Below the pieces are notes generated by a model that made no database searches, was not told the origin of the DNA, and saw only the letters and a program-made list of their open reading frames with translations. The translations under genes and the position numbers were made by a program. 64,000 nucleotides of DNA, from NCBI GenBank assembly GCA_026413255.1, contig JAOCZO010000034.1, positions 24,342 through 88,341 of the forward strand. The letters run 5' to 3'. This DNA is from Fereydounia khargensis. Lineage: Eukaryota > Basidiomycota > Ustilaginomycetes > Urocystidales > Fereydouniaceae. Shown in pieces: positions 1 to 64,000 of this stretch. The first letter of the stretch is position 1, and each line of letters opens with the position of its first letter.

Positions 1-459
1 GACAATCCCGTAGATCCGTTGCGCGGGCATGTTGAAATGGACTGGACTGCAACGACAAGTGAGTCTTGAGTAGCGGCGCAAAGAAAGGTGGAAAAAATGT
101 CAGATAGAGAGAAACAAAGTCGCGGTCGCGGTCGCATTGCGGATGTTTGATTATGTAATCATGACTAAGCGCGACTCGCAACTACCGTACGGTATCACGA
201 CGCGCTGTCTTGCTTGGTTGGCCCTTTGCTCAGCGCTCAGTCCGGCAGCGCTCAGTCAGGCAGGCAGGGCTCAGTCAGGGCTGGGATTGGGTCATGGGGA
301 CTGGGACCCTTCCTTGCCTCCTCTGCGCTGGGGACCCCCAAAAAAATGTGGAGCAGTGAGCACTGCGCAGCACCTCGGCATGTCGGCACCTCTCCTCCCT
401 CCCTTCTCTCCACTCAACCAACACCAACACGCAAGCACAAGCATGGCGATACCATCATT
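1..459. other. Left-edge non-coding region, probable promoter and 5' leader of TFC3
   Basis: No gene is supported here. The stretch holds short direct repeats of the type GCTCAGTCAGG at about 230-285 and a run of six A at 341-346. An ATG at 346 is in frame with the downstream gene, so the leader could be shorter than drawn. I see no clear TATA box. Confidence 0.5.
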
Positions 460-3400
460 ATGATCGGCGAGCTCATACGCTACTGCATCCAGCAGATTGG
501 CTACGACGGAGAGGCCGGCACCGAAGTCGACCGTCTCCACGTCTTTATCACCGACTTTCACCACCACCAATCCCGCCATCATGCTGCCCCTCCCCAGCTC
601 ATCGACGACGCCTACCGCGCCTTTGTCTTTCGCCACCTCATGGCCCACCCCCATGTCCACGTCGGCAGCCATGTACCCGGCATCCTTCCCGACCAGTCTG
701 CAGGCCGTAGCTCCATCACCCGTCGCAAGGAACGAGGAGGAAAGGGCTCCAAGAGCGAGCACGTCACCGCCCCCGCTCTCGAGTACGACTGGGTCAACAT
801 CCTACCTCCACCCCACCCACATGCACACCACACCGACCTCACCCACCTCCAGTCCCTCTACGGCCAAGACCTCCGCATCGTCCTCTCCCCCCACATTACC
901 CGCAAGATGCTCATCGGCAGCACCGACGTCAACCTCACAGCCCCGGCTTACAAGTGTCTCCAGCTCGTCTGCCGCGCACGTGAGAATGCCATCAAGAGCA
1001 TTCATCTCGGCGAAAAGATGCGCTACGACCAGAAGACCATCTTCTACATTGCCAAGAAACTCATCGACGCCGGTCTCATCGCAAAGATCAAGGCGCCCGA
1101 AACAGGCACCCAGGCAAGCTTCTTTGTCGCCCACACCTTCCTCCACAAGTGTCCCCTCTATCTCCGCCAGCTCCATGCCGAGTCATCTTCCGACCCCACA
1201 AGCAGCAGCAGCAGTAGTAGTACTACTGCGACCGGTGCCTCGCACACTGCCACCAGCGCTCGTGTGCTCGATGATGACGCGGACGCGGACGACGATGCAG
1301 ACCCAGATGCAGACGAATCGCAGCATCCAATAGGCATGGACGCCCCCACGGTCACCATTGAAGAGCAGCAAGGCATCGAGGACAGTGATGATCCGCAGTA
1401 TGGCCGCTTCGAGCTGCTTTCCGACGACGATACCGCCGTCTGGCTCAACAGTCGCACTGACCTCGTCCGCCTCCGCATCTATACCCTATGTGCCGCCAAC
1501 TCAGCCCAGGTCGTCCTCCGCGAGAGGCTTCTCAACCGCATCAAACTCCAATCGAATCAACAGCGCTTCAGGAGATCTTTCAAAACTATCCTAGAAAAGA
1601 TGGTCATCAATGGCCAGATGCAAGTCGTCAACCTACTCATGTCCTCGACCAACAAGCTTGACCAGATCTCCAAGAAGGGCCTTCGTATCACCGAGAGTGG
1701 TCTTGCAGAGATGCAGGCCCTCCAATCTGGTCAGCCTGTCGATCCCCACCAGCAAGAGCGTTCTGCCTTGCTACAGCGCAAAAACGCTGCTCTCCAACGC
1801 GAGCTGCGTTTCCAGCAGCCCAACTTTATCCGAGAGCTCACGCTCGAACGGCGCACCCACGAGCTGATTGCCGATGCTGGCACAACTGGAATGACCCTCC
1901 GTCAGCTCGAAAACGCTCTCCACGCTACTGGCAACGCCAAGCGCACACTCGAGCAGATTGTACTCCGATCTGAGGAGGCCTCTGGTGAACCCACGCTCGC
2001 CGACATGCGCGTCAGGCAGTTCCACGAGTACAAGGGGCGCGAGCGACGCATCCGTATGTACAGCCAGCACGCATGGACCCTCCAGGCTGCCAACGAGGGC
2101 TTTCTCGATGACGCGGAGAAGGACGCGCTTGCACAAGCAGGCCGCTTGCCCACTTTCGACCCGCTCTCCTTCTACTCTGACGCTGCCGATGCCAAAGCCA
2201 AGCTGCTCCGCGCCTTTCCAGACATCAACGCCGAAAAGGACGTGTTTGCGACTCCCGGCCCATCAGGATCTCGCCCACAGCCCTCTGTATCGGGCAAGAA
2301 GCGTGGCCGACCTCCCGGCTCCAAAAACAAGAAGACCCTTCTCGCCGAAAAAGCTTCAGAGTCGGCTGGCAGAAATAGCGTGGGTCCAGCGGACGACGAG
2401 CCGGACACACCCGCGCAAAGTGCGGCCAAGCGTCGTAGGATCAACCTCGAACGGGGTCCCAGCCTTGGCCTTGACGACAACCCGCGGCCTTTGCGATCCT
2501 CTCGACTGCGCTCAGCCGCCCTTCCAGAGCCCACTCCTGAAGATCGGCAACCTATGGCTGCGTCTTCGGTCGAGGCCGGGGAAACCCCTCAAGGAACGGA
2601 TTCACCCAGTGCCACTGAAGCGCCAGCGCCGAGTCTTCCTGCCGATCTTGCAGTATCCACGCCGATCAAAGTTGCGATCCAGAAGCAGGGCGAGATCAAA
2701 CCTTCGCCCTTGGCGACGCCAGACCGAACCCCTCGTACTAACGTCACCATCGTCAGGAGTACCAACGCACTTGTACAATGCATTCAGGAAGCGGGCAGCA
2801 TTATCGACTCTCTGTCTATCCCAAGAGAACTTGATGCTTTCGTTGAACGAAGCAAATTCGATACCCAGGTTGTCAACCTCCGAGAAAAGCGAGTACGTGA
2901 TAGGGCCATCAACCGTGCAATTGACCAGGGCCTGCTACGCAGGACCTTTGTGCGCATGGAGACCCCTGATTCGCACCCACAACGCACCATCGTCTTCTTG
3001 CCAGACACAGATCCTGCCTTGGTGCAAAAGTTTTGCGATGATGTACGCCAAGGTGCGGGTGGATGGCGCCGCCCGACCGACTCGATCTCCATCCTATCCT
3101 CGACCACTGGTCAGGTCGCGCTCCAGAGCAGCGATGTCGGCACGATGCACCTATTCCGACCATGGAAACAGGACACGAAGCTGGACATGGCAGCCTTTGA
3201 AGCTGACGCTGAGCTCTTTGACTCGATGCGGGCCGCTTTCCTCATCCAGGAGGAGCCAAAGAAGCAGCACTTTGGCTACCCTCCAGGCGCAGCCACTCGG
3301 CTCAAGATCTTCCACCTGGCCTGCATCAACCTTGCCGCGCAACAGGCTCATGCCGAGTCTCCCTCCGCGACTGTGGACATTAGCTACTTTTGGACCGAAG

Positions 3401-6355
3401 CTGCTCTCGATCTCTTCCTGGCCCTCTATCCGGTGCGTGGAGCACCACAAGCGGTGGAGCAGGCTTACCACAACCCCACATTACGTAGCTTGCCCCTGTC
3501 GCAGCAAGATGAGGCAGTCCGGAGTGAACTTGGAATCGGCGCAGATGAGAAGATTGGAGCATCGTTGGAAGTCAAGACCACCATCTCGAGCTTTGCTGAG
3601 CAACTCGGCTCCATGCGTATCCTGCAGCTTTCTCAAGAACAACCGACATCGTCATCGCAACGTACGCTCTGGAATCTACCGGAATACGTCCCAGTGTATC
3701 ACTGGAGCGCAAAGGGGGAAACAAAGACCCGTATTCAGACCTGCGAGGTGGGGCTTTCGACCGAGCACGCCCTCGAGTTTTGGAGCAAAACTCAGTCGCT
3801 CTGTCTGGCCAGTGCCGCTTTCAATCCAGTGATCCAGGAAGCAGACGAAGAGTCTGCTGAGTTTGCGAGTCTAAAAGCATCACGGTCACTAGTCGCTTCG
3901 ATCTGCCTCAAAAAGGCTTGGCGACATAACTTTCCGTTGCGGCCCACACAGCAGAGCTTTCTGGCTCGCTTTCTGGTCCCCGGTCAAGATCCACCGGCCA
4001 ATGACGATAAGCTCGTCAACCTTGCCTCCCGTATCTGTCTGGCCCCGACCCGTGTCGTCAAGCGCTTTTGGAGGGAGAGGGCCGAGATAGATGCCAACGG
4101 CACTGCCACCCGCCGTGTGCATGTCGGCTGGCCAATTGAGATCCAAGGTATCGAGCTCAGGAGTGCTGAAGTGCGCATCGAACGTGTCCGTACGATTTCC
4201 CGCCAGCGCGACGGTAGGCGCACGACGCTACAAAAGGCCCGTGAGCTCCGCCTCAAGCGCTCGCAGGGCTTTGACAACATGCTCCTTGAGGCCCTGGATA
4301 CCCATCCAGCTGCCGCCGTGCTTCGAGACAAGATCGAACGGGCTCTGAAGAGTATTCGCAAGCGCTACGTCGATCTTGATCCAGGCTTTGGTGTTGATGA
4401 GACGCGCCGCGCCATCATACGCATCGTCAGCAGCGCCGCTGGTGAAAAGCCCAAGTTCCATCACCTCAAGCCCCCAGCAGACACTGTCACAGCTGCAGAG
4501 AATGGGGAGCGTGAGGTGTCTGAGGTGCCGTCGAAGAACGGGGCCCAGCGTCGACCTGCTGCGACGGCGGCAACACGAGAGCGTCGGAAGCGGTCATCGC
4601 GTCGCTCGACTGTCTCGACCAACTTTTGGACGCCGCAGAAGAACGAGCTGCTCCGTGATGCCGCGGTCATCCTGCGTGCGCGTGACCGTGCGCGCGGCAG
4701 AACGGACTGGACTGCGCTGCTCCAGGTGCTCGACTCGAGCGACCAGACCAAGGCGCGCGGATTCGTGCTGTCCCAGTGGCGCCAGCAGTTTGCGCGCATG
4801 CGCGACGTGTACGGAGAGGAAGGGTACCTGAATGCCTTGGAGCGCAAGTGGGTGGCTGTACACCACGATGCACGATCCCGTGGCCTCCTGGACGATCCCA
4901 AATTTCCCTCGGCAACCGATTTTGACCTCCGCCAACAGATCGAGTACCTCCGTACCCACGTGGATAAAGACGAGGTACAGGCGTCGCTGGAGCGCGCATC
5001 GGACCAGGCCATGCTGCCTCTCGTACTCGAGGGCAGTGACTTTACCTCCGACTGGGTGGACGAGTACCCGGTCCCAGCTGCCGAAAGCAAATGGGACCCG
5101 TTCTTTAGTCTGGACGGTGGCCATGTGACGCGTCGATTCGAGATGCTGCTGTCCGCTCCGCTCACCGTTGACGTGGTGTCAGCGCCCTCGCCGCCAGTTA
5201 ACGAGGAGGAGCAGATTCGACGGTCGCTGGCCGAGAGCGCGGTCAAGATGGTGATCATGACGAGCAACGACCAGACGAGTGAAGAAGCCATGTCGGCGTT
5301 CTGCGAACAGAACGACGTCGCTGAGATCGAGGCGGCCGTCGTGCGTCTGATTGAGAACAAAACGATCCGGCCCATCTCGGCCGAAGTCACGCAGCGTCGC
5401 AAGCCGGGCACCAACTTTGTCTTTACGGACGAGTACGCCAAGGTGCTCGATCTGAATCTCAAGGCTGCTTCGGGGCCGGCGTCGGCAGAAGCAGCCATGC
5501 AGCGGTCTCTAGCTGCTATGGATGCCAAGATTGCAGCGGCGGGTGGTGAGGGTGCGCCACCGTCGCTATTTGTGGAGCCAGTGACGACGGACGGCGAAGC
5601 GGCGGCGCTGGTCACGCTGATCAGCGAGGGACTGATGCACGCCGAGTTGGATACCGCGCCGTTCGCCAACCTACGCGCGCACCACGCCTTCAATGCGCGC
5701 ATACTCAACGACGAGGAGATCGAGACGATCCTAGCCGTGTCCATTACACCTGCGGGGCTCGATGCCGCGCGTGCGGCCTCCATTGCGGTTCCGGACCCAC
5801 CTGTCTTGTCCATCGCCACGGACACGGACGCGCATCTGCGGCCGGAGCTGGACCAAGCCGGTGTTGCAGGACTCCCCGCGGCCCACTTTGTAAGTCGTGC
5901 CCTCGTTTTCCCCCTGAGCGCAGATGCAGTGCTGACCGAGTGCGCAGAGCCTGGACGAGATCGAGGCGCTCGTATACAGGAGCCGGGCGCCCGCGTTCCT
6001 CACAGGCACGCACGAGCTGCGCATCGTCTCGGCCCGCTTCTTGAACCACCACAGCGTGTTGACTCAGCCCGAGGCGAGGTGTCTCCCGCGCGCCTGGATC
6101 GACATGCACAACCGCCTCCTCCCGCACGTGTGGGAGCGCGCACTCGACACGGTCGCACACCTCGCCCTCTCCCGCCCCGGTATCTCGTTCACCACCCTGC
6201 ACGCCCGCCTCGCCCCCGCCCTCTCGGCTGCGGAAACACTCGACCTTGTCCACACGCTCTGCCTCACGGCCAAGTTTGAACTGCGCCCGGATCGCCGCGC
6301 ACTCTGTACCATACATCCCACCAGTCGCATCTGGTCGGGCTTCCATGTACTCTAA
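460..6355 (+). CDS. TFC3: Transcription factor IIIC large subunit, B-block-binding (Tfc3/tau138-like)
   Basis: Largest TFIIIC subunit, which contacts the B block of tRNA promoters and helps load TFIIIB for RNA polymerase III in the nucleus. Two exons, 460-5889 and 5948-6355, joined by a 58 bp GT-AG intron, give 1945 residues, between yeast Tfc3 and human TFIIIC220 in size. The start was chosen because the protein then opens with the family-like helix MIGELIRYCIQQIG; an in-frame ATG at 346 is the alternative. The B-block winged-helix segment lies around residues 160-210 (HLGEKMRYDQ, then IAKKLIDAGLI). An AT-hook-like motif KRGRPPGSK sits near residue 613. A Myb/SANT-like patch starting FWTPQKNELL lies near residue 1387. 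Acid and Ser runs around residues 245-290 are low complexity. The 3' end converges on the F-box gene with 30 bp between stop codons. Family assignment is firm; the N terminus is less so. Confidence 0.85.
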
Positions 6356-6385
6356 TCATTGTCCAATTTCATCCCGCTTTTTTCT

Positions 6386-9112
6386 TTACTTGTGGGTTTG
6401 GCGCGACTGCTCTTCCGCAAGCGAGAGTTCGATTGCAAAGCGGAGGTCGTCGTCCTCTGTGTTGGGGCGCAGAGAGGGAGATACGCTCCGTGCCCCTGTG
6501 GGCTGAGAGGGCGCAGATGCCGGTGAAGGAGACGGCCAGTCCTGGATCGAGGAGGAGGGGGAGAAGGACAGGTGCGCAAATGCATCCTGGGCTTGGCGTG
6601 CCTCCGGATCCGCGGCTTCGTCCTTGCTCAGCATGAGGGCGTACTCGAACGCCTCGGCCTCGGTCAGGTCGCCGAGCTCAAAGTCGCGCGTCTGCGCGCG
6701 CAGCCGCGCGTGTTCGGCCTGCCTCTCTTCCCGCTCGCGCGCCAGCTCCGCCTGGCTGTCCAGCAGGTCTGCATGCATCTGGTGCTTGGTCTCGCTCATC
6801 CGCGGGCCCCGCTTACCCTTACTCCCAGCCCCAGCCCCGGACCCGCCTTTACGCCGGAGCAGAGGCTCAGCGCGGAACGCGAGCACCTGCGGACCGACAG
6901 AGGCCACGAGGCACTCGTGGTCCGCGATTATCTGCGTCACGCGGTACCGCGACTCACTCAGCTCGCCCGTCGCCAGCATGCGCGCGGCGAGCCGCGTGGC
7001 CGCGCGGTCGTTGATCACCCGCACCACGTCGCCAGATAGCGCGCACAGCACCTTGATTGCGCCGTCAGACGTGCCGGCGATAATGTGGAGCATGGTGATC
7101 TCCAGCGCCGTAATCGCGGCCGTGTGGGCGTGCAGCACAACCGACGGCTGCACCTGCATCGAGACCGAGGCCGTGGCGGGTTGCCCCCACCGCCCCTGCC
7201 AGTCTGCTCCGTCTGACGCGACACCCTCGGCTTCCCAGTCAAACAGGTAGATGGATCCCGTCGCCGTGCCGATGCATACAAACTTGCGCTCCGGGTACTG
7301 CCCGGGCCCCGTGAGCTGGTGCAGCGATGGCCCGAGAACAAGAGCGGGCACAGAGTCGCGCCAAGCCGTGCCGGACATGATGGGTGAGCGCGCGAGCGGG
7401 CTCGGCCCCGTCGAACGGTGCTGCGGCTGCCGTGGCTCAAAGTCGGGCCGGATCGCTGTGATCTCGTCCACTATCGGTGCGCCAAACACCGTGGTGACCA
7501 CGGGCGCGGGCGCCACAGCTGCCTCGTCTCGCTGGATCGTGTGGCGCACAAAGACGCGCGCGCCAGAGTGGAGTGCGAGCACCGAGAACGTCGGCGCAGC
7601 AGGGCTCGCGTCGATCCGGAGGTGGCTCAGAGCAGTCTCTGAGCCGGTGCCGGCGGGCAGCTCGATCGTCTCGCAGCGAACGCTCTTGACCAGGTCGACG
7701 AACTGCCGCTGCGCCTGTATCAGATCTGGGCTTGGCTCCTTATCTGGCTCGTGGTTCTGCAGCATTTCAGGATCAGTCGCTTCTGCGGGTACGGCTAGCA
7801 TGTCTGCAATCGCAATGTTGTGCCACACGAATACCTTGCCGGATGCCGTGCCAGCTGCAATGATGCCGGCGCGTGCGTCGTAGTCAACGACACATATGGG
7901 TGAGGCGACTTGCGCCTGGTTAGATCCGGCTGCGGCTGATGCAGTCTGGCTGGCGTTCGGGGCTGGTGCGGTGGAAGTGGAGGCGACCCAGAGAGGTAAC
8001 GCACGGAGCGAGCTCCAGAGGCGCACTGTCCCGTCGTGGCCCACGGTGACGAACGTAGTAGCCACGTCGCCAAGCGATGCCAGCTGCTGTCGAAGGCGGT
8101 CAGGGCTCCTTCCTGGGCCGTGGACACTGTTGTGGTCGCTTGAGAAGGGCAGCGCAATGCCGAGGACCGGGCCAGCGTGGCTGCCGCGTGGAGAGAACTT
8201 GTGACTCTTGATTGCACCACGCGGGTTGGATCCCTGACGTGAAAGTGTGGTGAGACTGATCTCGCCAGAGCGGAAGCCCCAGGCAAGCATGCTCGCGTCC
8301 GCACCCATGGCCAGTGCTGTGACATGCGGACTGAACTCTAGGTTCGGGTTGCCGTTGCCAGCACCGTTTGCCGTCCCCTCGGCGTCCAGGTAGCCCTTCA
8401 CTACCTTGCCTGTGAATGGATTAGAGCGGGATGCGACGCCGTAGAACTCAGATGCGGAGATCATAAACGTATGCTGCTTGGAAATGGAGATCTGATCGAT
8501 GACAGCCAGCTTGGGGTTTGACAGCGTTGTTGGTGCGCGTGACTTGCGCCATCGTCGGAGGAGCTCGGAACGCTGCTGGAACTCGGACTTCCAAGATGCC
8601 GGGCTGAGTCGACGGAATGAAGGCACGGCATGTGAGGACGAGTGTCCGGGATCAGCGGCCTCAAGGCTGTAGAAGGTGGCAAAGGCAGCGCGCCACGTAG
8701 CATCGTCGCGTGCAACGCGGGCCCAGGGATGGCAAACGGCCGCAGCACGGGCAAGGGACACGGGGTCCAGGAAGGAGAAGACGCGCACGAGTATCTCCGG
8801 AGCGAGCTCAGATGCGAGCAATCCTGCAGTGATAGGCTCGTCATCATCGGTATCTGGATCCTGTAGCTGGACATTGGGGTCGGTGAGGCGTATCACGGTG
8901 CTGGTGTTTGGTTGGTCGTCGGTTGCCCGTTGCTTGCCCCACGCCTTGCTTGCTGGGGAGATACTACCGAGCGCGCCGCCGGTGGAAGCATCGGGGCCGG
9001 GATCGCGTTGTGTGTCATTGTGGATGGAGGCGCTGGATACAGGCGAGGTGTGGGCTTGTTCTTCAATTCTATTGATGTTCTGCGAGGAGCTGGGGCTGTC
9101 TTCGACTGACAT
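6386..9112 (-). CDS. F-box/WD40 protein with C-terminal UIMs (Ufo1-like)
   Basis: Probable substrate receptor of an SCF ubiquitin ligase: the F-box binds Skp1, the WD40 propeller binds substrate, and the ubiquitin-interacting motifs bind ubiquitin or shuttle factors. One uninterrupted 908-codon exon. The F-box is at about residues 99-145 (ELAPEILVRVFSFLDP, then a Trp-containing helix). WD40-type blades follow (VTVGHDGTVRLWSS; IIAAGTASGKVFVW; IIAGTSDGAIKVL). A basic patch, a helical Glu/Arg stretch and two UIMs close the protein (EAFEYALMLS and DLRFAIELS). The same domain order, F-box, WD40, UIMs, occurs in yeast Ufo1, a receptor for Ho endonuclease. Orthology is inferred from architecture alone, so I give no symbol. 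The start ATG is the first in frame. Confidence 0.78.
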   Translation of the reverse strand: MSVEDSPSSSQNINRIEEQAHTSPVSSASIHNDTQRDPGPDASTGGALGSISPASKAWGKQRATDDQPNTSTVIRLTDPNVQLQDPDTDDDEPITAGLLASELAPEILVRVFSFLDPVSLARAAAVCHPWARVARDDATWRAAFATFYSLEAADPGHSSSHAVPSFRRLSPASWKSEFQQRSELLRRWRKSRAPTTLSNPKLAVIDQISISKQHTFMISASEFYGVASRSNPFTGKVVKGYLDAEGTANGAGNGNPNLEFSPHVTALAMGADASMLAWGFRSGEISLTTLSRQGSNPRGAIKSHKFSPRGSHAGPVLGIALPFSSDHNSVHGPGRSPDRLRQQLASLGDVATTFVTVGHDGTVRLWSSLRALPLWVASTSTAPAPNASQTASAAAGSNQAQVASPICVVDYDARAGIIAAGTASGKVFVWHNIAIADMLAVPAEATDPEMLQNHEPDKEPSPDLIQAQRQFVDLVKSVRCETIELPAGTGSETALSHLRIDASPAAPTFSVLALHSGARVFVRHTIQRDEAAVAPAPVVTTVFGAPIVDEITAIRPDFEPRQPQHRSTGPSPLARSPIMSGTAWRDSVPALVLGPSLHQLTGPGQYPERKFVCIGTATGSIYLFDWEAEGVASDGADWQGRWGQPATASVSMQVQPSVVLHAHTAAITALEITMLHIIAGTSDGAIKVLCALSGDVVRVINDRAATRLAARMLATGELSESRYRVTQIIADHECLVASVGPQVLAFRAEPLLRRKGGSGAGAGSKGKRGPRMSETKHQMHADLLDSQAELAREREERQAEHARLRAQTRDFELGDLTEAEAFEYALMLSKDEAADPEARQAQDAFAHLSFSPSSSIQDWPSPSPASAPSQPTGARSVSPSLRPNTEDDDLRFAIELSLAEEQSRQTHK

Positions 9113-10314
9113 AAACGGGTGTGGAGGAGGGAACAGTAGGGTGGTGCAGGTGAAGACGACGAGCGTGGCGTCGCTTTGTGTCAGACAGATGGGTTAGTTG
9201 GTCGAGTATCCCGCAACGGCAGGTTGGAGCCAGAGGCGGAGAGAGGTATGGTGTTGGTTGAAGGGGAAGGCGCAGCTACAAAGTGACGACTGAGCATCCA
9301 GAGTTGGTTGCAGCCAGCCTGCAGATCGCGACGCGTCCTGTCAGCATCAGCATTTGTAACAACGGGTGGAAAGCGCACCAGCCACCCCCATTTCTCAGCT
9401 GGATCCGAATCACCGATGTAGAGCTGATCGGGATGTGGAGGTCACCCTGTCAGCCAGACCTTCAGCCTTGGCCTACTGACGTCGCTACCAAGGATGTCAC
9501 CGTCCATATCGTCGCCAGCAAACACACTGTGCTCGCACCTGCAGCCCGGAGAGCCCCACGCTTCAGCCAAGCTCTATTTTTAGTTCCCATCCCGGTGAGA
9601 GGAGAATCGTGCGGGCGTACCAAGCTAGCCTTCTACCTTACACCGAGGATCAGTCATCAATCCTCAAAAAAACACACCCAATCGTCGCTCGTCCGTGAAT
9701 GACGACGAGAAAATGGGTAGAAAATTGTACAGATGACACATGTACTTTAACAACAGCAGAGACACACGAACACACTCTAATGTCTACGCGAAGGAGGGAA
9801 GAGCGCAAAAAGCGAAGCGACTGTATCGTGAATATCGAAAGTAGAGGACACCTTGAAGCTCTATTGGGCCGACGTGCTCTAGCTAGGTGCAGCGCATCTC
9901 ACCAGGAGCGGCCGTGACTGTACTGGAATGCGGCAGGGTAGAGCCCAAGAGATACAGTATGTCCACCACGAATGCATGTCTTTGCGTCGCCAAAGATCGT
10001 CGTTGAACGACAGGTAGACGAGCGAGGGCATGGTCCCGACGCGTCCCGGATCCGAACCGAGCTCGGCCGAGTAGTCACGTGTTCCATATAGATAGAAGGA
10101 AATCAAAAGTCCCTACTCGGATCCGATTTTGGGCGAATGAGGGCTGAAAGAAGAAACCCCATGGCAGATTGCCCAGAAGTGGATCGCAAGAGGGCCTCTA
10201 GGCGCTGGGGCACGGGAGAAGGGAAATGCGATACCGGGGCCGCCCAGTCACAGCCTTGCTACAGCGTCACCGTCAAGCTACCACCACCAGCCCATCAACA
10301 CCCATATCACCATC
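9113..10314. promoter_or_regulatory. Bidirectional promoter region between the F-box gene and eL28
   Basis: About 1.2 kb separates two divergent start codons, so both promoters should lie here. Open frames of up to 139 codons occur but have no recognisable domains and overlap each other on both strands. No transposon ends or strong TATA box were seen. The stretch just before the eL28 ATG is pyrimidine- and CCACC-rich, as expected of a leader. Confidence 0.5.
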
Positions 10315-11630
10315 ATGTCCGCCGAACTCCAGTGGCTCCTCGTCAGGAACTCGTCCAGCTTCATCGTGAAGCAGAAGGGCATTGGCCGCATCTTCTCCCG
10401 CGAGCCCAAGAACCTCGTCCAGCTCCACAGCGAGAAGGTAAGAAATGCAATAATTGCCAACACCGAACCGTTCCGTCCAGCACGCCAGCATCCGTCCCCA
10501 GCCCATGCCCGGCCCAGATTTGTCAACCTTTGGTTTCACGAACCGACAGCAGCACCGACTCGGAGGATGGGAATCGGAGGGGGACAAAGCTGCGCGGAGG
10601 CAGAATAATGAAAAAAAGTGGGGTTGGAACCACGTAATGCTCTGATACGCAATCATACAGCCGGAGTTCCTCCCCTGGGTCAACGTATCAGCAGAGGGCA
10701 GACTCATGGGTAGACGATGGTGGGATATTGGTCGATCAAATCAACTTCCGACAAGTAGGATTACGTTGGGCCGATGCTGTGCGCTCCTAGCTATGATGAA
10801 CGGACGCCGTATTCTGACTCGCACCCTCTCTCTCTTTCCCCGTCACAGTACTCGGCTCTTACCCAGAAGAAGGCCATCGGCGTTGAGGCTGCCCCCGGCG
10901 GCCGTGGTGTTGTCATCACCACCAAGAAGTCGAAGGCTGCCCCCGGTGCCATCAAGGCTACCCGCACCTCGACCGTCCTCAAGAAGGGTGGCTCGCGCCG
11001 TGCTGCCGGTGTTCTCGCCAACACCGCCTCGGGCTACCGATCGGATGTCACCAAGGGTGAGTAGATATGCCACGGATCCAAAGCGAAGTGAACCGGCAAT
11101 CTAGCGTCGGACCGACCTGCTTTCCGTTGGTTTGAGGCGGGAGGGAGGTGGAGAAGAAGGGCAACGAGGAGGAGGATAGGACCCACCATGCATCGCGCTA
11201 GAACCCGCCGGATATTATCACAAGAAGGTCTGGGCGTAAAAGTGATGCTAGATCAAGCTGTTCCCGGCGCAAAAGAGACTTGCATTTCTTTTGGGTTGAT
11301 GTTCAGGGTTCTCCACCTGGACATCCGTCATCCGCAGTCGTTCGTCGGACATACTCTTCCTCCATTCTATCCCGGTCTCACCCGGTCAGAAAGGAAATTC
11401 GTCGATGCAGACGCTCGAGACGCCGGTCGTTTGCTTCGCTTTGGATCGCCGAGGGTTGAATCGTTCTCAGGCCGAATCGGTGACTGACTCACTGACTGCC
11501 TCCTGTCTACTTGTCTGCCATCACAGCTGCCGTTGCCCGTGCCTCGGCCATCCTCCGTGCCCAGCGCACCCGCAAGGCTCTCCCTGCCAAGAAGCCTCGC
11601 GGTGCCGCTGCCGTCCAGGCCTCTGCCTAA
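10315..11630 (+). CDS. RPL28: 60S ribosomal protein eL28
   Basis: Cytosolic large-subunit ribosomal protein of the eL28 family, which most animals, plants and fission yeast have and budding yeast lacks. Three exons, 10315-10437, 10849-11056 and 11527-11630, encode 144 residues. The N terminus MSAELQWLLVRNSSSF matches the family start. The middle exon carries IGVEAAPGGRGVVI, and the last exon carries the conserved RASAILRAQRTRKA helix before a basic tail. Splicing is phase 0 and then phase 1, and both junctions follow GT-AG. The two introns are 411 and 470 bp, much longer than the roughly 60-90 bp introns of most neighbours, a common feature of fungal ribosomal protein genes. I looked for a complete box C/D snoRNA in the introns and found none. 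Confidence 0.92.
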
Positions 11631-12142
11631 GCCTAGCGGGCACTTTGCATCGCCATCCCCTTCCCCCATGTACACTGTATGATTCCGAGTATGCGGTCTG
11701 GCGACCTCCATCTTAGCACGCACCCCCAAAATCTCAAACTATGAGAGAGCATTCTTGACTTTCCGTGCATGCATCGTGTTGTTTTACCTTAGTCGCCGGC
11801 TGTTCACAGACTTTCTTCCGATGGGCAGAGAGGATACAACACCGTTCTTGTTGGCGAGACGCGAATGGTCACGGAAACTGTCGCTCGGAAAGGCTCTGAC
11901 AGGTCCGTAAGTTGAACTCAGCCTTGTCGGAGGAACATAGAGGCGTATGTGAACACTAGAGGGTTTCGGGTGTCGGGCCAGGGCGTTTGTTGTCGGCGGC
12001 AATGTGGCCTGATTCACCCTTTTTTCTTTGCAAGGCTGGGACAGGTACGCAACGAAATCGGCATGTGTCTACTTAGCATGGGAAAGCATATGCGTAACCT
12101 TCCGAGGCCTCTGCAGTCAGAAACAATGCACGTACATAAGAG

Positions 12143-12155
12143 ACAGTACAGTACT
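12143..12155. repeat. TACAGTAC-type motif cluster 1
   Basis: Overlapping copies of ACAGTAC in a non-coding gap. It belongs to the dispersed family also seen at 12651, 12951, 13535, 21097, 23896, 39037, 39175, 51477 and 55484. Function unknown. Confidence 0.5.
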
Positions 12156-12650
12156 CAAATGCAGAAGCCGTGGAATGTTACTGTAGTGACCATGATGCTA
12201 CGATGGCTCGACGGGGGGAGGGGTAAGGATACAACAATGGCTCGATTAGGTTCAGATCGGCACGACGTTCACCTTACAGCCCTGAAACATGACAGGAATG
12301 ACAGCCTGCACGCAGGATGCAAGACTGTAGTTACCTCTAGAATCGGGATGGGGACGAGAAGAAGGGCTCAGATCTGTCACATTCTTTCGAGAGAGCGGTA
12401 ACCTCTACACTTGCAGGTTGTGAGCATCGGGGAGTCTGGATTAACGAGCGTGGGGTAAGAGCGTGTCATGATCGTTTGGGTAGCGGTTGGGGATGCCGCA
12501 TGGTCGGACGCACGCATCCGTATTGAGCAAGTTTCATTTGGCATGCCCACGGTGCCATGACGCGGGCGAAAACTAGCGCCTGACGCCGGCGTACAGCTAG
12601 GAGCCCCACCAGCCTCAACACATGATCGCAAGGGTACTGCACGTGCATGG

Positions 12651-12682
12651 TACAGCGCAGTACAGCACTGTACAGCACGGTA
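12651..12682. repeat. TACAGCAC/TGTACAG motif cluster 2
   Basis: Four spaced TACAG units with imperfect palindromic arrangement, roughly 1.5 kb upstream of the hydrophobin start. Same dispersed family as the neighbouring clusters. Confidence 0.5.
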
Positions 12683-12950
12683 AGTTGAGGTGGATTTGGG
12701 TTTGTCAACGCTGTGGCTTCTGCGCGCTGAATGTGAGGCATCTCATCCCATGGGTCAGCGAGGCCCCACGTCGAATACCGCCAGCGAGCCATCTATACCG
12801 AAGGACCCCAGGTCGCACCACTGCACTCCAGTCGGAGTGGAAAGCAATTCAATTCCTTTGACGAGAGCCACATGTGGAATGCGACCCTATCTTGTATTCT
12901 ACGGGAGCCTCAGGTTCTATTGGGGATCAAAACAACCATCCATCAGTTCT

Positions 12951-12973
12951 GTACGTACAGGACAGTACTGTTT
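12951..12973. repeat. GTACGTACAG...CAGTACTG motif cluster 3
   Basis: Contains the palindromes GTAC and CAGTACTG within 23 bases, in the gap upstream of the hydrophobin. Confidence 0.5.
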
Positions 12974-13534
12974 TCTCGAGGCGGGCAGACAGGCAGCAAG
13001 GTTGGCATGTGGCAAGCGAGGGGGCGCGGGGCGCGGGAACGGGAATTGTCGCTGAGGCAGCGGATTCCACTCTACTGCTGCTCCAGCAAGGCGAGGAACG
13101 CGTTTGTCTGCCTTGCCTGGCCCCTGCCTGCTTTGTCTGTCCTGCATGTTTGGGGGCCTTTACTGCCCTCTGTTACGGCCATCCAAATCTCAATTGCACA
13201 CTCAGACACACCAGTTGAGCAGGAATACAAAATTCTTAATCCAGAAAATGCAGTACCGCAATCCAGTAGCCATACCGGCGCGTGCTGCATTCCAGTCTGC
13301 TGGGCCGAGTTGCAAGCCACTCTGAGCCAACAGCCAGCCCAGCCAACCATCACCAGTCTCGCTTGGCTGGGGATTAAGTGTGTCGGATACTGCGTTCCTC
13401 GACTGGCCTGCAATCTCAACCGTCTTAGATGCATCCGAAGCGCCCAAACGAGTACCGTCCCGCAGCAGCCTGTCGATCCCCACCTCGCCTGTTGACGCAC
13501 CTCTCAACTGTGTCTGGCTGATTCATGAGTAGAG

Positions 13535-13555
13535 TTACAGTACTGTACTGTACAG
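13535..13555. repeat. TACAGTACTGTACTGTACAG motif cluster 4
   Basis: The best-formed palindromic copy in this gap, about 600 bp before the hydrophobin ATG. It may be a regulatory site or a decayed short repeat; the sequence alone does not decide. Confidence 0.55.
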
Positions 13556-13662
13556 AAGACTAGTTGCACGGTACGGTAAACAGGCGCCATGTCCATTCTC
13601 AAGCATCGAGTCCGTGCGTGTGCCCTCCCCGCCTTACCTTTCGCAGCCACCAGCTGCATTCT

Positions 13663-13691
13663 CCCTGCCTGCCTGCCTGCCTGCCTGCCTT
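13663..13691. repeat. CCTG tetranucleotide microsatellite
   Basis: About seven tandem units of CCTG in the non-coding region before the hydrophobin. Simple repeat, no coding role. Confidence 0.85.
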
Positions 13692-14003
13692 GCAATTTTG
13701 GCCGGCCCTCCACCGTCGTCTCGCGTAGCCAAGCCCACCAGACCTGTCGATCCCCACTCGAGGTGAGGTATACCATTGGTTGTGCTTCTGAATCCGGTGT
13801 TCAAGCTCACTGGAATGCTCCGTTCCAAGTTCTACCTCTACCGTGGCGCTGTCATGTCAGTCAGAGACAATCGCATGTTTCTCGTCCCGAGTCTCCCCTG
13901 TGCGAGTGTGTGTCTCGAGGAGAATTCTTTCCAGTACCAACGCTTCAATCAGTCACCTCATCCCTCGCAATCAGCAGTGACTAGCACCAGTTGGACGGAA
14001 AGG

Positions 14004-14010
14004 TATAAGA
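14004..14010 (+). promoter_or_regulatory. Candidate TATA element of the hydrophobin gene
   Basis: TATAAGA lies 149 bases before the hydrophobin start and is followed by a CT-rich leader (about 14060-14111) of the kind found next to strongly expressed fungal start sites. The call rests on sequence and position only. Confidence 0.45.
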
Positions 14011-14152
14011 CGTGGGGATTTGACGTGCTTTCAATCCCCTTTCTCATCATCAATCCACTCCAGTTCTCTCTCTCCACTCCACTCTCTTCTCTCTCTCTCT
14101 ATTCACTCTCTTTCGGCTTTGCCAAACAAACCCCCAAACCCCCTCAGCTAAA

Positions 14153-14581
14153 ATGCAGTTCAAGACCATCTTCGTTACCCTCGCCGCTGTTGCCACCATG
14201 GCCTCGGCTATGCCCACTGGTGACTCTCACAAGGGCCAGTGCTCCACTGGTACCGCCCAGTGCTGCTCGCAGGTTGTAAGTATCTCTCTCGCATCGCTGC
14301 AATACCAGCCACGACTGCACAGTATCTCACCATTTCACTCTCCTTTTGTATCCCAACAGCACTCCGGCAAGGACGCCAAGGACGCCCTCGCTGGTCTCGG
14401 CCTTGCCTTCAACGACCTCCTTGAGGGCACCATCGGTCTTGACTGCCAGCAGATCCCCGTCGGTGTCCTCGGTGTTGCCGCCGCTGTGCAGAACACCTGC
14501 AAGAACACCGCTGTCTGCTGTGAGGGTACCGCCAACAACGGCCTCGTCCAGACCTCGTGCACTCCCCTCTCCATCAACTAA
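14153..14581 (+). CDS. Class I hydrophobin (secreted)
   Basis: Small secreted amphipathic protein expected to self-assemble at air-water or cell-surface interfaces and coat aerial hyphae or spores. Two exons, 14153-14275 and 14360-14581, give 114 residues. Residues 1-19 form a signal peptide ending in ASA. The eight cysteines follow C-X6-CC-X31-C-X17-C-X5-CC-X12-C, which fits class I spacing. The 84 bp intron falls between the first CC pair and the fourth Cys, starts GTAAGT and ends CAACAG. It is a multiple of three and has no stop, so an unspliced mRNA would insert 28 residues into the first loop. The gene stands alone with a long upstream gap, TATA-like element and CT-rich leader, suggesting regulated strong expression. 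Ustilago hydrophobins such as Hum2 are the natural comparison, but orthology is not claimed. Confidence 0.92.
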   Translation: MQFKTIFVTLAAVATMASAMPTGDSHKGQCSTGTAQCCSQVVSISLASLQYQPRLHSISPFHSPFVSQQHSGKDAKDALAGLGLAFNDLLEGTIGLDCQQIPVGVLGVAAAVQNTCKNTAVCCEGTANNGLVQTSCTPLSIN

Positions 14582-15203
14582 GCAGTTGCTTGGATCGCAC
14601 ACTTCCCCTGGTCCCGCCGCGGGGGGTTTACCCCACATCATGCCCTCTCCCTCCTACGTGGGGCTGGCACTGATTGAGGTGAATCTTTTCTTGTACGGAC
14701 TTTATAATTTCCCCTCTCTCTCCTAGTCACCTCTACCGCATTCGAATTCCTAGCATCATCTGTATTCCCATCTTCATCTCATAATTCCTACACAAAACAC
14801 ACAAAAACATAAAGCGTCTGATGACTGTGCTTGCTTGCTACCTAACCAAGTTCCTCTTTTGCAACCATATTCAATTAGTTTAAAACTCTTTTCTTTTCTT
14901 ATCATCGAATCGATCTTCTTGGACGCTTTGCTGTTAAAATGCATCGTCAGTTTGGTGTATATTCTCCCATGACGATGTATGGCTACGCCGACCTTTGCTT
15001 TGTGTTTGCTGACTGTGTGTCGAAGAGCGAACAGGGAATGCAAGGCAGGATGCTGATGCTCGCGGATCCGTTCAGTTGGCTATGGATGCGCGTCACGTGA
15101 TGCATTCTGAGCGTGATGCAATCCAATCCCAGCTCCCATGCACGGCACCATCTTCCTGAACCACCCGTGGGGAGTCCTTCTTTGCCTCCACCACGCACGC
15201 GCC
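14582..15203. other. Gap between hydrophobin and MICOS gene
   Basis: AT-rich 3' region of the hydrophobin (TTTATAATTT near 14700 and several A/T runs up to about 14960) followed by the promoter of the next gene. No coding evidence and no repeat of note. Confidence 0.5.
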
Positions 15204-16101
15204 ATGTCATCGTCTATGGTAAGTTTACACGAACGTTCTGAGTACGCCCAAAGCAAGCCCTGACTATCAGCTGTCTCGTAGATCTCCAAAGCGCTCCTGC
15301 GCACCGCGTCCATCGCAGCTGCAACTGCCGTGGTTGCGTCGCCCGTCTATGCTGAGGAGGAGAAGCGAGCCAACAAGGTATGTTCTGCCCCTCTCCCCTA
15401 TGTGTGGTACTGTGAGTGCTTACCGAGTGTCTGGGCAGCTGTCGATTTACCCGGAGCCTGAGGCGGCTGTGACGCTTGTGCCTACGCAGACCGAGCTGGA
15501 GCGCCAGATCGGGTCTGCTCGCCGCCGAGTCGACTCGCTCACCCAGTCCGCACGATCCAGTCTCACGTCGAGCGTGAACAGCTGGATCGGCGTCGAGAAG
15601 CGCATCGAGACCCGCGTCAAGTCCCTCATCCCCGCAGACGAGCCGCTCACCCCCGGTCTCCTCTACGTCGGCGTCGCCACGCTCGCCGGCTCCGTCTTTA
15701 CTCGCTTCCGTAAGTCCTCCCCTCCCCATCTACTGTGCTGTACACTCACTGACGGAGTGCGAAATCTAGGCGCGTTCCCGATCCGCTTCCTCACACCACC
15801 ACTACTCGCCGTGGCGTCGCTCAACTACTTTAACCCCAAGCTCGCCACCAACGTCGGAGACTACTACACCTCCATCGAGCAGGCGCACTTGCCCGCCCTC
15901 ACGGAACAACGTCAAGCCCTCTTCCAGCAGGCTTCAAAGGCCTGGAAGTCTGCCGAACAGTCTGTAGAACACGCAAAGTCGTCCGCCGAACACGGCCTCA
16001 AGTCCGGCCTCGACTCGGTCGAAAAGTCAACCGGTCTCAAAGTCGCAAACGTCGTTGGAAACGCGAAGGACAAGGTCGACGCTCAGCTCAAAGCCGTCTA
16101 A
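15204..16101 (+). CDS. MICOS complex subunit, Mic26/Mic27 (apolipoprotein O-like)
   Basis: Inner mitochondrial membrane protein expected to act in the MICOS complex at cristae junctions. Four exons, 15204-15218, 15282-15377, 15439-15709 and 15770-16101, encode 237 residues; the first exon codes only MSSSM. An N-terminal hydrophobic stretch (residues about 13-28, ending SPVYAEEE) looks like a targeting or anchor segment. The ApoO-like core follows: an SIYPEPEA motif, an amphipathic helix, a Gly-containing membrane segment (TPGLLYVGVATLAGSVF), then RAFPIRFLTPP and YFNPKLATNVGDYY. The C-terminal third is a helical Lys/Ala/Glu stretch. Introns are 63, 61 and 60 bp. Fungal Mic26 and Mic27 are hard to separate by eye, so no symbol is given. 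The gene converges on the coiled-coil gene downstream. Confidence 0.82.
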
Positions 16102-16342
16102 CTTGTGGCACGGTTCATCGCTGTAGATCCGATCATCTGTTTGGTATGCAATTTCTACACTATTCTCTTGCACGAACGAACGAGCGGGAGCGGGTCACAT
16201 CCTCAGCCGAGTGAGCACACGGCAATGCACGCTAACGCTAGTCTGGGTTTTGCGTTGCTCTGCATTCGGTGGCAGGGAATATTGGGGATATCCGACTCTG
16301 TAGAAAGACAAAGGAGAAAGAAAGAGTGTGGGAAGCGATCTT

Positions 16343-19300
16343 TCATTTTTCAAACAGGCCACTGACGGCCGCCTCGGTCTTTTCCAGCAGAGCACGGAGC
16401 ATAGTCACTTCCTGTTCCAGCTTTTCAATCTGGCCTTCCTGGACTGCAGTTTTCGAGAGAAGCAGTCTGTTCTCGCGTCTGGTGGTTTCGAACAGGTGTT
16501 CGATCGCAACCATCTTGCCCGTCTCTAGTCTTGCCCGGATCTGTGCGGCGCGTGCGGGTGCCTGGAATGCCGGGTCCTGTGTCTGTTCGCAGGCACACAG
16601 GGGTGGACCAGCGCATCGTAACGAGTTGGTCTGTGTCGACAGCTCCCAGACCGAGCCGGTAGTAAAGCACGACTGGCGCGACGAGAGGTGCTGGATCGTC
16701 TTGCCCACGGCAGCAGGCATCGCCTCGTCCCCGTCCAGCAGCGTGCAGAGCACCGTATTGACACGCACATGCGTCTGCTCACTCGCAATGGCCAGATTTC
16801 GACTCAGACCCAACAGAGCATGCTTCTGCATCTCAACCATCCCCGAATCATTGCTCCCGTCGCAAAAGATAGCATTGATCAGCGACGCGCCCGAGAAGAG
16901 CTCCGCCTCATCCGTCATCTCATCCACCGCCTCGATCTCGTTCCCACGCCTGACTGCATGCGACTTGAGCAGAGACACTTGAGCCTGCATCGTGTCGTGG
17001 ATAGCCACAAGATCTTCCTGCTGTCCGTCAAGCGAAAAGACGTTCATCACACAGTCGATCTGATCAAACCGCTCCTCGCTCGCCTGCACTGCCCGCTCGA
17101 CGCTGAGCGAGCTCTGCTTGTCCACAACAAAGGGAAGAAACTCCGTGTCCGGTGCGATGCCTCGGATCGTCTCGACAATGCTGGCAGCCTGATCCGCGCT
17201 CCCACATCCCACTACAACCGCCCGCACGTTCGGGCCCAGCAGAGAATCGATCGTGCGAGAGACGGTCGCCGAGTCGTCGCCAATCACCAGGATGACCTGT
17301 CGCTCTCGACTGCTGGCAGCCACGGATGCAGGACATGGTCCTTGCTCTCCAATCTCAAGCCGGTGCGACGGACAAGCATAGTACGTTTTCGGCAAGTCAC
17401 CGTAAGCTCGGAGCGGTAGGTGCGGACTTGGCATGAGGCTTTTTCGAGCGCCTCCGCGCCAGATTGTCGGAGTAGTTGGCTCGCGAAAGTTGGCAGACTC
17501 GTCTCGAACCGAAGAGGGAGTCACCGGCATGTTGAAAAGGACATCGTGTCCTCCTGCAGATTCCATCGTCGCGGACGAGTCGTTGCGCCTTCGAGGAGTG
17601 TGGTGAGCGTCGTTCTCCTCATGGACGCTGCTGGCCCGATGATTCTGGCTTCCGTCAACATCGAGCACTGCCAGTCGTGGTGTAGTGATCGAGCTTGGGG
17701 ACGGGCGTGTTCTTCCTCGAATCTTGGTCATACTATCGGGGCTCTGACCGAGGCCCTTGCTCTCCGATGCGTAAAAGTGCGGCGAACGAGCGGTACCGAA
17801 AACGTCAGATGGTCTCCTCGCCTCGTGTTCGAGCCCAATCGTGAGGGGAGCGACTGTAGAAGATGCCAGGAGAAGCTCAAGGTGTGCGGTCAACGTACGT
17901 TCCTCAGCAAGTACCCTGCGCACCTTGAGAATATTGAATTGGTTGTTAGCAGCGATCTCCCTTGTTTCTTCCTCCCAGAGTACTCGCTCGCGTGCGCGTT
18001 GTTCGATGCTGGCTTGCTGGAGCAGTTTCAGGTCTTCCTCACGCATGACAATTTGCTCTGACAACGTGCCAAGCTGCAGTCGCAGGTGTTTGTTTTCATC
18101 CTCGAGGTCTTCCACCGTATCCTGAGTGAGCTCGAGACGAGATCGAAGCGCCTGCGCTTCTGACAGCTACGAGAAACCAAAGTGATGGTTAGTACGGAAG
18201 ACCCCACGAGCTGAAATGTGAGACTGTCCAGACATACCTGCTCCCTCCAGCCTTCTTCGAGCTTCAATCCGACCTTGCGAAGATTTTCAGCATCTTTCTC
18301 AGTCCGTAAGGTGTGCTTGGCATCCGCACAGCTCATGATGAGCTCTGTAAGCCGATTCTCGTCAACTTCGCGTCGCGGGAGGCGGACTCGGATGTCATCG
18401 TCAATGTCAACTTGCTTCTGCTGCTGTTGCTTTCCAAACGTTTTTGCACTTTTGAAACCAGAAGCCAGGCCACTGAGCTGCTTGGAAAACATACTCAACG
18501 TTGTCGGGGCACGATTCGCGACAGGAGCGGGCGCTGGAATGTTTGCTTGGCCTGCCGGAACCGACGGACTCGAGGGCTTGACGGGTCGGACATTGGATGC
18601 CGGCGAAGCAGGATCCCGGTGGATAGGATCGGAAACTGTCGCCTCATTTGACGTAACCTCAGATCCGACCACAGAAGTGCCTGGTACTTGTGGTGTGACG
18701 GTGCCGGATAGCTGCGGAGTGGCGATATCCGGCGATGGTGTTGACGCGTTGAGCCGCTGGCCCCGCCGAGCTGGCCTTGGGGGGCGCTGAATAGAGTCTT
18801 GTCTTCTCGACTCTCCCTTCTGGCTCGAGAGTGCACCATCTTGATGTTGGTTGGACGAGCTGCTGGCCGCCTCATCCTCTTGCAGAGGAGAAGAAGGCAG
18901 AGCAGGAAGCGAATGCTGAGGGGGCTGCGTTTTAAAGCCCTGCTTTCGTACATCAGGCGAGGACATCGGGCTTGGATTGGTACTTGAGCCGATAGCCTCT
19001 CCAATGTCCTGCATCAGACCTCTGACAGAATCAAATAGATCATCTTGATAATTGTTACCGGGGAAGTTGGATATGCCCAGGCCTTGGTGTGATTCTGCGG
19101 TCGGGAGCGTTTGTCCGAGCGAGTATGCTTTGAGATTGTGCTTGCCGCCCTCGGGTTTGAGCTGAGAGCCAAGTTCGTGCTTTGCCCTGGTATCAACCCT
19201 TAGATGCCTGAGATTGTCTAGGTGCCTGGAGACCGAGTCGTAGTCGCTCGTCACGTCGGTCTCGGTATCTGTGATACTCAGTTGGCTGTCACTAGCGGAA

Positions 19301-19740
19301 AGAGAAGCGCTTTCAGACGAGGAGGCACTGAGACTAGGGTCGACTGAGGGAGGCGGGCTGAGGATAGGCTTGGGCAGATTGTCAAAGTTGATTCGGGTGA
19401 TGTAAGTTGACTGTCTCCGTGAGTTCGCAGAGCGATGGGGCTGGGGCGTCAAGTTGCCTGGCATAGGTGGCGAACTGCCGTTTGAAAAGGAATGAGACCT
19501 CGGGGTAGGCTCGGTGATGCTGGCTGGACTGAGGAGAGAGCGGGATTCGAGATAGATACCACTGCTGGCACGTCTTGCACTGAGTCGATCGCCTGGACAT
19601 AGAAATGGCTTGGTGGGCATCGCGGTCAGTGAGCTGGAAGAAGGCAACTCGGAGGTCTTTGGCCGATTGTATAGAGAGTACCGTTTCGTAGGAGGCGCTC
19701 CTGGAGACGCGGCTCCAGCGGGAATGTATGACACGGGCAT
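16343..19740 (-). CDS. Large coiled-coil protein with a degenerate SDR/Rossmann-like segment, function unknown
   Basis: I do not recognise a named family. Two exons (19740-18238 and 18166-16343, 71 bp intron, phase 0) give 1108 residues. Residues 1-470 are Ser/Pro-rich and probably disordered. A coiled coil runs from about 475 to 610 across the splice junction (DTVEDLEDENKHLRLQLGTL). Then comes a second disordered linker. A Rossmann-like segment follows at about 785-1000 (RQVILVIGDDSATV, then VVVGCGSADQAASIVETI) that resembles a short-chain dehydrogenase but lacks the usual GxxxGxG loop, and no Tyr-x3-Lys catalytic pair is evident. A second coiled coil at about 1050-1105 ends the chain. The open frame extends upstream to 20049, but the ATG at 19740 was preferred because the upstream part lacks protein-like composition. 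A scaffold role is possible but unproven. Confidence 0.7.
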
Positions 19741-21453
19741 CTTGATAGACCACCGAAAAGTGTTTAGTTCGACGAGCTCGCCGAACGGAAGGTTCTGTGG
19801 TTGCGGTGGAAGTGTAGAAGAGAAAGGTTTCGAAGTGAGAGAAGGAAGCCAAGTTGGTTGGATGGATAAAAAGAGGCTGATATCCAAGATCCCTTGGTGA
19901 TCAGGGGGTGTGGGCCAACGTGTGAGAGCAGAGCAGGAGACAATGAACTCTTGTGCCAGTTGACTCGCTGCTGACACGCCAATGAATAGTTTGTTGACAG
20001 GCGATACCTGGGCTTGGGAACGGTTGAAGAGCTTATGCGTTTGTGGCAACTCGGGGCGTTGATGGCTTGTCTAGGACGAGACGGAAGTGCGAAATGAGTT
20101 TGCTGGCTCGCGGCTTGAGGGCGGACAAGGCAACACCGGGAATGGGAGCGTGGAAACAGTCAGAGAGACATGAACGGGACGACGAAATGAGTTGGACGGC
20201 TGAACGGAAGGAACAAACCGCAACTTGGTCGCAAGTCAGCAGTACAGGTGCCAAGGATGACTGTAGCTGGTTGCTGAATGAGCTGGCAACGGCTTGAAAG
20301 GCTTGCTGCGGTGAATTTGATCGTGATGGGAGCGTTGAAGGGAAGATGATGGTGGGAAGCACGAATGACGAGATGGAGATGCCAGAATGAGGTGGGACCC
20401 GAAGGGCCGAAGGGGAAGGGGATTGCATCAAGGTTATGGCTACAGTCTCAAGCTAACCCGACGGAGGGGTGGGCTCGCTGGTGGAGGAGGCCTCGACTGC
20501 ACTAGGTCGATCATGTCTGGGAGAAGGAGGAAGAGCAAACAATCTGGCAGAGACAATAGCTCGGGGCCAGCCATGGGCATGGCCATGCTGTATGTAGGTC
20601 GGGCGTATGGGGCCGCTTGACTTTCTGGCGCATGAGGCGAAGTGTCAAACTTGCATTTTGCTGCACTGCACGGAGGCCAGCAGAGCGCTTTACGTCGTGA
20701 AATCTGTGGGACAACCTTTGGCTCTCTCCGGCCCGTATCATGCGGTGCAGCCTGCTGGTCTGGTGCTCAGATCGAGACGAGGGAAATGAGATGAAAGGCA
20801 AGGTGGTCGATTGAGACAGCAAATTAAGGGGAATCGGGCAGCATGTGTGCTCTCCGCTCTGTCTTGACACTGTGTGCGCTCTCCGCTCTCCCCTTGCATC
20901 TCGGCCATCCCATCTGATGGGTCGATTTGCCTGCTGCACTCAGCGTCAATACGTGCCATTCGCGCGCAGGAAGTGTGCGCAGCACTTTGCTCGCTGCTTG
21001 TTTCTCCTTTCGGTGGGGATGGAAGCCAGGCTGGTTGCTACTTTTATGTTGCCCTTCTCGGGGATGGATTCCCATGGCTCGGCCGTGCCGCTATGCTACA
21101 GTACAGTACAGTACTGTTCTGTACAGTACTGTAGTACATTTGCCATGCCATCATGTCGTGCATGCCAAAGTGTGCAGTTTGAGGTGCACTAGCGCAGTGT
21201 TTGTGGCTCGCGCCGTGAGTCAAGTGGACCCTGACAGCAGAATTGTGCATCCCCGACGCGTCCTCTTGCAGAGAGTCAGTCGGTCAGCCAGTCGGTCAGC
21301 CAGTCAGTCGCGTCTCCTGCTGAGCACCACGTCCCTCTCCAAGCTCGGACTGCAAATGCAGACGGGGAGCGTGTGAGTGGCTTCGATTGCAGAACAGTCC
21401 CCCCTCCTTGGCCCGCCCGCACTGTAGTGGACCTCCTTGCACGCATCCCAAGA
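19741..21453. other. 1.7 kb gap between two minus-strand genes
   Basis: It should contain the coiled-coil gene's promoter and leader next to 19741 and the terminator of the SCI1-like gene next to 21453. Open frames here are short and domain-free. The densest copy of the TACAGTACTGTA motif (21097-21137) and GTCAGCCA-type repeats (about 21278-21310) are the only structured elements noted. Confidence 0.5.
21097..21137. repeat. TACAGTAC motif cluster 5, longest copy
   Basis: Forty-one bases made almost entirely of TACAG and TACTGT units, forming an imperfect inverted repeat around CTGTTCTG. It could fold into a hairpin. It is the clearest member of the dispersed family. Confidence 0.65.
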
Positions 21454-22875
21454 TCAGGAACTCCCGCCCCCAAATCGTTGTTGGGCCAGCTGCACGATTT
21501 GTTTGTACGTTTGCTGGTCAGCACAGGCTACCAGGCTACAAAACACAACCCGATGCACACCAACATCAGTTGGGCGGGGCACTCACCTGCTTGAACATGG
21601 CCATGGTCTCGTCCTCGCGCGACCGCATCGCTGTCACACGTTCGCTCATTTCGGATTGACGCTCTGCTTTGCGCTCCTCGCGAGCGCCTTCTCGACGCCG
21701 TCTGGACCGTTCCCGCTCTTGAAGCCTGTGCGTGAAATAAACGTTTGTCAGATCGAGCCTGGTCAATCAGCCATGGATGATCCAACACTCACGCCTTCTG
21801 AAAGTCGTCTCCGCCTCCAAGCAGCGTCGAGTCGTCCATCTCGAATCCGTCATCCTCCTTGCGGTTGGCAAATTCGCGATTGGCTGCGTTCTTCTCCCTC
21901 CGCTTCTCGATCAGCGCATCGCGCCCCGTAGCCCTCGGCGCCATCTCTTCGGCAAGTTCCCTGGCATCCCTGTTGGACCGTCGTCTCTCGCCCGCGTCCT
22001 GCCGCCTCTGTGCCTCTGCAGCTGCCTCTCTCTCATACTGTCTCTCGGCGTAGCTTGAAGCCGCGGATGCGCCTTTGCCTCCCCATCCTGAATCGCGAGC
22101 TCCCGTGTTGGAGCCACTGCCCTTGAGCTCAACATCCTCGTCATCAACGCCTCCCAGACGTTGACGCTTGCCCGCCCTGCGCTCAGCCTCTCGTGCCTCG
22201 ATCGCGCCCCGTGACTGTGCATTGGTCATGGTATCTACGGTATCCCGAACACTGTCGAGGACCTCTTGTTCTTGCTGCGTATAGGATGCTTTGGCAGCAA
22301 AGCCCCACTTATGACGTGTCTGCGAGGAAGATGGTGCCGCAGCCGACCGGATCCTGCCCAGGTAAAAATCGTCTATTCATGGCCATTTATGGCCCGGAAC
22401 CGTCAGCACTGCAAGAAAACATTGAGCCGTCTTGGACGATGGCTGGGCACTCACCAGGAAGTCTGCCGCGGTTCCACTTGTCAACAAACTTGTCAAAGTA
22501 TCTGCGCGCATCTTTGCTGGAGATCTCATCGAGATACTTGCGTTTGGACTGGGCAAGCCACACTTTGAATTCCGCCGCCTTTTGAAAGTAGTCGTCTTGA
22601 CTCAGTGGAAGTGCGCCTAGCTCTGCTAGCTTGGGATCGAGCGGAGCAGGTCCCTCGGATGTATCGGATTGGTCTCCATCCTGGTCTCTGTGACGCTCGG
22701 ATCGACTGTGCCTGTGTTCACGGTCACGGTCACGGTCATGGGCCCTGCGCTCTCTTCTGTCATCCGGAGAGCGGCGCCTCTTGCTGCGGTGATCGTCACC
22801 GGCATGGCTCCTATCGGGTCGCCTCTCGCGATCGTGACGATCTCGCTCTCGGTGGCGGGAGGACTCGTGGTCCAT
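21454..22875 (-). CDS. RS/RD-rich nuclear protein with SCI1-type (style cell-cycle inhibitor 1-like) domain
   Basis: Four exons (22875-22455, 22372-21793, 21725-21587, 21489-21454) encode 391 residues. The first 80 residues are rich in RD, RE and RS dipeptides, as in nuclear-speckle and pre-mRNA processing proteins. Residues about 107-155 carry the domain DDYFQKAAEFKVWL, then a DARRYFDKFVDKWNRG helix, continuing over the first intron into DDFYLGRIRS and TRHKWGF. From memory this matches the plant SCI1 family (two motifs: YFxKxxEFxxWL and a W-containing closing motif). Long charged helices follow, and the tiny last exon codes LAQQRFGGGSS. Exon 2 was placed by requiring the conserved FYLG continuation, which selects the acceptor at 22373. 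Introns are 82, 67 and 97 bp. The fungal role is unknown; involvement in splicing or cell-cycle control is inference. Confidence 0.72.
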
Positions 22876-24949
22876 GGTGAAAATGCAATACTGCCAGGGG
22901 GCGGGGCGATGCAACAGTCGTAGATGGAGGAGGAGGATCAAGGAGCGAGCTTGCTTGTGGCTAGCTGGACCTCCACTTTTCTTGCATGTCTACCGAGCAG
23001 TCGGTCACTTTTGTGTCGGCCGGAACGCGAGCAGAGGGAAGAAATAAAAAAAAAATCCCGAGGCACGCTCACAACCCTGAAATTGGGTGGCCTGGGCGCA
23101 GCGAGTTACAGTAGTCTTTCGCTCAGCCCTTTCTTTTTCCCTCTCGCTGGCTCTTTTCTCTTCCTCGGCGTGTTGCTTGCAGCTCCGGCGACAGAGACAA
23201 AAAAATTGCTTGCTGCTCTCTCATTTCACTGGCCCAAAGTGAGACACGCGCGCGCGTCCCTGTCGGGTTTGGGCTGGCTGGCTGGCTGGCTGGCCATCAA
23301 CGCGAGGCGCATCACACTCACTCATGCTCACACACACGCACACGGACATGGACACATTTGCGCTCAGTGCCATGCCAGTCCTTGCGAAAGGATACCGGCA
23401 TGAACAGTTGGCCGCATCTTGAAACGAGTCGTGCTCGCGGCAAGTTCCGATTAACCAGCGTAAAGCCTGTTGCTACTAGAGTTTCAGCACTGTAATCATG
23501 AGAGGGCGTGAGACGAGGTCAGGTGAATCAAGACTCTGAACATTAAGCGTAGTCGCGGCGAGAGACGCATCGGCTCTTCTCCCTTTGTCGCTTGAACCTT
23601 TGAAACAACGCGCGTGGGTGCTTCTGTGAATTCTTCTTTCGCCGCCTTTTGCCCATGTCTTCCCTTTATGCTACAATAATGGCTACGGTATGGCGTGGGA
23701 GAGACATTTGAAGCAAATCGCAACCCTATCTCCGTGAGAGGAACTCCCATCTTGATATCCCAACTCTTGAATCTGCACAGGAGTGGGGGCAGGGGCAAAA
23801 AGAAAAGAGGGAGCGGAGCGTGTGTGTGCTTGAAGCGCGTTCAAGTCGAGTAAGCTCAAGCGTACACTCTTTGCAGCCCAATCAGTTGGGTCGCAATACA
23901 GTACAGTAGACAGCAAGCAGCCTGACTGAGCCAAGCGCACACCCGCAAGAGCCAGAGAAAAGAAAAAAAAAGAGGCCAAAGCGAGCAAAGTCAACTCGAG
24001 AACCCTTTCTGGCTCTGGCTGGCTTAGCGGGCGAGAGACGAGAGTCAGAAAGCGCAACAACAGCCGGCAACGCACTGCACTGCACTCACAGCTCAAGCCC
24101 AGCCGGCAAAGACAGACAAGCAACGACGCCAGGTCAGTGGCAGGGCAAAGAAAGCTCAGCTCGCGCTGGCTGAGGCTGGGGCTGGGGCTGGGGCTGGGCA
24201 AGGCAGCAAAGACAGACAAAACCCAACGCGACGCCATTAAACTACAAGTCTAGCTACAGTGAGTTGGCTGGGCTTCAGGCTGGCTGGCCTGGCTGGTTGC
24301 TCGATTGATTGATTGCCTGCTTGACAGACTGACTGCGCTTTCCGCATTTCATACAGCACCATCTTTCTGCTGTTCACACCACACCAACCAACAACCCCTT
24401 CCACCCATTCAACCCATTCCCGCCAACTTCCCCTTCAGCCTAACAACCACTTGACTTGGTTCCACACTCCAAGTCTAGCGCGCCAATTCCACTCTTTGAC
24501 CTTCTCTCTGTCTCTCCCTTTCACCTCCTTCTCTTCGTCCCGTTCCATGCCTGTCACGGCTCGGTCCTTTCTCAACTCACATCCAGCTCCGCCTTCCACC
24601 TTCCATTCGTTGCCGTGACCCTCTGCTGTCCCAGATCAGACCAGATCAGGCCAGGCCACTCACTGCTCCATCGCTCCGACGCATCATACCGCTGCATTCA
24701 TCCTGGCATTTCCCACCGATCGCTTCAGCACCCTTTCCCTCATCATACGTGTGGTTCCGGAAACCGCCTGAGCGTTCAGTACACAGAAACACACTCATAT
24801 TCATGCACACCAAACTATCGTAAGCCCACGCAGAGCATACCTTCGGACCACTTGCACACAGTCACACTCAAATAAACGCCGACGCCGCGCCCACTAGCTC
24901 CTCAAGAAAAGCCACCTCAAAGCCACCAAGCCTCACCAGCTGAACTGCC
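22876..24949. promoter_or_regulatory. Divergent promoter region, SCI1-like gene and nucleotidyltransferase gene
   Basis: About 2.1 kb between divergent starts. It contains A and T runs near 23046-23054, GGCTGG arrays at 23272-23296 and 24255-24300, a CAGTAC motif at 23896-23913, a GGGGCT array at about 24176-24198, and a long C/T-rich stretch up to 24900 that is probably the leader of the plus-strand gene. A 184-codon minus-strand frame at 23683-24237 is low-complexity and rejected. Confidence 0.5.
23896..23913. repeat. TACAGTACAGTA motif cluster 6
   Basis: Two overlapping ACAGTAC units in the divergent promoter region; same dispersed family. Confidence 0.45.
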
Positions 24950-27849
24950 ATGTCGAAACATCATTCTGACGCCAGTGCCGAGAATGATCGCCCCGAGGTC
25001 GCTTCCACTTCGTCCACTATCGCTTCTTCTTCCTCTTCACCCGCCACAACATCGGCGCACAAAGCTCCTTCGAATGAGCCTGCATCCAACTCGTCTCATC
25101 TTCAGCCAAACACCTCCGCACCCTCCGCAACCGCTTCTGCTCGCCGCTCTAGCGCACGCTCCGAGGCCTCTGCCAAGATGAGGGCCGCCCTCTCCGCCTC
25201 ATCTTCCCCTGTGCAGCAGAGCAACGCACAGTTTGCCTCTCCGGCCGCCACAAGCTCCGCTCCGCTTGCTACTTCGCTCTCACATCCTTCACACTCGATA
25301 CAGACCCTTTCTTCGGCCTCTTCCACACTTGGAGTACCTGTCCCGCCGTCTGCAGTGTCTCCTTCCTCTATCTCCTCTGCTGCCGCTCCCCGGAGCCCTA
25401 CATTACCCGCTCATTTTGCTGCTGCTGCTGCTCCTTCCTCTCCCGTTGGTCCCTATTCACCAACGTTCCTGTCTCAGCCTGGGCCAAGCAACCCTTCCAC
25501 CTCGCTTCCCGCCTCCGCTCTCAACCAAATGTCGGCGCCCCCTCAACCACACGTTGCCCCTGCCATGGCCGTGGCAGGCAGATCTCCGTCCCTCCCAGGG
25601 CCAGCCAACATGCCAAACGGCGTCGCCCTGGCCCAACCGCTTAATGGTCGCGTCCGCGCTCAGACTGCGGCCTTTGCCGGTCCGAATGGCTCCACCATGA
25701 TGCCCCCTCCTTCATCGTACGCCCCTTCCACTCGCAGTCTCCGCAGCAGCCCTCAAATGCCCGCTCAGATCAACATCCCTGTCCCCGCTCTCCATGGCAT
25801 GACGAGTCCTGCGTTTCCCACCCCCCAGACGCCTCACTCGCATCCCATGCCCATGAGTGGGCCCGCATACGAGCGTCACACTGCGGAGCTCACTAACTGC
25901 ATCGTGGCGTTCCTCAGTCCTATTCTTCCCACTGAGGAAGAGTATCGGATCAAGGAAGCCACTCGCAGGCAACTCGAGCGTCTAGCCAACCGAATCAGTC
26001 CCGGCGCCAAGCTTCTCGCCTTTGGCAGCATGGCCAATGGCTTTGCGTTACGCAACTCTGACATGGATCTTTGCTGTCTCATAGGCAAGAAGGACGGCCA
26101 ACCCACCACGCAGCACACTGCATCCGAGCTCGTCGAGATTCTCGGACAGCTCATCCGAGAAGGTACGCTTACTCGCTGATCCTGGCCGCGACTATACCCG
26201 TTTGTCCCATACTGACCTGATGTCTCATATTTTTCTTGCCATCAGAAACCGATTTCAATGTCATGCCATTGCCCAAGGCGCGGATCCCGATCATCAAGAT
26301 CAGCAGGGCACCAACTCCAGACCTTCCTTACGAAATATCCTGCGACATTGGCTTTGAGAACAGACTGGCTCTCGAGAACACCCGCCTGCTGCTCAGCTAT
26401 GCCATGGTCGATCCACCGCGGCTTAGGACGCTAGTCCTCTTCCTCAAGGTCTGGACCAAGCGAAGGAAGCTCAACTCGCCTTACACGGGCACACTTTCCT
26501 CCTACGGCTACACGCTTCTGGCCCTCTTCTTCCTGACCCATGTCAAGAAGCCAGCTGTGCTGCCCAACTTGCAAGCCATCCCACCGAACCGGCCACTAGC
26601 ACCCCACGAGATCGAATTGAACGGCAACAACATTTATTTCTATGACGACGTGGCTACGCTTCGCAAGGAATGGGCTTCCCAGAACACAGAGAACGTTGGT
26701 GAGCTGCTCATCGACTTTTTTCGCTACTTTTCCAAAGAGTTCAGCTACTCGAAGGATGTGGTCAGTCTTCGCACCGAGGGCGGCATCATCTCCAAGGACA
26801 ACAAGAACTGGAACGCCGAGCTCTGTATCGAGGATCCCTTCCAGATGGGCTACAACGTCTCGCGCACTGTCACCAAGGACGGCCTCTACACGATTCGCGG
26901 CGAGTTCATGCGTGCCAGCCGTATCTTGCTGAGTCCCAAATCGACTCGCGTCTCGGCGCTGATTGCTGAGTTGTGCGAAGAGCGCGATGACAGCCTGACG
27001 CGCGCACCGGATTCGCATTCGCCCCGGACAAAGGCGTACGGCGCCCGCAGTGCAGGGCTCGACTCTCGCGGGTACCGGGACGTGTATGCCAACTCGCGGC
27101 GGTACGATACGCCACCAAGCTACTCTGGTTTCGGCGGTAGCTTTGCATTCGAGCAGATGGCGCGAGGTCTAGGCCAGGGGGTGGCGTACCCACCCACGAC
27201 GGCGATGCTCGCTCCGCTCTCGCGTAACCATGGACTGAGTCCGAAGGCGCAGCCGTCGCGGTTCACTGCTCAGCAGGAGGGAGGGCTGATCTCGTCTGCG
27301 CTCAGCGAGAGCGGGACCGCGTCGAGCTTTGACTATCCGCGCGGGAGCATTGGCCATGCCTCTGCGCGCACCTCTCCGTCCTTCAAGCATGCCGTGCCCA
27401 ACGGGATTGGGCCAGGCGGGCCCGGGGCACAGGAGGCCTTCGCATACGGTGCTGAGATCAGCTTCGGTCCGCAGCAGCCAGTCACTACACGCGATGACAT
27501 GGCCAACCCGCGCACCAAGACGTCCCGCTCGCTGTCAGAGTCGCTGAACAGGTCCATGTCCCTGCCCAGGCATCCTCCGAACGACGTAGACGAGCAGCTC
27601 GCGGCGCTCACCCTGCACCCACGGCCGTCGGACGCCTACACGGCCTGGGCAGGCGGGGTCGAGGACGACGCGGTGTCCCTCGTGAGCGAGGCGACCGCAG
27701 ACGACCTCCCGACACCGCAGGAACCGTCTCCGCCGCGCAACCTGTCGCCGCGCAGCTCTGTCAGACTTCCAGACTCTATCATCGTCCAGGCTAAGAATCG
27801 GCGCCAAGCGCAAGCGGCGGCTGCGGCCGCACGTGCCAACCAAGCGTAG
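24950..27849 (+). CDS. Non-canonical poly(A)/poly(U) polymerase, Cid1/Cid13-like
   Basis: Template-independent nucleotidyltransferase expected to add A or U to RNA 3' ends in the cytoplasm. Exons 24950-26162 and 26246-27849 (83 bp intron) encode 938 residues. The first 300 residues are Ser/Ala/Pro-rich and disordered. The nucleotidyltransferase core begins near 305; it has the FGSMANGF motif at about 358, two metal-binding Asp in SDMDL at about 371-373, and a third Asp in ISCDIGFEN at about 434. The central helices (VFLKVWTKRRKLN-like, here FLKVWTKRRKLN) and the PAP-associated domain (VGELLIDFFRYFS) follow. Where Cid1 has a His that favours UTP, this protein has Tyr in EDPFQMGYNVSRT, so nucleotide choice cannot be read directly. 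A disordered C-terminal tail of about 260 residues ends the protein. The 3' end converges tightly on the PAK-like kinase. Confidence 0.82.
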
Positions 27850-27969
27850 CGAAGCTACCACGATCGAATTCGCATGTGATGTAGTGGTTCCCTCTACTCT
27901 ACTTATTAGCATACAATTGAAAATGGGAGTTTCTCATACTGCAGCAGAGCCCCGGTGTGGTGTGTGGAC

Positions 27970-30900
27970 CTAGCCTTTGGTGGTCGAGTCGCTGTTCCAG
28001 CTGTCTCGGATGCGTCTGTCTGAGGGGCTGTTGGGGGAAGAAGCGAGGACCTCTTCGTCGCCGGGGACTTGAGACTCGATCTCGCGTGCGGTGTGGAGGA
28101 GCGTGACGATATCCGCATGGTCGCAGGGGTTAGCGAGGAAGTCGCTCTGCGTGTCTGTGGGTCAGTGCGATTTCATCACATCACGTGGGGTTTCGGGTCA
28201 ACACGGTACATACCATAGCGAGCATATCTGCACTCGGGCGCTTCTCTGCATCCATCTCGGTAGCCCAGTGCAGGAACTGCTTGATCTCGTGCGACAGCGT
28301 GTGTGGGTTAGAGAGGGGCGGCAGTCCCATTTTGGCGGTGAGCGTGATAGCGCGGAGAGGAGGAAAGTCGACGCGCGGCGGGTCACCCTCTATCATCTCC
28401 CAGAGCACGACGCCGAGCGACCAAATGTCGCAGCGCACATCGTAGCTGTCGGCTCGGATCACTTCGGGCGCCATCCAGTACGGCGTACCGACCACGGATC
28501 GGCGGTGCGTGTTCCCCGGCCCCAGCTGAGACGCATGCGTCAGGTCCGACAGCTTAGACACGCCAGCGGGCGATAGCATAATGTTGTCAGACCGCACGTC
28601 GCGATGGATGATAGACCGGTCGTGCAGGAACGCTAGCGCGTCCACCAGGTCCGCCATGATCCGACTCATTACACCCTCACTCAGGTCCAGACCCTCTCCT
28701 ACTCCCTTGAGCGCTATCAGATCCGCGAGACTCCGGTCAGCTAGCTCCTGCACAATCCACACGCTCGACTGCTGCAGAAACACGCTGTCGAGCGAAACGA
28801 GGTTGGCGTGCCCGCACGAACGCCACAACTCGACCTCTTTCGGGAGCCCTTGCAGACGCAACGAGTCGTCCGAATCGCCTTCCTCACCCGGAATCTGCAC
28901 CACCTTTACTGCGACGCGCTTGCCCTCTGATACCCGTGTGGCAGCATACACTGGACCGCTGTCGCCATCGCCGATCATCTCCAAGTCTGCAAATGAGCCA
29001 ATCGGCGGAGGCGGCGCTAGCACTCGCTTCAGGTGCGCCAGACGAGCCGGAAGTACCCCGTTGGGATCCACCGCCGCTGCCGCCACTGCCGTCTTCGTCG
29101 CTGTCTTCGCAGTCAGCGTGGATGTGGCCACCGCTGTCGATTCGCTACTGGCATCTGCATCAGGCTCTGATCCCGGCGAGACAGACCGATCTGACGCAGC
29201 CGTGGACCTTGCAGAAACGCTTTTCTTTGTATCTCTGCTGTCCTTTCGTCGCTCCTGGCGAGGCGCAGGTGCCGTCGACGCTTCATCGGCCTCGACACGC
29301 ACCTTAGCAACAGGCAGAGGCGGAACGGGCGGTGCAGTCTGCAGGCTCATTGACGTGGGCATGACTTCATCGAGGTCCATCGACTGGCGTGCAAGCATCA
29401 TCTCCCTGAATGAGCGCATCGCTTCCGAGTCGCCGCCAAAGATTGAGTCCGTGTCAAAGCCGCTTGCATAGTGCATCGACATGGGAAAGCGACTGACATC
29501 ACTGCTGACACGATGCGCTGCAGGGCCGAGGTCCAAGTCCGTGTCTGTGTCCGCGTCTTCGCCGTTGATCCATTCCTTTGCGCCCCCGACGTCGGATCCC
29601 CTGTCCGAAGACACACGCGACGTACGTTCACTGCCGCTTTCGCTGTCGTCTGTTGGCGCAGGTGAGCGACCTGCTGATCGTCCAGTCGCACTGCCAATCG
29701 ACATGGGAGACTCCGATCGAGACGCGGACGTTGACTTGCTGAGTTGCGACACTCTGAACCCTTTGCTCCATGCTCGCTCGTCGGAAGGCTCGTCCCATGG
29801 GCTCTCAGAGGCATCCATAAACTCCTGGTTTGCAGGCGAACGGTCCGAGTGATCGTCTCTGGATGAGGGTGACACCGCGCCGCTGTAGCGACTTCGATCT
29901 GACAAACGGTCGGCATTCGGTGATGGTGCAGATCTGTTCGAGGCCTGAGGAGCCCGGATCACCGGTCGAGGGGCCGAGTAGAATCCATCCGAGTTGGGCA
30001 GAATGTACTCTGGTTGGGCTCGAATGACAGGCCTGTCCGACTTTGGCGGCGGGGGTGGCGGAGGACCCAGTGAGTCCCGCATGGACGCCCGAGACGATTG
30101 TCCGCTTGCCGCTCCCCAAGGATCATGGTTCTGGTTTTGGCTAGACGGGCGAGAGAAGCCTGACTCGTAATCTGATGCCGGGCTACGCGGTGAAACGCGT
30201 CCGTACGAAGAGCTGCTGGGCGGACGGATGCGGGACGAGTCCTGCGGGTATGACCTCTCAAACGCCGATGGCGAGGATGCATTTTGCTGTCGAGTAAGGA
30301 GGCTGTCACTAGATGTCTGGTTGCGGAGACCGTGCTGGCCTGGTCGCTTAAAGCCGAACGAGGTACCAGATTCGTCTGAGCCAGTATTGGACCATCTAGC
30401 TGACGACGAGGGTGGATAGATACGTGCTGGCAGATTGCGCCGTTCGCGAAGTCCCAGACCGCGAGGCCGACCATGGTCGTCCGAAGAGCCGCTGTGCCCC
30501 TGTTGGCTTCCAGAGCAGCTTGATGCCTTGGTTGCCGACTCGAGCTTGGTCCACGACTCGTGAGAGTGATCACGCAGACCCGGGGCAGGTGAGGCAGTGT
30601 CGCTGGCTCGAGAAGAGTTCATCGAACTGCCGCTGGCTGAACGTTTCTCAGGGTGATGCAGCTGGCCAGAGTGATCCTGGTAGGACGTCGCACTGGGCCA
30701 ATCCTTTTCAGGCACGACAGGCGAAGCACTGCTGCTGTGGCTTGAGGCGGATCCAACAGACGTGCGATAGAGGGAGGCAAAAGTGGAACCTGCAGACGGA
30801 GAATGCAGAGAAAGTCCTGGACTCAGATTCCGAGTGTAGCTGGTCGAATGTCCAGAGGAGCTTGCTGCGCTAGGCGAGGGCCAGCCGGCAGCGTCACGGT

Positions 30901-32929
30901 CCGATGAGCCTCGCCAGCCTTCTGAAGGCACCTTGAGCGGCGCAGGCGATGTTCGGAACCTTGGTGCGTCACCAGTCGAGCTTTCGGCATGCTCAACCAT
31001 CATCGGGCTGACGGACGAGAAAGCTGGCGAGACAGGGTTGGTGAGGCGACGTGGGGACTGGCTCGGCAGCGATGAAATATCCGTGACTGTTGAGCTTGGA
31101 CTAATCCCGGGGCTTGACAGTTCAAGACTGTGTGTCGAGGAGGCATACTTGCGTCCACTAAGCTGCGACGCTCGCACAGGTCGGAGGATGCCTTTGGTAG
31201 CCTTGGAAGCCTGCGCAATCTGGACGACTACTTCTTCCTCTTCTTCGTCATCAACTTCCTCGTCGTCTGTGTTGTCCACACTGGTGGCTGAGACACCTTG
31301 TTGCGGGTCTTTCCTGGTCTCCGTGGGCGGAGCAGAAGCAAGATGATTCGGCTTGCCAACGCTGCCGGACCGGTTTCGAGGACCAGATGGGAGACCGATA
31401 CCGAGTCCACCAATGGCAGAAGCCAAGTCGCTGACTGATCTCGACTGCCTTCGGTGCTTCTTGCTGTCCTCACCTTTGCCTTTCGAGCCGGGAAGCGCGC
31501 TGAGTAGAGACGTTGCCCAGTCCTCGTCAGAGCGAAGGTCTGGCAGTTGCGGGCTCTTGTCGATGACGGGAGTGAACAGGTCACTTCCGAGGTTGAAGGG
31601 GCTCTTCGGACTTGCAAGGTCCCATCCTTGCTCAAGGACACTGCTATACGAGGTGCTGGCGACTGAGGCCTTCCTTACCAGATCCGCGCCTTCGTTCTCG
31701 GCCGGGTCATCAGCTTGAGCATACCTGGTGCGCGAGTCGTTGAACATTCGGTACTGATCTGAGCCGGGTCGATGGTGAGACCCGAGCTGTTTGGACGAAT
31801 TCGCTTGCGATGGCGGAGCAGAGGCGACCATGGCGAATTGGAGGTCATCATCGTCTTGCAGCTTTTCAGAAAGAATCTTGCGAATCTCTGCCGGGTCTTG
31901 TCCGAGCCGCGTCTCTTTCTCGACAAAGTACTCGGTCTGCTCTCGAACGAGGCGAGCAGCGGCTTGCGGATCTTGGCGAACGCTGTGAGAGTCCATGCCG
32001 TGCGAGAGAAGGACCTGTGCCCAGGATGAAGGAAGACCAGTGTATCCGTGTGGACCTACGTCGACATGCACGTTGTGGGAGACGCCGTAAGGTAGGCTGA
32101 TACCGGGGTCCTCGCCGGATTGCACCGAGTCACGGGTGTTCTGACTGGCCCTGCTAGGACCGCGCGAGTCTTCCGCGTGCTTGATGGTAGAAGACGAGGA
32201 AGACGTGGGCAAGGTGGCGGTCGAAGTCGGTGTTGCGGTGCCACCACCCCTTGATGAGCTGGGACGGAAGAAGGCGGCATGGGAGTTGCTAGCGCCGGAG
32301 TGCTCCTGGCTCGTTCCAGGGCGACGAAGTCTGGCGGAGGGATTGATGCCGAGCTTCTTGAGACCGGCAGTCACGGTGGAGGAGGCAGCAGAGGCGGCAG
32401 ATCTGGCTGAGCTAGGGACCTTTGATGGCTCTGCACGATCTTTGTCGCGGGTATTGTGATACTCGACCTGAAACGATCGAGGTCCGTCGTCGTGAAAGTC
32501 GTCATGGCGGTTGCGGGAGCGGACTTCCGAGTCGGACCTTTGCTCGAATGAGCGAGAGGCCCACGAGTCTGCTGGGGATTGAGCTTGAAGGGCTTCGGGC
32601 GGCAATTGGGGGAGATCTCGGTCGAAATTGATGCGCGGGGACTGGGAGGGCTGAGACCGTGAGGAGCCGGGCCGCGGGGCATATGCGAGGCGTTCCTCGG
32701 GACTGAGGTACTGGTTGCGCCCTAATGTGGAAGAGCCCGAGTATGAAAAGACGGGGGAATGGTCTGAATCATAGTAGGCTGCTGCTGAAGAGGACGAAGC
32801 GGGAGGGGGAGCGGTATCGATGGTAGGCGAGGGGCGGCCATGGTTGGGGTGCCATTTGAGCTTGGATATCTTGACACCATTTGTGGCTCTGGGCGTGCGC
32901 TCGCCCTCCTTTTGGGCTGCACTCAGCAT
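27970..32929 (-). CDS. PAK-family protein kinase with CRIB domain and altered DFG motif
   Basis: Probable effector of Cdc42 or Rac. Exons 32929-28214 and 28146-27970 (67 bp intron, phase 0) give 1630 residues. A CRIB/p21-binding motif lies near residues 276-315 (ISLPYGVSHNVHVDVG, then YTGLPSSW). About 1000 disordered Ser-rich residues follow, with a poly-Pro run. The kinase domain starts near 1310: Gly loop GDGDSGPVY, Lys in VAVKVV (about 1340), HRDVRSDN (about 1439), then SDLTHAS where PAKs have DFG, then GTPYWMAPEV and CDIWSLGVVLWEM. The last exon completes the lobe with SDFLANPC and HTAREIE. No PH domain is visible, unlike Cla4. The Lys, HRD Asp and DFG-position Asp remain, so weak activity is possible. 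The open frame extends two codons further with a TTG; the first ATG was taken. Confidence 0.8.
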
Positions 32930-34731
32930 GGGCAAGTTGCCCCGAGGGTGGTGCGGGAATGCAACAAGAGATCGGAAGCGTGGAGGAGAAGAGCTGGAGC
33001 GTGGTTGATGATTGTTGCGCGCGATGCTGATGCTGGTGATGGCGCTGCTACTTGTCTGCTGATGCTGATGCCGATGCTGAAGCTATTCAGGACTCCAAGT
33101 TGGCGTCGGGTGCAAGATGTGTGTGTGAGAGAGGCATGAGCAGGAAGGGGTTGAACGGCGCTGGTATCTGGTCGACTAACTTGACGTGCTGGCACAGAAG
33201 GGAACGAATGGAGGGTATCTTGTTCGATCTGTGTGTTGCGGTGAAGAGGAGAATGAGAGAGAGAGGGAGAGAGTGAAAAAGGGATGGAAGAGGTATAGTA
33301 TGACAATGACGCAAAGATAGAGAGGGCGCAGGACGGAGAATGAGAGAGTGAATGATTGACTGTTTGATTGTTTGATCGCGAGAGGGGCCGAAACGGAAAC
33401 CAACACTGATCCGCAACGCAGCGCAGTGCAGTGCAGTGCAGAGCAGAACTGAGCAGAGCAGAGCTGCGCAACGCAGCAATGGCCGAGAGAGCTGCTGAGC
33501 CAAGGTGGGAGCGCGGAAAAGGAAACAAAAAGAGGGGAACCCGCAAATCGCAAATGCAGGTCAGGTCGCCCGCCCGCCAGTCACACACACTCTCTCTCCT
33601 TCAGTGCCAGACCGACGGGCCCGAAAGAAAAAGGAAAAGGAAAGGAAACGCGGCCAGCAAGCCAGCAAGCCAGCAAGCCAAAAAACGCCCATGCACAGGC
33701 GCAGCACACTCGTCAGGCTGAGAATTGCGAGCACATGTCCAAAGTCCGAGAAGAAGAGTAGAAAAAGCCAAGCCAAGGGCCAACGAGCCACCAAGCCAGC
33801 AAGCCAGGTCCGGTTTTCTGGCTAAGCCAGCGAGGCAAGCAAATTCAAGTCGCCTGTTCTGCACCGTTCATGCAAGATGCAAAAGGGCGACGGAAGGGCG
33901 CGACGCACTGTCTCAGAGCAGCGAGCGCCAGTTAGGCTGGGCTGGGCTGGGCTGATTGGCAAAAGAACGGGCGAAACTGGCACCGCCAACACGCCTGCGG
34001 CCAGCCTGCCTCTGCCAGCCACCCTCCCTCCCTCACTCTGCCATTCACGGGCAGCGGCAAGCAGCGTGCTATACTGTAATTGATTGGACTGATTGCGGAA
34101 TGAGCGACAGTAGCTGGCTGCAGCCAAGGCAGGAGCAGGAGAGAGCTCGCTCGGGTCCATGCCATGCCAGATCTTGCAACCTGATCTCTCTTACGTTGCA
34201 TCGGCCTACTGTACTCAAAAAGCGGCAACCGCTCAACAGTGCATTGGCAGCTCGGATCCGAAGGCAACCCGAATGGGAATGGCACCCTTTCATTTCCATT
34301 CATTCCGATGTAATTCTCCCCTCGGGTTGCTTGGGCGGCAACAGCAACAGTACAAATATTGTTCAGGTACAGCGCATTGTATCACTGTGCTATGCTACGG
34401 CATAATCAAGCGTGGGATTCATCACAAAGCAAATGGAGAACTGACCCTCGGGACAGATGAGAGGTTCGTCAACTGGGAGTGGAATCCAGAACCCAGTGAG
34501 CAGCACGGAGCGGGTGTAACTTGTCAAGAAAGGGAGCTGGGATCCTCGCGGCCATCGCTCAACAACCACCGTTTCTTCATCGACATTCTTGAGCCTTGAG
34601 ATAGATGCGATGGATGCTAGATTGGAGTTCTATTACAAATACACGAGTGACTAACTGGTTGGCCGGGATAAGTCAGCCGGGGTGGTGCAGTGAGCTTCTG
34701 GTGGTGAACGAATGTGATATGTGCGAGCTTG
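32930..34731. other. 1.8 kb gap: PAK-like promoter and downstream flank of the 93-residue gene
   Basis: Non-coding. Structured elements are a GCAGT/GCAGA-rich tract at about 33418-33478, an octamer array AGCCAGCA at 33653-33680 repeated in part at about 33786-33808, GGGCT repeats near 33937-33955 and a few CTACTGTA-like sites near 34070 and 34206. Open frames are short and composed of repeat-derived residues. Confidence 0.5.
33653..33680. repeat. GCCAGCAA octamer array
   Basis: Three and a half tandem copies of GCCAGCAA. The reverse complement of the same octamer is tandemly repeated at 35262-35292, about 1.6 kb away, on the other side of the 93-residue gene. Confidence 0.8.
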
Positions 34732-35088
34732 TTATGCTTCGCGCAGCTGCTTGCGCAGAATGTCTCGCTGTTCCTTGGAAACCTGTGTTGTAGGGGAAGG
34801 GGGACAGGGGGTCAGCTCCGGGTACGGGAGCGTCAGAAGAGAGAGGACTGTGCTCACCTTCCAGTAAAGGTCCTTCTTGTTGATGTGTTCTTCGATACGA
34901 AGGTTGGAAGGCCACGTCTCTGGCGATTCTGTCGCCTTGCGAGTGAGGTACTGTGCGACAGTCTCTGTCTTTTGGGCGGTGACAGCAGGCTTGGACTGCT
35001 GGGCAGCAGCCTTGGGCAGGCGGAGGGCCGACAGCTTGTCTGCCGAAAGTGGCTTGACCTTGATGAGGAGTGATGGTGATACCCGCAT
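34732..35088 (-). CDS. Small basic protein, probably mitochondrial, family not recognised
   Basis: Exons 35088-34858 and 34782-34732 encode 93 residues. The N terminus is basic and lacks acidic residues (MRVSPSLLIKVKPLSADK), as in mitochondrial presequences. The C-terminal half looks like a conserved domain: TWPSNLRIEEHINKKDLYW, then SKEQRDILRKQL after the splice. I cannot name the family; a mitochondrial ribosome or assembly factor would fit the size but is guesswork. The 75 bp intron starts GTGAGC, ends ACACAG, is a multiple of three and stop-free, so an unspliced form would also be open for 118 residues. Splicing is preferred because it joins two helices with similar composition and removes a Pro/Thr-rich insert. 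The gene is divergent from the USP-like gene across 376 bp. Confidence 0.62.
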   Translation of the reverse strand: MRVSPSLLIKVKPLSADKLSALRLPKAAAQQSKPAVTAQKTETVAQYLTRKATESPETWPSNLRIEEHINKKDLYWKVSTVLSLLTLPYPELTPCPPSPTTQVSKEQRDILRKQLREA

Positions 35089-35464
35089 GTTGCCTTGTGT
35101 ACGTGTTTTCAGGGGATGAGGAGTGGTTGCGATGGTGGAGACGGCGTAATGGTGATGGTCCGAGGTGCGATGCAGAAAAATGACAAGGAATCAGAAAAAA
35201 AAGTGCTGAGCCACATCACCCGGCCGACAAGGTGCTGCCCCTTTTCTTTGGCACAAGCGACTGCTGGCTTGCTGGCTTGCTGGCTTGCTGGCCAGGCTAG
35301 GCTAGTTGGCTTGGCTGCTCTGCTCCACTTTTGGGAACGCGCTTTCTTCGACTCGGTTGGACGGTGCGTGCATCAATCATACGGTGCGGTACGGTAACCA
35401 CAGTCTGCGCTCAGTTCCGCTCTCCACTACCACCTTACCACCTTACTTCCGTCTGCACAGCGTC
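35089..35464. promoter_or_regulatory. Divergent promoter, 93-residue gene and USP-like gene
   Basis: Both start codons face outward from this 376 bp stretch. It contains the TTGCTGGC octamer array and a GTGCGGTACGGTA element at about 35382-35395. No TATA box is obvious. Confidence 0.55.
35262..35292. repeat. TTGCTGGC octamer array (inverse of 33653 array)
   Basis: Nearly four tandem copies of TGCTGGCT, reverse complement of the octamer at 33653-33680. Confidence 0.8.
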
Positions 35465-38400
35465 ATGTCCTCTCAGTCCCAGGAGGATATCGAGTGAGTA
35501 TAGCAACCCGGCCTCAGTTTCCTTCACATGTTAAACTGAAACAACTTGCTCTTCCCTCAATCAGGCAGATCGTAGCGATCACAGGCTGCAACCCAGCCCA
35601 GGCTACACAGGTGCTCTCCAAGTACGACAACAATGTAGAGCGCGCGATCAACTCCATCTTTGACGATCCAGAACAGTTCAATCGTCCTCATCCGCCCCCC
35701 TCCACCTCAGAGGCAAACGCTGTCGTACCATGGACTGGTGGCAACAACCTCAACAACAACAGCAATAACGCCATCACCTCCAATACCTCCACCAACAACG
35801 CCGCAGCCGCAAGCTACGATCCGCACCAGGAGTGGTCCAAACCACCAGGGCAACCACCATCACGGCCACAGACTCACACCAATACTCACTCACAGCAGCA
35901 GTCGGTCACATTCAAACAGCCCTGGGAAGATGCTCCTCCCTACTATCAGGGCCAAGGTACGTCCCTATTCTCACTCACATTGAGCTCAGCACTGATCTCT
36001 CCATACCGGAAACTGATACACTGACTCTACTAGGTGGTCAATCCAATGATATCATCGATCTCACAGGCGGAGCAGGCGACGACGACGAGGATCTTCAACG
36101 TGCCATGGCAGCCTCACTTCAAGAGCAACACCACAGCCAGCAACCGGGATACTACTCTCACTCCTCACAACCGGGCCAAGACACATCGGTGGGGCCCCTG
36201 CAACAGCACGGAGTGAGTAACGACAATGGGCATCATCCTGCTGCGATAGAGAGCACGTCATCGGACAGTGATTGGGAGATTGGGAGACTTGCCAAATCCC
36301 GAGCATTCGGTCCCAGCTACAGAAAGAGAACAGCAGCTGCTCCGCATCGTGCATCAGAGCCCGAGCCAGAACGAAAGCATCCACCAGTGTTATGTGACGC
36401 AGCAGCAGCAGCAGCATCCTCATCCTCCTCCTCAAGGTATTCCTTGCGCAACCGCAACCGCATCACAAAACCAAACAAGGGACTGCCCGAGCCGGCCAGA
36501 AACTCCTTATCTGCATCTGAGCTGTCGTCTCACACCACGTCCTCATCGCGCGCGAGAGGATCTCGCCACGCCACTCACACTTATGGCCGCAGAGGCTCTC
36601 GCAGAGCTCGAAAGCAGAGCTTGTCCTTGGAAGGGTGGGATAATGTGGGCATCATTTTCCTTTTCCTTGACGTGTTTCGCTCTCGACTTGCTCATTTGAC
36701 AGCCAACATGCGAGCATTGTGGCACTGCGGCTTTCTGGAGGGAGAAGTGCAAAGGGGGCGAGACCCCTTAACAGAAGTGAAGACGAGCAAGCCCAGTGCC
36801 GTCATCACCGTTGTCCTTTCGTTCATACATCCGCCATTCTGACGCTACAGGTTACTGACAACAGACGTGACTTGCCCTCCTTGCTTATCGGCAGAATAAC
36901 AGTCTTTCGGAGGACGAACAACTTCGACAGGCTCTCGAGGCCAGTGTGCAAAGCCTACCGGGAGGTCTCAGGCAGGAAGCTTCCGGCTCACGGACACCTG
37001 TCATTCCACACCATCTTGAAGTAGGAGAGCACAGCAAGCGCAAACCAGGTGCACCCGTTGCTCTTGTCGCGCCTTTCGCCTCGATCGAAATTGCAGCTGC
37101 GATGCTTCAGGCTTTTGCTTCTCTAACTCAGGTGCGACATGCTTTCCTGGCTTTCCAGCCAGCGGACGAAAGAGCAGCGGATCTCGTCAATTACTGGAAA
37201 GGCGTCTCTCCGCCCGAAGCGGACGGGGGGTCCCTCAGTGGTATGGATCCCTCCCGAAAGATCAGCATCGACATCTGTCGCCGTGTACAGACGCTCTTTG
37301 CATTCATGAACGAGACGGAGCGTGGAGCTTGCATCGTGAGGGATGTAACATCATTGACGCCAACAAATATTGTTGCTCTTGGGGCGGAAAACGCCAACCC
37401 GGTGCGGCTTGCGAGTCTCTACTACGAGTTTCTGACTGAGGCGTTCCTCCAGGCGTCACACTTGCACGCCACACTGGCGATACCTGCGACCGAAGACATT
37501 GGAATTGATCTTGAAGAGGCCCGCCGAAACTTTATCAACGAACGATCGAGGTGAGTCGCGACAGTATTACAATCTAGACATTTCTCCCGTGCTGACGTGC
37601 TTCATCTTTTCTACCTCACTGCCCAGTATCTTCCAATCCTGGGGTGCCAGCGCATTGAATGCTCCGCCGACACCGGTAGATGGACAGGAGCCGGGATCAG
37701 TGCCAGCGCCGCAAAGCATTCCAGTTGCCAAAACATACTTGGGGCTTGTGCACGATTCTGTCAATCGAGACGTCTACTCGTGCCTACGATCTGCGCTTGC
37801 CGCGGACGGTGAGGCAGCCCTTATGACTGACGCCGCGCAGGTGTTGTGCCTCAGCGTTGTGCATCGGACTGACGAATCACTGGAGCGCTTCTCGGTCGAC
37901 GAGACGTTGTACGTGGATCCGTTCATGTGGGACAAGCGCGGCGGAGTCCGCCTTGATTCGGAGATGCAGACGGGCGCGGTGGCGGGTTTGAACGAGTCGC
38001 TACGGGAGCTGGAAGCACGCAAACGCAAGCTGAATGGCGATGGCGGCAAAGACACCAAGACGCTGCTGCAGGCCTCGATCCAGTATTTCGAGGAGCTCGC
38101 GATCAGCCCGGACGACGAGGTGCGTGCTGCGGTGCAGAAGGAGGCGGGACCGCAGTTGCGCAACGTGGTCGCTGAACTTGAGGCTGAGCTGGAATCCACG
38201 GACGAGGCGATCGCGTCGATTACGACACGAGTGAGGGGTATGCGAGCCGAGGCGAGGGAGAGAGCCAAGGAGGAGGCACTGAAGCCTGAGTGGCGCACAG
38301 TAAGTTGTGGTTCAGCCTGTGCTTTGCGTGTGACATAGGAAGAGACGCTCTGACCAGTTTGACTTGGCCTTTTGGCAGATGGAGTACCGGTTACAAGCGG

Positions 38401-38896
38401 TTCTTGTGCACGAAGCGCGACGAATCTATGCGTATACGCGGCAAGCAGACGGGCGATGGTGGCGGATCTGCGATGGAGCTGCGACTGAAGTCACTCTGGA
38501 TGAGGTCCAGGGCGACAAGATACAGGATCGCGACTCGAGTGGAGTGTTCTGGATCTGCTATGCCAAAGTGGACGCGGATGCTGCTTCTCAAGACGAGCCA
38601 TGCCCGGAGACGACCAAGGTGAGCGGTTGATACTCTACGCTAGCGTTTGAGCCAGGTTGATTGCGTTGACTGACACAGGTACGCTGGTTGCCTACCAGGC
38701 TGGTATCGCTGAGGACAACCTCACGTTCCAATCCGAGCTGCTGTCTCTGGTGCGCTCGGACGCAGCGTCACGGGCGACTAGCGACAGGGCGGAGATGGAC
38801 CAAGGGATAGATGCCGGTACCGATACTGATGCTGTCGCGGCCAGTCAGGACAGGGGTACGCTGGCTGATGAAGAGGACAATGGCGGGGCCGCGTGA
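35465..38896 (+). CDS. UBA-UIM-USP protein of the USP25/28 family, predicted inactive deubiquitinase
   Basis: Best model has seven exons: 35465-35493, 35565-35956, 36034-36212, 36895-37550, 37627-38299, 38379-38618 and 38699-38896, total 788 residues. UBA at about 10-50 (IVAITGCNPAQATQVL). UIM1 at about 158-172 (DEDLQRAMAASL). UIM2 at about 203-217 (EDEQLRQALEASV). A divergent USP domain follows with the family's long helical insertion (NESLRELEARKRKL; ELEAELESTDEAIAS). In place of the Cys box it reads PVALVAPFASIEIA, with Ile near residue 264 where the catalytic Cys should be. In place of the His box it reads LQAVLVHEARRIYAY, the GHY triad being lost; Asp in ICDG at about 675 remains. It probably binds ubiquitin without cleaving it. 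The 682 bp fourth-exon intron is uncertain; see findings. All other junctions are GT-AG and frame-consistent. Confidence 0.72.
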
Positions 38897-39036
38897 CATG
38901 GACACGCCGCGTCTGCCAAGCGAACCCGATCCCGACAAGAGGGAAAATGGATTGGCGGTCGCGATGGTCGCGATAGCCGAGTTGGGCTGGGCCTCGCGTG
39001 GGATTGGCGCCAGACACGGTATGGAACTGGGTTGCT

Positions 39037-39056
39037 TGTACAGTACAGAACAGTGA
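39037..39056. repeat. GTACAGTACAG motif cluster 7
   Basis: Non-coding copy of the dispersed motif, about 140 bases downstream of the USP-like stop codon. Confidence 0.45.
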
Positions 39057-39174
39057 CTTGTGGCCTCGATTGACGCCTCTGTCGCTTGATTAATTCCGGC
39101 AAGTAGAGTAAGAACGTGATCACATTGAATTGAGTGTGTGCGGAACCAGAAGATTGATCCATGCTATCGCTCTC

Positions 39175-39209
39175 TACCGTACCGTACTGTACTGTACTGT
39201 GCAGTATGG
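39175..39209. repeat. CCGTACTGTACTGTACTG motif cluster 8
   Basis: Four tandem GTACT/GTACC units, 120 bases from the previous cluster and in the opposite orientation (TACTG against CAGTA). Confidence 0.55.
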
Positions 39210-39485
39210 TTGGTTTCAGCAGTTGTCAAAAGGCCTGTCGTGACAAGGGCCGCCTCGGAAAATAAAATAAAGGGGAAAGACAAAGAAAGAGCAAATCATT
39301 TGAAAAGCACGAGGAAAGAAAGCTGCATAAGTGAAGAACAAACAGGCTCGGCGGGCCGGACGCGCCTGACGAGCGTGAGAGTGGGAGAAAGAGTGGGAGC
39401 GAGGCGGGACTGAGGATGGGACTTGGGGGCTCTGCGCGTGTCTGGCTGGCCGGCTGCCTTGGAAACTCGCGACGAGCAGGGCTGG

Positions 39486-39533
39486 GCAGGTTGCAGGCAG
39501 CAGGCAGGTTGCAGGCAGCAGGTTGCAGGCAGC
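39486..39533. repeat. GCAGGTTGCAGGCA tandem repeat
   Basis: Three imperfect copies of a unit of about 15-18 bases (AGGTTGCAGGCAGC core) in the RasGEF upstream region. Confidence 0.7.
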
Positions 39534-39722
39534 ACCCTCGATTGCATTGGCTCCTGCAGCTGTCTGCCATCTGCCATCTGCCACCTGCCACCCGTCAGCC
39601 CCTCTCTCTCTCACCCGCTCTCGCCTCTCACCCTGAATTGTCTGAGCGCCCGCAGAGAGACGCAGTCAACCCGCGTTGGCCAGACTAGGTAGGCTTTGCA
39701 ACTACTGTAAACTTTCTAACCC

Positions 39723-39780
39723 TCTGCCTCTGCCCCTGCCTCTGCCTTCTGCCTCTGCCTTCTGCCTCTGCCTCTGCCTC
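39723..39780. repeat. CTGCCT-rich microsatellite
   Basis: Pyrimidine-rich hexamer repeat (CTGCCT with CTGCCTT variants) about 410 bases before the RasGEF start. Confidence 0.8.
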
Positions 39781-40190
39781 CGCTGCCTCGCGTGTCTTCT
39801 TGGCTGGCCTGGCCTGTCCTGGCTTGGCTTGGCTGGCAGATCACTTTGTTGCATGTGCTCAGTCTCTCCACCATCACCACCACCACCACCACCACTCACC
39901 ACGATTCCCCGCCGCCCTTCTCGATACCACTATCATCTCATTCCCATTCTCCGCATCCCTTTTGTAACGACTACCCTTCTCCTCTCTCCCGCGACCATCT
40001 CTCATAGCCTCTTAGCCTCCCTTCGCAATCCGTCCATCCATTCGCACCGCATTAACGTCCATCAACCACCTAATCGTCATGACCAGCCCATCCGCACCCA
40101 GCTCTTCTTAGGCATCCTTCCTTTCACACCACCTCGTCACCTTCTCGTCGCTCGTTGCTGGTCCATGTCACCTAGTCATATACGCCCGAC

Positions 40191-43100
40191 ATGTCCTCAT
40201 CATCCTCCTCGTCATCGCGACGCCAGTCCAACCACATGGGGCTCGGCTCTCCGCATCTCGACCTCCCATATACCCAGCAGCCCACCAACCTCCAGTCCAC
40301 TCCTCGTTTCCCCTCTCCAGCGCTCCCTCCCTCCGATGTCGAAACCACAAACTGGAACGCCGTCAAGATGCTCGCCAGCAAGTACGGCATCACTCTCAGA
40401 AACACTGCCGACGAATACAACTCATCACCTCCCGACCGTGACGCCCACGCTTCCCACTCCCCAAATCCAGACTCGGCTCCCCTCGAGTCGCAGGATCTAG
40501 GCGTCGGTACTCCCTTCTCCATCACAGCTACGCGTCTTGAGGGAGGACGCTTCATCTACAGGTTCAAATGGCGAGGTAGCGCCTCGCCTCAGCCCTCTGA
40601 CCGCCCTGCCCCTAGCACCGACTTTGGTCCCCTCCTTGACCCCGCCGCATCGACCGCTTCATCCACCTTTCCCCGGTCGAGCTCCTCTGGTGCCGTCGCC
40701 TCTACCAACGAGTCTTCTGCCACCGAGGGCTCCAGCAGTCTCTTCCGCAAGTCAGGCAACCTCATGCTAAAGAGCTCCCGCTCCATTCCCGTTCTCAGGG
40801 GAAATCGCTCAACTGCCTATGGCCGCTCTCTCCTCCCAGCAACCCAAGTGCCAACAGCAGCCTCGTCAGCCAACCCCGATCGAGGTCTTCTCTGGAACCC
40901 ATTAGCGCCTCCCGTCAACACAGCTGGTCCTTCTCTGCTCCAAGTGCCGCCCGCCTCGGTCTCCATGGCACGAGCCGAAAGCACTCCTGTCAGTGGCCTC
41001 TATGCTCCACGAAATTGGTGGACAGGGCGTCTCGAGGAGGGAGACGTCCTTGGTGCCATTCTTGGGCTACGACAGGAGGAGCTTTGGGTCTCGGCCGCTT
41101 CTCAACCAAGCAGGCATACCGGCTCTGATCAGCAGCCATCATCGTCTCAGTCAGTCACAGCCTCGCCAAATGTTGCCGCGCGATCCAGTGAGACCATCAG
41201 CAACACGCTTGGAACCAATGCCCAAGCAGCTGACCTCTCAGCGCATGGCTCCCAGTCATCCGACAGCCGCAACAATTTCAAAGTCTCTCCCTTTGGCTCC
41301 GACGTATTGCTCAAGTCAGACTGGTCTTCGGAGCATCACACTCCCACACTCTCCAATCCAAGAGAGGGGCTTCAGCCTCCATCCAAGCGCCGACAGGTCA
41401 ACTTTGTCGAACATCCAACCTCACCCGGCGGTCACATCCTGCCAGAGTTGGACTTTGGCAACAAGTTTGCCAAGTCGCCCCGCTTGCATCAGCTTCGCGA
41501 ACAGCCTTCATTCGCTTCTACCGCATCCGACTCAACCGCCCGCGCTCCGGCTGATGACGAGGACGATCAGGCCAAGTTCCCACCTGAGCTTGTCCCGCAT
41601 CTCAGTTCCAGGCGCCAAGATGGCACCTTCCCGGATACCTTCATCTTCGACGTCCTCCAGCACTACCGCCACCCATCCAGCCGAGAGCGCAGCCAAAGCT
41701 GCTCTTCCCTTGATAACCAGACCCGTGCAGAGGGCAAGTCCTTCTCCGCTCACCGCAGGCTTCAGTCCGCAGAGCTCATCAAGTCTGCGGCCAGCGGTCA
41801 GTCATCTAGCGATGCCCACAAGAATCTAATCGCTGAAGCCCAGGCGCTGCCCACCTCGGCTGCTCCCGGAGATGATCCTCGATTCGCCATCTGGGCTGTC
41901 CGCAGTGAGACCGACAGTGGCACCTTCATCCTCTCCGGAAGGGACGGCGAGACCAAGGATCGCGCGTCGATCAGGCTTGACCCTTCCGCTCGCAACTCTG
42001 TGCAACCGACCAGTGGCAAGCGGCGAAGCGTAAAGACTGGCTCTGGACCATCCAAAGGCTCGGACACGCCATCTTCAGAAGGCTCATCACGACAGTCATT
42101 GGGTCTGGGCAAGTCCAGCAGCTCCAAAGCCGCCTCGTCAGCTACCGAACAGCGCGACTCGGTCCTATTCCCTCCTGGAAAGCCCGTCATGCTCGCAGCG
42201 ACTCCAGCACGTCTCGTTGCTGAGATCACCTCGGAGATTGATCAACGGCTGCTCACAGACTTCTTTTACACCTTCCGCGAGTTTCTCGATTCCCTCGAGC
42301 TGCTTCGCCTGCTCACTCTTCGGTTTGACTGGGCGCTTCAAGAGGCTTCATCTGCCCAGGACGAGGCTCGAAGGCGCATTGTCCGCGTGAGAACGTATGT
42401 TGTGATCAAGCACTGGTTGCTGCAGCACTTTGAGTTTGACTTCCTGCCCAATCGAGAGCTCCGCCAAAGTCTCGCTGGCTGGCTCAACACGATCGCCAAG
42501 GATCAGCGCGTGGTGTCGCGCCCGGCAGACCAGAGCATCATTAAGAGCCTGCGCAAGGTAGTTCGCGGGCTCAAGGATACCTACTCGCAGACCGGCGTTG
42601 GCGGTCTCCTCTTCTACGACGCTGGCCGCCAGCCTGGCGATGGTGGCACCGGACACGCCAAGAACAGCTCATACGGTGGCAGCTCGTCAAGCTCGCGGCG
42701 CCGTCACGGCAGCCTTCGTCTGGATGAGCTGACCCAAGCAGAGGGTAGCCGAGATAGTGTTACTTGCCAGACTTCTCCCGTGGTTGGAGACGACATTGAT
42801 TTAGACTTTGTCGGCGATGACGGATCTTCTGCCGAAGGCGGCAAATCATCATCTTCGGCTCTGGCGTTGGGAAGCATGGGACTTTCTGTGCCGGGGGGCG
42901 CCGATAGTGCTGGTGCGGTCCGCAAGGCCGCGATCAAAGCGGCTGCTGAGTCGGTGGTTTTGTCACCAACTCGCCAGCCTGGCATGAGGGCCAAGCCGGC
43001 GCCATCCGTCGTACCTTCTCCCAATCTGGGTATGCAGACGAGCTCCCCACCTCCGCTTCCGCATGCGCACAATGCCTTGTCCCGAGTCTTTGTGCACACG

Positions 43101-45907
43101 GTCGGTCGACTCTCGCGCTTCAAGCGCGTGCTTGGAAGCCGGAGCACCCTTCTGCCTCAGGTTGCGTCCGATCCGCACAACGAGGATCTTGAGTTTGAAG
43201 CCAACGACTCGGGCGACCTTCTCTTTATCCGTGGTGGTCTGGAAAACTTTATTCATTACTTTAATCTCGGCAACAATGCCAATGCTGCTCCTGAGATCGT
43301 CCTTGGTGACGGTCGCGGCGAGGCACTCAGCCAGACGGACGAGGAAGATGAGCGCGTGGCTCAGGTCTCTGACACCACTGCACAGGATGAGACTCCCAGT
43401 ATGAGCACCGCTTCTGTTGATCGTTCGACACCCGCAAGCTCGATCGACTTGGTACGGCCCACCAGTGTTGGAGATGTGTCCGCTGATAGCAAGGCTCAAA
43501 CTGGTCTCGGCATCCAAGGAATGACTGACGACCTCACACCAGACATGGAAGACCTCGCCGAGACGGCACAGCCGACGACGAATGACCCGCTCGGACTCGA
43601 ACTTGGTGCACTGCACTCACTAAGTCCCACCAAGCAGCCGAACCGCGGTCCGGAGCATCTCCATCACACTACCAGTGACCAGACGCTGCGCTCGTTCTCG
43701 AGGACCGACGACTCGATTGCCGTCACCTCAGCTGCTGCTGACTTGATCCGGCGATCATCTTCGAGAAACTCGCGACCGATGCCTCCATTGGGAGGGACAC
43801 GAATTTCGGTCCGGTCTTCGCACTTTAGTGGACCGAGGATTGTCCAGATCGATGACATTGATCTGTCCAGTGACGAGGACGACGGTGCAGTCCGTCGAGC
43901 GCTTCGCCGTCTGCCGGGTGCGCGTGATCTGCGAATGGCCAACAACGTGCGTGACCTCGAGCCTGTTCGGCAGAGCATGGACTCGATGAGCTCCTTTGCC
44001 TTTGGCCGTCCCCCAACCTCTACCTTGTTTGGCCGCCCGATGAGCGCGGATAGCTTTAGTGCTGTTGGACTCCAGCCCCCCCCGCCTCCCGCGCCGCCAG
44101 TCATTGGCACCGTGCAGTCCGAGATGTTTGACCCGGATGAGGCTCTACAGGGCTACGAGCTCGTCAAAGGATTCCAGCTCGACGGCCTCGACAGTGACGA
44201 CGACGAGCCTGGTGACGTCGAGGCCGCCCTACGCCGCCTCGAGGGCATCATCGACGAGGACAAGCAGCGCGAGAAGGCCAGGAGGGTGGAAGCCATGTGG
44301 GAAAAGTCACAGGAACGGAACAAGGTTGGATCGGACGCCGGCAACAGGAACACACATCACAGCGACCCGGCCTCGATGCATCCCGCGGACAAGCAGCGCG
44401 CGTCGACGTCGTCGCGCGTCTCTTTTGCTTCGCGTGCGGAGGTCAACTCAATCCTCGGCGGCGACGTGGCCGACAACGAGGAGGATCTGTCTGGCCCCAT
44501 GTCGATTGACCGCAAGGATCGCACCCTGTCGTCCCATGCCTCGTTCCTCGACCTCGCTGACGACGACGAGTCGGAAGGCCACACGTCGCAGCGTACGTCT
44601 CGGTCGTCGCGACTGGATTACGACGCACAGCGCTCGCCGGCGCCGTCTGAGCGACGGCTGGCCAAGCTCGAGTCAACTCCTGTCGCGGACAAGATGCAGC
44701 TTGAGCAGGAGCAGCAGCGCCGGCCCGAGTCCGAGCCCAGGCCTGTTCCGGCTGGTGTGGCCGCTTCGTCGGCCAAACTGGCGCAGGCCACGGGCAGTGG
44801 CGATCCCGCTGCAGGCCGGGCAGCTGGCGCCAAGTGGATGTCACCACGACGGGAGACGGAGACGGGCGGCTTTGCGCGCGCGATCCCCGCGGCGCGGACG
44901 GCAAAGGCGGGTATGTGGAACTTCCCGCCTGTGCACCGTTCGTTCCTGCTCTCGTACCGCTCTGAGGTGATTGCGCGGCAGATGTGCCTGATCGAAGCGG
45001 AGCTGCTGCAGGCCGTGAGCTGGGACGAGCTGGCGGGCTCGCGGTGGAAGGAGCGCCGCTTCCCGACCGAAGTGACCAACTGGGAGACGTTCTACCGGGA
45101 GCGCGTGCGCGACCGTCTCTCGGCGCAGCGGCAGAACGTGGCGCACCGCGAGTGCGCGGTGGAAGCGATCGTGGCGCGCTTCAACCTTACGTCCAACTGG
45201 GTCGCGAGCGAGGTGGTGCTCACGCAGAACCTGGACGAGCGGGTGGCCGTGGTGAGTAAGCTGATCCGGGTGGCGTGGAAATGCTACCTGGCGTCCAACT
45301 TTGCGTCGCTGGCGCAGATTATATTTGGACTCTCGACGCCGTGGGTGGAGCGGCTGCGGCGGACGTGGTCGCGCATCGGGTACTACGAGATGCGGATATG
45401 GCGCGACCTCAACTCGTTTGTGGGGCCACGTAACAACTTCAAGTACCTGCGCAACGCGATGGTCATGGCGCCGCAGGGCGAGGGGGCGGGCTGCATTCCC
45501 TTTTTTGGTCTGTTCCTGTCTGACCTGATCGTCAACGATGCGCTTCCGGCCTTTCTGGACGGCGAGACGTCACCGTGGTCGGGGTCGGGGTCGGGGTCGG
45601 GGCTGGGGCTCGAGCCACTCCCACACGGCGTGCAGACGCAGCCGCTGGTCAACGTGTACAAGTTCCGCGTGGTCGCCGCGACCATCGCGAGCGTCCTGGC
45701 GTTCCAGGAACGCAGCCGCGCCTACGCGTTCGAGGCCGACGCCTCCGTCTATGTCAAGTGCCTCAAGATCCGCTGTCTCCAGGGCGAACAGCTCGCACAG
45801 TACGTCACCCTGCCTCTCGCTCCCTCTCCCTCTCGCTCTGTGACTTGACTTGCTAACTCACTCGGACGTTGCTTACTGCCAGAATCTCACACGCAGCCGA
45901 ACCGTGA
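40191..45907 (+). CDS. Ras-type guanine nucleotide exchange factor, Lte1-like
   Basis: Expected to load GTP on a Ras-family or spindle-position GTPase. Exons 40191-45799 and 45883-45907 (83 bp intron, CTAAC branch site) encode 1877 residues; the last exon supplies only the domain's end, ISHAAEP. RasGEF-N lies at about 665-805 (AATPARLVAEITSEID; LTDFFYTFREFLDSLELL). About 770 low-complexity residues separate it from the catalytic RasGEF domain at about 1580-1870, with WNFPPVHRSFLL, NLTSNWVASEVV, LNSFVGPRNNFKYL and CIPFFGLFLSDLIV. The wide separation of the N and catalytic parts recalls yeast Lte1, but Bud5- or Cdc25-type identity is not excluded; no SH3 domain was seen. A GS-rich stretch encoded by a GGGGTC repeat (45577-45603) is inserted in the catalytic domain. 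Confidence 0.8.
45577..45603 (+). repeat. GGGGTC microsatellite inside the RasGEF catalytic domain
   Basis: About four tandem hexamers encoding Gly-Ser dipeptides in a predicted loop. Hexamer length preserves the frame. Confidence 0.8.
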
Positions 45908-46003
45908 TACCCTCGTTTTCGTGTCGATTACATCTGTCTTTTTACGTCGTCGTAGCAATACAAAGCCTGGCCGTTGGCAGCGCAGCGCAGGTGGGAGTGG
46001 GGG

Positions 46004-48931
46004 TTAGGTGCCGAGCGGGCGTTCGAGGGTGGGTGCGATCCTGCGTTTCTTCTTGGGTCCTTCTTCGACCGCTGGTACCGGGGCAGGGGCAGGGGCAGGG
46101 GCTGGGGTGGGGGTGGTGATCGCGAGGCCTAGTGCGCCCGCGGCGGAGGAAGCGGGAGCGGGAGCGGGATCTTCGGACCCGTGCGCAATGTGGCTGGGGG
46201 CGGGGGTGCCTGGCGCTGGGAGCTGGAGCGCGGGCTGCCCCGTGTACCTGTAGGGCGTGCCTAGTTCGGCGTAGTCAAACACGACGACGGAGCAGTATCC
46301 GTCCGTCGAGGACATCATGAGCGTCTGTCCGTCCGGCGACCTGTTCCCCGCACATTAGTACCGGTGCACTACCGTATCTCGGATCTCGGGGACGGCGGTA
46401 CTTACCACGTGAGATCAGTGAACGACGCATAGTGCATGTTGCTGAAACAGCAGACCGGTCCCGTCTGCTGCGTGTCGTAGATCCACACCGAGTCCTGCGT
46501 CGCCACCGCATACACCATGCGGTACGGGAGCCCTATCACCGCCGCTGACCGCCCCGGCACCGCAAGTGGCACACTCTTCGCCTTACCCACCTCAAGCGGG
46601 ATCGTAGGATGCGGCGCCGCACCCCCACCCGCATCCGCATCCGTGGCGTCGCACTCGTCCTCCGCCCGCCGCAGCTCGTACAGGATCGGCGAGAACCGCA
46701 CAACCAGCGTCGCCGTCTTGTGCCCCGGCAGCACGGCAATCGGCGAGTTGGAGCGCGCAAAGTTGCCCCGTGCGTACAGGTACACCGCGCTCTTGTTCAC
46801 CGCCGCCGTCGCCGTCGCCGTCGCGGTGGTCGTGGGACTCTTGTGCGGAGACACGGGGCTAGTCGGCATAACGGCAGCCGCAGCCGCAGCCGCAGCTGGC
46901 GGTGGAGGCGGGTCATACAGGCCACTCGGGGTGGCGAGAATCCCGCCGTCCGGACTGAACGCGAGGCGTCGGAAAAAGCCGGAAAAGTTTTCGTCGCCGT
47001 ACAGACGGAGCGTGGATCTGGCCCCAGTCCCAGTCCCGGTGCTGACGCCGGTGCCGGCGGCCAAGGGCACAGGAGGCTGGATACGTTGCTTGGGCGAGGG
47101 GGGAGCGCGGATGGCCGGGAGCGGCGGGATCGGGGACGGCGAGCGGATGCTGCGTGCGCGCGAGGCCGAGCGGCTGCTGCTCCCCCCGACGTGCTGCGAG
47201 GGCGCGGGCGCCGGCGCAAGCGAAGTGACGCTGGTAGGCGGTGAGGCGACGTCGAGATTGCTCCCGCTGAAACTGGACCGCCGACTGGGCGTGGTCTGTG
47301 GCGGATTCATCGCGTGCATGCCCGCCGCACTGGCTGAGGAGAAGGGACTCGGTGGAACAGAGGCGTTGGGTGTCGCTGGGCGCACGGAAGCTGATGCTGA
47401 CGCCAGGGGTGCCGGAGTGGATGTGGGCACGGGGGTAGTCGCGCGCCCGCTGGCGGTGCCGGTGCCGGTGCCGGTGCCGCTGGCGGATAGGGGTCCAGGG
47501 TGAGGATGGTGCGGGTCCATGGGCGTGCTGCTGCGCTTGGATCGACCGCGGAGACTAGCGACAAAGCTCTCGCGCTGGCCGCCGCCTTCGCTGTCGCTCG
47601 CCTGGCTCGCATGGCTACTGGCGCGCCGCTTCATAGGAGGCTTGGCACTCGAGTCCCAGACAAAGGTGCCGTTGCCACTGCCGTTGCGACGGTGGAGATC
47701 GAGCTTGGTTGCGCGGCTGGCGAGATGTGAGCCGGTGATGGAGAGCGAGGCACTGGCACTGGGGTCAGAGTGGTCGTGCTTTTGCTTGGTGTGCAGAGAG
47801 TGAATGTGCACAGCTCGGTCGCTGCTCTGGGTGGCGATGAACTCTTGGAGAGGGTCCCAGGCTATGCCCTGGATGTAATGGCTGTGCTCAGAGATCTCGC
47901 GGATGACATGGCCTGCGAGTTGGGAGTTGGGGTAAGAATGTGTGTGAGGAGTTGCAAAAAGGAAAGGGGCAACGTACCATCCTGTACATTGATGATTCGG
48001 GCCACAAAGTCGGTACCGCCCACGGCGAGCGTCTCACCATTTGGGCTCCAAGCCATGTCGTAGATCTCTTGAGGGGTGGCGCGAGTCATGAGCTTGACTC
48101 GCCAGAACTCTTTTTCAAACTGGTGGTCCTCGTCTTGGAGGTTGCCGTGCGCATCGCCAAAGCCGGGGCGGCTGCGATCGCTGGGTACCCAGAATAGCAC
48201 GTTGCCATCTGCGGAAAGGGGGCTAGCTTGTGAGAAAGAGCGGCGTGCGGCGTGGAAAAGGAAAGGGCGACACTCACCGTCACCTGCTGTTGCAAGCAGC
48301 TCTCCGCGCGGGCAGAAACGGACGACATTGACGACACCAGAGTGGCGGGTGAGGGTGGCGAGGTACTCGACACGTGGTGGATGGGGGGCAATGGGCGCTG
48401 AGCGTGAGGTGGAAGCGGCACTGGCGAGAGCAGCAGGCGAGGGGATGTTGGGGTGGACCATCCATAACTGTGTTGGTTGGTTGAATGGGATGGAGATTAG
48501 TGAGTGGACAGGGGAAAGGGGACAGGGGTTTGGGTCTGGTTGACGTACGCGAGCGTTGTTGTCACCTCCAGCGGTAGCCAGCCTCCAGCTCTGGCCGCCA
48601 GCCATGACAGGGGGCTGAACGGGAAGGGGCTTGGCGGTGGCCGTAGAAGAAGATGAGGCTGTTGCTGAGCTCGAGCTGGGGCTGGGGCCGGGGCCGGGGC
48701 CGGCGGATGGCAAGTCGGCGAGGGTCTTTCCGGGGGCAAGTCCAGCGGCTGGAAAGAGGAGAAGAGTGAGCATGCGGTGTCAAGAGCAAGGGAGAGGGAC
48801 AAGAACGGACCTTGACCGAGGTTGTGGTCGAGTACACGCCTGAGGTGGTTGGAGGCGATAGGCTGGAAGGAGCAGCTGTAGATGGGCTGGGTGTCGTGCC
48901 AGCGGATCTCAAAGGTGACAGACCTTACCAT
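46004..48931 (-). CDS. CAC2: Chromatin assembly factor 1 subunit B (p60/Cac2)
   Basis: WD40 subunit of CAF-1, which deposits H3-H4 behind replication forks. Six exons (48931-48811, 48748-48549, 48467-48278, 48208-47978, 47912-46406, 46340-46004) encode 861 residues. The N terminus matches the family closely (VTFEIRWHDTQPIYS). WD blades include WRLATAGGDNNARLW, HSGVVNVVRFCPRGELLA, GNVLFWVPSD, YDMAWSPNGETLAVGGTD, HYIQGIAWDPLQEFIAT, and LYGDENFSGFFRRLAFSPDGG. Final blades contain VYAVATQDSVWIYDTQ and SPDGQTLMMSSTDGYCS. Long low-complexity inserts (Ser/Thr/Gly/Pro) sit between blades. A Pro-Ala repeat and a KKKRR nuclear-localisation-type patch lie at the C terminus. Introns are 62, 81, 69, 65 and 65 bp; the 81 and 69 bp ones are in frame and stop-free. 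The gene converges on the RasGEF with 96 bp between stops. Confidence 0.9.
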
Positions 48932-50123
48932 GTTGGGCTAGGCAGTGATGGGCTGGAGGGGCAGGTGTATGTGGTGGACTGGATGGGCTGAGCAGGAAGT
49001 CTGGCGATACGAGCATCCGGGTTGGGCCGCCGGAGCGGCTGAGCAGCAGGAGGGGTGGCTGGAAGCGAAACAAGCGGCTGGAGAAGAGACGAGAATGGAA
49101 AGGCAAAGGAGAAGGGTAAGAAAGAGAAGGAGGAAGGAAAGAAAGAATCGTCTTTGATGGTAAACAAGAACCAAAGCAGAACACTCTCAGTCAGTCGTTC
49201 ACTCATTCACTCACTCACTCACGCGCAGTCACAGTCACAGTCACAGTCACAGTCACAGTCACTGACTGACACTTTTGCTCTCTCGCAGTCACAACTTACA
49301 GTCACACCCACGCCCACGCAAGCACACACGCACTCGCTCACGCTCACCCACACGCACACGCAAACGCACAGGCACACGCACCCATCACGAACCACACCGC
49401 ACCGCGCCGCGCCGCATATGCCTTTTTATCCCACTCTCCGCCTTGCCTTGCCTTGCCTGACGGGTTCATGTCACATCCCACTGCTCCTCCCCGCGGTTCT
49501 CTCAAAAAAATACAGTAATAGGTTGAGTGTCTGATTTGAGGCTCCCACTGCAGTACTGAAGCATGGCTGACTCGGCCTCGTCTTGGTCTTTGATAAGATG
49601 GGGCGAGTAAGCCAGAGTAGCGCGCGCCCGAGTGGCAAGTAGCCCGATCCAAGGCCGACCGACCATCATCACATCACCAAGGGCTAGGGCGGGACGGGGC
49701 CGTCTCGTCCCTTGTCCCTTCTCGCGGGTGAACATTGCGGCACGGCACGGAACGGCGCTGCGATTCGATTCGATCCGCTTCTCCGGGCAAGGGCCCCTTG
49801 CCTCGTCTTGTTTCTGCCCTTCGCCATCATGTGATTGCCTACTGCACTTTTTTCTGCTTTTCGATGCACGGGGCACCCAACCAGCCGCCAAACCACGGCA
49901 TAAAAAAAAAGAAAAAAAGAAAAAAAAAAGGCCAAAATGCAAGCAAATTGCAGGCCAGCCGACGCGCGACGCGTAAACGATACACACCCGCGCCAACGCG
50001 TCCGGCCGCCGAGCCTTGGGTGTCTGTCTGCCGCACGAGAAGAAGAAGGAGCTGACCTCCACCTCTCTTGCTTATGGCTGGGCGTCCACTCTACCACCAT
50101 CCACGCCTCGACCCTCGTCCCCC
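48932..50123. promoter_or_regulatory. Divergent promoter, Cac2 and MBOAT genes
   Basis: About 1.2 kb between divergent start codons. Contains a CAGTCA array, a long CACACGCA-type region at about 49320-49383, an A-rich run at about 49903-49929 and a GCAGTACTG site at 49551-49558. Overlapping open frames on both strands are low-complexity and not supported as genes. Confidence 0.5.
49226..49261. repeat. CAGTCA hexamer microsatellite
   Basis: Six perfect tandem copies of CAGTCA, preceded by ACTC repeats and followed by CTGACTGAC, in the promoter region of Cac2. Confidence 0.9.
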
Positions 50124-51422
50124 ATGGTGGAAACAGCCCCGTTCGACCAGCTGGTCGAGTGGATGCTACCGCCCTTTGACGCAAAACAACGCTTCACCTT
50201 CTCCAACCTGCCCGTGTTGCTCGCACCGCTCCCGCTCCTCCTTCTCCAGGTCCACCTCTTGGTGCGCTACCACCCGCCATCCACCCTCCTCCTCCGTCTC
50301 GCCTTGGTCCCCTTCATCGTCGCACTGGGCATCCGCCACTCCTTCGCCTATTACTTTGACTTTACCGGCGCAGGTCAGGTCCATGGACGTGCGCAGTGCT
50401 ACAACTTTGCCCTTGGTGTACTCGCCGTGTACGTCGCGCTGCGTGCCATAGAGTGGGGGACTATGCTCCGCACCCCTCGTCTGAGAGGCCGGCCGGACGC
50501 CCAGTCCAAGCTACCGCAACCGCTACCGCTATTCTTTCCAGGCACATGGACGCCTATCGAGCTTGATGTGCTGCTCAACATGCGCGGGATAGGGTGGCAG
50601 AGCGGCACACCGCCGCCCTCGACTGGAGCTTGCTCGCGCCGACGATGGCTACTGGGACGTGTGCGAAGCTTCGTATCTACCTTGCTGCTTCTCGACACGC
50701 TCGAGGCGGTCCTGCACCACCCGATGCTCGATCCGTCACGCACTGCGTTCTATGCGTCGCATCTCGGCGGCTGCGTGCTGACGCTTCTGTGCGGTGTGAC
50801 CATCTACACGGCGCTACAGGCGGGTAGTGGACTCGTGTCGGTGCTGGCCGTGGGGCTGATGCGGCAAGACGTGGCGAGGTGGGAGCCTGGGCTGCTCTCG
50901 AGTCCATGGGAGGCAGAGAGTGTGTCCGAGTTTTGGTCGTGCCGCTGGCACCATTTGTTCCGGCAGTCGTTCATGCATCTTGGCTACCGGCCGCTTGCGC
51001 GAGTCGCTCGTCCGCTCGGCGTGATGGGCGTCTTTCTCGTCTCGGCATACCTGCACGAGTGGGGCCAGATGACCATGGCTCCCCCCCCACATCCGCACAT
51101 CTCTCCGACCGCCCTCTTCTTCCTCGCACAGGGCGTCGCTGTGCTCATCGAACAGGCCTGGCAACATGCCACGCGTCTCAGCGTCAGCGGCTGCACAGGC
51201 CGCCTCTGGACCTGGTCCTTCCTTCTCGTCTCGGCAACAGACACTTGCCGTGTAAGAAAGAGTCGCATTTCCATCGCTCAGAGTACATTCACTGACCCGC
51301 TTCCCATCCTACCCCTCCAGCTCTGGATCGAGTATGGCGTCGCCGACTCGGTCTTTCCTACCCCCAAAATCGTCCACCCATTCGTAAACCGGCTCATCGA
51401 CCGCCTCGCATCTCTGCTCTAG
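50124..51422 (+). CDS. MBOAT-type O-acyltransferase, wax synthase-like
   Basis: Polytopic membrane protein expected to transfer an acyl group from acyl-CoA to a lipid or alcohol in the endoplasmic reticulum; substrate unknown. Exons 50124-51251 and 51321-51422 give 409 residues. Several membrane segments are visible: residues about 28-45, 54-70, 93-110, 210-240, 290-310 and 325-345. The wax-synthase signature EFWSCRWHHLFRQSF is followed by VSAYLHEWGQ, whose His is the conserved MBOAT residue. The start is the first in-frame ATG, with a purine-poor context (CCCATGG). The 69 bp intron is stop-free and a multiple of three, so intron retention would add 23 residues after ATDTCR. The gene converges on RPB11. 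Confidence 0.8.
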   Translation: MVETAPFDQLVEWMLPPFDAKQRFTFSNLPVLLAPLPLLLLQVHLLVRYHPPSTLLLRLALVPFIVALGIRHSFAYYFDFTGAGQVHGRAQCYNFALGVLAVYVALRAIEWGTMLRTPRLRGRPDAQSKLPQPLPLFFPGTWTPIELDVLLNMRGIGWQSGTPPPSTGACSRRRWLLGRVRSFVSTLLLLDTLEAVLHHPMLDPSRTAFYASHLGGCVLTLLCGVTIYTALQAGSGLVSVLAVGLMRQDVARWEPGLLSSPWEAESVSEFWSCRWHHLFRQSFMHLGYRPLARVARPLGVMGVFLVSAYLHEWGQMTMAPPPHPHISPTALFFLAQGVAVLIEQAWQHATRLSVSGCTGRLWTWSFLLVSATDTCRVRKSRISIAQSTFTDPLPILPLQLWIEYGVADSVFPTPKIVHPFVNRLIDRLASLL

Positions 51423-51476
51423 ATCAAGCATACACTCATCCTCACCATAGATGCGCGCACACACACGCACATCACA

Positions 51477-51494
51477 TACTGTACAGTACATTCG
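51477..51494. repeat. TACTGTACAGTAC motif cluster 9
   Basis: Palindromic copy of the dispersed motif in the 204 bp convergent gap between the MBOAT and RPB11 stop codons, where a promoter role is unlikely. Confidence 0.55.
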
Positions 51495-51626
51495 CAAACC
51501 CACGCTGATCGAGTGACCGTGATTGGAGCTTGATTACAAATACAAGTGCAAGAAAACAAAAGAAAAAGTACATGGGTATGATGATGCGCAGGTGCTTGCA
51601 GAATGGCGAGAGAAAGATGAGACAAC

Positions 51627-52094
51627 TCAGATGTCGACATAGCCCTGGTCGGCACCAGAGTGCCCATCCATGCCATAGCCGCCTTGGCCGGACTGGTCGT
51701 AGGGATCCATGCCCATGCGGGCACCGTACGATCCCACGTTGACCGTGCCCGCGCCGCTCATTTGCACTTCGGTGCGCCATGCCTGCTTGAGACCACCTAT
51801 CTGTCCGATGAGCTTGGTGCAGCCCTGTTTCAGTGCATCGGTCGGCGTGATCGAGCCGTCTGTCTGGATCTTGACAAACACCTTGGGCTCTAGCGGATGC
51901 GGTACTTTGTATCCACAAAAGAGGATCCCGTTCTGAGCAAGAACAGCATGCCGCAGCATGTTGCCAAGCGTATGGTCCTCCTTGTTAAAGTAGAACGTGG
52001 CCGCGTTCGGAATGCGAGTGTCCTCAACAATCTCGACCCGCTTCTCGTCCGGACCGAGAATGAAAAGCTCGAAGCGGTTTGGCGCGTTCGTCAT
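51627..52094 (-). CDS. RPB11: RNA polymerase II subunit Rpb11
   Basis: Core subunit of RNA polymerase II that pairs with Rpb3, the eukaryotic counterpart of an alpha-subunit half. A single exon encodes 155 residues. Family hallmarks are the N-terminal RFELFILGPDEKRVEI, the dimerisation helix motif KEDHTLGNMLRHAVL, GYKVPHPLEPKVFVKI and the C-terminal helix TKLIGQIGGLKQAW. Typical Rpb11 is about 115-125 residues; here a Gly/Tyr/Asp-rich tail of about 35 residues (YDQSGQGGYGMDGHSG) is added at the C terminus. The start ATG gives the expected N-terminal length. The gene diverges from PEX14. Confidence 0.93.
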   Translation of the reverse strand: MTNAPNRFELFILGPDEKRVEIVEDTRIPNAATFYFNKEDHTLGNMLRHAVLAQNGILFCGYKVPHPLEPKVFVKIQTDGSITPTDALKQGCTKLIGQIGGLKQAWRTEVQMSGAGTVNVGSYGARMGMDPYDQSGQGGYGMDGHSGADQGYVDI

Positions 52095-53124
52095 GGCGAC
52101 AGAAACGGTATAGAATCTATAGCATGCTAACGATCAGTGACCAGATTCAGATCTGCGGTCAAGCAAGCCAAGCACAGCATCGTAGAGCAGCAAGCCAGGG
52201 GCTGGAATCACCAGCACGGAGCGAGAAAGGCTCATATACCGTTGTAGTCGGGTCATTCGACAGCAAGCCAGCCGCTCGACACGCATTGCTGCGTTTGAGA
52301 CGGTCTTGATCATGCATGCCTCTAACAGTGTGAATAATTTGTAATCCTTGCCAAGCAAGAAGAGTTGGGCAGGGAGTTGACCACCCGGCCTACCTGCTTC
52401 TCGTTCTTGTTCCGCTTGCCGTGTGTGGGCTTCCCCCATGGCTGCGAGCCCCGCTCATGCTGTCGCTGCTTACAAGATTGGAATGGGGGGGGGGGGGGGG
52501 AGCGTGCTGACACTTACCTGCGTCCAAGGGCCTTGAGGTGTGGGCAAAGGCAAGGCAGGAAGAAGAGGGACAGGTGTGGATGGAGAACGGGTGCTGCGAA
52601 CTTTTATGGGCTTTTGGTTGGGCTGCTGGGCCCTGCGCGGATGAGAGTGGGAAGGAGAGAAGAGAGCGAGACAGCCAACCAATCCCCATCCCCCTTCCGA
52701 TCGCCCTCTCCGCCTGTTTTTTCGCATCCGCGTCCGTTCTGATTCGCTCGTTGGTTGGTCTCACCCATTTACCTTTTTTTTCGCGTCTGCCCTGCCCACC
52801 GCAGCCACCCCATGAGACTGTGCGCTTTTCCGTGCGAGAGAGCGGCAGCCTCAAGTTGGAGTGTGAATGCGGACGTGAATCGGACCGGCTAAGTGGACGG
52901 GCGGCGCATTCGGCAGCAGCGATCCAAGAGGCCGGCCGACTGCTCAGTGCGCAGTGCTCAGTGCTCAGCTCACATCCGACAACCGAACGCAGCAGCTGGG
53001 AAGCATCGCTCACTCGCTCCTTCTATCCCACACTTTCGCATCGTCGCCTCCGTCCTTCCATTCACACTCCATCCATCCGTGTACCCACACCCACTCATCC
53101 ACCTATCCACTCATCCGCACATCC
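52095..53124. promoter_or_regulatory. Divergent promoter, RPB11 and PEX14
   Basis: About 1 kb with no gene. Contains a G16 homopolymer and, next to PEX14, a CATCCA/CCACTCAT-rich leader (about 53040-53124). Overlapping open frames up to 239 codons are shadows of composition bias. Confidence 0.5.
52485..52500 (+). repeat. G16 homopolymer
   Basis: Sixteen consecutive G in the RPB11/PEX14 promoter region; prone to length error in sequencing and able to form G-quadruplex-like structure. Confidence 0.9.
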
Positions 53125-54379
53125 ATGTCGGACCCATCCACATCAACCGCCGTCCAGGCCACGCAGCCTGCTGGCATCCGCCAGGACATGGTCGCCAGCG
53201 CCGTCAGCTTCCTCTCTGATCCAAAGGTGCAGTCCGCCACCATGTCCCAGCGCGTGAGCTTCCTCGAGTCCAAGGGCCTCCGACCGCACGAGATCGATGA
53301 GGCCATCCGACAGTCTGGCCAAGGTGCCATGTCCGCACCTGGCCCCTCCCAGTATGGTGCCTATGCCCAGGGCCCGCCTGCTCCCTACTATGGACCCGGT
53401 GCCTACGGTGCCCCCTACGCACCCCAACCCAACCAACAGGGGCGTGATTGGAGGGATTGGTTTATCATGGCTGTCGTGTCCGGCACCATCGGATACGGTG
53501 TCATCTCGCTCGCAAAGGTGAGTTGGATCCTTGCTTGACCCCACGTTCCGCCGCTTGGACGCTTACCTTAGTCTCTCTCTCGTTTCTCAGAAATACCTCA
53601 TGCCGCATCTTCAGCCGCCGAATGCCAATGTGCTTGAGGCGGATCTCGATGCGCTAACCGCCAAGTACGACGAGGTAGCCGCACAGCTGCAGACGCTCGA
53701 TGCTCAGACGCTTGCTGTCAAGCAGGGGCTCGATGAGCAGAAGGAAGAGGTGGAGAAGAGCATCCGTGAGGTGGAAGACTGCGTCAAGAGCTTCCGAGAG
53801 GGCGAGAAGCGCAGAGACGACGAGCTGGACCAAATCAAGCGCGAGGTTGAGAGCATCAAGAAGGAGCTCAGCGGTTTGTTTGAGCAGTCCAAGCAAGCGC
53901 AGACCAACTCGCTATCCGAACTTCAGTCCGAGCTCAAGTCGCTCAAGTCGCTCCTCGTCTCGCGAGGCTCGATGGGAACTGGCGCGGCTGGCGTCGGGGC
54001 GGGTGCCCAGGCGGTGGGTGCGGGTCGTGGCTATGGATCTGGGTTCACTGGCGGTTATGGATCACCTTCGATGGGCTCGTCTACCCCAGGTGAGCTGACC
54101 CCACCGCAGCTGCCCAAGCCCTCCATTCCTGCTTGGCAGCTGGCCGGCAGCCGTTCGGCAAGCTCCACCAACACCACCTCTGCTACGACCCCTGCCCCGG
54201 CCGCCGAGCCCGAGACTACTAGCGCATCCACACCAGCGGCAACAAGTGCCAACGCTGCCACCGGCTCGTCGACACCTGTGGCTGCCACGGTCACGGACGA
54301 GACAAGCGACTCGAGCGCCAGTGCCAGTGCGAGTGCCAGTGCCAGTGCCAGCGATAAGGGCAAGGAGCCGGCCCAGTGA
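53125..54379 (+). CDS. PEX14: Peroxin 14, docking component of the peroxisomal import machinery
   Basis: Peroxisomal membrane protein that binds the receptors Pex5 and Pex7 and anchors the import pore. Exons 53125-53517 and 53591-54379 (73 bp intron) encode 393 residues. The conserved N-terminal domain is at about 18-62 (MVASAVSFLSDPKV, SQRVSFLESKGL, EIDEAIRQS). A Pro/Tyr/Gly linker precedes the membrane segment at about 113-131 (WFIMAVVSGTIGYGVISL), and the intron falls directly after it. A long coiled coil occupies about 150-245. The C-terminal tail is Gly-rich, then Ser/Thr/Ala-rich, with an AGTGCC-type repeat coding alternating Ser-Ala (54319-54352). All canonical parts are present in the usual order. 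Confidence 0.94.
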
Positions 54380-54592
54380 TGAGATGCAAGCAAGTTGCAG
54401 GTAGTGGCAGCTGTGCCCTTGTACGGTACCATGTAATTAGATCCCGAATTAGCGAGCGAGTGCTAATATGCCTCTGCGTGAATACGGCTCAATCGAGATG
54501 AGCTGCTGAAACGAGAAACAAGTTGGGCTAGTGCTTTACAGCAAGGCGTGTGCTACTGCTTGCGTTTGATAACGCAAGAATCGGGCCAAGCA

Positions 54593-54628
54593 CGATTACG
54601 ATTACGATTACAATTACGATTACGATCA
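54593..54628. repeat. CGATTA hexamer array
   Basis: Six near-perfect hexamers (one CAATTA and one CGATCA variant), about 215 bases after the PEX14 stop. Confidence 0.85.
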
Positions 54629-55483
54629 CAGGATCTTGGTAACGATGGCTCAGATCGGGCAAGCTGCGGAAAAGACTAGTTACAGCATCACTCTGTGGGT
54701 CCAAAGTCTGCTGCACAGATCGAGCTCGAGGAAGGGGGCGGTGCTCTACCGAGAGTGAGGCTTCGGCTGGAGATGCAACCCACACTGGTCGGTCGGTGCT
54801 CCACTGACGTAGCCGGACTGTGAATGTGGGTCAGGTACCAAGCGAGCAAGCAAGCAAGCAATCAAGCAAGCAAGGCAGCTAAGACCCTTGTGGGCGAGGG
54901 GGACGGGACGGGGAGGTTAGGTGAGGAATGGGGGCCTTTGTTGCTATCTTTACACACAAAACACGCGAAGTGCGGAGGAGAGGCTTCCTTTTTGCCCCCT
55001 GCTCGCTCGACATTTTGGATTGGATTGGATTGGACTGGGCTGGGCGGATGGATGCCTGTGGGTCGAGGGTTTCGCTAACACAAGATGCAGCGCTCAAGCT
55101 GACCCTGTTTTTTCCACAAGTTGCAGTAACTCAGAGTGTTGCTTTTTTTCCCCTCATCCCTCGTGCATATCGAACGTGCTTGAGCCACCAGTAGGGTATG
55201 CCATGCTGTCTTTGGTTTGTCTTTGTGTTTATGCGCGCTCGCTGTTTGGTTGAGCGATTTGGGTCGTGAGAAGAATAAGATGCCTCCATCTGACCGAGAC
55301 AAGCCAAGCCAGCCAGTCATGATGAGCCATTTTGGTGGGCGGGCGAGCGAGTCGGCGAAGAGCAGAGCGTCACCCGCCGAACCGAATAGGAACGCACGTC
55401 ATCACCAACGCTGCTTCCTCTGGCTGCTCACACTCGCTCTCGCTCTCGCTCTCGGGCTCGGGCTCGGGCTGGGCAGAGTCTGA

Positions 55484-55503
55484 TTACAGTACTGCACAGT
55501 CAG
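55484..55503. repeat. TACAGTACTGCACAG motif cluster 10
   Basis: Further non-coding copy of the dispersed motif. Confidence 0.45.
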
Positions 55504-56222
55504 TCACAAGGTCTCGCTCCCACTCTGTGCAGCCACGAAAAGCGAGAAAGCCGGCTTGATTTGCGCAGATTGTCGCAGTGACAGAAAAGACAGACCCGTG
55601 AATGAACTGAATCGAATCGTCGTTGCGCGAAATTGGTCGGCCACTGGTGAGACAGGCTGGGTCGGGTCTGCTTAGATCCCAATACGGCCGCAAGAGGGTG
55701 CAAGGGAAGCGCAATTCAGCAACGCAGCGCTTGCCCAGCCAAAAGCCGGCACAGCAAGGCGGGCGGGCAGCGCGTGCAATCCTCTCAGCCAGCCAACCAG
55801 CCATCTTGAGTTAGGCTAGCCGCGAGCAAAGGGGAAAAAAAAAGGAAAAAGACAAGTCTAAAAAGCCAAAATCAGCCAGTCTGCCAGTCTGCCGGGCTCG
55901 GTTGTCTGCCCTTGTCTTGCTTGCTTGCTTTGGCTTACTGCTGCTGCTGCTGCTGCTGCTGTTTGTCGTCGCTGCGTCTCCGCTGCCTGATTGAAATCTA
56001 TGCATCCGCGCGGTGGATCCCCCCAAGTCAACCGTGCATTTTCTGCCTGTCGACAGCCCTTTACCGCTCCTCGCCAGACAGGGATTTCCAGCACACAGCT
56101 CACAAAGCTGTAGAGGCACGCAGAGCAGGCAAAAGTAGACAGGCTGCGACTGCAAGCAGGAAAGGCGAGAGGAAGGAAGGAAAAAAAGGTCGAGTGAGCG
56201 ACTTACCGTAGACCGCTTCCCC

Positions 56223-56249
56223 CAGCCAGCCAGCCAGCCAGCCAGCCAG
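56223..56249. repeat. CAGC tetranucleotide array
   Basis: Nearly seven tandem units of CAGC in the region upstream of the Tay1-like gene. Confidence 0.85.
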
Positions 56250-56961
56250 ACAGACCCACTCACCCACTCTCCAGAAAAGCCCTCATAAACTTCTCAATCC
56301 TCAGGGTCCCCCACCAGCCATCCCCCACCCCTCCTTGTCCAGCCAGCCTACTCCTCAAGGACGGCTTTTGACGACATCAGATCTGGCTTGTTCCATCGCA
56401 CCCAACCCGTTCTATCCACCATCCAACTTGCGCCATCCCTCCTCATGTCTTCAAATTGTCTATAGCCGCGCGTCGGTACCTCGACACCCCGAGAGCTCCA
56501 AGCTCGACCTCATTCCCACCCTAGTCCAGTCTTCAAACACCACCCGAACCTCGACTGTCCTTGCTCTCATCCTCCCGCATCCTCTCGTTCCGTTCCGCCC
56601 CGTTCCGTTCCGTTTCGTTTCGTTTCGTTTCGTTTACGCTACCACTACCACCACCACCACCACCACCACTCTTTCATCAAGTCCCGCTCGGGGCAGCCGG
56701 CAGTTTTGCCTCTCTAGTCAGGGGCAGTGAGGGCGCCGTGCCCTCCTGCCATCTGACCTCCCTTTTCTTTTCAGCTCACCTCCGAGCCAACCTTTGAGCC
56801 AACCTCAAAACCATATCCGTCTCGTCCGCCCTTCTTTCGGCACCTCTGGCCCCTTTATCTCTGCACGCCGCCGATTGCTCGTCTGCCGCCGGTCTTTTAG
56901 ACCTGTGCTCATGCCCATTGCCCAACTACCCCCAGGCGCTCTACGATCCTCGTCTGCCAAG

Positions 56962-59900
56962 ATGGACAACACGCAATCCGAGTCTGACTTGACCCAGGCG
57001 CTCCAGCAGGACATGGAGGAGCACGAGCCTCCCGATAGTGGGCATCAAACCCAGAATTATGCCGCCTCCGACCTCAATTCTTCCAATCCCATCGTCAGCC
57101 TCGATGCTCTCCAGGGTGTTGCTGAGTACCTGCTCGAGGTACAAAAGCAGGAGAGCCTCAACTCGAGCGTCTCGCCAGACCAAGATCACTCCATCCAGCA
57201 GCTCTCGTCTGTAGGCCACAATCCACCTCTAGACCCAGCAACTGAACAAGCAACCTCCGCTTTGGCTGCCCCTCCTGCAGCCAATGCCGCTCCCTCTCTC
57301 TCTCGTCGCCCATCCGAGGGGACGCGCGGACACAAGCACAAGTGGTCCCAGGAAGAGACCCAGGCGCTTGTTGATGGCTGCAACAAGCACGGCGTTGGAA
57401 ACTGGAAGAAGATCCTTTCCGACCCACAGTTCAGCACTCACTTTGTCGATCGCTCTGCCGGTGACCTCAAGGACCGCTTCCGCACCTACTTCCCGGACAC
57501 TTACCATGAAATGTATCCGAATGCCAAGACCCATCTCAGTAAAGCCGTCCGCGGAAAAGACGCCGAGGGCAAAAGCATCTTTGAAAAGGGCAAAGCCAAA
57601 GAGAGGCGGCCCTTCACCCACGAGGAGGATGCCGCACTTAAAAGAGGCTACATGGAGCACGGTTCCCACTGGGCACTCATCGCCAAGGATCCAATCTTTA
57701 ACAACCAGCGTCGTGCCATCGATCTCCGTGACCGCTTTCGAAATGCCTTTCCGGAGGACTATGAACGTGCTGGCTTCAAGCCAAGGCCATCCAAGAGCAA
57801 GAAAGAACGCCAGCACAGCACTACCTCCAGGCCTGAGGATGACATGTCAGCCCTCCTCCGTGCTGGTATCACCTCCTACAGCGACTATGCCTTGTCCGAC
57901 AGCGCCATGGCTCCGAGTGACGCCAGTGATGGTCACCTGACCGACAATCCCGAAAGTGCTTTCCCCCTGCGTCTCTCGAGCGGCTCTAGCAACCTGAGTC
58001 GGTCCAACTCGCTTGATGCTTCGTCCCTCGCCAGCTCGCGCCCGCGCATGCCCCAGATGCTGTCCAGCGAGGAGATTAACATGTTCCGTCAAATGGCTGA
58101 ACAGCATCAGCAGCAACAGCAGCAGCAACAGCAGCAGCAGCAAATGCCTCAGCGGCCACCGTTTGCCACGGCCAACACGATGCCAGCCTCTCTTGGCTCT
58201 GCCGCTGCCGCTGCCGCTGCCGCCGCCGGCGCCGCTCACGAGCACCGCACCTCAGTCAGCAGCCTGTTCGAGCCAATGCGCCAGGCCTCTCTAACGGGCG
58301 GCACCAGCACCACTACGACCTCAGAGGCAGGCAGTGCCAGAGGCCCGACCCCACCACCCAGCGATCGCGAGCACTCGCCGCACGGACATGTCAAGGTCGC
58401 GTCTGGAGAGGAGGGAAGGTGCCACGCTGGCAAGCCCAAAGACGCCGCGTCTCACAAGCGCAGAAGCCACAGCTCGCGAACCGGCAAGAGTTCGGCGCTG
58501 GAGCGAGTCCCTTCGCTTCATGGGCATCACCATGGTCATGGTCATGGTCATGGTCATGGTCACGGTCACGCACACGGACATGCACACGGACATGCACACG
58601 GCCATGCCCACGGGCATCACAGTCATAGTCACAGCCATTCTTCATCCATCGCTTCACGAACGGCTATTGAGAGGCCGCCTATGCTTCATCAGGAGAGCGT
58701 GGAGAGTGTGGGCAGCGAATCCAGCTGGGGCGGTCATGAGCACCGCCCACCGTCTGCTGAAGAGCTCAACTCGGCCCTCTCCAGCCTTTCCCGAGAAGCC
58801 TCCTCGAGCGAGCCCGAGGCTGCCATGGATGTTGATATGGATGAGCAGCTGGTTCCGACTACGCTGTGGCCAGGTAATGCCTCGAGTGCGAGTGATATTT
58901 CCGGGCCAACTGCCAGCACGCCACGCTCGTCCATCTACAGCCAGATCGACTACCCCAACATGCAGATGTGGAACGCCGAAATCTCGCGACACATGGCTCA
59001 GAATGAAGCTGAGCAGGCCCTTCTCGATCAACGAGATGTGGTGCCTCAGCTGGGAGCTGTGACGATACAGGGGCAGGTCGGCCAGATTAGTAGCGCTCCT
59101 TCTGCATCTGGTAACTCTGCGTCTCCTGCACTTTCGGCTGACGCGCCTGGCAAGCAGAGTCAGCGGGCCACCTCGGCGGAATCAGAAGCCAACCGAAGCA
59201 AGTCGTCTTCTGCCGGCTCGTCCTCTGTCGCGATTCCACCCTCTCCCGCCTCTGCTTCCAAGCTGGTTTGGTCGTCTGCGATGGATGCGTTCCTCGACCC
59301 TTTGCAAGACCTCTTGGATCCGCTAGGACCTTCTACGTCTGGGAACTCTGGTGGCTGGTCGACTGGATGGAACCTGACGAGTGGCAGTGACCAAGGCCGC
59401 ACTGCAAACGACGACAGCGCTAGCCTCCTCTCGTCGACTCCGCTGTCCCATCATCGATGGGCGGGCGATCTGCATCTGCACAGCACGAACACTGGGGCTT
59501 CAGCTGCGAATGCCATGCCTGGCATCCTCGACACATTGCCTGACTTTGATGACCTGCAGAATCTGCAGACAGGTAGTGTCGCAAGTGGCCATCAAGGGCA
59601 TGAGCTTACCAGGAATGATACTTTGCAGCCGGACGACCACCACCAGCGTCAGTCGGAGGCCTCAATGGGCTCTGAGAGGGCGCTGCGTGACATGTCAGTC
59701 GAGCCGTCAGACTTTCACCGTCCAAACGTGGGCAGCGCCTCGTGGGCGCCAACGAGGCGAGGCAGCAATGTTCACAATGAGGGAGACCCTGGGCACGTCC
59801 CTGCCAGCATTGAGGACTTTCTCAAGCGCAACGCTCGCCGGCTCAGCAATCCTCCGCCGCGCTCGGCGTCACAGGACCAGCAAATGCTCCAGGACGCGTA

Positions 59901-61062
59901 CCGTGCTCCCTTCTCGCTTGACGACAACTCGCTTGCGATGGGTGCACAGGCTCTGTTTGGATCAGCGATCGATGACACGACGTTCGATTCGAGCATGCTG
60001 GGACGCAAAAGATCCAACGACACGCTGCGAAACGATAGGGGCGTTTCGGGCCAGACAAGCAACCCTGATGAGGCGCAACAGCTGGCAGGCAGTGGTGAAC
60101 GGCGAAACTCGGTGCCAGCAGCGGCCGTGTTTGGCCACGGCTCGTTCTTTGGACGAACTGCCAGCGAGGCTATGGGGGCGCCGTCCAACATGCTGTCGTC
60201 CAACTCGCTCGCCATTTCGGGCTCTCTGGATCACCTCGATCTGCAGGCTCCGCTGATGGACTCGTCCTATGCTGCTTCGTTGCCAGACGTTGGCTCGTCG
60301 ACCAACTTTGTGGCTAGCAGCAGTGATGCGGGCGACTACTCTGCTTCTGGTGCCAGCAACCAGCAAATGGATCAACAAGAGCAGCAAGGGCAGACGTACT
60401 CGTACGACGACATTGACCTTGCGACCCTGTCGGATCTCAACCGTTCGCCATCGCGTCTGTATGCTGAGGCACAGGCGCTGTTTGCCTCGATGGGTGCAAA
60501 CTTTGGCTCGTCTTCGTCGTGGACTAGTGGCAACCAGAGCACTGGCACTGGCACTGGCACTGGCACTAGCACGGGCAATGGCGGTGGTGATGGCGGTCCT
60601 CGCCAGCAGGCAGACGTGGGTTCGAGCAGGGGGCTGCCACGTTCTGCGTCCGAGTCGGACCGAGCTGTGGACAGCTTCACGTCTGGCGGATTTGGCTCGA
60701 CGGCTGCAGCGAGCTGGGGCACGTCTGGGACGGCGCCTTCATCGAGCGCAGCGGTGGGCTCTGGGAACGCGATGCGCTCGGCGAGCGTGAGCCACGTTGA
60801 CCAGCACCGACCGCAGCTGCTTCGTGGCGTCAACGAGGGCGCGTCCACGTCCTTGCTTGGTGGCTCTTCGGTCGGAGTGAATGCAGCGTCTCTGTGGGCC
60901 TCGAGCGGGTCTCTGGACCGACTGGAGCATCTGTACCTCGAAGGCCTGCATTCGAGTCCGTCGCTGAGTGCGGCCACGGTCTCGAATGTCGCCAATCTGG
61001 GCGGACGAAGCGGCAATGAAGGAGGAGGTAGCACCGGTGCGGGCGGGTACCTGAGCGAGTAA
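56962..61062 (+). CDS. Double-Myb telobox protein, Tay1-like telomere-binding candidate
   Basis: Single-exon coding region of 1366 residues from the ATG at 56962, chosen for its purine-rich context (AAGATGG); an in-frame ATG at 56911 would add 17 residues. Two Myb/SANT domains lie close together at about 122-180 (HKWSQEETQALVDGC, then AGDLKDRFR) and about 213-265 (RRPFTHEEDAALKRG, then AIDLRDRFR). Both third helices match the telobox pattern (V/I)DLKDRFR seen in double-strand telomere-repeat binding proteins. Two Myb repeats in tandem near the N terminus is the arrangement of Tay1. The remaining 1100 residues are low-complexity, with a 14-codon Gln-rich tract, an Ala run and a 40-codon His/Gly tract. 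Binding to TTAGGG-type repeats is inference from the family; other roles in transcription are possible. Confidence 0.75.
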   Translation: MDNTQSESDLTQALQQDMEEHEPPDSGHQTQNYAASDLNSSNPIVSLDALQGVAEYLLEVQKQESLNSSVSPDQDHSIQQLSSVGHNPPLDPATEQATSALAAPPAANAAPSLSRRPSEGTRGHKHKWSQEETQALVDGCNKHGVGNWKKILSDPQFSTHFVDRSAGDLKDRFRTYFPDTYHEMYPNAKTHLSKAVRGKDAEGKSIFEKGKAKERRPFTHEEDAALKRGYMEHGSHWALIAKDPIFNNQRRAIDLRDRFRNAFPEDYERAGFKPRPSKSKKERQHSTTSRPEDDMSALLRAGITSYSDYALSDSAMAPSDASDGHLTDNPESAFPLRLSSGSSNLSRSNSLDASSLASSRPRMPQMLSSEEINMFRQMAEQHQQQQQQQQQQQQMPQRPPFATANTMPASLGSAAAAAAAAAGAAHEHRTSVSSLFEPMRQASLTGGTSTTTTSEAGSARGPTPPPSDREHSPHGHVKVASGEEGRCHAGKPKDAASHKRRSHSSRTGKSSALERVPSLHGHHHGHGHGHGHGHGHAHGHAHGHAHGHAHGHHSHSHSHSSSIASRTAIERPPMLHQESVESVGSESSWGGHEHRPPSAEELNSALSSLSREASSSEPEAAMDVDMDEQLVPTTLWPGNASSASDISGPTASTPRSSIYSQIDYPNMQMWNAEISRHMAQNEAEQALLDQRDVVPQLGAVTIQGQVGQISSAPSASGNSASPALSADAPGKQSQRATSAESEANRSKSSSAGSSSVAIPPSPASASKLVWSSAMDAFLDPLQDLLDPLGPSTSGNSGGWSTGWNLTSGSDQGRTANDDSASLLSSTPLSHHRWAGDLHLHSTNTGASAANAMPGILDTLPDFDDLQNLQTGSVASGHQGHELTRNDTLQPDDHHQRQSEASMGSERALRDMSVEPSDFHRPNVGSASWAPTRRGSNVHNEGDPGHVPASIEDFLKRNARRLSNPPPRSASQDQQMLQDAYRAPFSLDDNSLAMGAQALFGSAIDDTTFDSSMLGRKRSNDTLRNDRGVSGQTSNPDEAQQLAGSGERRNSVPAAAVFGHGSFFGRTASEAMGAPSNMLSSNSLAISGSLDHLDLQAPLMDSSYAASLPDVGSSTNFVASSSDAGDYSASGASNQQMDQQEQQGQTYSYDDIDLATLSDLNRSPSRLYAEAQALFASMGANFGSSSSWTSGNQSTGTGTGTGTSTGNGGGDGGPRQQADVGSSRGLPRSASESDRAVDSFTSGGFGSTAAASWGTSGTAPSSSAAVGSGNAMRSASVSHVDQHRPQLLRGVNEGASTSLLGGSSVGVNAASLWASSGSLDRLEHLYLEGLHSSPSLSAATVSNVANLGGRSGNEGGGSTGAGGYLSE
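58102..58143 (+). repeat. CAG/CAA tract encoding polyglutamine
   Basis: Fourteen codons, thirteen of them Gln, within the Tay1-like gene. Mixed CAG and CAA. Confidence 0.9.
58519..58638 (+). repeat. GGTCAT/GCACAC repeat encoding a His-Gly/His-Ala tract
   Basis: Forty codons alternating His with Gly, Ala or Ser in the Tay1-like gene. Potential metal-binding or phase-separating tract; both are inference. Confidence 0.9.
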
Positions 61063-61383
61063 GAAGGGGACTGACACCCGACGTCTCTATTCAACATGGA
61101 GAATAAAACCTCTCTCTCTAATCCTTTCTTTTCTTTTTGCTAATCGATAATCCCTGAAGCAAAAGCGAAGTCCCAACTGTTGTACTAGTATTGCGTCGTG
61201 ATGATGATGATGATGATGATGATGATCAAGAGTCGTTCGCTAGGGACAAGACACACGATGTACATACTTTCTTGCCCTTTAGTTTGCTATGTGAATAGAA
61301 CCAAGAATTGAAATGTGACTGAAATGCCGTACAAACTGATAGAGTACAAGTAGAGTACAGGGGTGATGCGGGGGGGGTGGGTT
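61063..61383. terminator. Convergent 3' region of the Tay1-like and CTU2 genes
   Basis: Contains AATAAA at 61102-61107, 40 bases after the Tay1-like stop codon, a plausible polyadenylation signal, and a GAT microsatellite. No coding evidence. Confidence 0.5.
61200..61226. repeat. GAT trinucleotide microsatellite
   Basis: Nine tandem GAT units between two convergent genes. Confidence 0.9.
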
Positions 61384-62775
61384 TTACTCGAGGAGAAAGT
61401 CGCTGATGGCCTCTCGCATGTGTTGCAAGCTGGATGGGGTGGCGGGGGTGTTGAGGTTAGCATGGACGTGGGAGGGGAGGAGGTGGTTGGGGACGCCGTC
61501 TACGATGGCGAGGCAGGAGTAGCAGAGTGCGTTGGTGAGCGGGGTGTCTGGGATGGGGAGGGCGACCGTCTCTTTCCACTTGCGCGTGTGCTTGCTGGCC
61601 GGGCAGTTGCAGAGGGGACACCCGCCGGACCAGGAGGGGAGGGCGCGCGCGGCCTCGGCGAGGCGGATGGCACGGGTGCCGATGCGCGGCGGGTGCGGTG
61701 GGATGGGCGCCTCTCTCGGAGCGGGACGGACGAGTTTGGCGCCCGTGCGGTTGATGGTCGATGCGGCGCTCACGTCTAGCGACTGGATAAAGTGGGCCGT
61801 GAGTGCCCCCAGAGACGACTTGGGATCCACCTCTGCCCCCGCCTCGGCCTCGGCCTCGGCCTCGTCGTTGGTGTGCAGGCCGTGCGTCTGGGCGTAGTAG
61901 GCCACCTCCTGCTGCAGGATGGAGGCGAGTGGACGCACAACGAGCACCGGGGCGCGGGCGGGGCCGAGCCACATGGCGTCCGCAGTGAGCACGGGCAGCT
62001 TGAACCCAGCGCCAACAGCGAGGCCGTGTATGAGGCGGATGGCGAGGCGCGTCGCCGTGTCGCCCAGCATGAGGGCCGCACAGCCGTGCTCGGCCGCCGC
62101 AGCCTGGAGCGCATGGAGCACGAGGATGCGGCGCATATCCTCTGCCCTGCTGCGTCGATCGGGCCGCTGGGCACGCGGCGTATCCGGCGGCATGATGGCG
62201 TCAAACAGCGCCGGCCCTGCGTCCAGCGGCACCCTTGTGAGCGCGAGGCCAAACCGCTCCGCCTGCCTCTGCGCCTCTGCGTCCTCAGCACCGCAGCCGT
62301 GATCGACGTGGAGCAGGACCAGGCGACATGCCTCGCCACGCCTCGGACGGAAGTAGGCGGCGGCGGCGTGCAGGAGCGCCAGTGACGCCTGGCCCCCCGA
62401 GAGGCCGAGCGCAATGCGTCCCTCTACGTCTTGCTCGCGGTCGGCGGCGGCGGGAGCGGGGTGCGCGTCAATGTGGGCAGAGAACACGGCCCCACGCGCA
62501 TAGTCAAACCCGAGCTTGGCCTTGTACTCGAATGCGCGGGTGGCACAGGGCACACAGTAGCCCGTATCGCGAAAGTAAACGGCCGGCGTGGCCTTGCGAC
62601 AGCGCACGCAGACCGCCGCCGCCGCCGCCGCCTCCGCTTCCGCCTCCGCCGCTGGTGGAGTGGCAGTCTCGGTCGTGTTCTTGCAGGCGCACTCGGATCC
62701 GTTGCCACATCTGCCCATAGTGGCAGCTTGAGCCGCAGTGGAGACACTGCCATTGTCTGGGTCCGGGCACGGCAT
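61384..62775 (-). CDS. CTU2: Cytoplasmic tRNA 2-thiolation protein 2 (Ctu2/Ncs2)
   Basis: Partner of Ctu1/Ncs6 in the Urm1-dependent pathway that makes the 2-thio group of mcm5s2U34 in tRNA-Lys, -Glu and -Gln. The single exon encodes 463 residues from the ATG at 62775; an in-frame ATG at 62892 would add 39 low-complexity residues. An N-terminal Cys pair (CVRCRKA) and a second pair (YCVPC) match the family's zinc-type motif. The PP-loop-like signature is LSGGQASLALL, followed by LVLLHVDHGC and EDMRRILVLHAL. GDTATRLAIRLIHG and VRPLASILQQEV follow. The C terminus has the paired Cys motif CPLCNCP and CYSCL. An Ala-Glu dipeptide run lies in a loop. The gene is divergent from KAE1, 268 bp apart, so both tRNA-modification genes may share a promoter. 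Confidence 0.9.
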   Translation of the reverse strand: MPCPDPDNGSVSTAAQAATMGRCGNGSECACKNTTETATPPAAEAEAEAAAAAAVCVRCRKATPAVYFRDTGYCVPCATRAFEYKAKLGFDYARGAVFSAHIDAHPAPAAADREQDVEGRIALGLSGGQASLALLHAAAAYFRPRRGEACRLVLLHVDHGCGAEDAEAQRQAERFGLALTRVPLDAGPALFDAIMPPDTPRAQRPDRRSRAEDMRRILVLHALQAAAAEHGCAALMLGDTATRLAIRLIHGLAVGAGFKLPVLTADAMWLGPARAPVLVVRPLASILQQEVAYYAQTHGLHTNDEAEAEAEAGAEVDPKSSLGALTAHFIQSLDVSAASTINRTGAKLVRPAPREAPIPPHPPRIGTRAIRLAEAARALPSWSGGCPLCNCPASKHTRKWKETVALPIPDTPLTNALCYSCLAIVDGVPNHLLPSHVHANLNTPATPSSLQHMREAISDFLLE

Positions 62776-63043
62776 GGTGTTGGTGTTGGTGTCGGTGATG
62801 GTGGCGAGAGGGTGTCGTGTTGCGCTGAGGGGCGTCCGTTTTTTTTTTCTTGTTTGCTGGCGCGGCTGAGTTGAGTTAGAGAGCAGATCCATACCCGCGT
62901 CCCGTATCCCGAGGTTGGAGTTCCGAGTTCCGAGTCCCGAGTAATTGCACTTCTCACTCGCGCGGGTGGAAACAGATTGAGCGGGAAAAAAAGGTGCTCA
63001 GCAACCACCAACCTCGATGCACCATACACCACACCCCATACAC
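62776..63043. promoter_or_regulatory. Shared divergent promoter of CTU2 and KAE1
   Basis: 268 bp between start codons of two anticodon-loop modification genes. Holds T and A runs (62832-62840, about 62985-62992), short CCGAG repeats near 62910-62942 and a CATACACCA repeat close to KAE1. No TATA box seen. Confidence 0.55.
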
Positions 63044-64000
63044 CATGCCGAGCGCACGACGCAAGAGGCAGGACCCGCTTCCCTGGCCCACACGCCCCTA
63101 TCTCGCGCTGGGTCTCGAGGGGAGTGCGAACAAGCTCGGTGCCGGGATTGTGCTCCACGCTCCGAGCGACGACGCCTCGTCGTCTGTAGGCGCTGTTGAT
63201 GTGCTCTCCAACGTGCGGCACACGTACGTCACGCCGCCCGGCGAGGGGTTCCAGCCCTCGGATACGGCCAAGCACCACAAGGCTTGGATCCTGCAGGTGG
63301 TCAGCGAGGCCGTGCGCCGTTCCGGCCTGTCGAGTCTCGCCGAGGTCGACTGCATCTGCTACACCAAGGGGCCCGGTATGGGCTCGCCGCTCCAGTCTGT
63401 CGCCCTCGTCGCGCGCACGCTGTCCCTCATGTACCGCAAGCCCCTCGTCGGTGTCAACCACTGCGTTGGGCACATTGAGATGGGCCGCACCATCACAGGC
63501 GCCGCCAACCCCGTCGTGCTCTACGTCAGTGGCGGAAACACCCAGGTGATCGCATACAGCGCCCAGCGCTACCGCATCTTTGGCGAGACGCTCGACATTG
63601 CCGTCGGCAACTGCCTCGACCGCTTTGCGCGCGTCATTGGCCTCAGCAACGACCCGAGTCCCGGACAAAACATCGAAACCCAAGCACGCCGCGGCAAACG
63701 CCTCCTCCCGCTCCCGTACGCCACAAAGGGCATGGACGTCTCGCTCGCTGGTATCCTCAGCGCCACAGAGGCCTACACACGCGACAAGCGCTTCCGCTCC
63801 GCGCCACCCGTCGACCGCCCCGTCCCTGTCCCCGTCCCCGTCTCCGTCCCCGTCGGCAGCCTGGCCAACGGCAAAGTATGGAGCGGCGAAGGCGGCGGCA
63901 AGCACATTGTCAATCTGCATCCGGAGCCCCAGGAGCGCGCCGAAGGAGAGGGGGAGGGAGAGGGAGAGGGAGAGGGAGAGGGAGAGGGAGAGGGAGAGGG
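63044..64000 (+). CDS. KAE1: tRNA N6-threonylcarbamoyladenosine synthase subunit Kae1/OSGEP, incomplete at right edge
   Basis: Catalytic subunit of the KEOPS complex, which makes t6A37 in ANN-reading tRNAs. The frame is open from the ATG at 63044 to the window end (319 codons) and continues outside. ASKHA-fold motifs are clear: [11 protein letters not shown] at the start, [12 protein letters not shown], the metal-binding [48 protein letters not shown] and [16 protein letters not shown]. After that the chain departs from the family: a Pro-Val run ([11 protein letters not shown]), a Gly-rich stretch and a Glu-Gly repeat are inserted where other Kae1 proteins continue with the second lobe. The insert coincides with a GGAGAG microsatellite that reaches the window end. 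The rest of the second lobe must lie beyond the edge. Confidence 0.9.
63944..64000 (+). repeat. GGAGAG hexamer microsatellite encoding Gly-Glu
   Basis: About nine tandem units at the right edge, within the KAE1 frame. Its true length is unknown because the window ends inside it. Confidence 0.9.

Follow-up and report, generated by a model that had tools for sequence, protein, structure and literature searches.

The gene at positions 35465 to 38896 (+ strand) of the 64-kb window, the whole stretch of DNA analyzed here, had been read as a deubiquitinase (DUB) of the USP25/28 family without its catalytic residues. Such a reading raises two questions: whether the gene really encodes a USP relative with a degenerate active site, and which known protein, if any, would be its counterpart.

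Gene model

The gene forms an open frame of 932 amino acids over seven exons (35465-35493, 35565-35956, 36034-36644, 36895-37550, 37627-38299, 38379-38618 and 38699-38896), with the start ATG exactly at 35465 and the stop codon ending exactly at 38896. Joining exons 1 to 7 gives no stop, and all six introns are of the GT-AG type. Five of the six measure 71-80 nt while intron 3, which precedes the second UIM and the USP part, is 250 nt long and has a weak donor (GTGGGC). Codon log-odds across three forward frames were best for the coding frame in 7 of 7 exons, with a narrow margin in exon 6 (−0.014 for the frame used versus −0.037), and a stop-free run of 932 codons has a chance of about 2e−15 from base composition alone. 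For the last exon, the acceptor at 38698 is favored over that at 38678 because AEDNLTFQSEL (38708..38740, +), which lies past the catalytic domain, matches EEDNQRFEKEL of USP25 in an HHalign alignment (USP25 letters verified).

Ubiquitin-binding modules and a PPxY motif in the N-terminal part

The initial annotation had listed a UBA and two UIMs, and a Pfam scan of the protein bears these out. The UBA domain, split by intron 1, covers residues 6-46 (35480..35673, +; PF14555 UBA_4, E = 5.9e−11), and the UIM profile (PF02809) matches two stretches (E = 3.3e−6). Its best stretch is UIM 1 at residues 156-172 (36078..36128, +), which also aligns with USP25; the second UIM that Pfam counts can be placed by eye at LSEDEQLRQALEASVQS, residues 348-364 (36904..36954, +). 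The Pfam family USP_UIM_N was seen at 0.031, under the Pfam cut-off.

A phmmer search of the PDB with residues 1-201 placed USP25 (2mux) at the top of 26 rows (E = 4.2e−4), the next row being unrelated at 0.032. The match covers IIDLT...DEDLQRAMAASLQE (ending DLQRAMAASL), which corresponds to the part of USP25 that carries its SIM and first UIM, and within it IIDLT (residues 147-151; 36051..36065, +) resembles the VIDLT SIM of USP25. The N-terminus is of the USP25/28 type in that it combines UBA, SIM-like motif and UIM. The protein sequence also contains PPYY, a PPxY motif of the WW-binding type, at residues 134-137 (35935..35946, +); among 5000 shuffles of the 932-residue protein, 323 contain a PPxY.

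Relationship of the C-terminal part to USP25/28 and Ubp2

We compared the C-terminal part by HHalign with a profile built from USP25, two USP28 pieces and this genome's own Ubp2. The alignment (E = 2.3e−7 for one comparison, probability 93.5) extends over 227 columns that span the helical insertion, the His-box region and the EDNxxFxxEL tail, and a second, weak match (E = 0.1), co-linear with the first, covers the helix following the Cys box. The score was 60.5, whereas the reversed sequence reached 27.0 and 50 shuffles gave 15.7 ± 2.2 (maximum 20.3); as the reversed core itself beats all 50 shuffles, a share of the score must come from helix-like composition. Taken on its own, the sequence preceding the His box gave corresponding values of 29.1, 13.9 and 14.9 ± 2.2 (maximum 20.8; 50 shuffles). 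Single-sequence comparisons gave 40.3 with USP25 (reversed 21.3) and 33.0 with Ubp2 (reversed 23.0), whereas two other USPs of the genome scored 23.1 and 14.3, close to or under the 22.4 and 17.2 of their reversed sequences. The match runs through a region at approximately residues 660-785 (37916..38293, +) that is like the dimerizing insertion of USP25/28, as the initial annotation had proposed. A structure model of exon 5 has long helices over this insertion at low confidence, and both structure models made were of low confidence (mean pLDDT 36.7 and 44.4).

These results bear on whether the protein could be an adaptor with UBA and UIMs but no kinship to USPs in its C-terminal half. The Pfam UCH profile (Peptidase_C19, PF00443), named in the initial annotation as a check, had no match to the whole protein up to E = 10, and with the sub-domain alone it reached 13.2 bits, under the gathering cut-off of 23.9. 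A phmmer search of the PDB with the catalytic part ranked USP28 second (E = 0.54) behind an unrelated reductase (0.35), and the behavior of the reversed core points the same way. Against this stand an HHalign score far over the 50 shuffles and twice that of the reversed sequence, seen in both halves separately, a co-linear match that includes insertion and tail, and the SIM-UIM match to USP25. An unrelated C-terminal half is therefore very unlikely and, judged by profile comparison, the C-terminal part is related to the catalytic domain of USP25/28.

Lost catalytic residues

In the alignment to USP25/28/Ubp2, the site of the Cys box is occupied by PVALVAPFASIEI (residues 398-410, exon 4; 37054..37092, +), where Glu409 (37087-37089), or Ile408 if the alignment is shifted by one residue, takes the position of the catalytic Cys. 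The position of the oxyanion Asn falls on Pro404 or Ala403. AMLQAFASLTQVRHAFLAFQP, which follows the degenerate box, aligns with USP25 in the second, weak HHalign match. The QQD stretch of USPs is unmatched in the alignment, and none of the nine Cys of the protein stands in a Cys-box context or starts the expected helix. The His box is represented by VHEARRIYAY (residues 797-806, exon 6; 38406..38435, +), aligned to VHEGQANAGHYWAY of USP25/28, with Arg802 (38421-38423) at the position of the His and four residues absent before it. The six frames of the gene contain no GHY, GHF or GHW.

Further on, Cys818-Asp819 (38469..38474, +) replaces the Asn-Asp pair of USP25/28. USP nomenclature counts the first residue of this pair as the third and the second as the fourth critical residue (PMC10867860, partial text). 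The initial annotation was right that a late Asp alone is kept, but this Asp819 is the fourth critical residue, while the canonical third, Asn in USP25/28, is Cys818. With the catalytic Cys box and the GH(Y/F) His box absent and the PF00443 gathering score not reached, the protein differs from active USPs (C19) and is, by its sequence, a pseudo-DUB. The original assignment, a USP25/28-family protein that no longer has Cys and His but retains its ubiquitin-binding modules, is thus supported by Pfam, by the USP25 2mux match and by HHalign with its controls.

An active DUB that uses another nucleophile or base would need to draw on the nine Cys and 24 His that remain. The positions of Cys, His and the oxyanion Asn and the QQD stretch have all changed, however, and the expected helix starts without a Cys, so we regard this explanation as extremely improbable. 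A caution in its favor comes from USP53 and USP54, which were annotated as inactive and yet are reported as active (PMC12037411, partial text).

Decay of the gene, faulty assembly or a wrongly joined gene model might also hide intact boxes. Searching all six frames of the 64-kb window for N-x-G-[NA]-[TS]-C-[YFWHA] returned a sole match, NSGATCF at 37125 (+), which lies in exon 4 in a non-coding frame and close to the degenerate Cys box. This is a noticeable coincidence, as synonymous shuffling of the gene produced such a motif in some other frame in only 8 of 4000 cases. Read in the coding frame, however, the same DNA gives ASLTQVRHAFLAF, which aligns with a USP25 helix, and the out-of-frame peptide has neither the GL before nor the NxxLQ helix after that would flank a Cys box. 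We consequently judge NSGATCF to be a chance match and reject it as the true Cys box. The missing GH(Y/F/W) motifs likewise argue against hidden boxes, and the 932 stop-free codons together with the preferred frame in all seven exons make a decaying pseudogene unlikely; taken as a whole, this explanation is highly improbable. The two boxes are altered in separate exons while frame and splice sites hold, as first described.

Comparison with known deubiquitinases

Like USP25 and USP28, the protein has a UBA, a VIDLT-type SIM, a UIM, a USP-type domain with helical insertion and, as in USP25, an EDNxxFxxEL tail. Unlike them, it is without the catalytic Cys, the His and the third residue, and its second UIM lies about 190 residues from the first. 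The tail motif is followed by about 50 residues as opposed to a region of about 340 residues in USP25/28 (PMC6509359, partial text).

The genome (10.46 Mb, 40 contigs) also encodes an intact Ubp2-type deubiquitinase, an active relative of the gene (contig C22, L015:2529-5720, − strand), with RPT and UCH domains, GNTCYLN and GHYF. Together with yeast Ubp2, it belongs to the same USP subfamily as the 932-residue protein, the YRLxAVxxH segment included. It differs in retaining both catalytic boxes and in the presence of the RPT domain, and no UBA or UIM was found in the two C22 ORFs scanned. A genome search with the pseudo-USP part matched this gene alone (three exon matches), and, as expected, no relative turned up when prokaryote and viral contigs were scanned with exon 4.

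Pseudo-DUBs of the USP family are already known. USP39, PAN2/USP52 and USP50 are USP relatives regarded as inactive. They belong to other subfamilies and have other architectures than the protein described here. They are not known to carry UBA-UIM modules.

A probable counterpart of Rup1

Rup1 of S. cerevisiae and Ucp6 of S. pombe are known UBA cofactors of Ubp2, and Rup1 links Ubp2 to the ligase Rsp5. The C-terminal region of Rup1 comprises about 490 residues. Like these cofactors, the 932-residue protein has a UBA, and its PPYY lies at about the same place as PPPSY in yeast Rup1 (residues 131-135; PMC2626285, partial text). Both partners are encoded in the same genome, namely Ubp2 and a C2-WW-WW-WW-HECT ligase of Rsp5/NEDD4 type with Rsp5 architecture (contig C1, L025:1817-4471, − strand).

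For direct comparison we used an approximate Rup1 sequence, which may be contaminated by that of the 932-residue protein and was verified at the PPPSY position alone. This approximate Rup1 scored 18.6 against a profile of the 932-residue protein, a value reached by 7 of 60 shuffles and not significant (HHalign probability 0.24). Against the USP25/28/Ubp2 profile without that protein, the approximate Rup1 scored 22.7 (reached by 1 of 60 shuffles), and against the combined profile with the protein included it gave a probability of 7.3 and E = 0.0048. Full-length comparison with the approximate sequence gave weak pieces (BLASTP 0.032, phmmer 0.06). The protein further differs in its SIM-like motif and two UIMs, none of which is evident in the approximate Rup1 (the UIMs as judged by eye). 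In the literature, consulted mostly outside subscription papers and in partial texts, Rup1 is described simply as a UBA protein and we found no statement of it as a USP relative.

Given this weak direct similarity, the gene could instead be a fungal USP25/28 orthologue, separate from Rup1, that became inactive in this lineage and serves as a free scaffold for ubiquitin binding. The same USP25 2mux and HHalign evidence fits this alternative, as does the N-terminal order UBA-SIM-UIM, which is that of USP25/28. The shared place of the PPxY motif argues against it, as do the scores of the approximate Rup1 on the combined profile. A genome search with the N-terminal part also returned nothing else under E 0.05, although with the best other match at 0.054 a diverged Rup1 would escape such a search. 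We consider a separate orthologue rather unlikely. Rather, we favor the view that the gene encodes an adaptor of the Rup1/Ucp6 type and that this adaptor belongs, as a catalytically dead member, to the USP25/28-Ubp2 family; the identity of the protein as Rup1 is probable. The suggestion of a new class of fungal pseudo-DUB is probably not right, since the architecture, the PPYY and the partner genes indicate this known family of Ubp2-Rsp5 adaptors.

Proposed function and origin

For a protein that has its ubiquitin-binding modules but neither catalytic Cys nor His, a role as a ubiquitin-binding scaffold would follow naturally; the other role first suggested, that of a dominant regulator, is hypothetical. 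As a Rup1/Ucp6-type adaptor, the protein would dock on the WW domains of Rsp5 through PPYY, and its UBA and UIMs may hold ubiquitinated cargo or auto-ubiquitinated Rsp5. We propose that the pseudo-USP domain forms a heterodimer with Ubp2, for which the USP25/28-type helical insertion is the probable interface; the pairing would deliver active Ubp2 to the K63 chains made by Rsp5. The insertion of USP28 is reported to be necessary and sufficient for tight dimerization, with the active domains of the dimer spatially separated (PMC6509359, partial text). Labor would be split between two sister subunits, with catalysis in Ubp2 and ubiquitin reading and ligase docking in the 932-residue protein; animals, by contrast, rely on one homodimeric enzyme.

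If the protein is the counterpart of Rup1, then Rup1 would be a dead sister of Ubp2. A tentative extension, possible but short of probable, is that Ubp2 and Rup1 of fungi represent a USP25/28 dimer that has been split between two genes. Following duplication, Ubp2 would have kept catalysis and lost the UBA/UIM readers, while Rup1/Ucp6, including this gene, would have retained these readers but not catalysis, with its E3-docking PPxY either retained or newly gained. The ancestral insertion helices would still join the two. The protein described here, with its USP25-like SIM-UIM region, would be an intermediate that makes this ancestry visible. If true, this would explain the nature of the C-terminal part of Rup1 and how Rup1 could bind and stimulate Ubp2. 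It would also be a clear-cut example in which a homodimeric enzyme gave rise to one catalytic subunit and one dead subunit that reads ubiquitin, and would connect human USP25/28 with the Ubp2-Rsp5 module of yeast.

Other genes in the window

Nearby ORFs encode a protein kinase with a P21-Rho-binding domain (28181-32935, − strand) and a RasGEF protein (40191-45845, + strand). Elsewhere in the window, an F-box protein with WD40-like matches (6386-9112, − strand) has a C-terminal UIM-like match below the Pfam cut-off (18.9 versus 21 bits).
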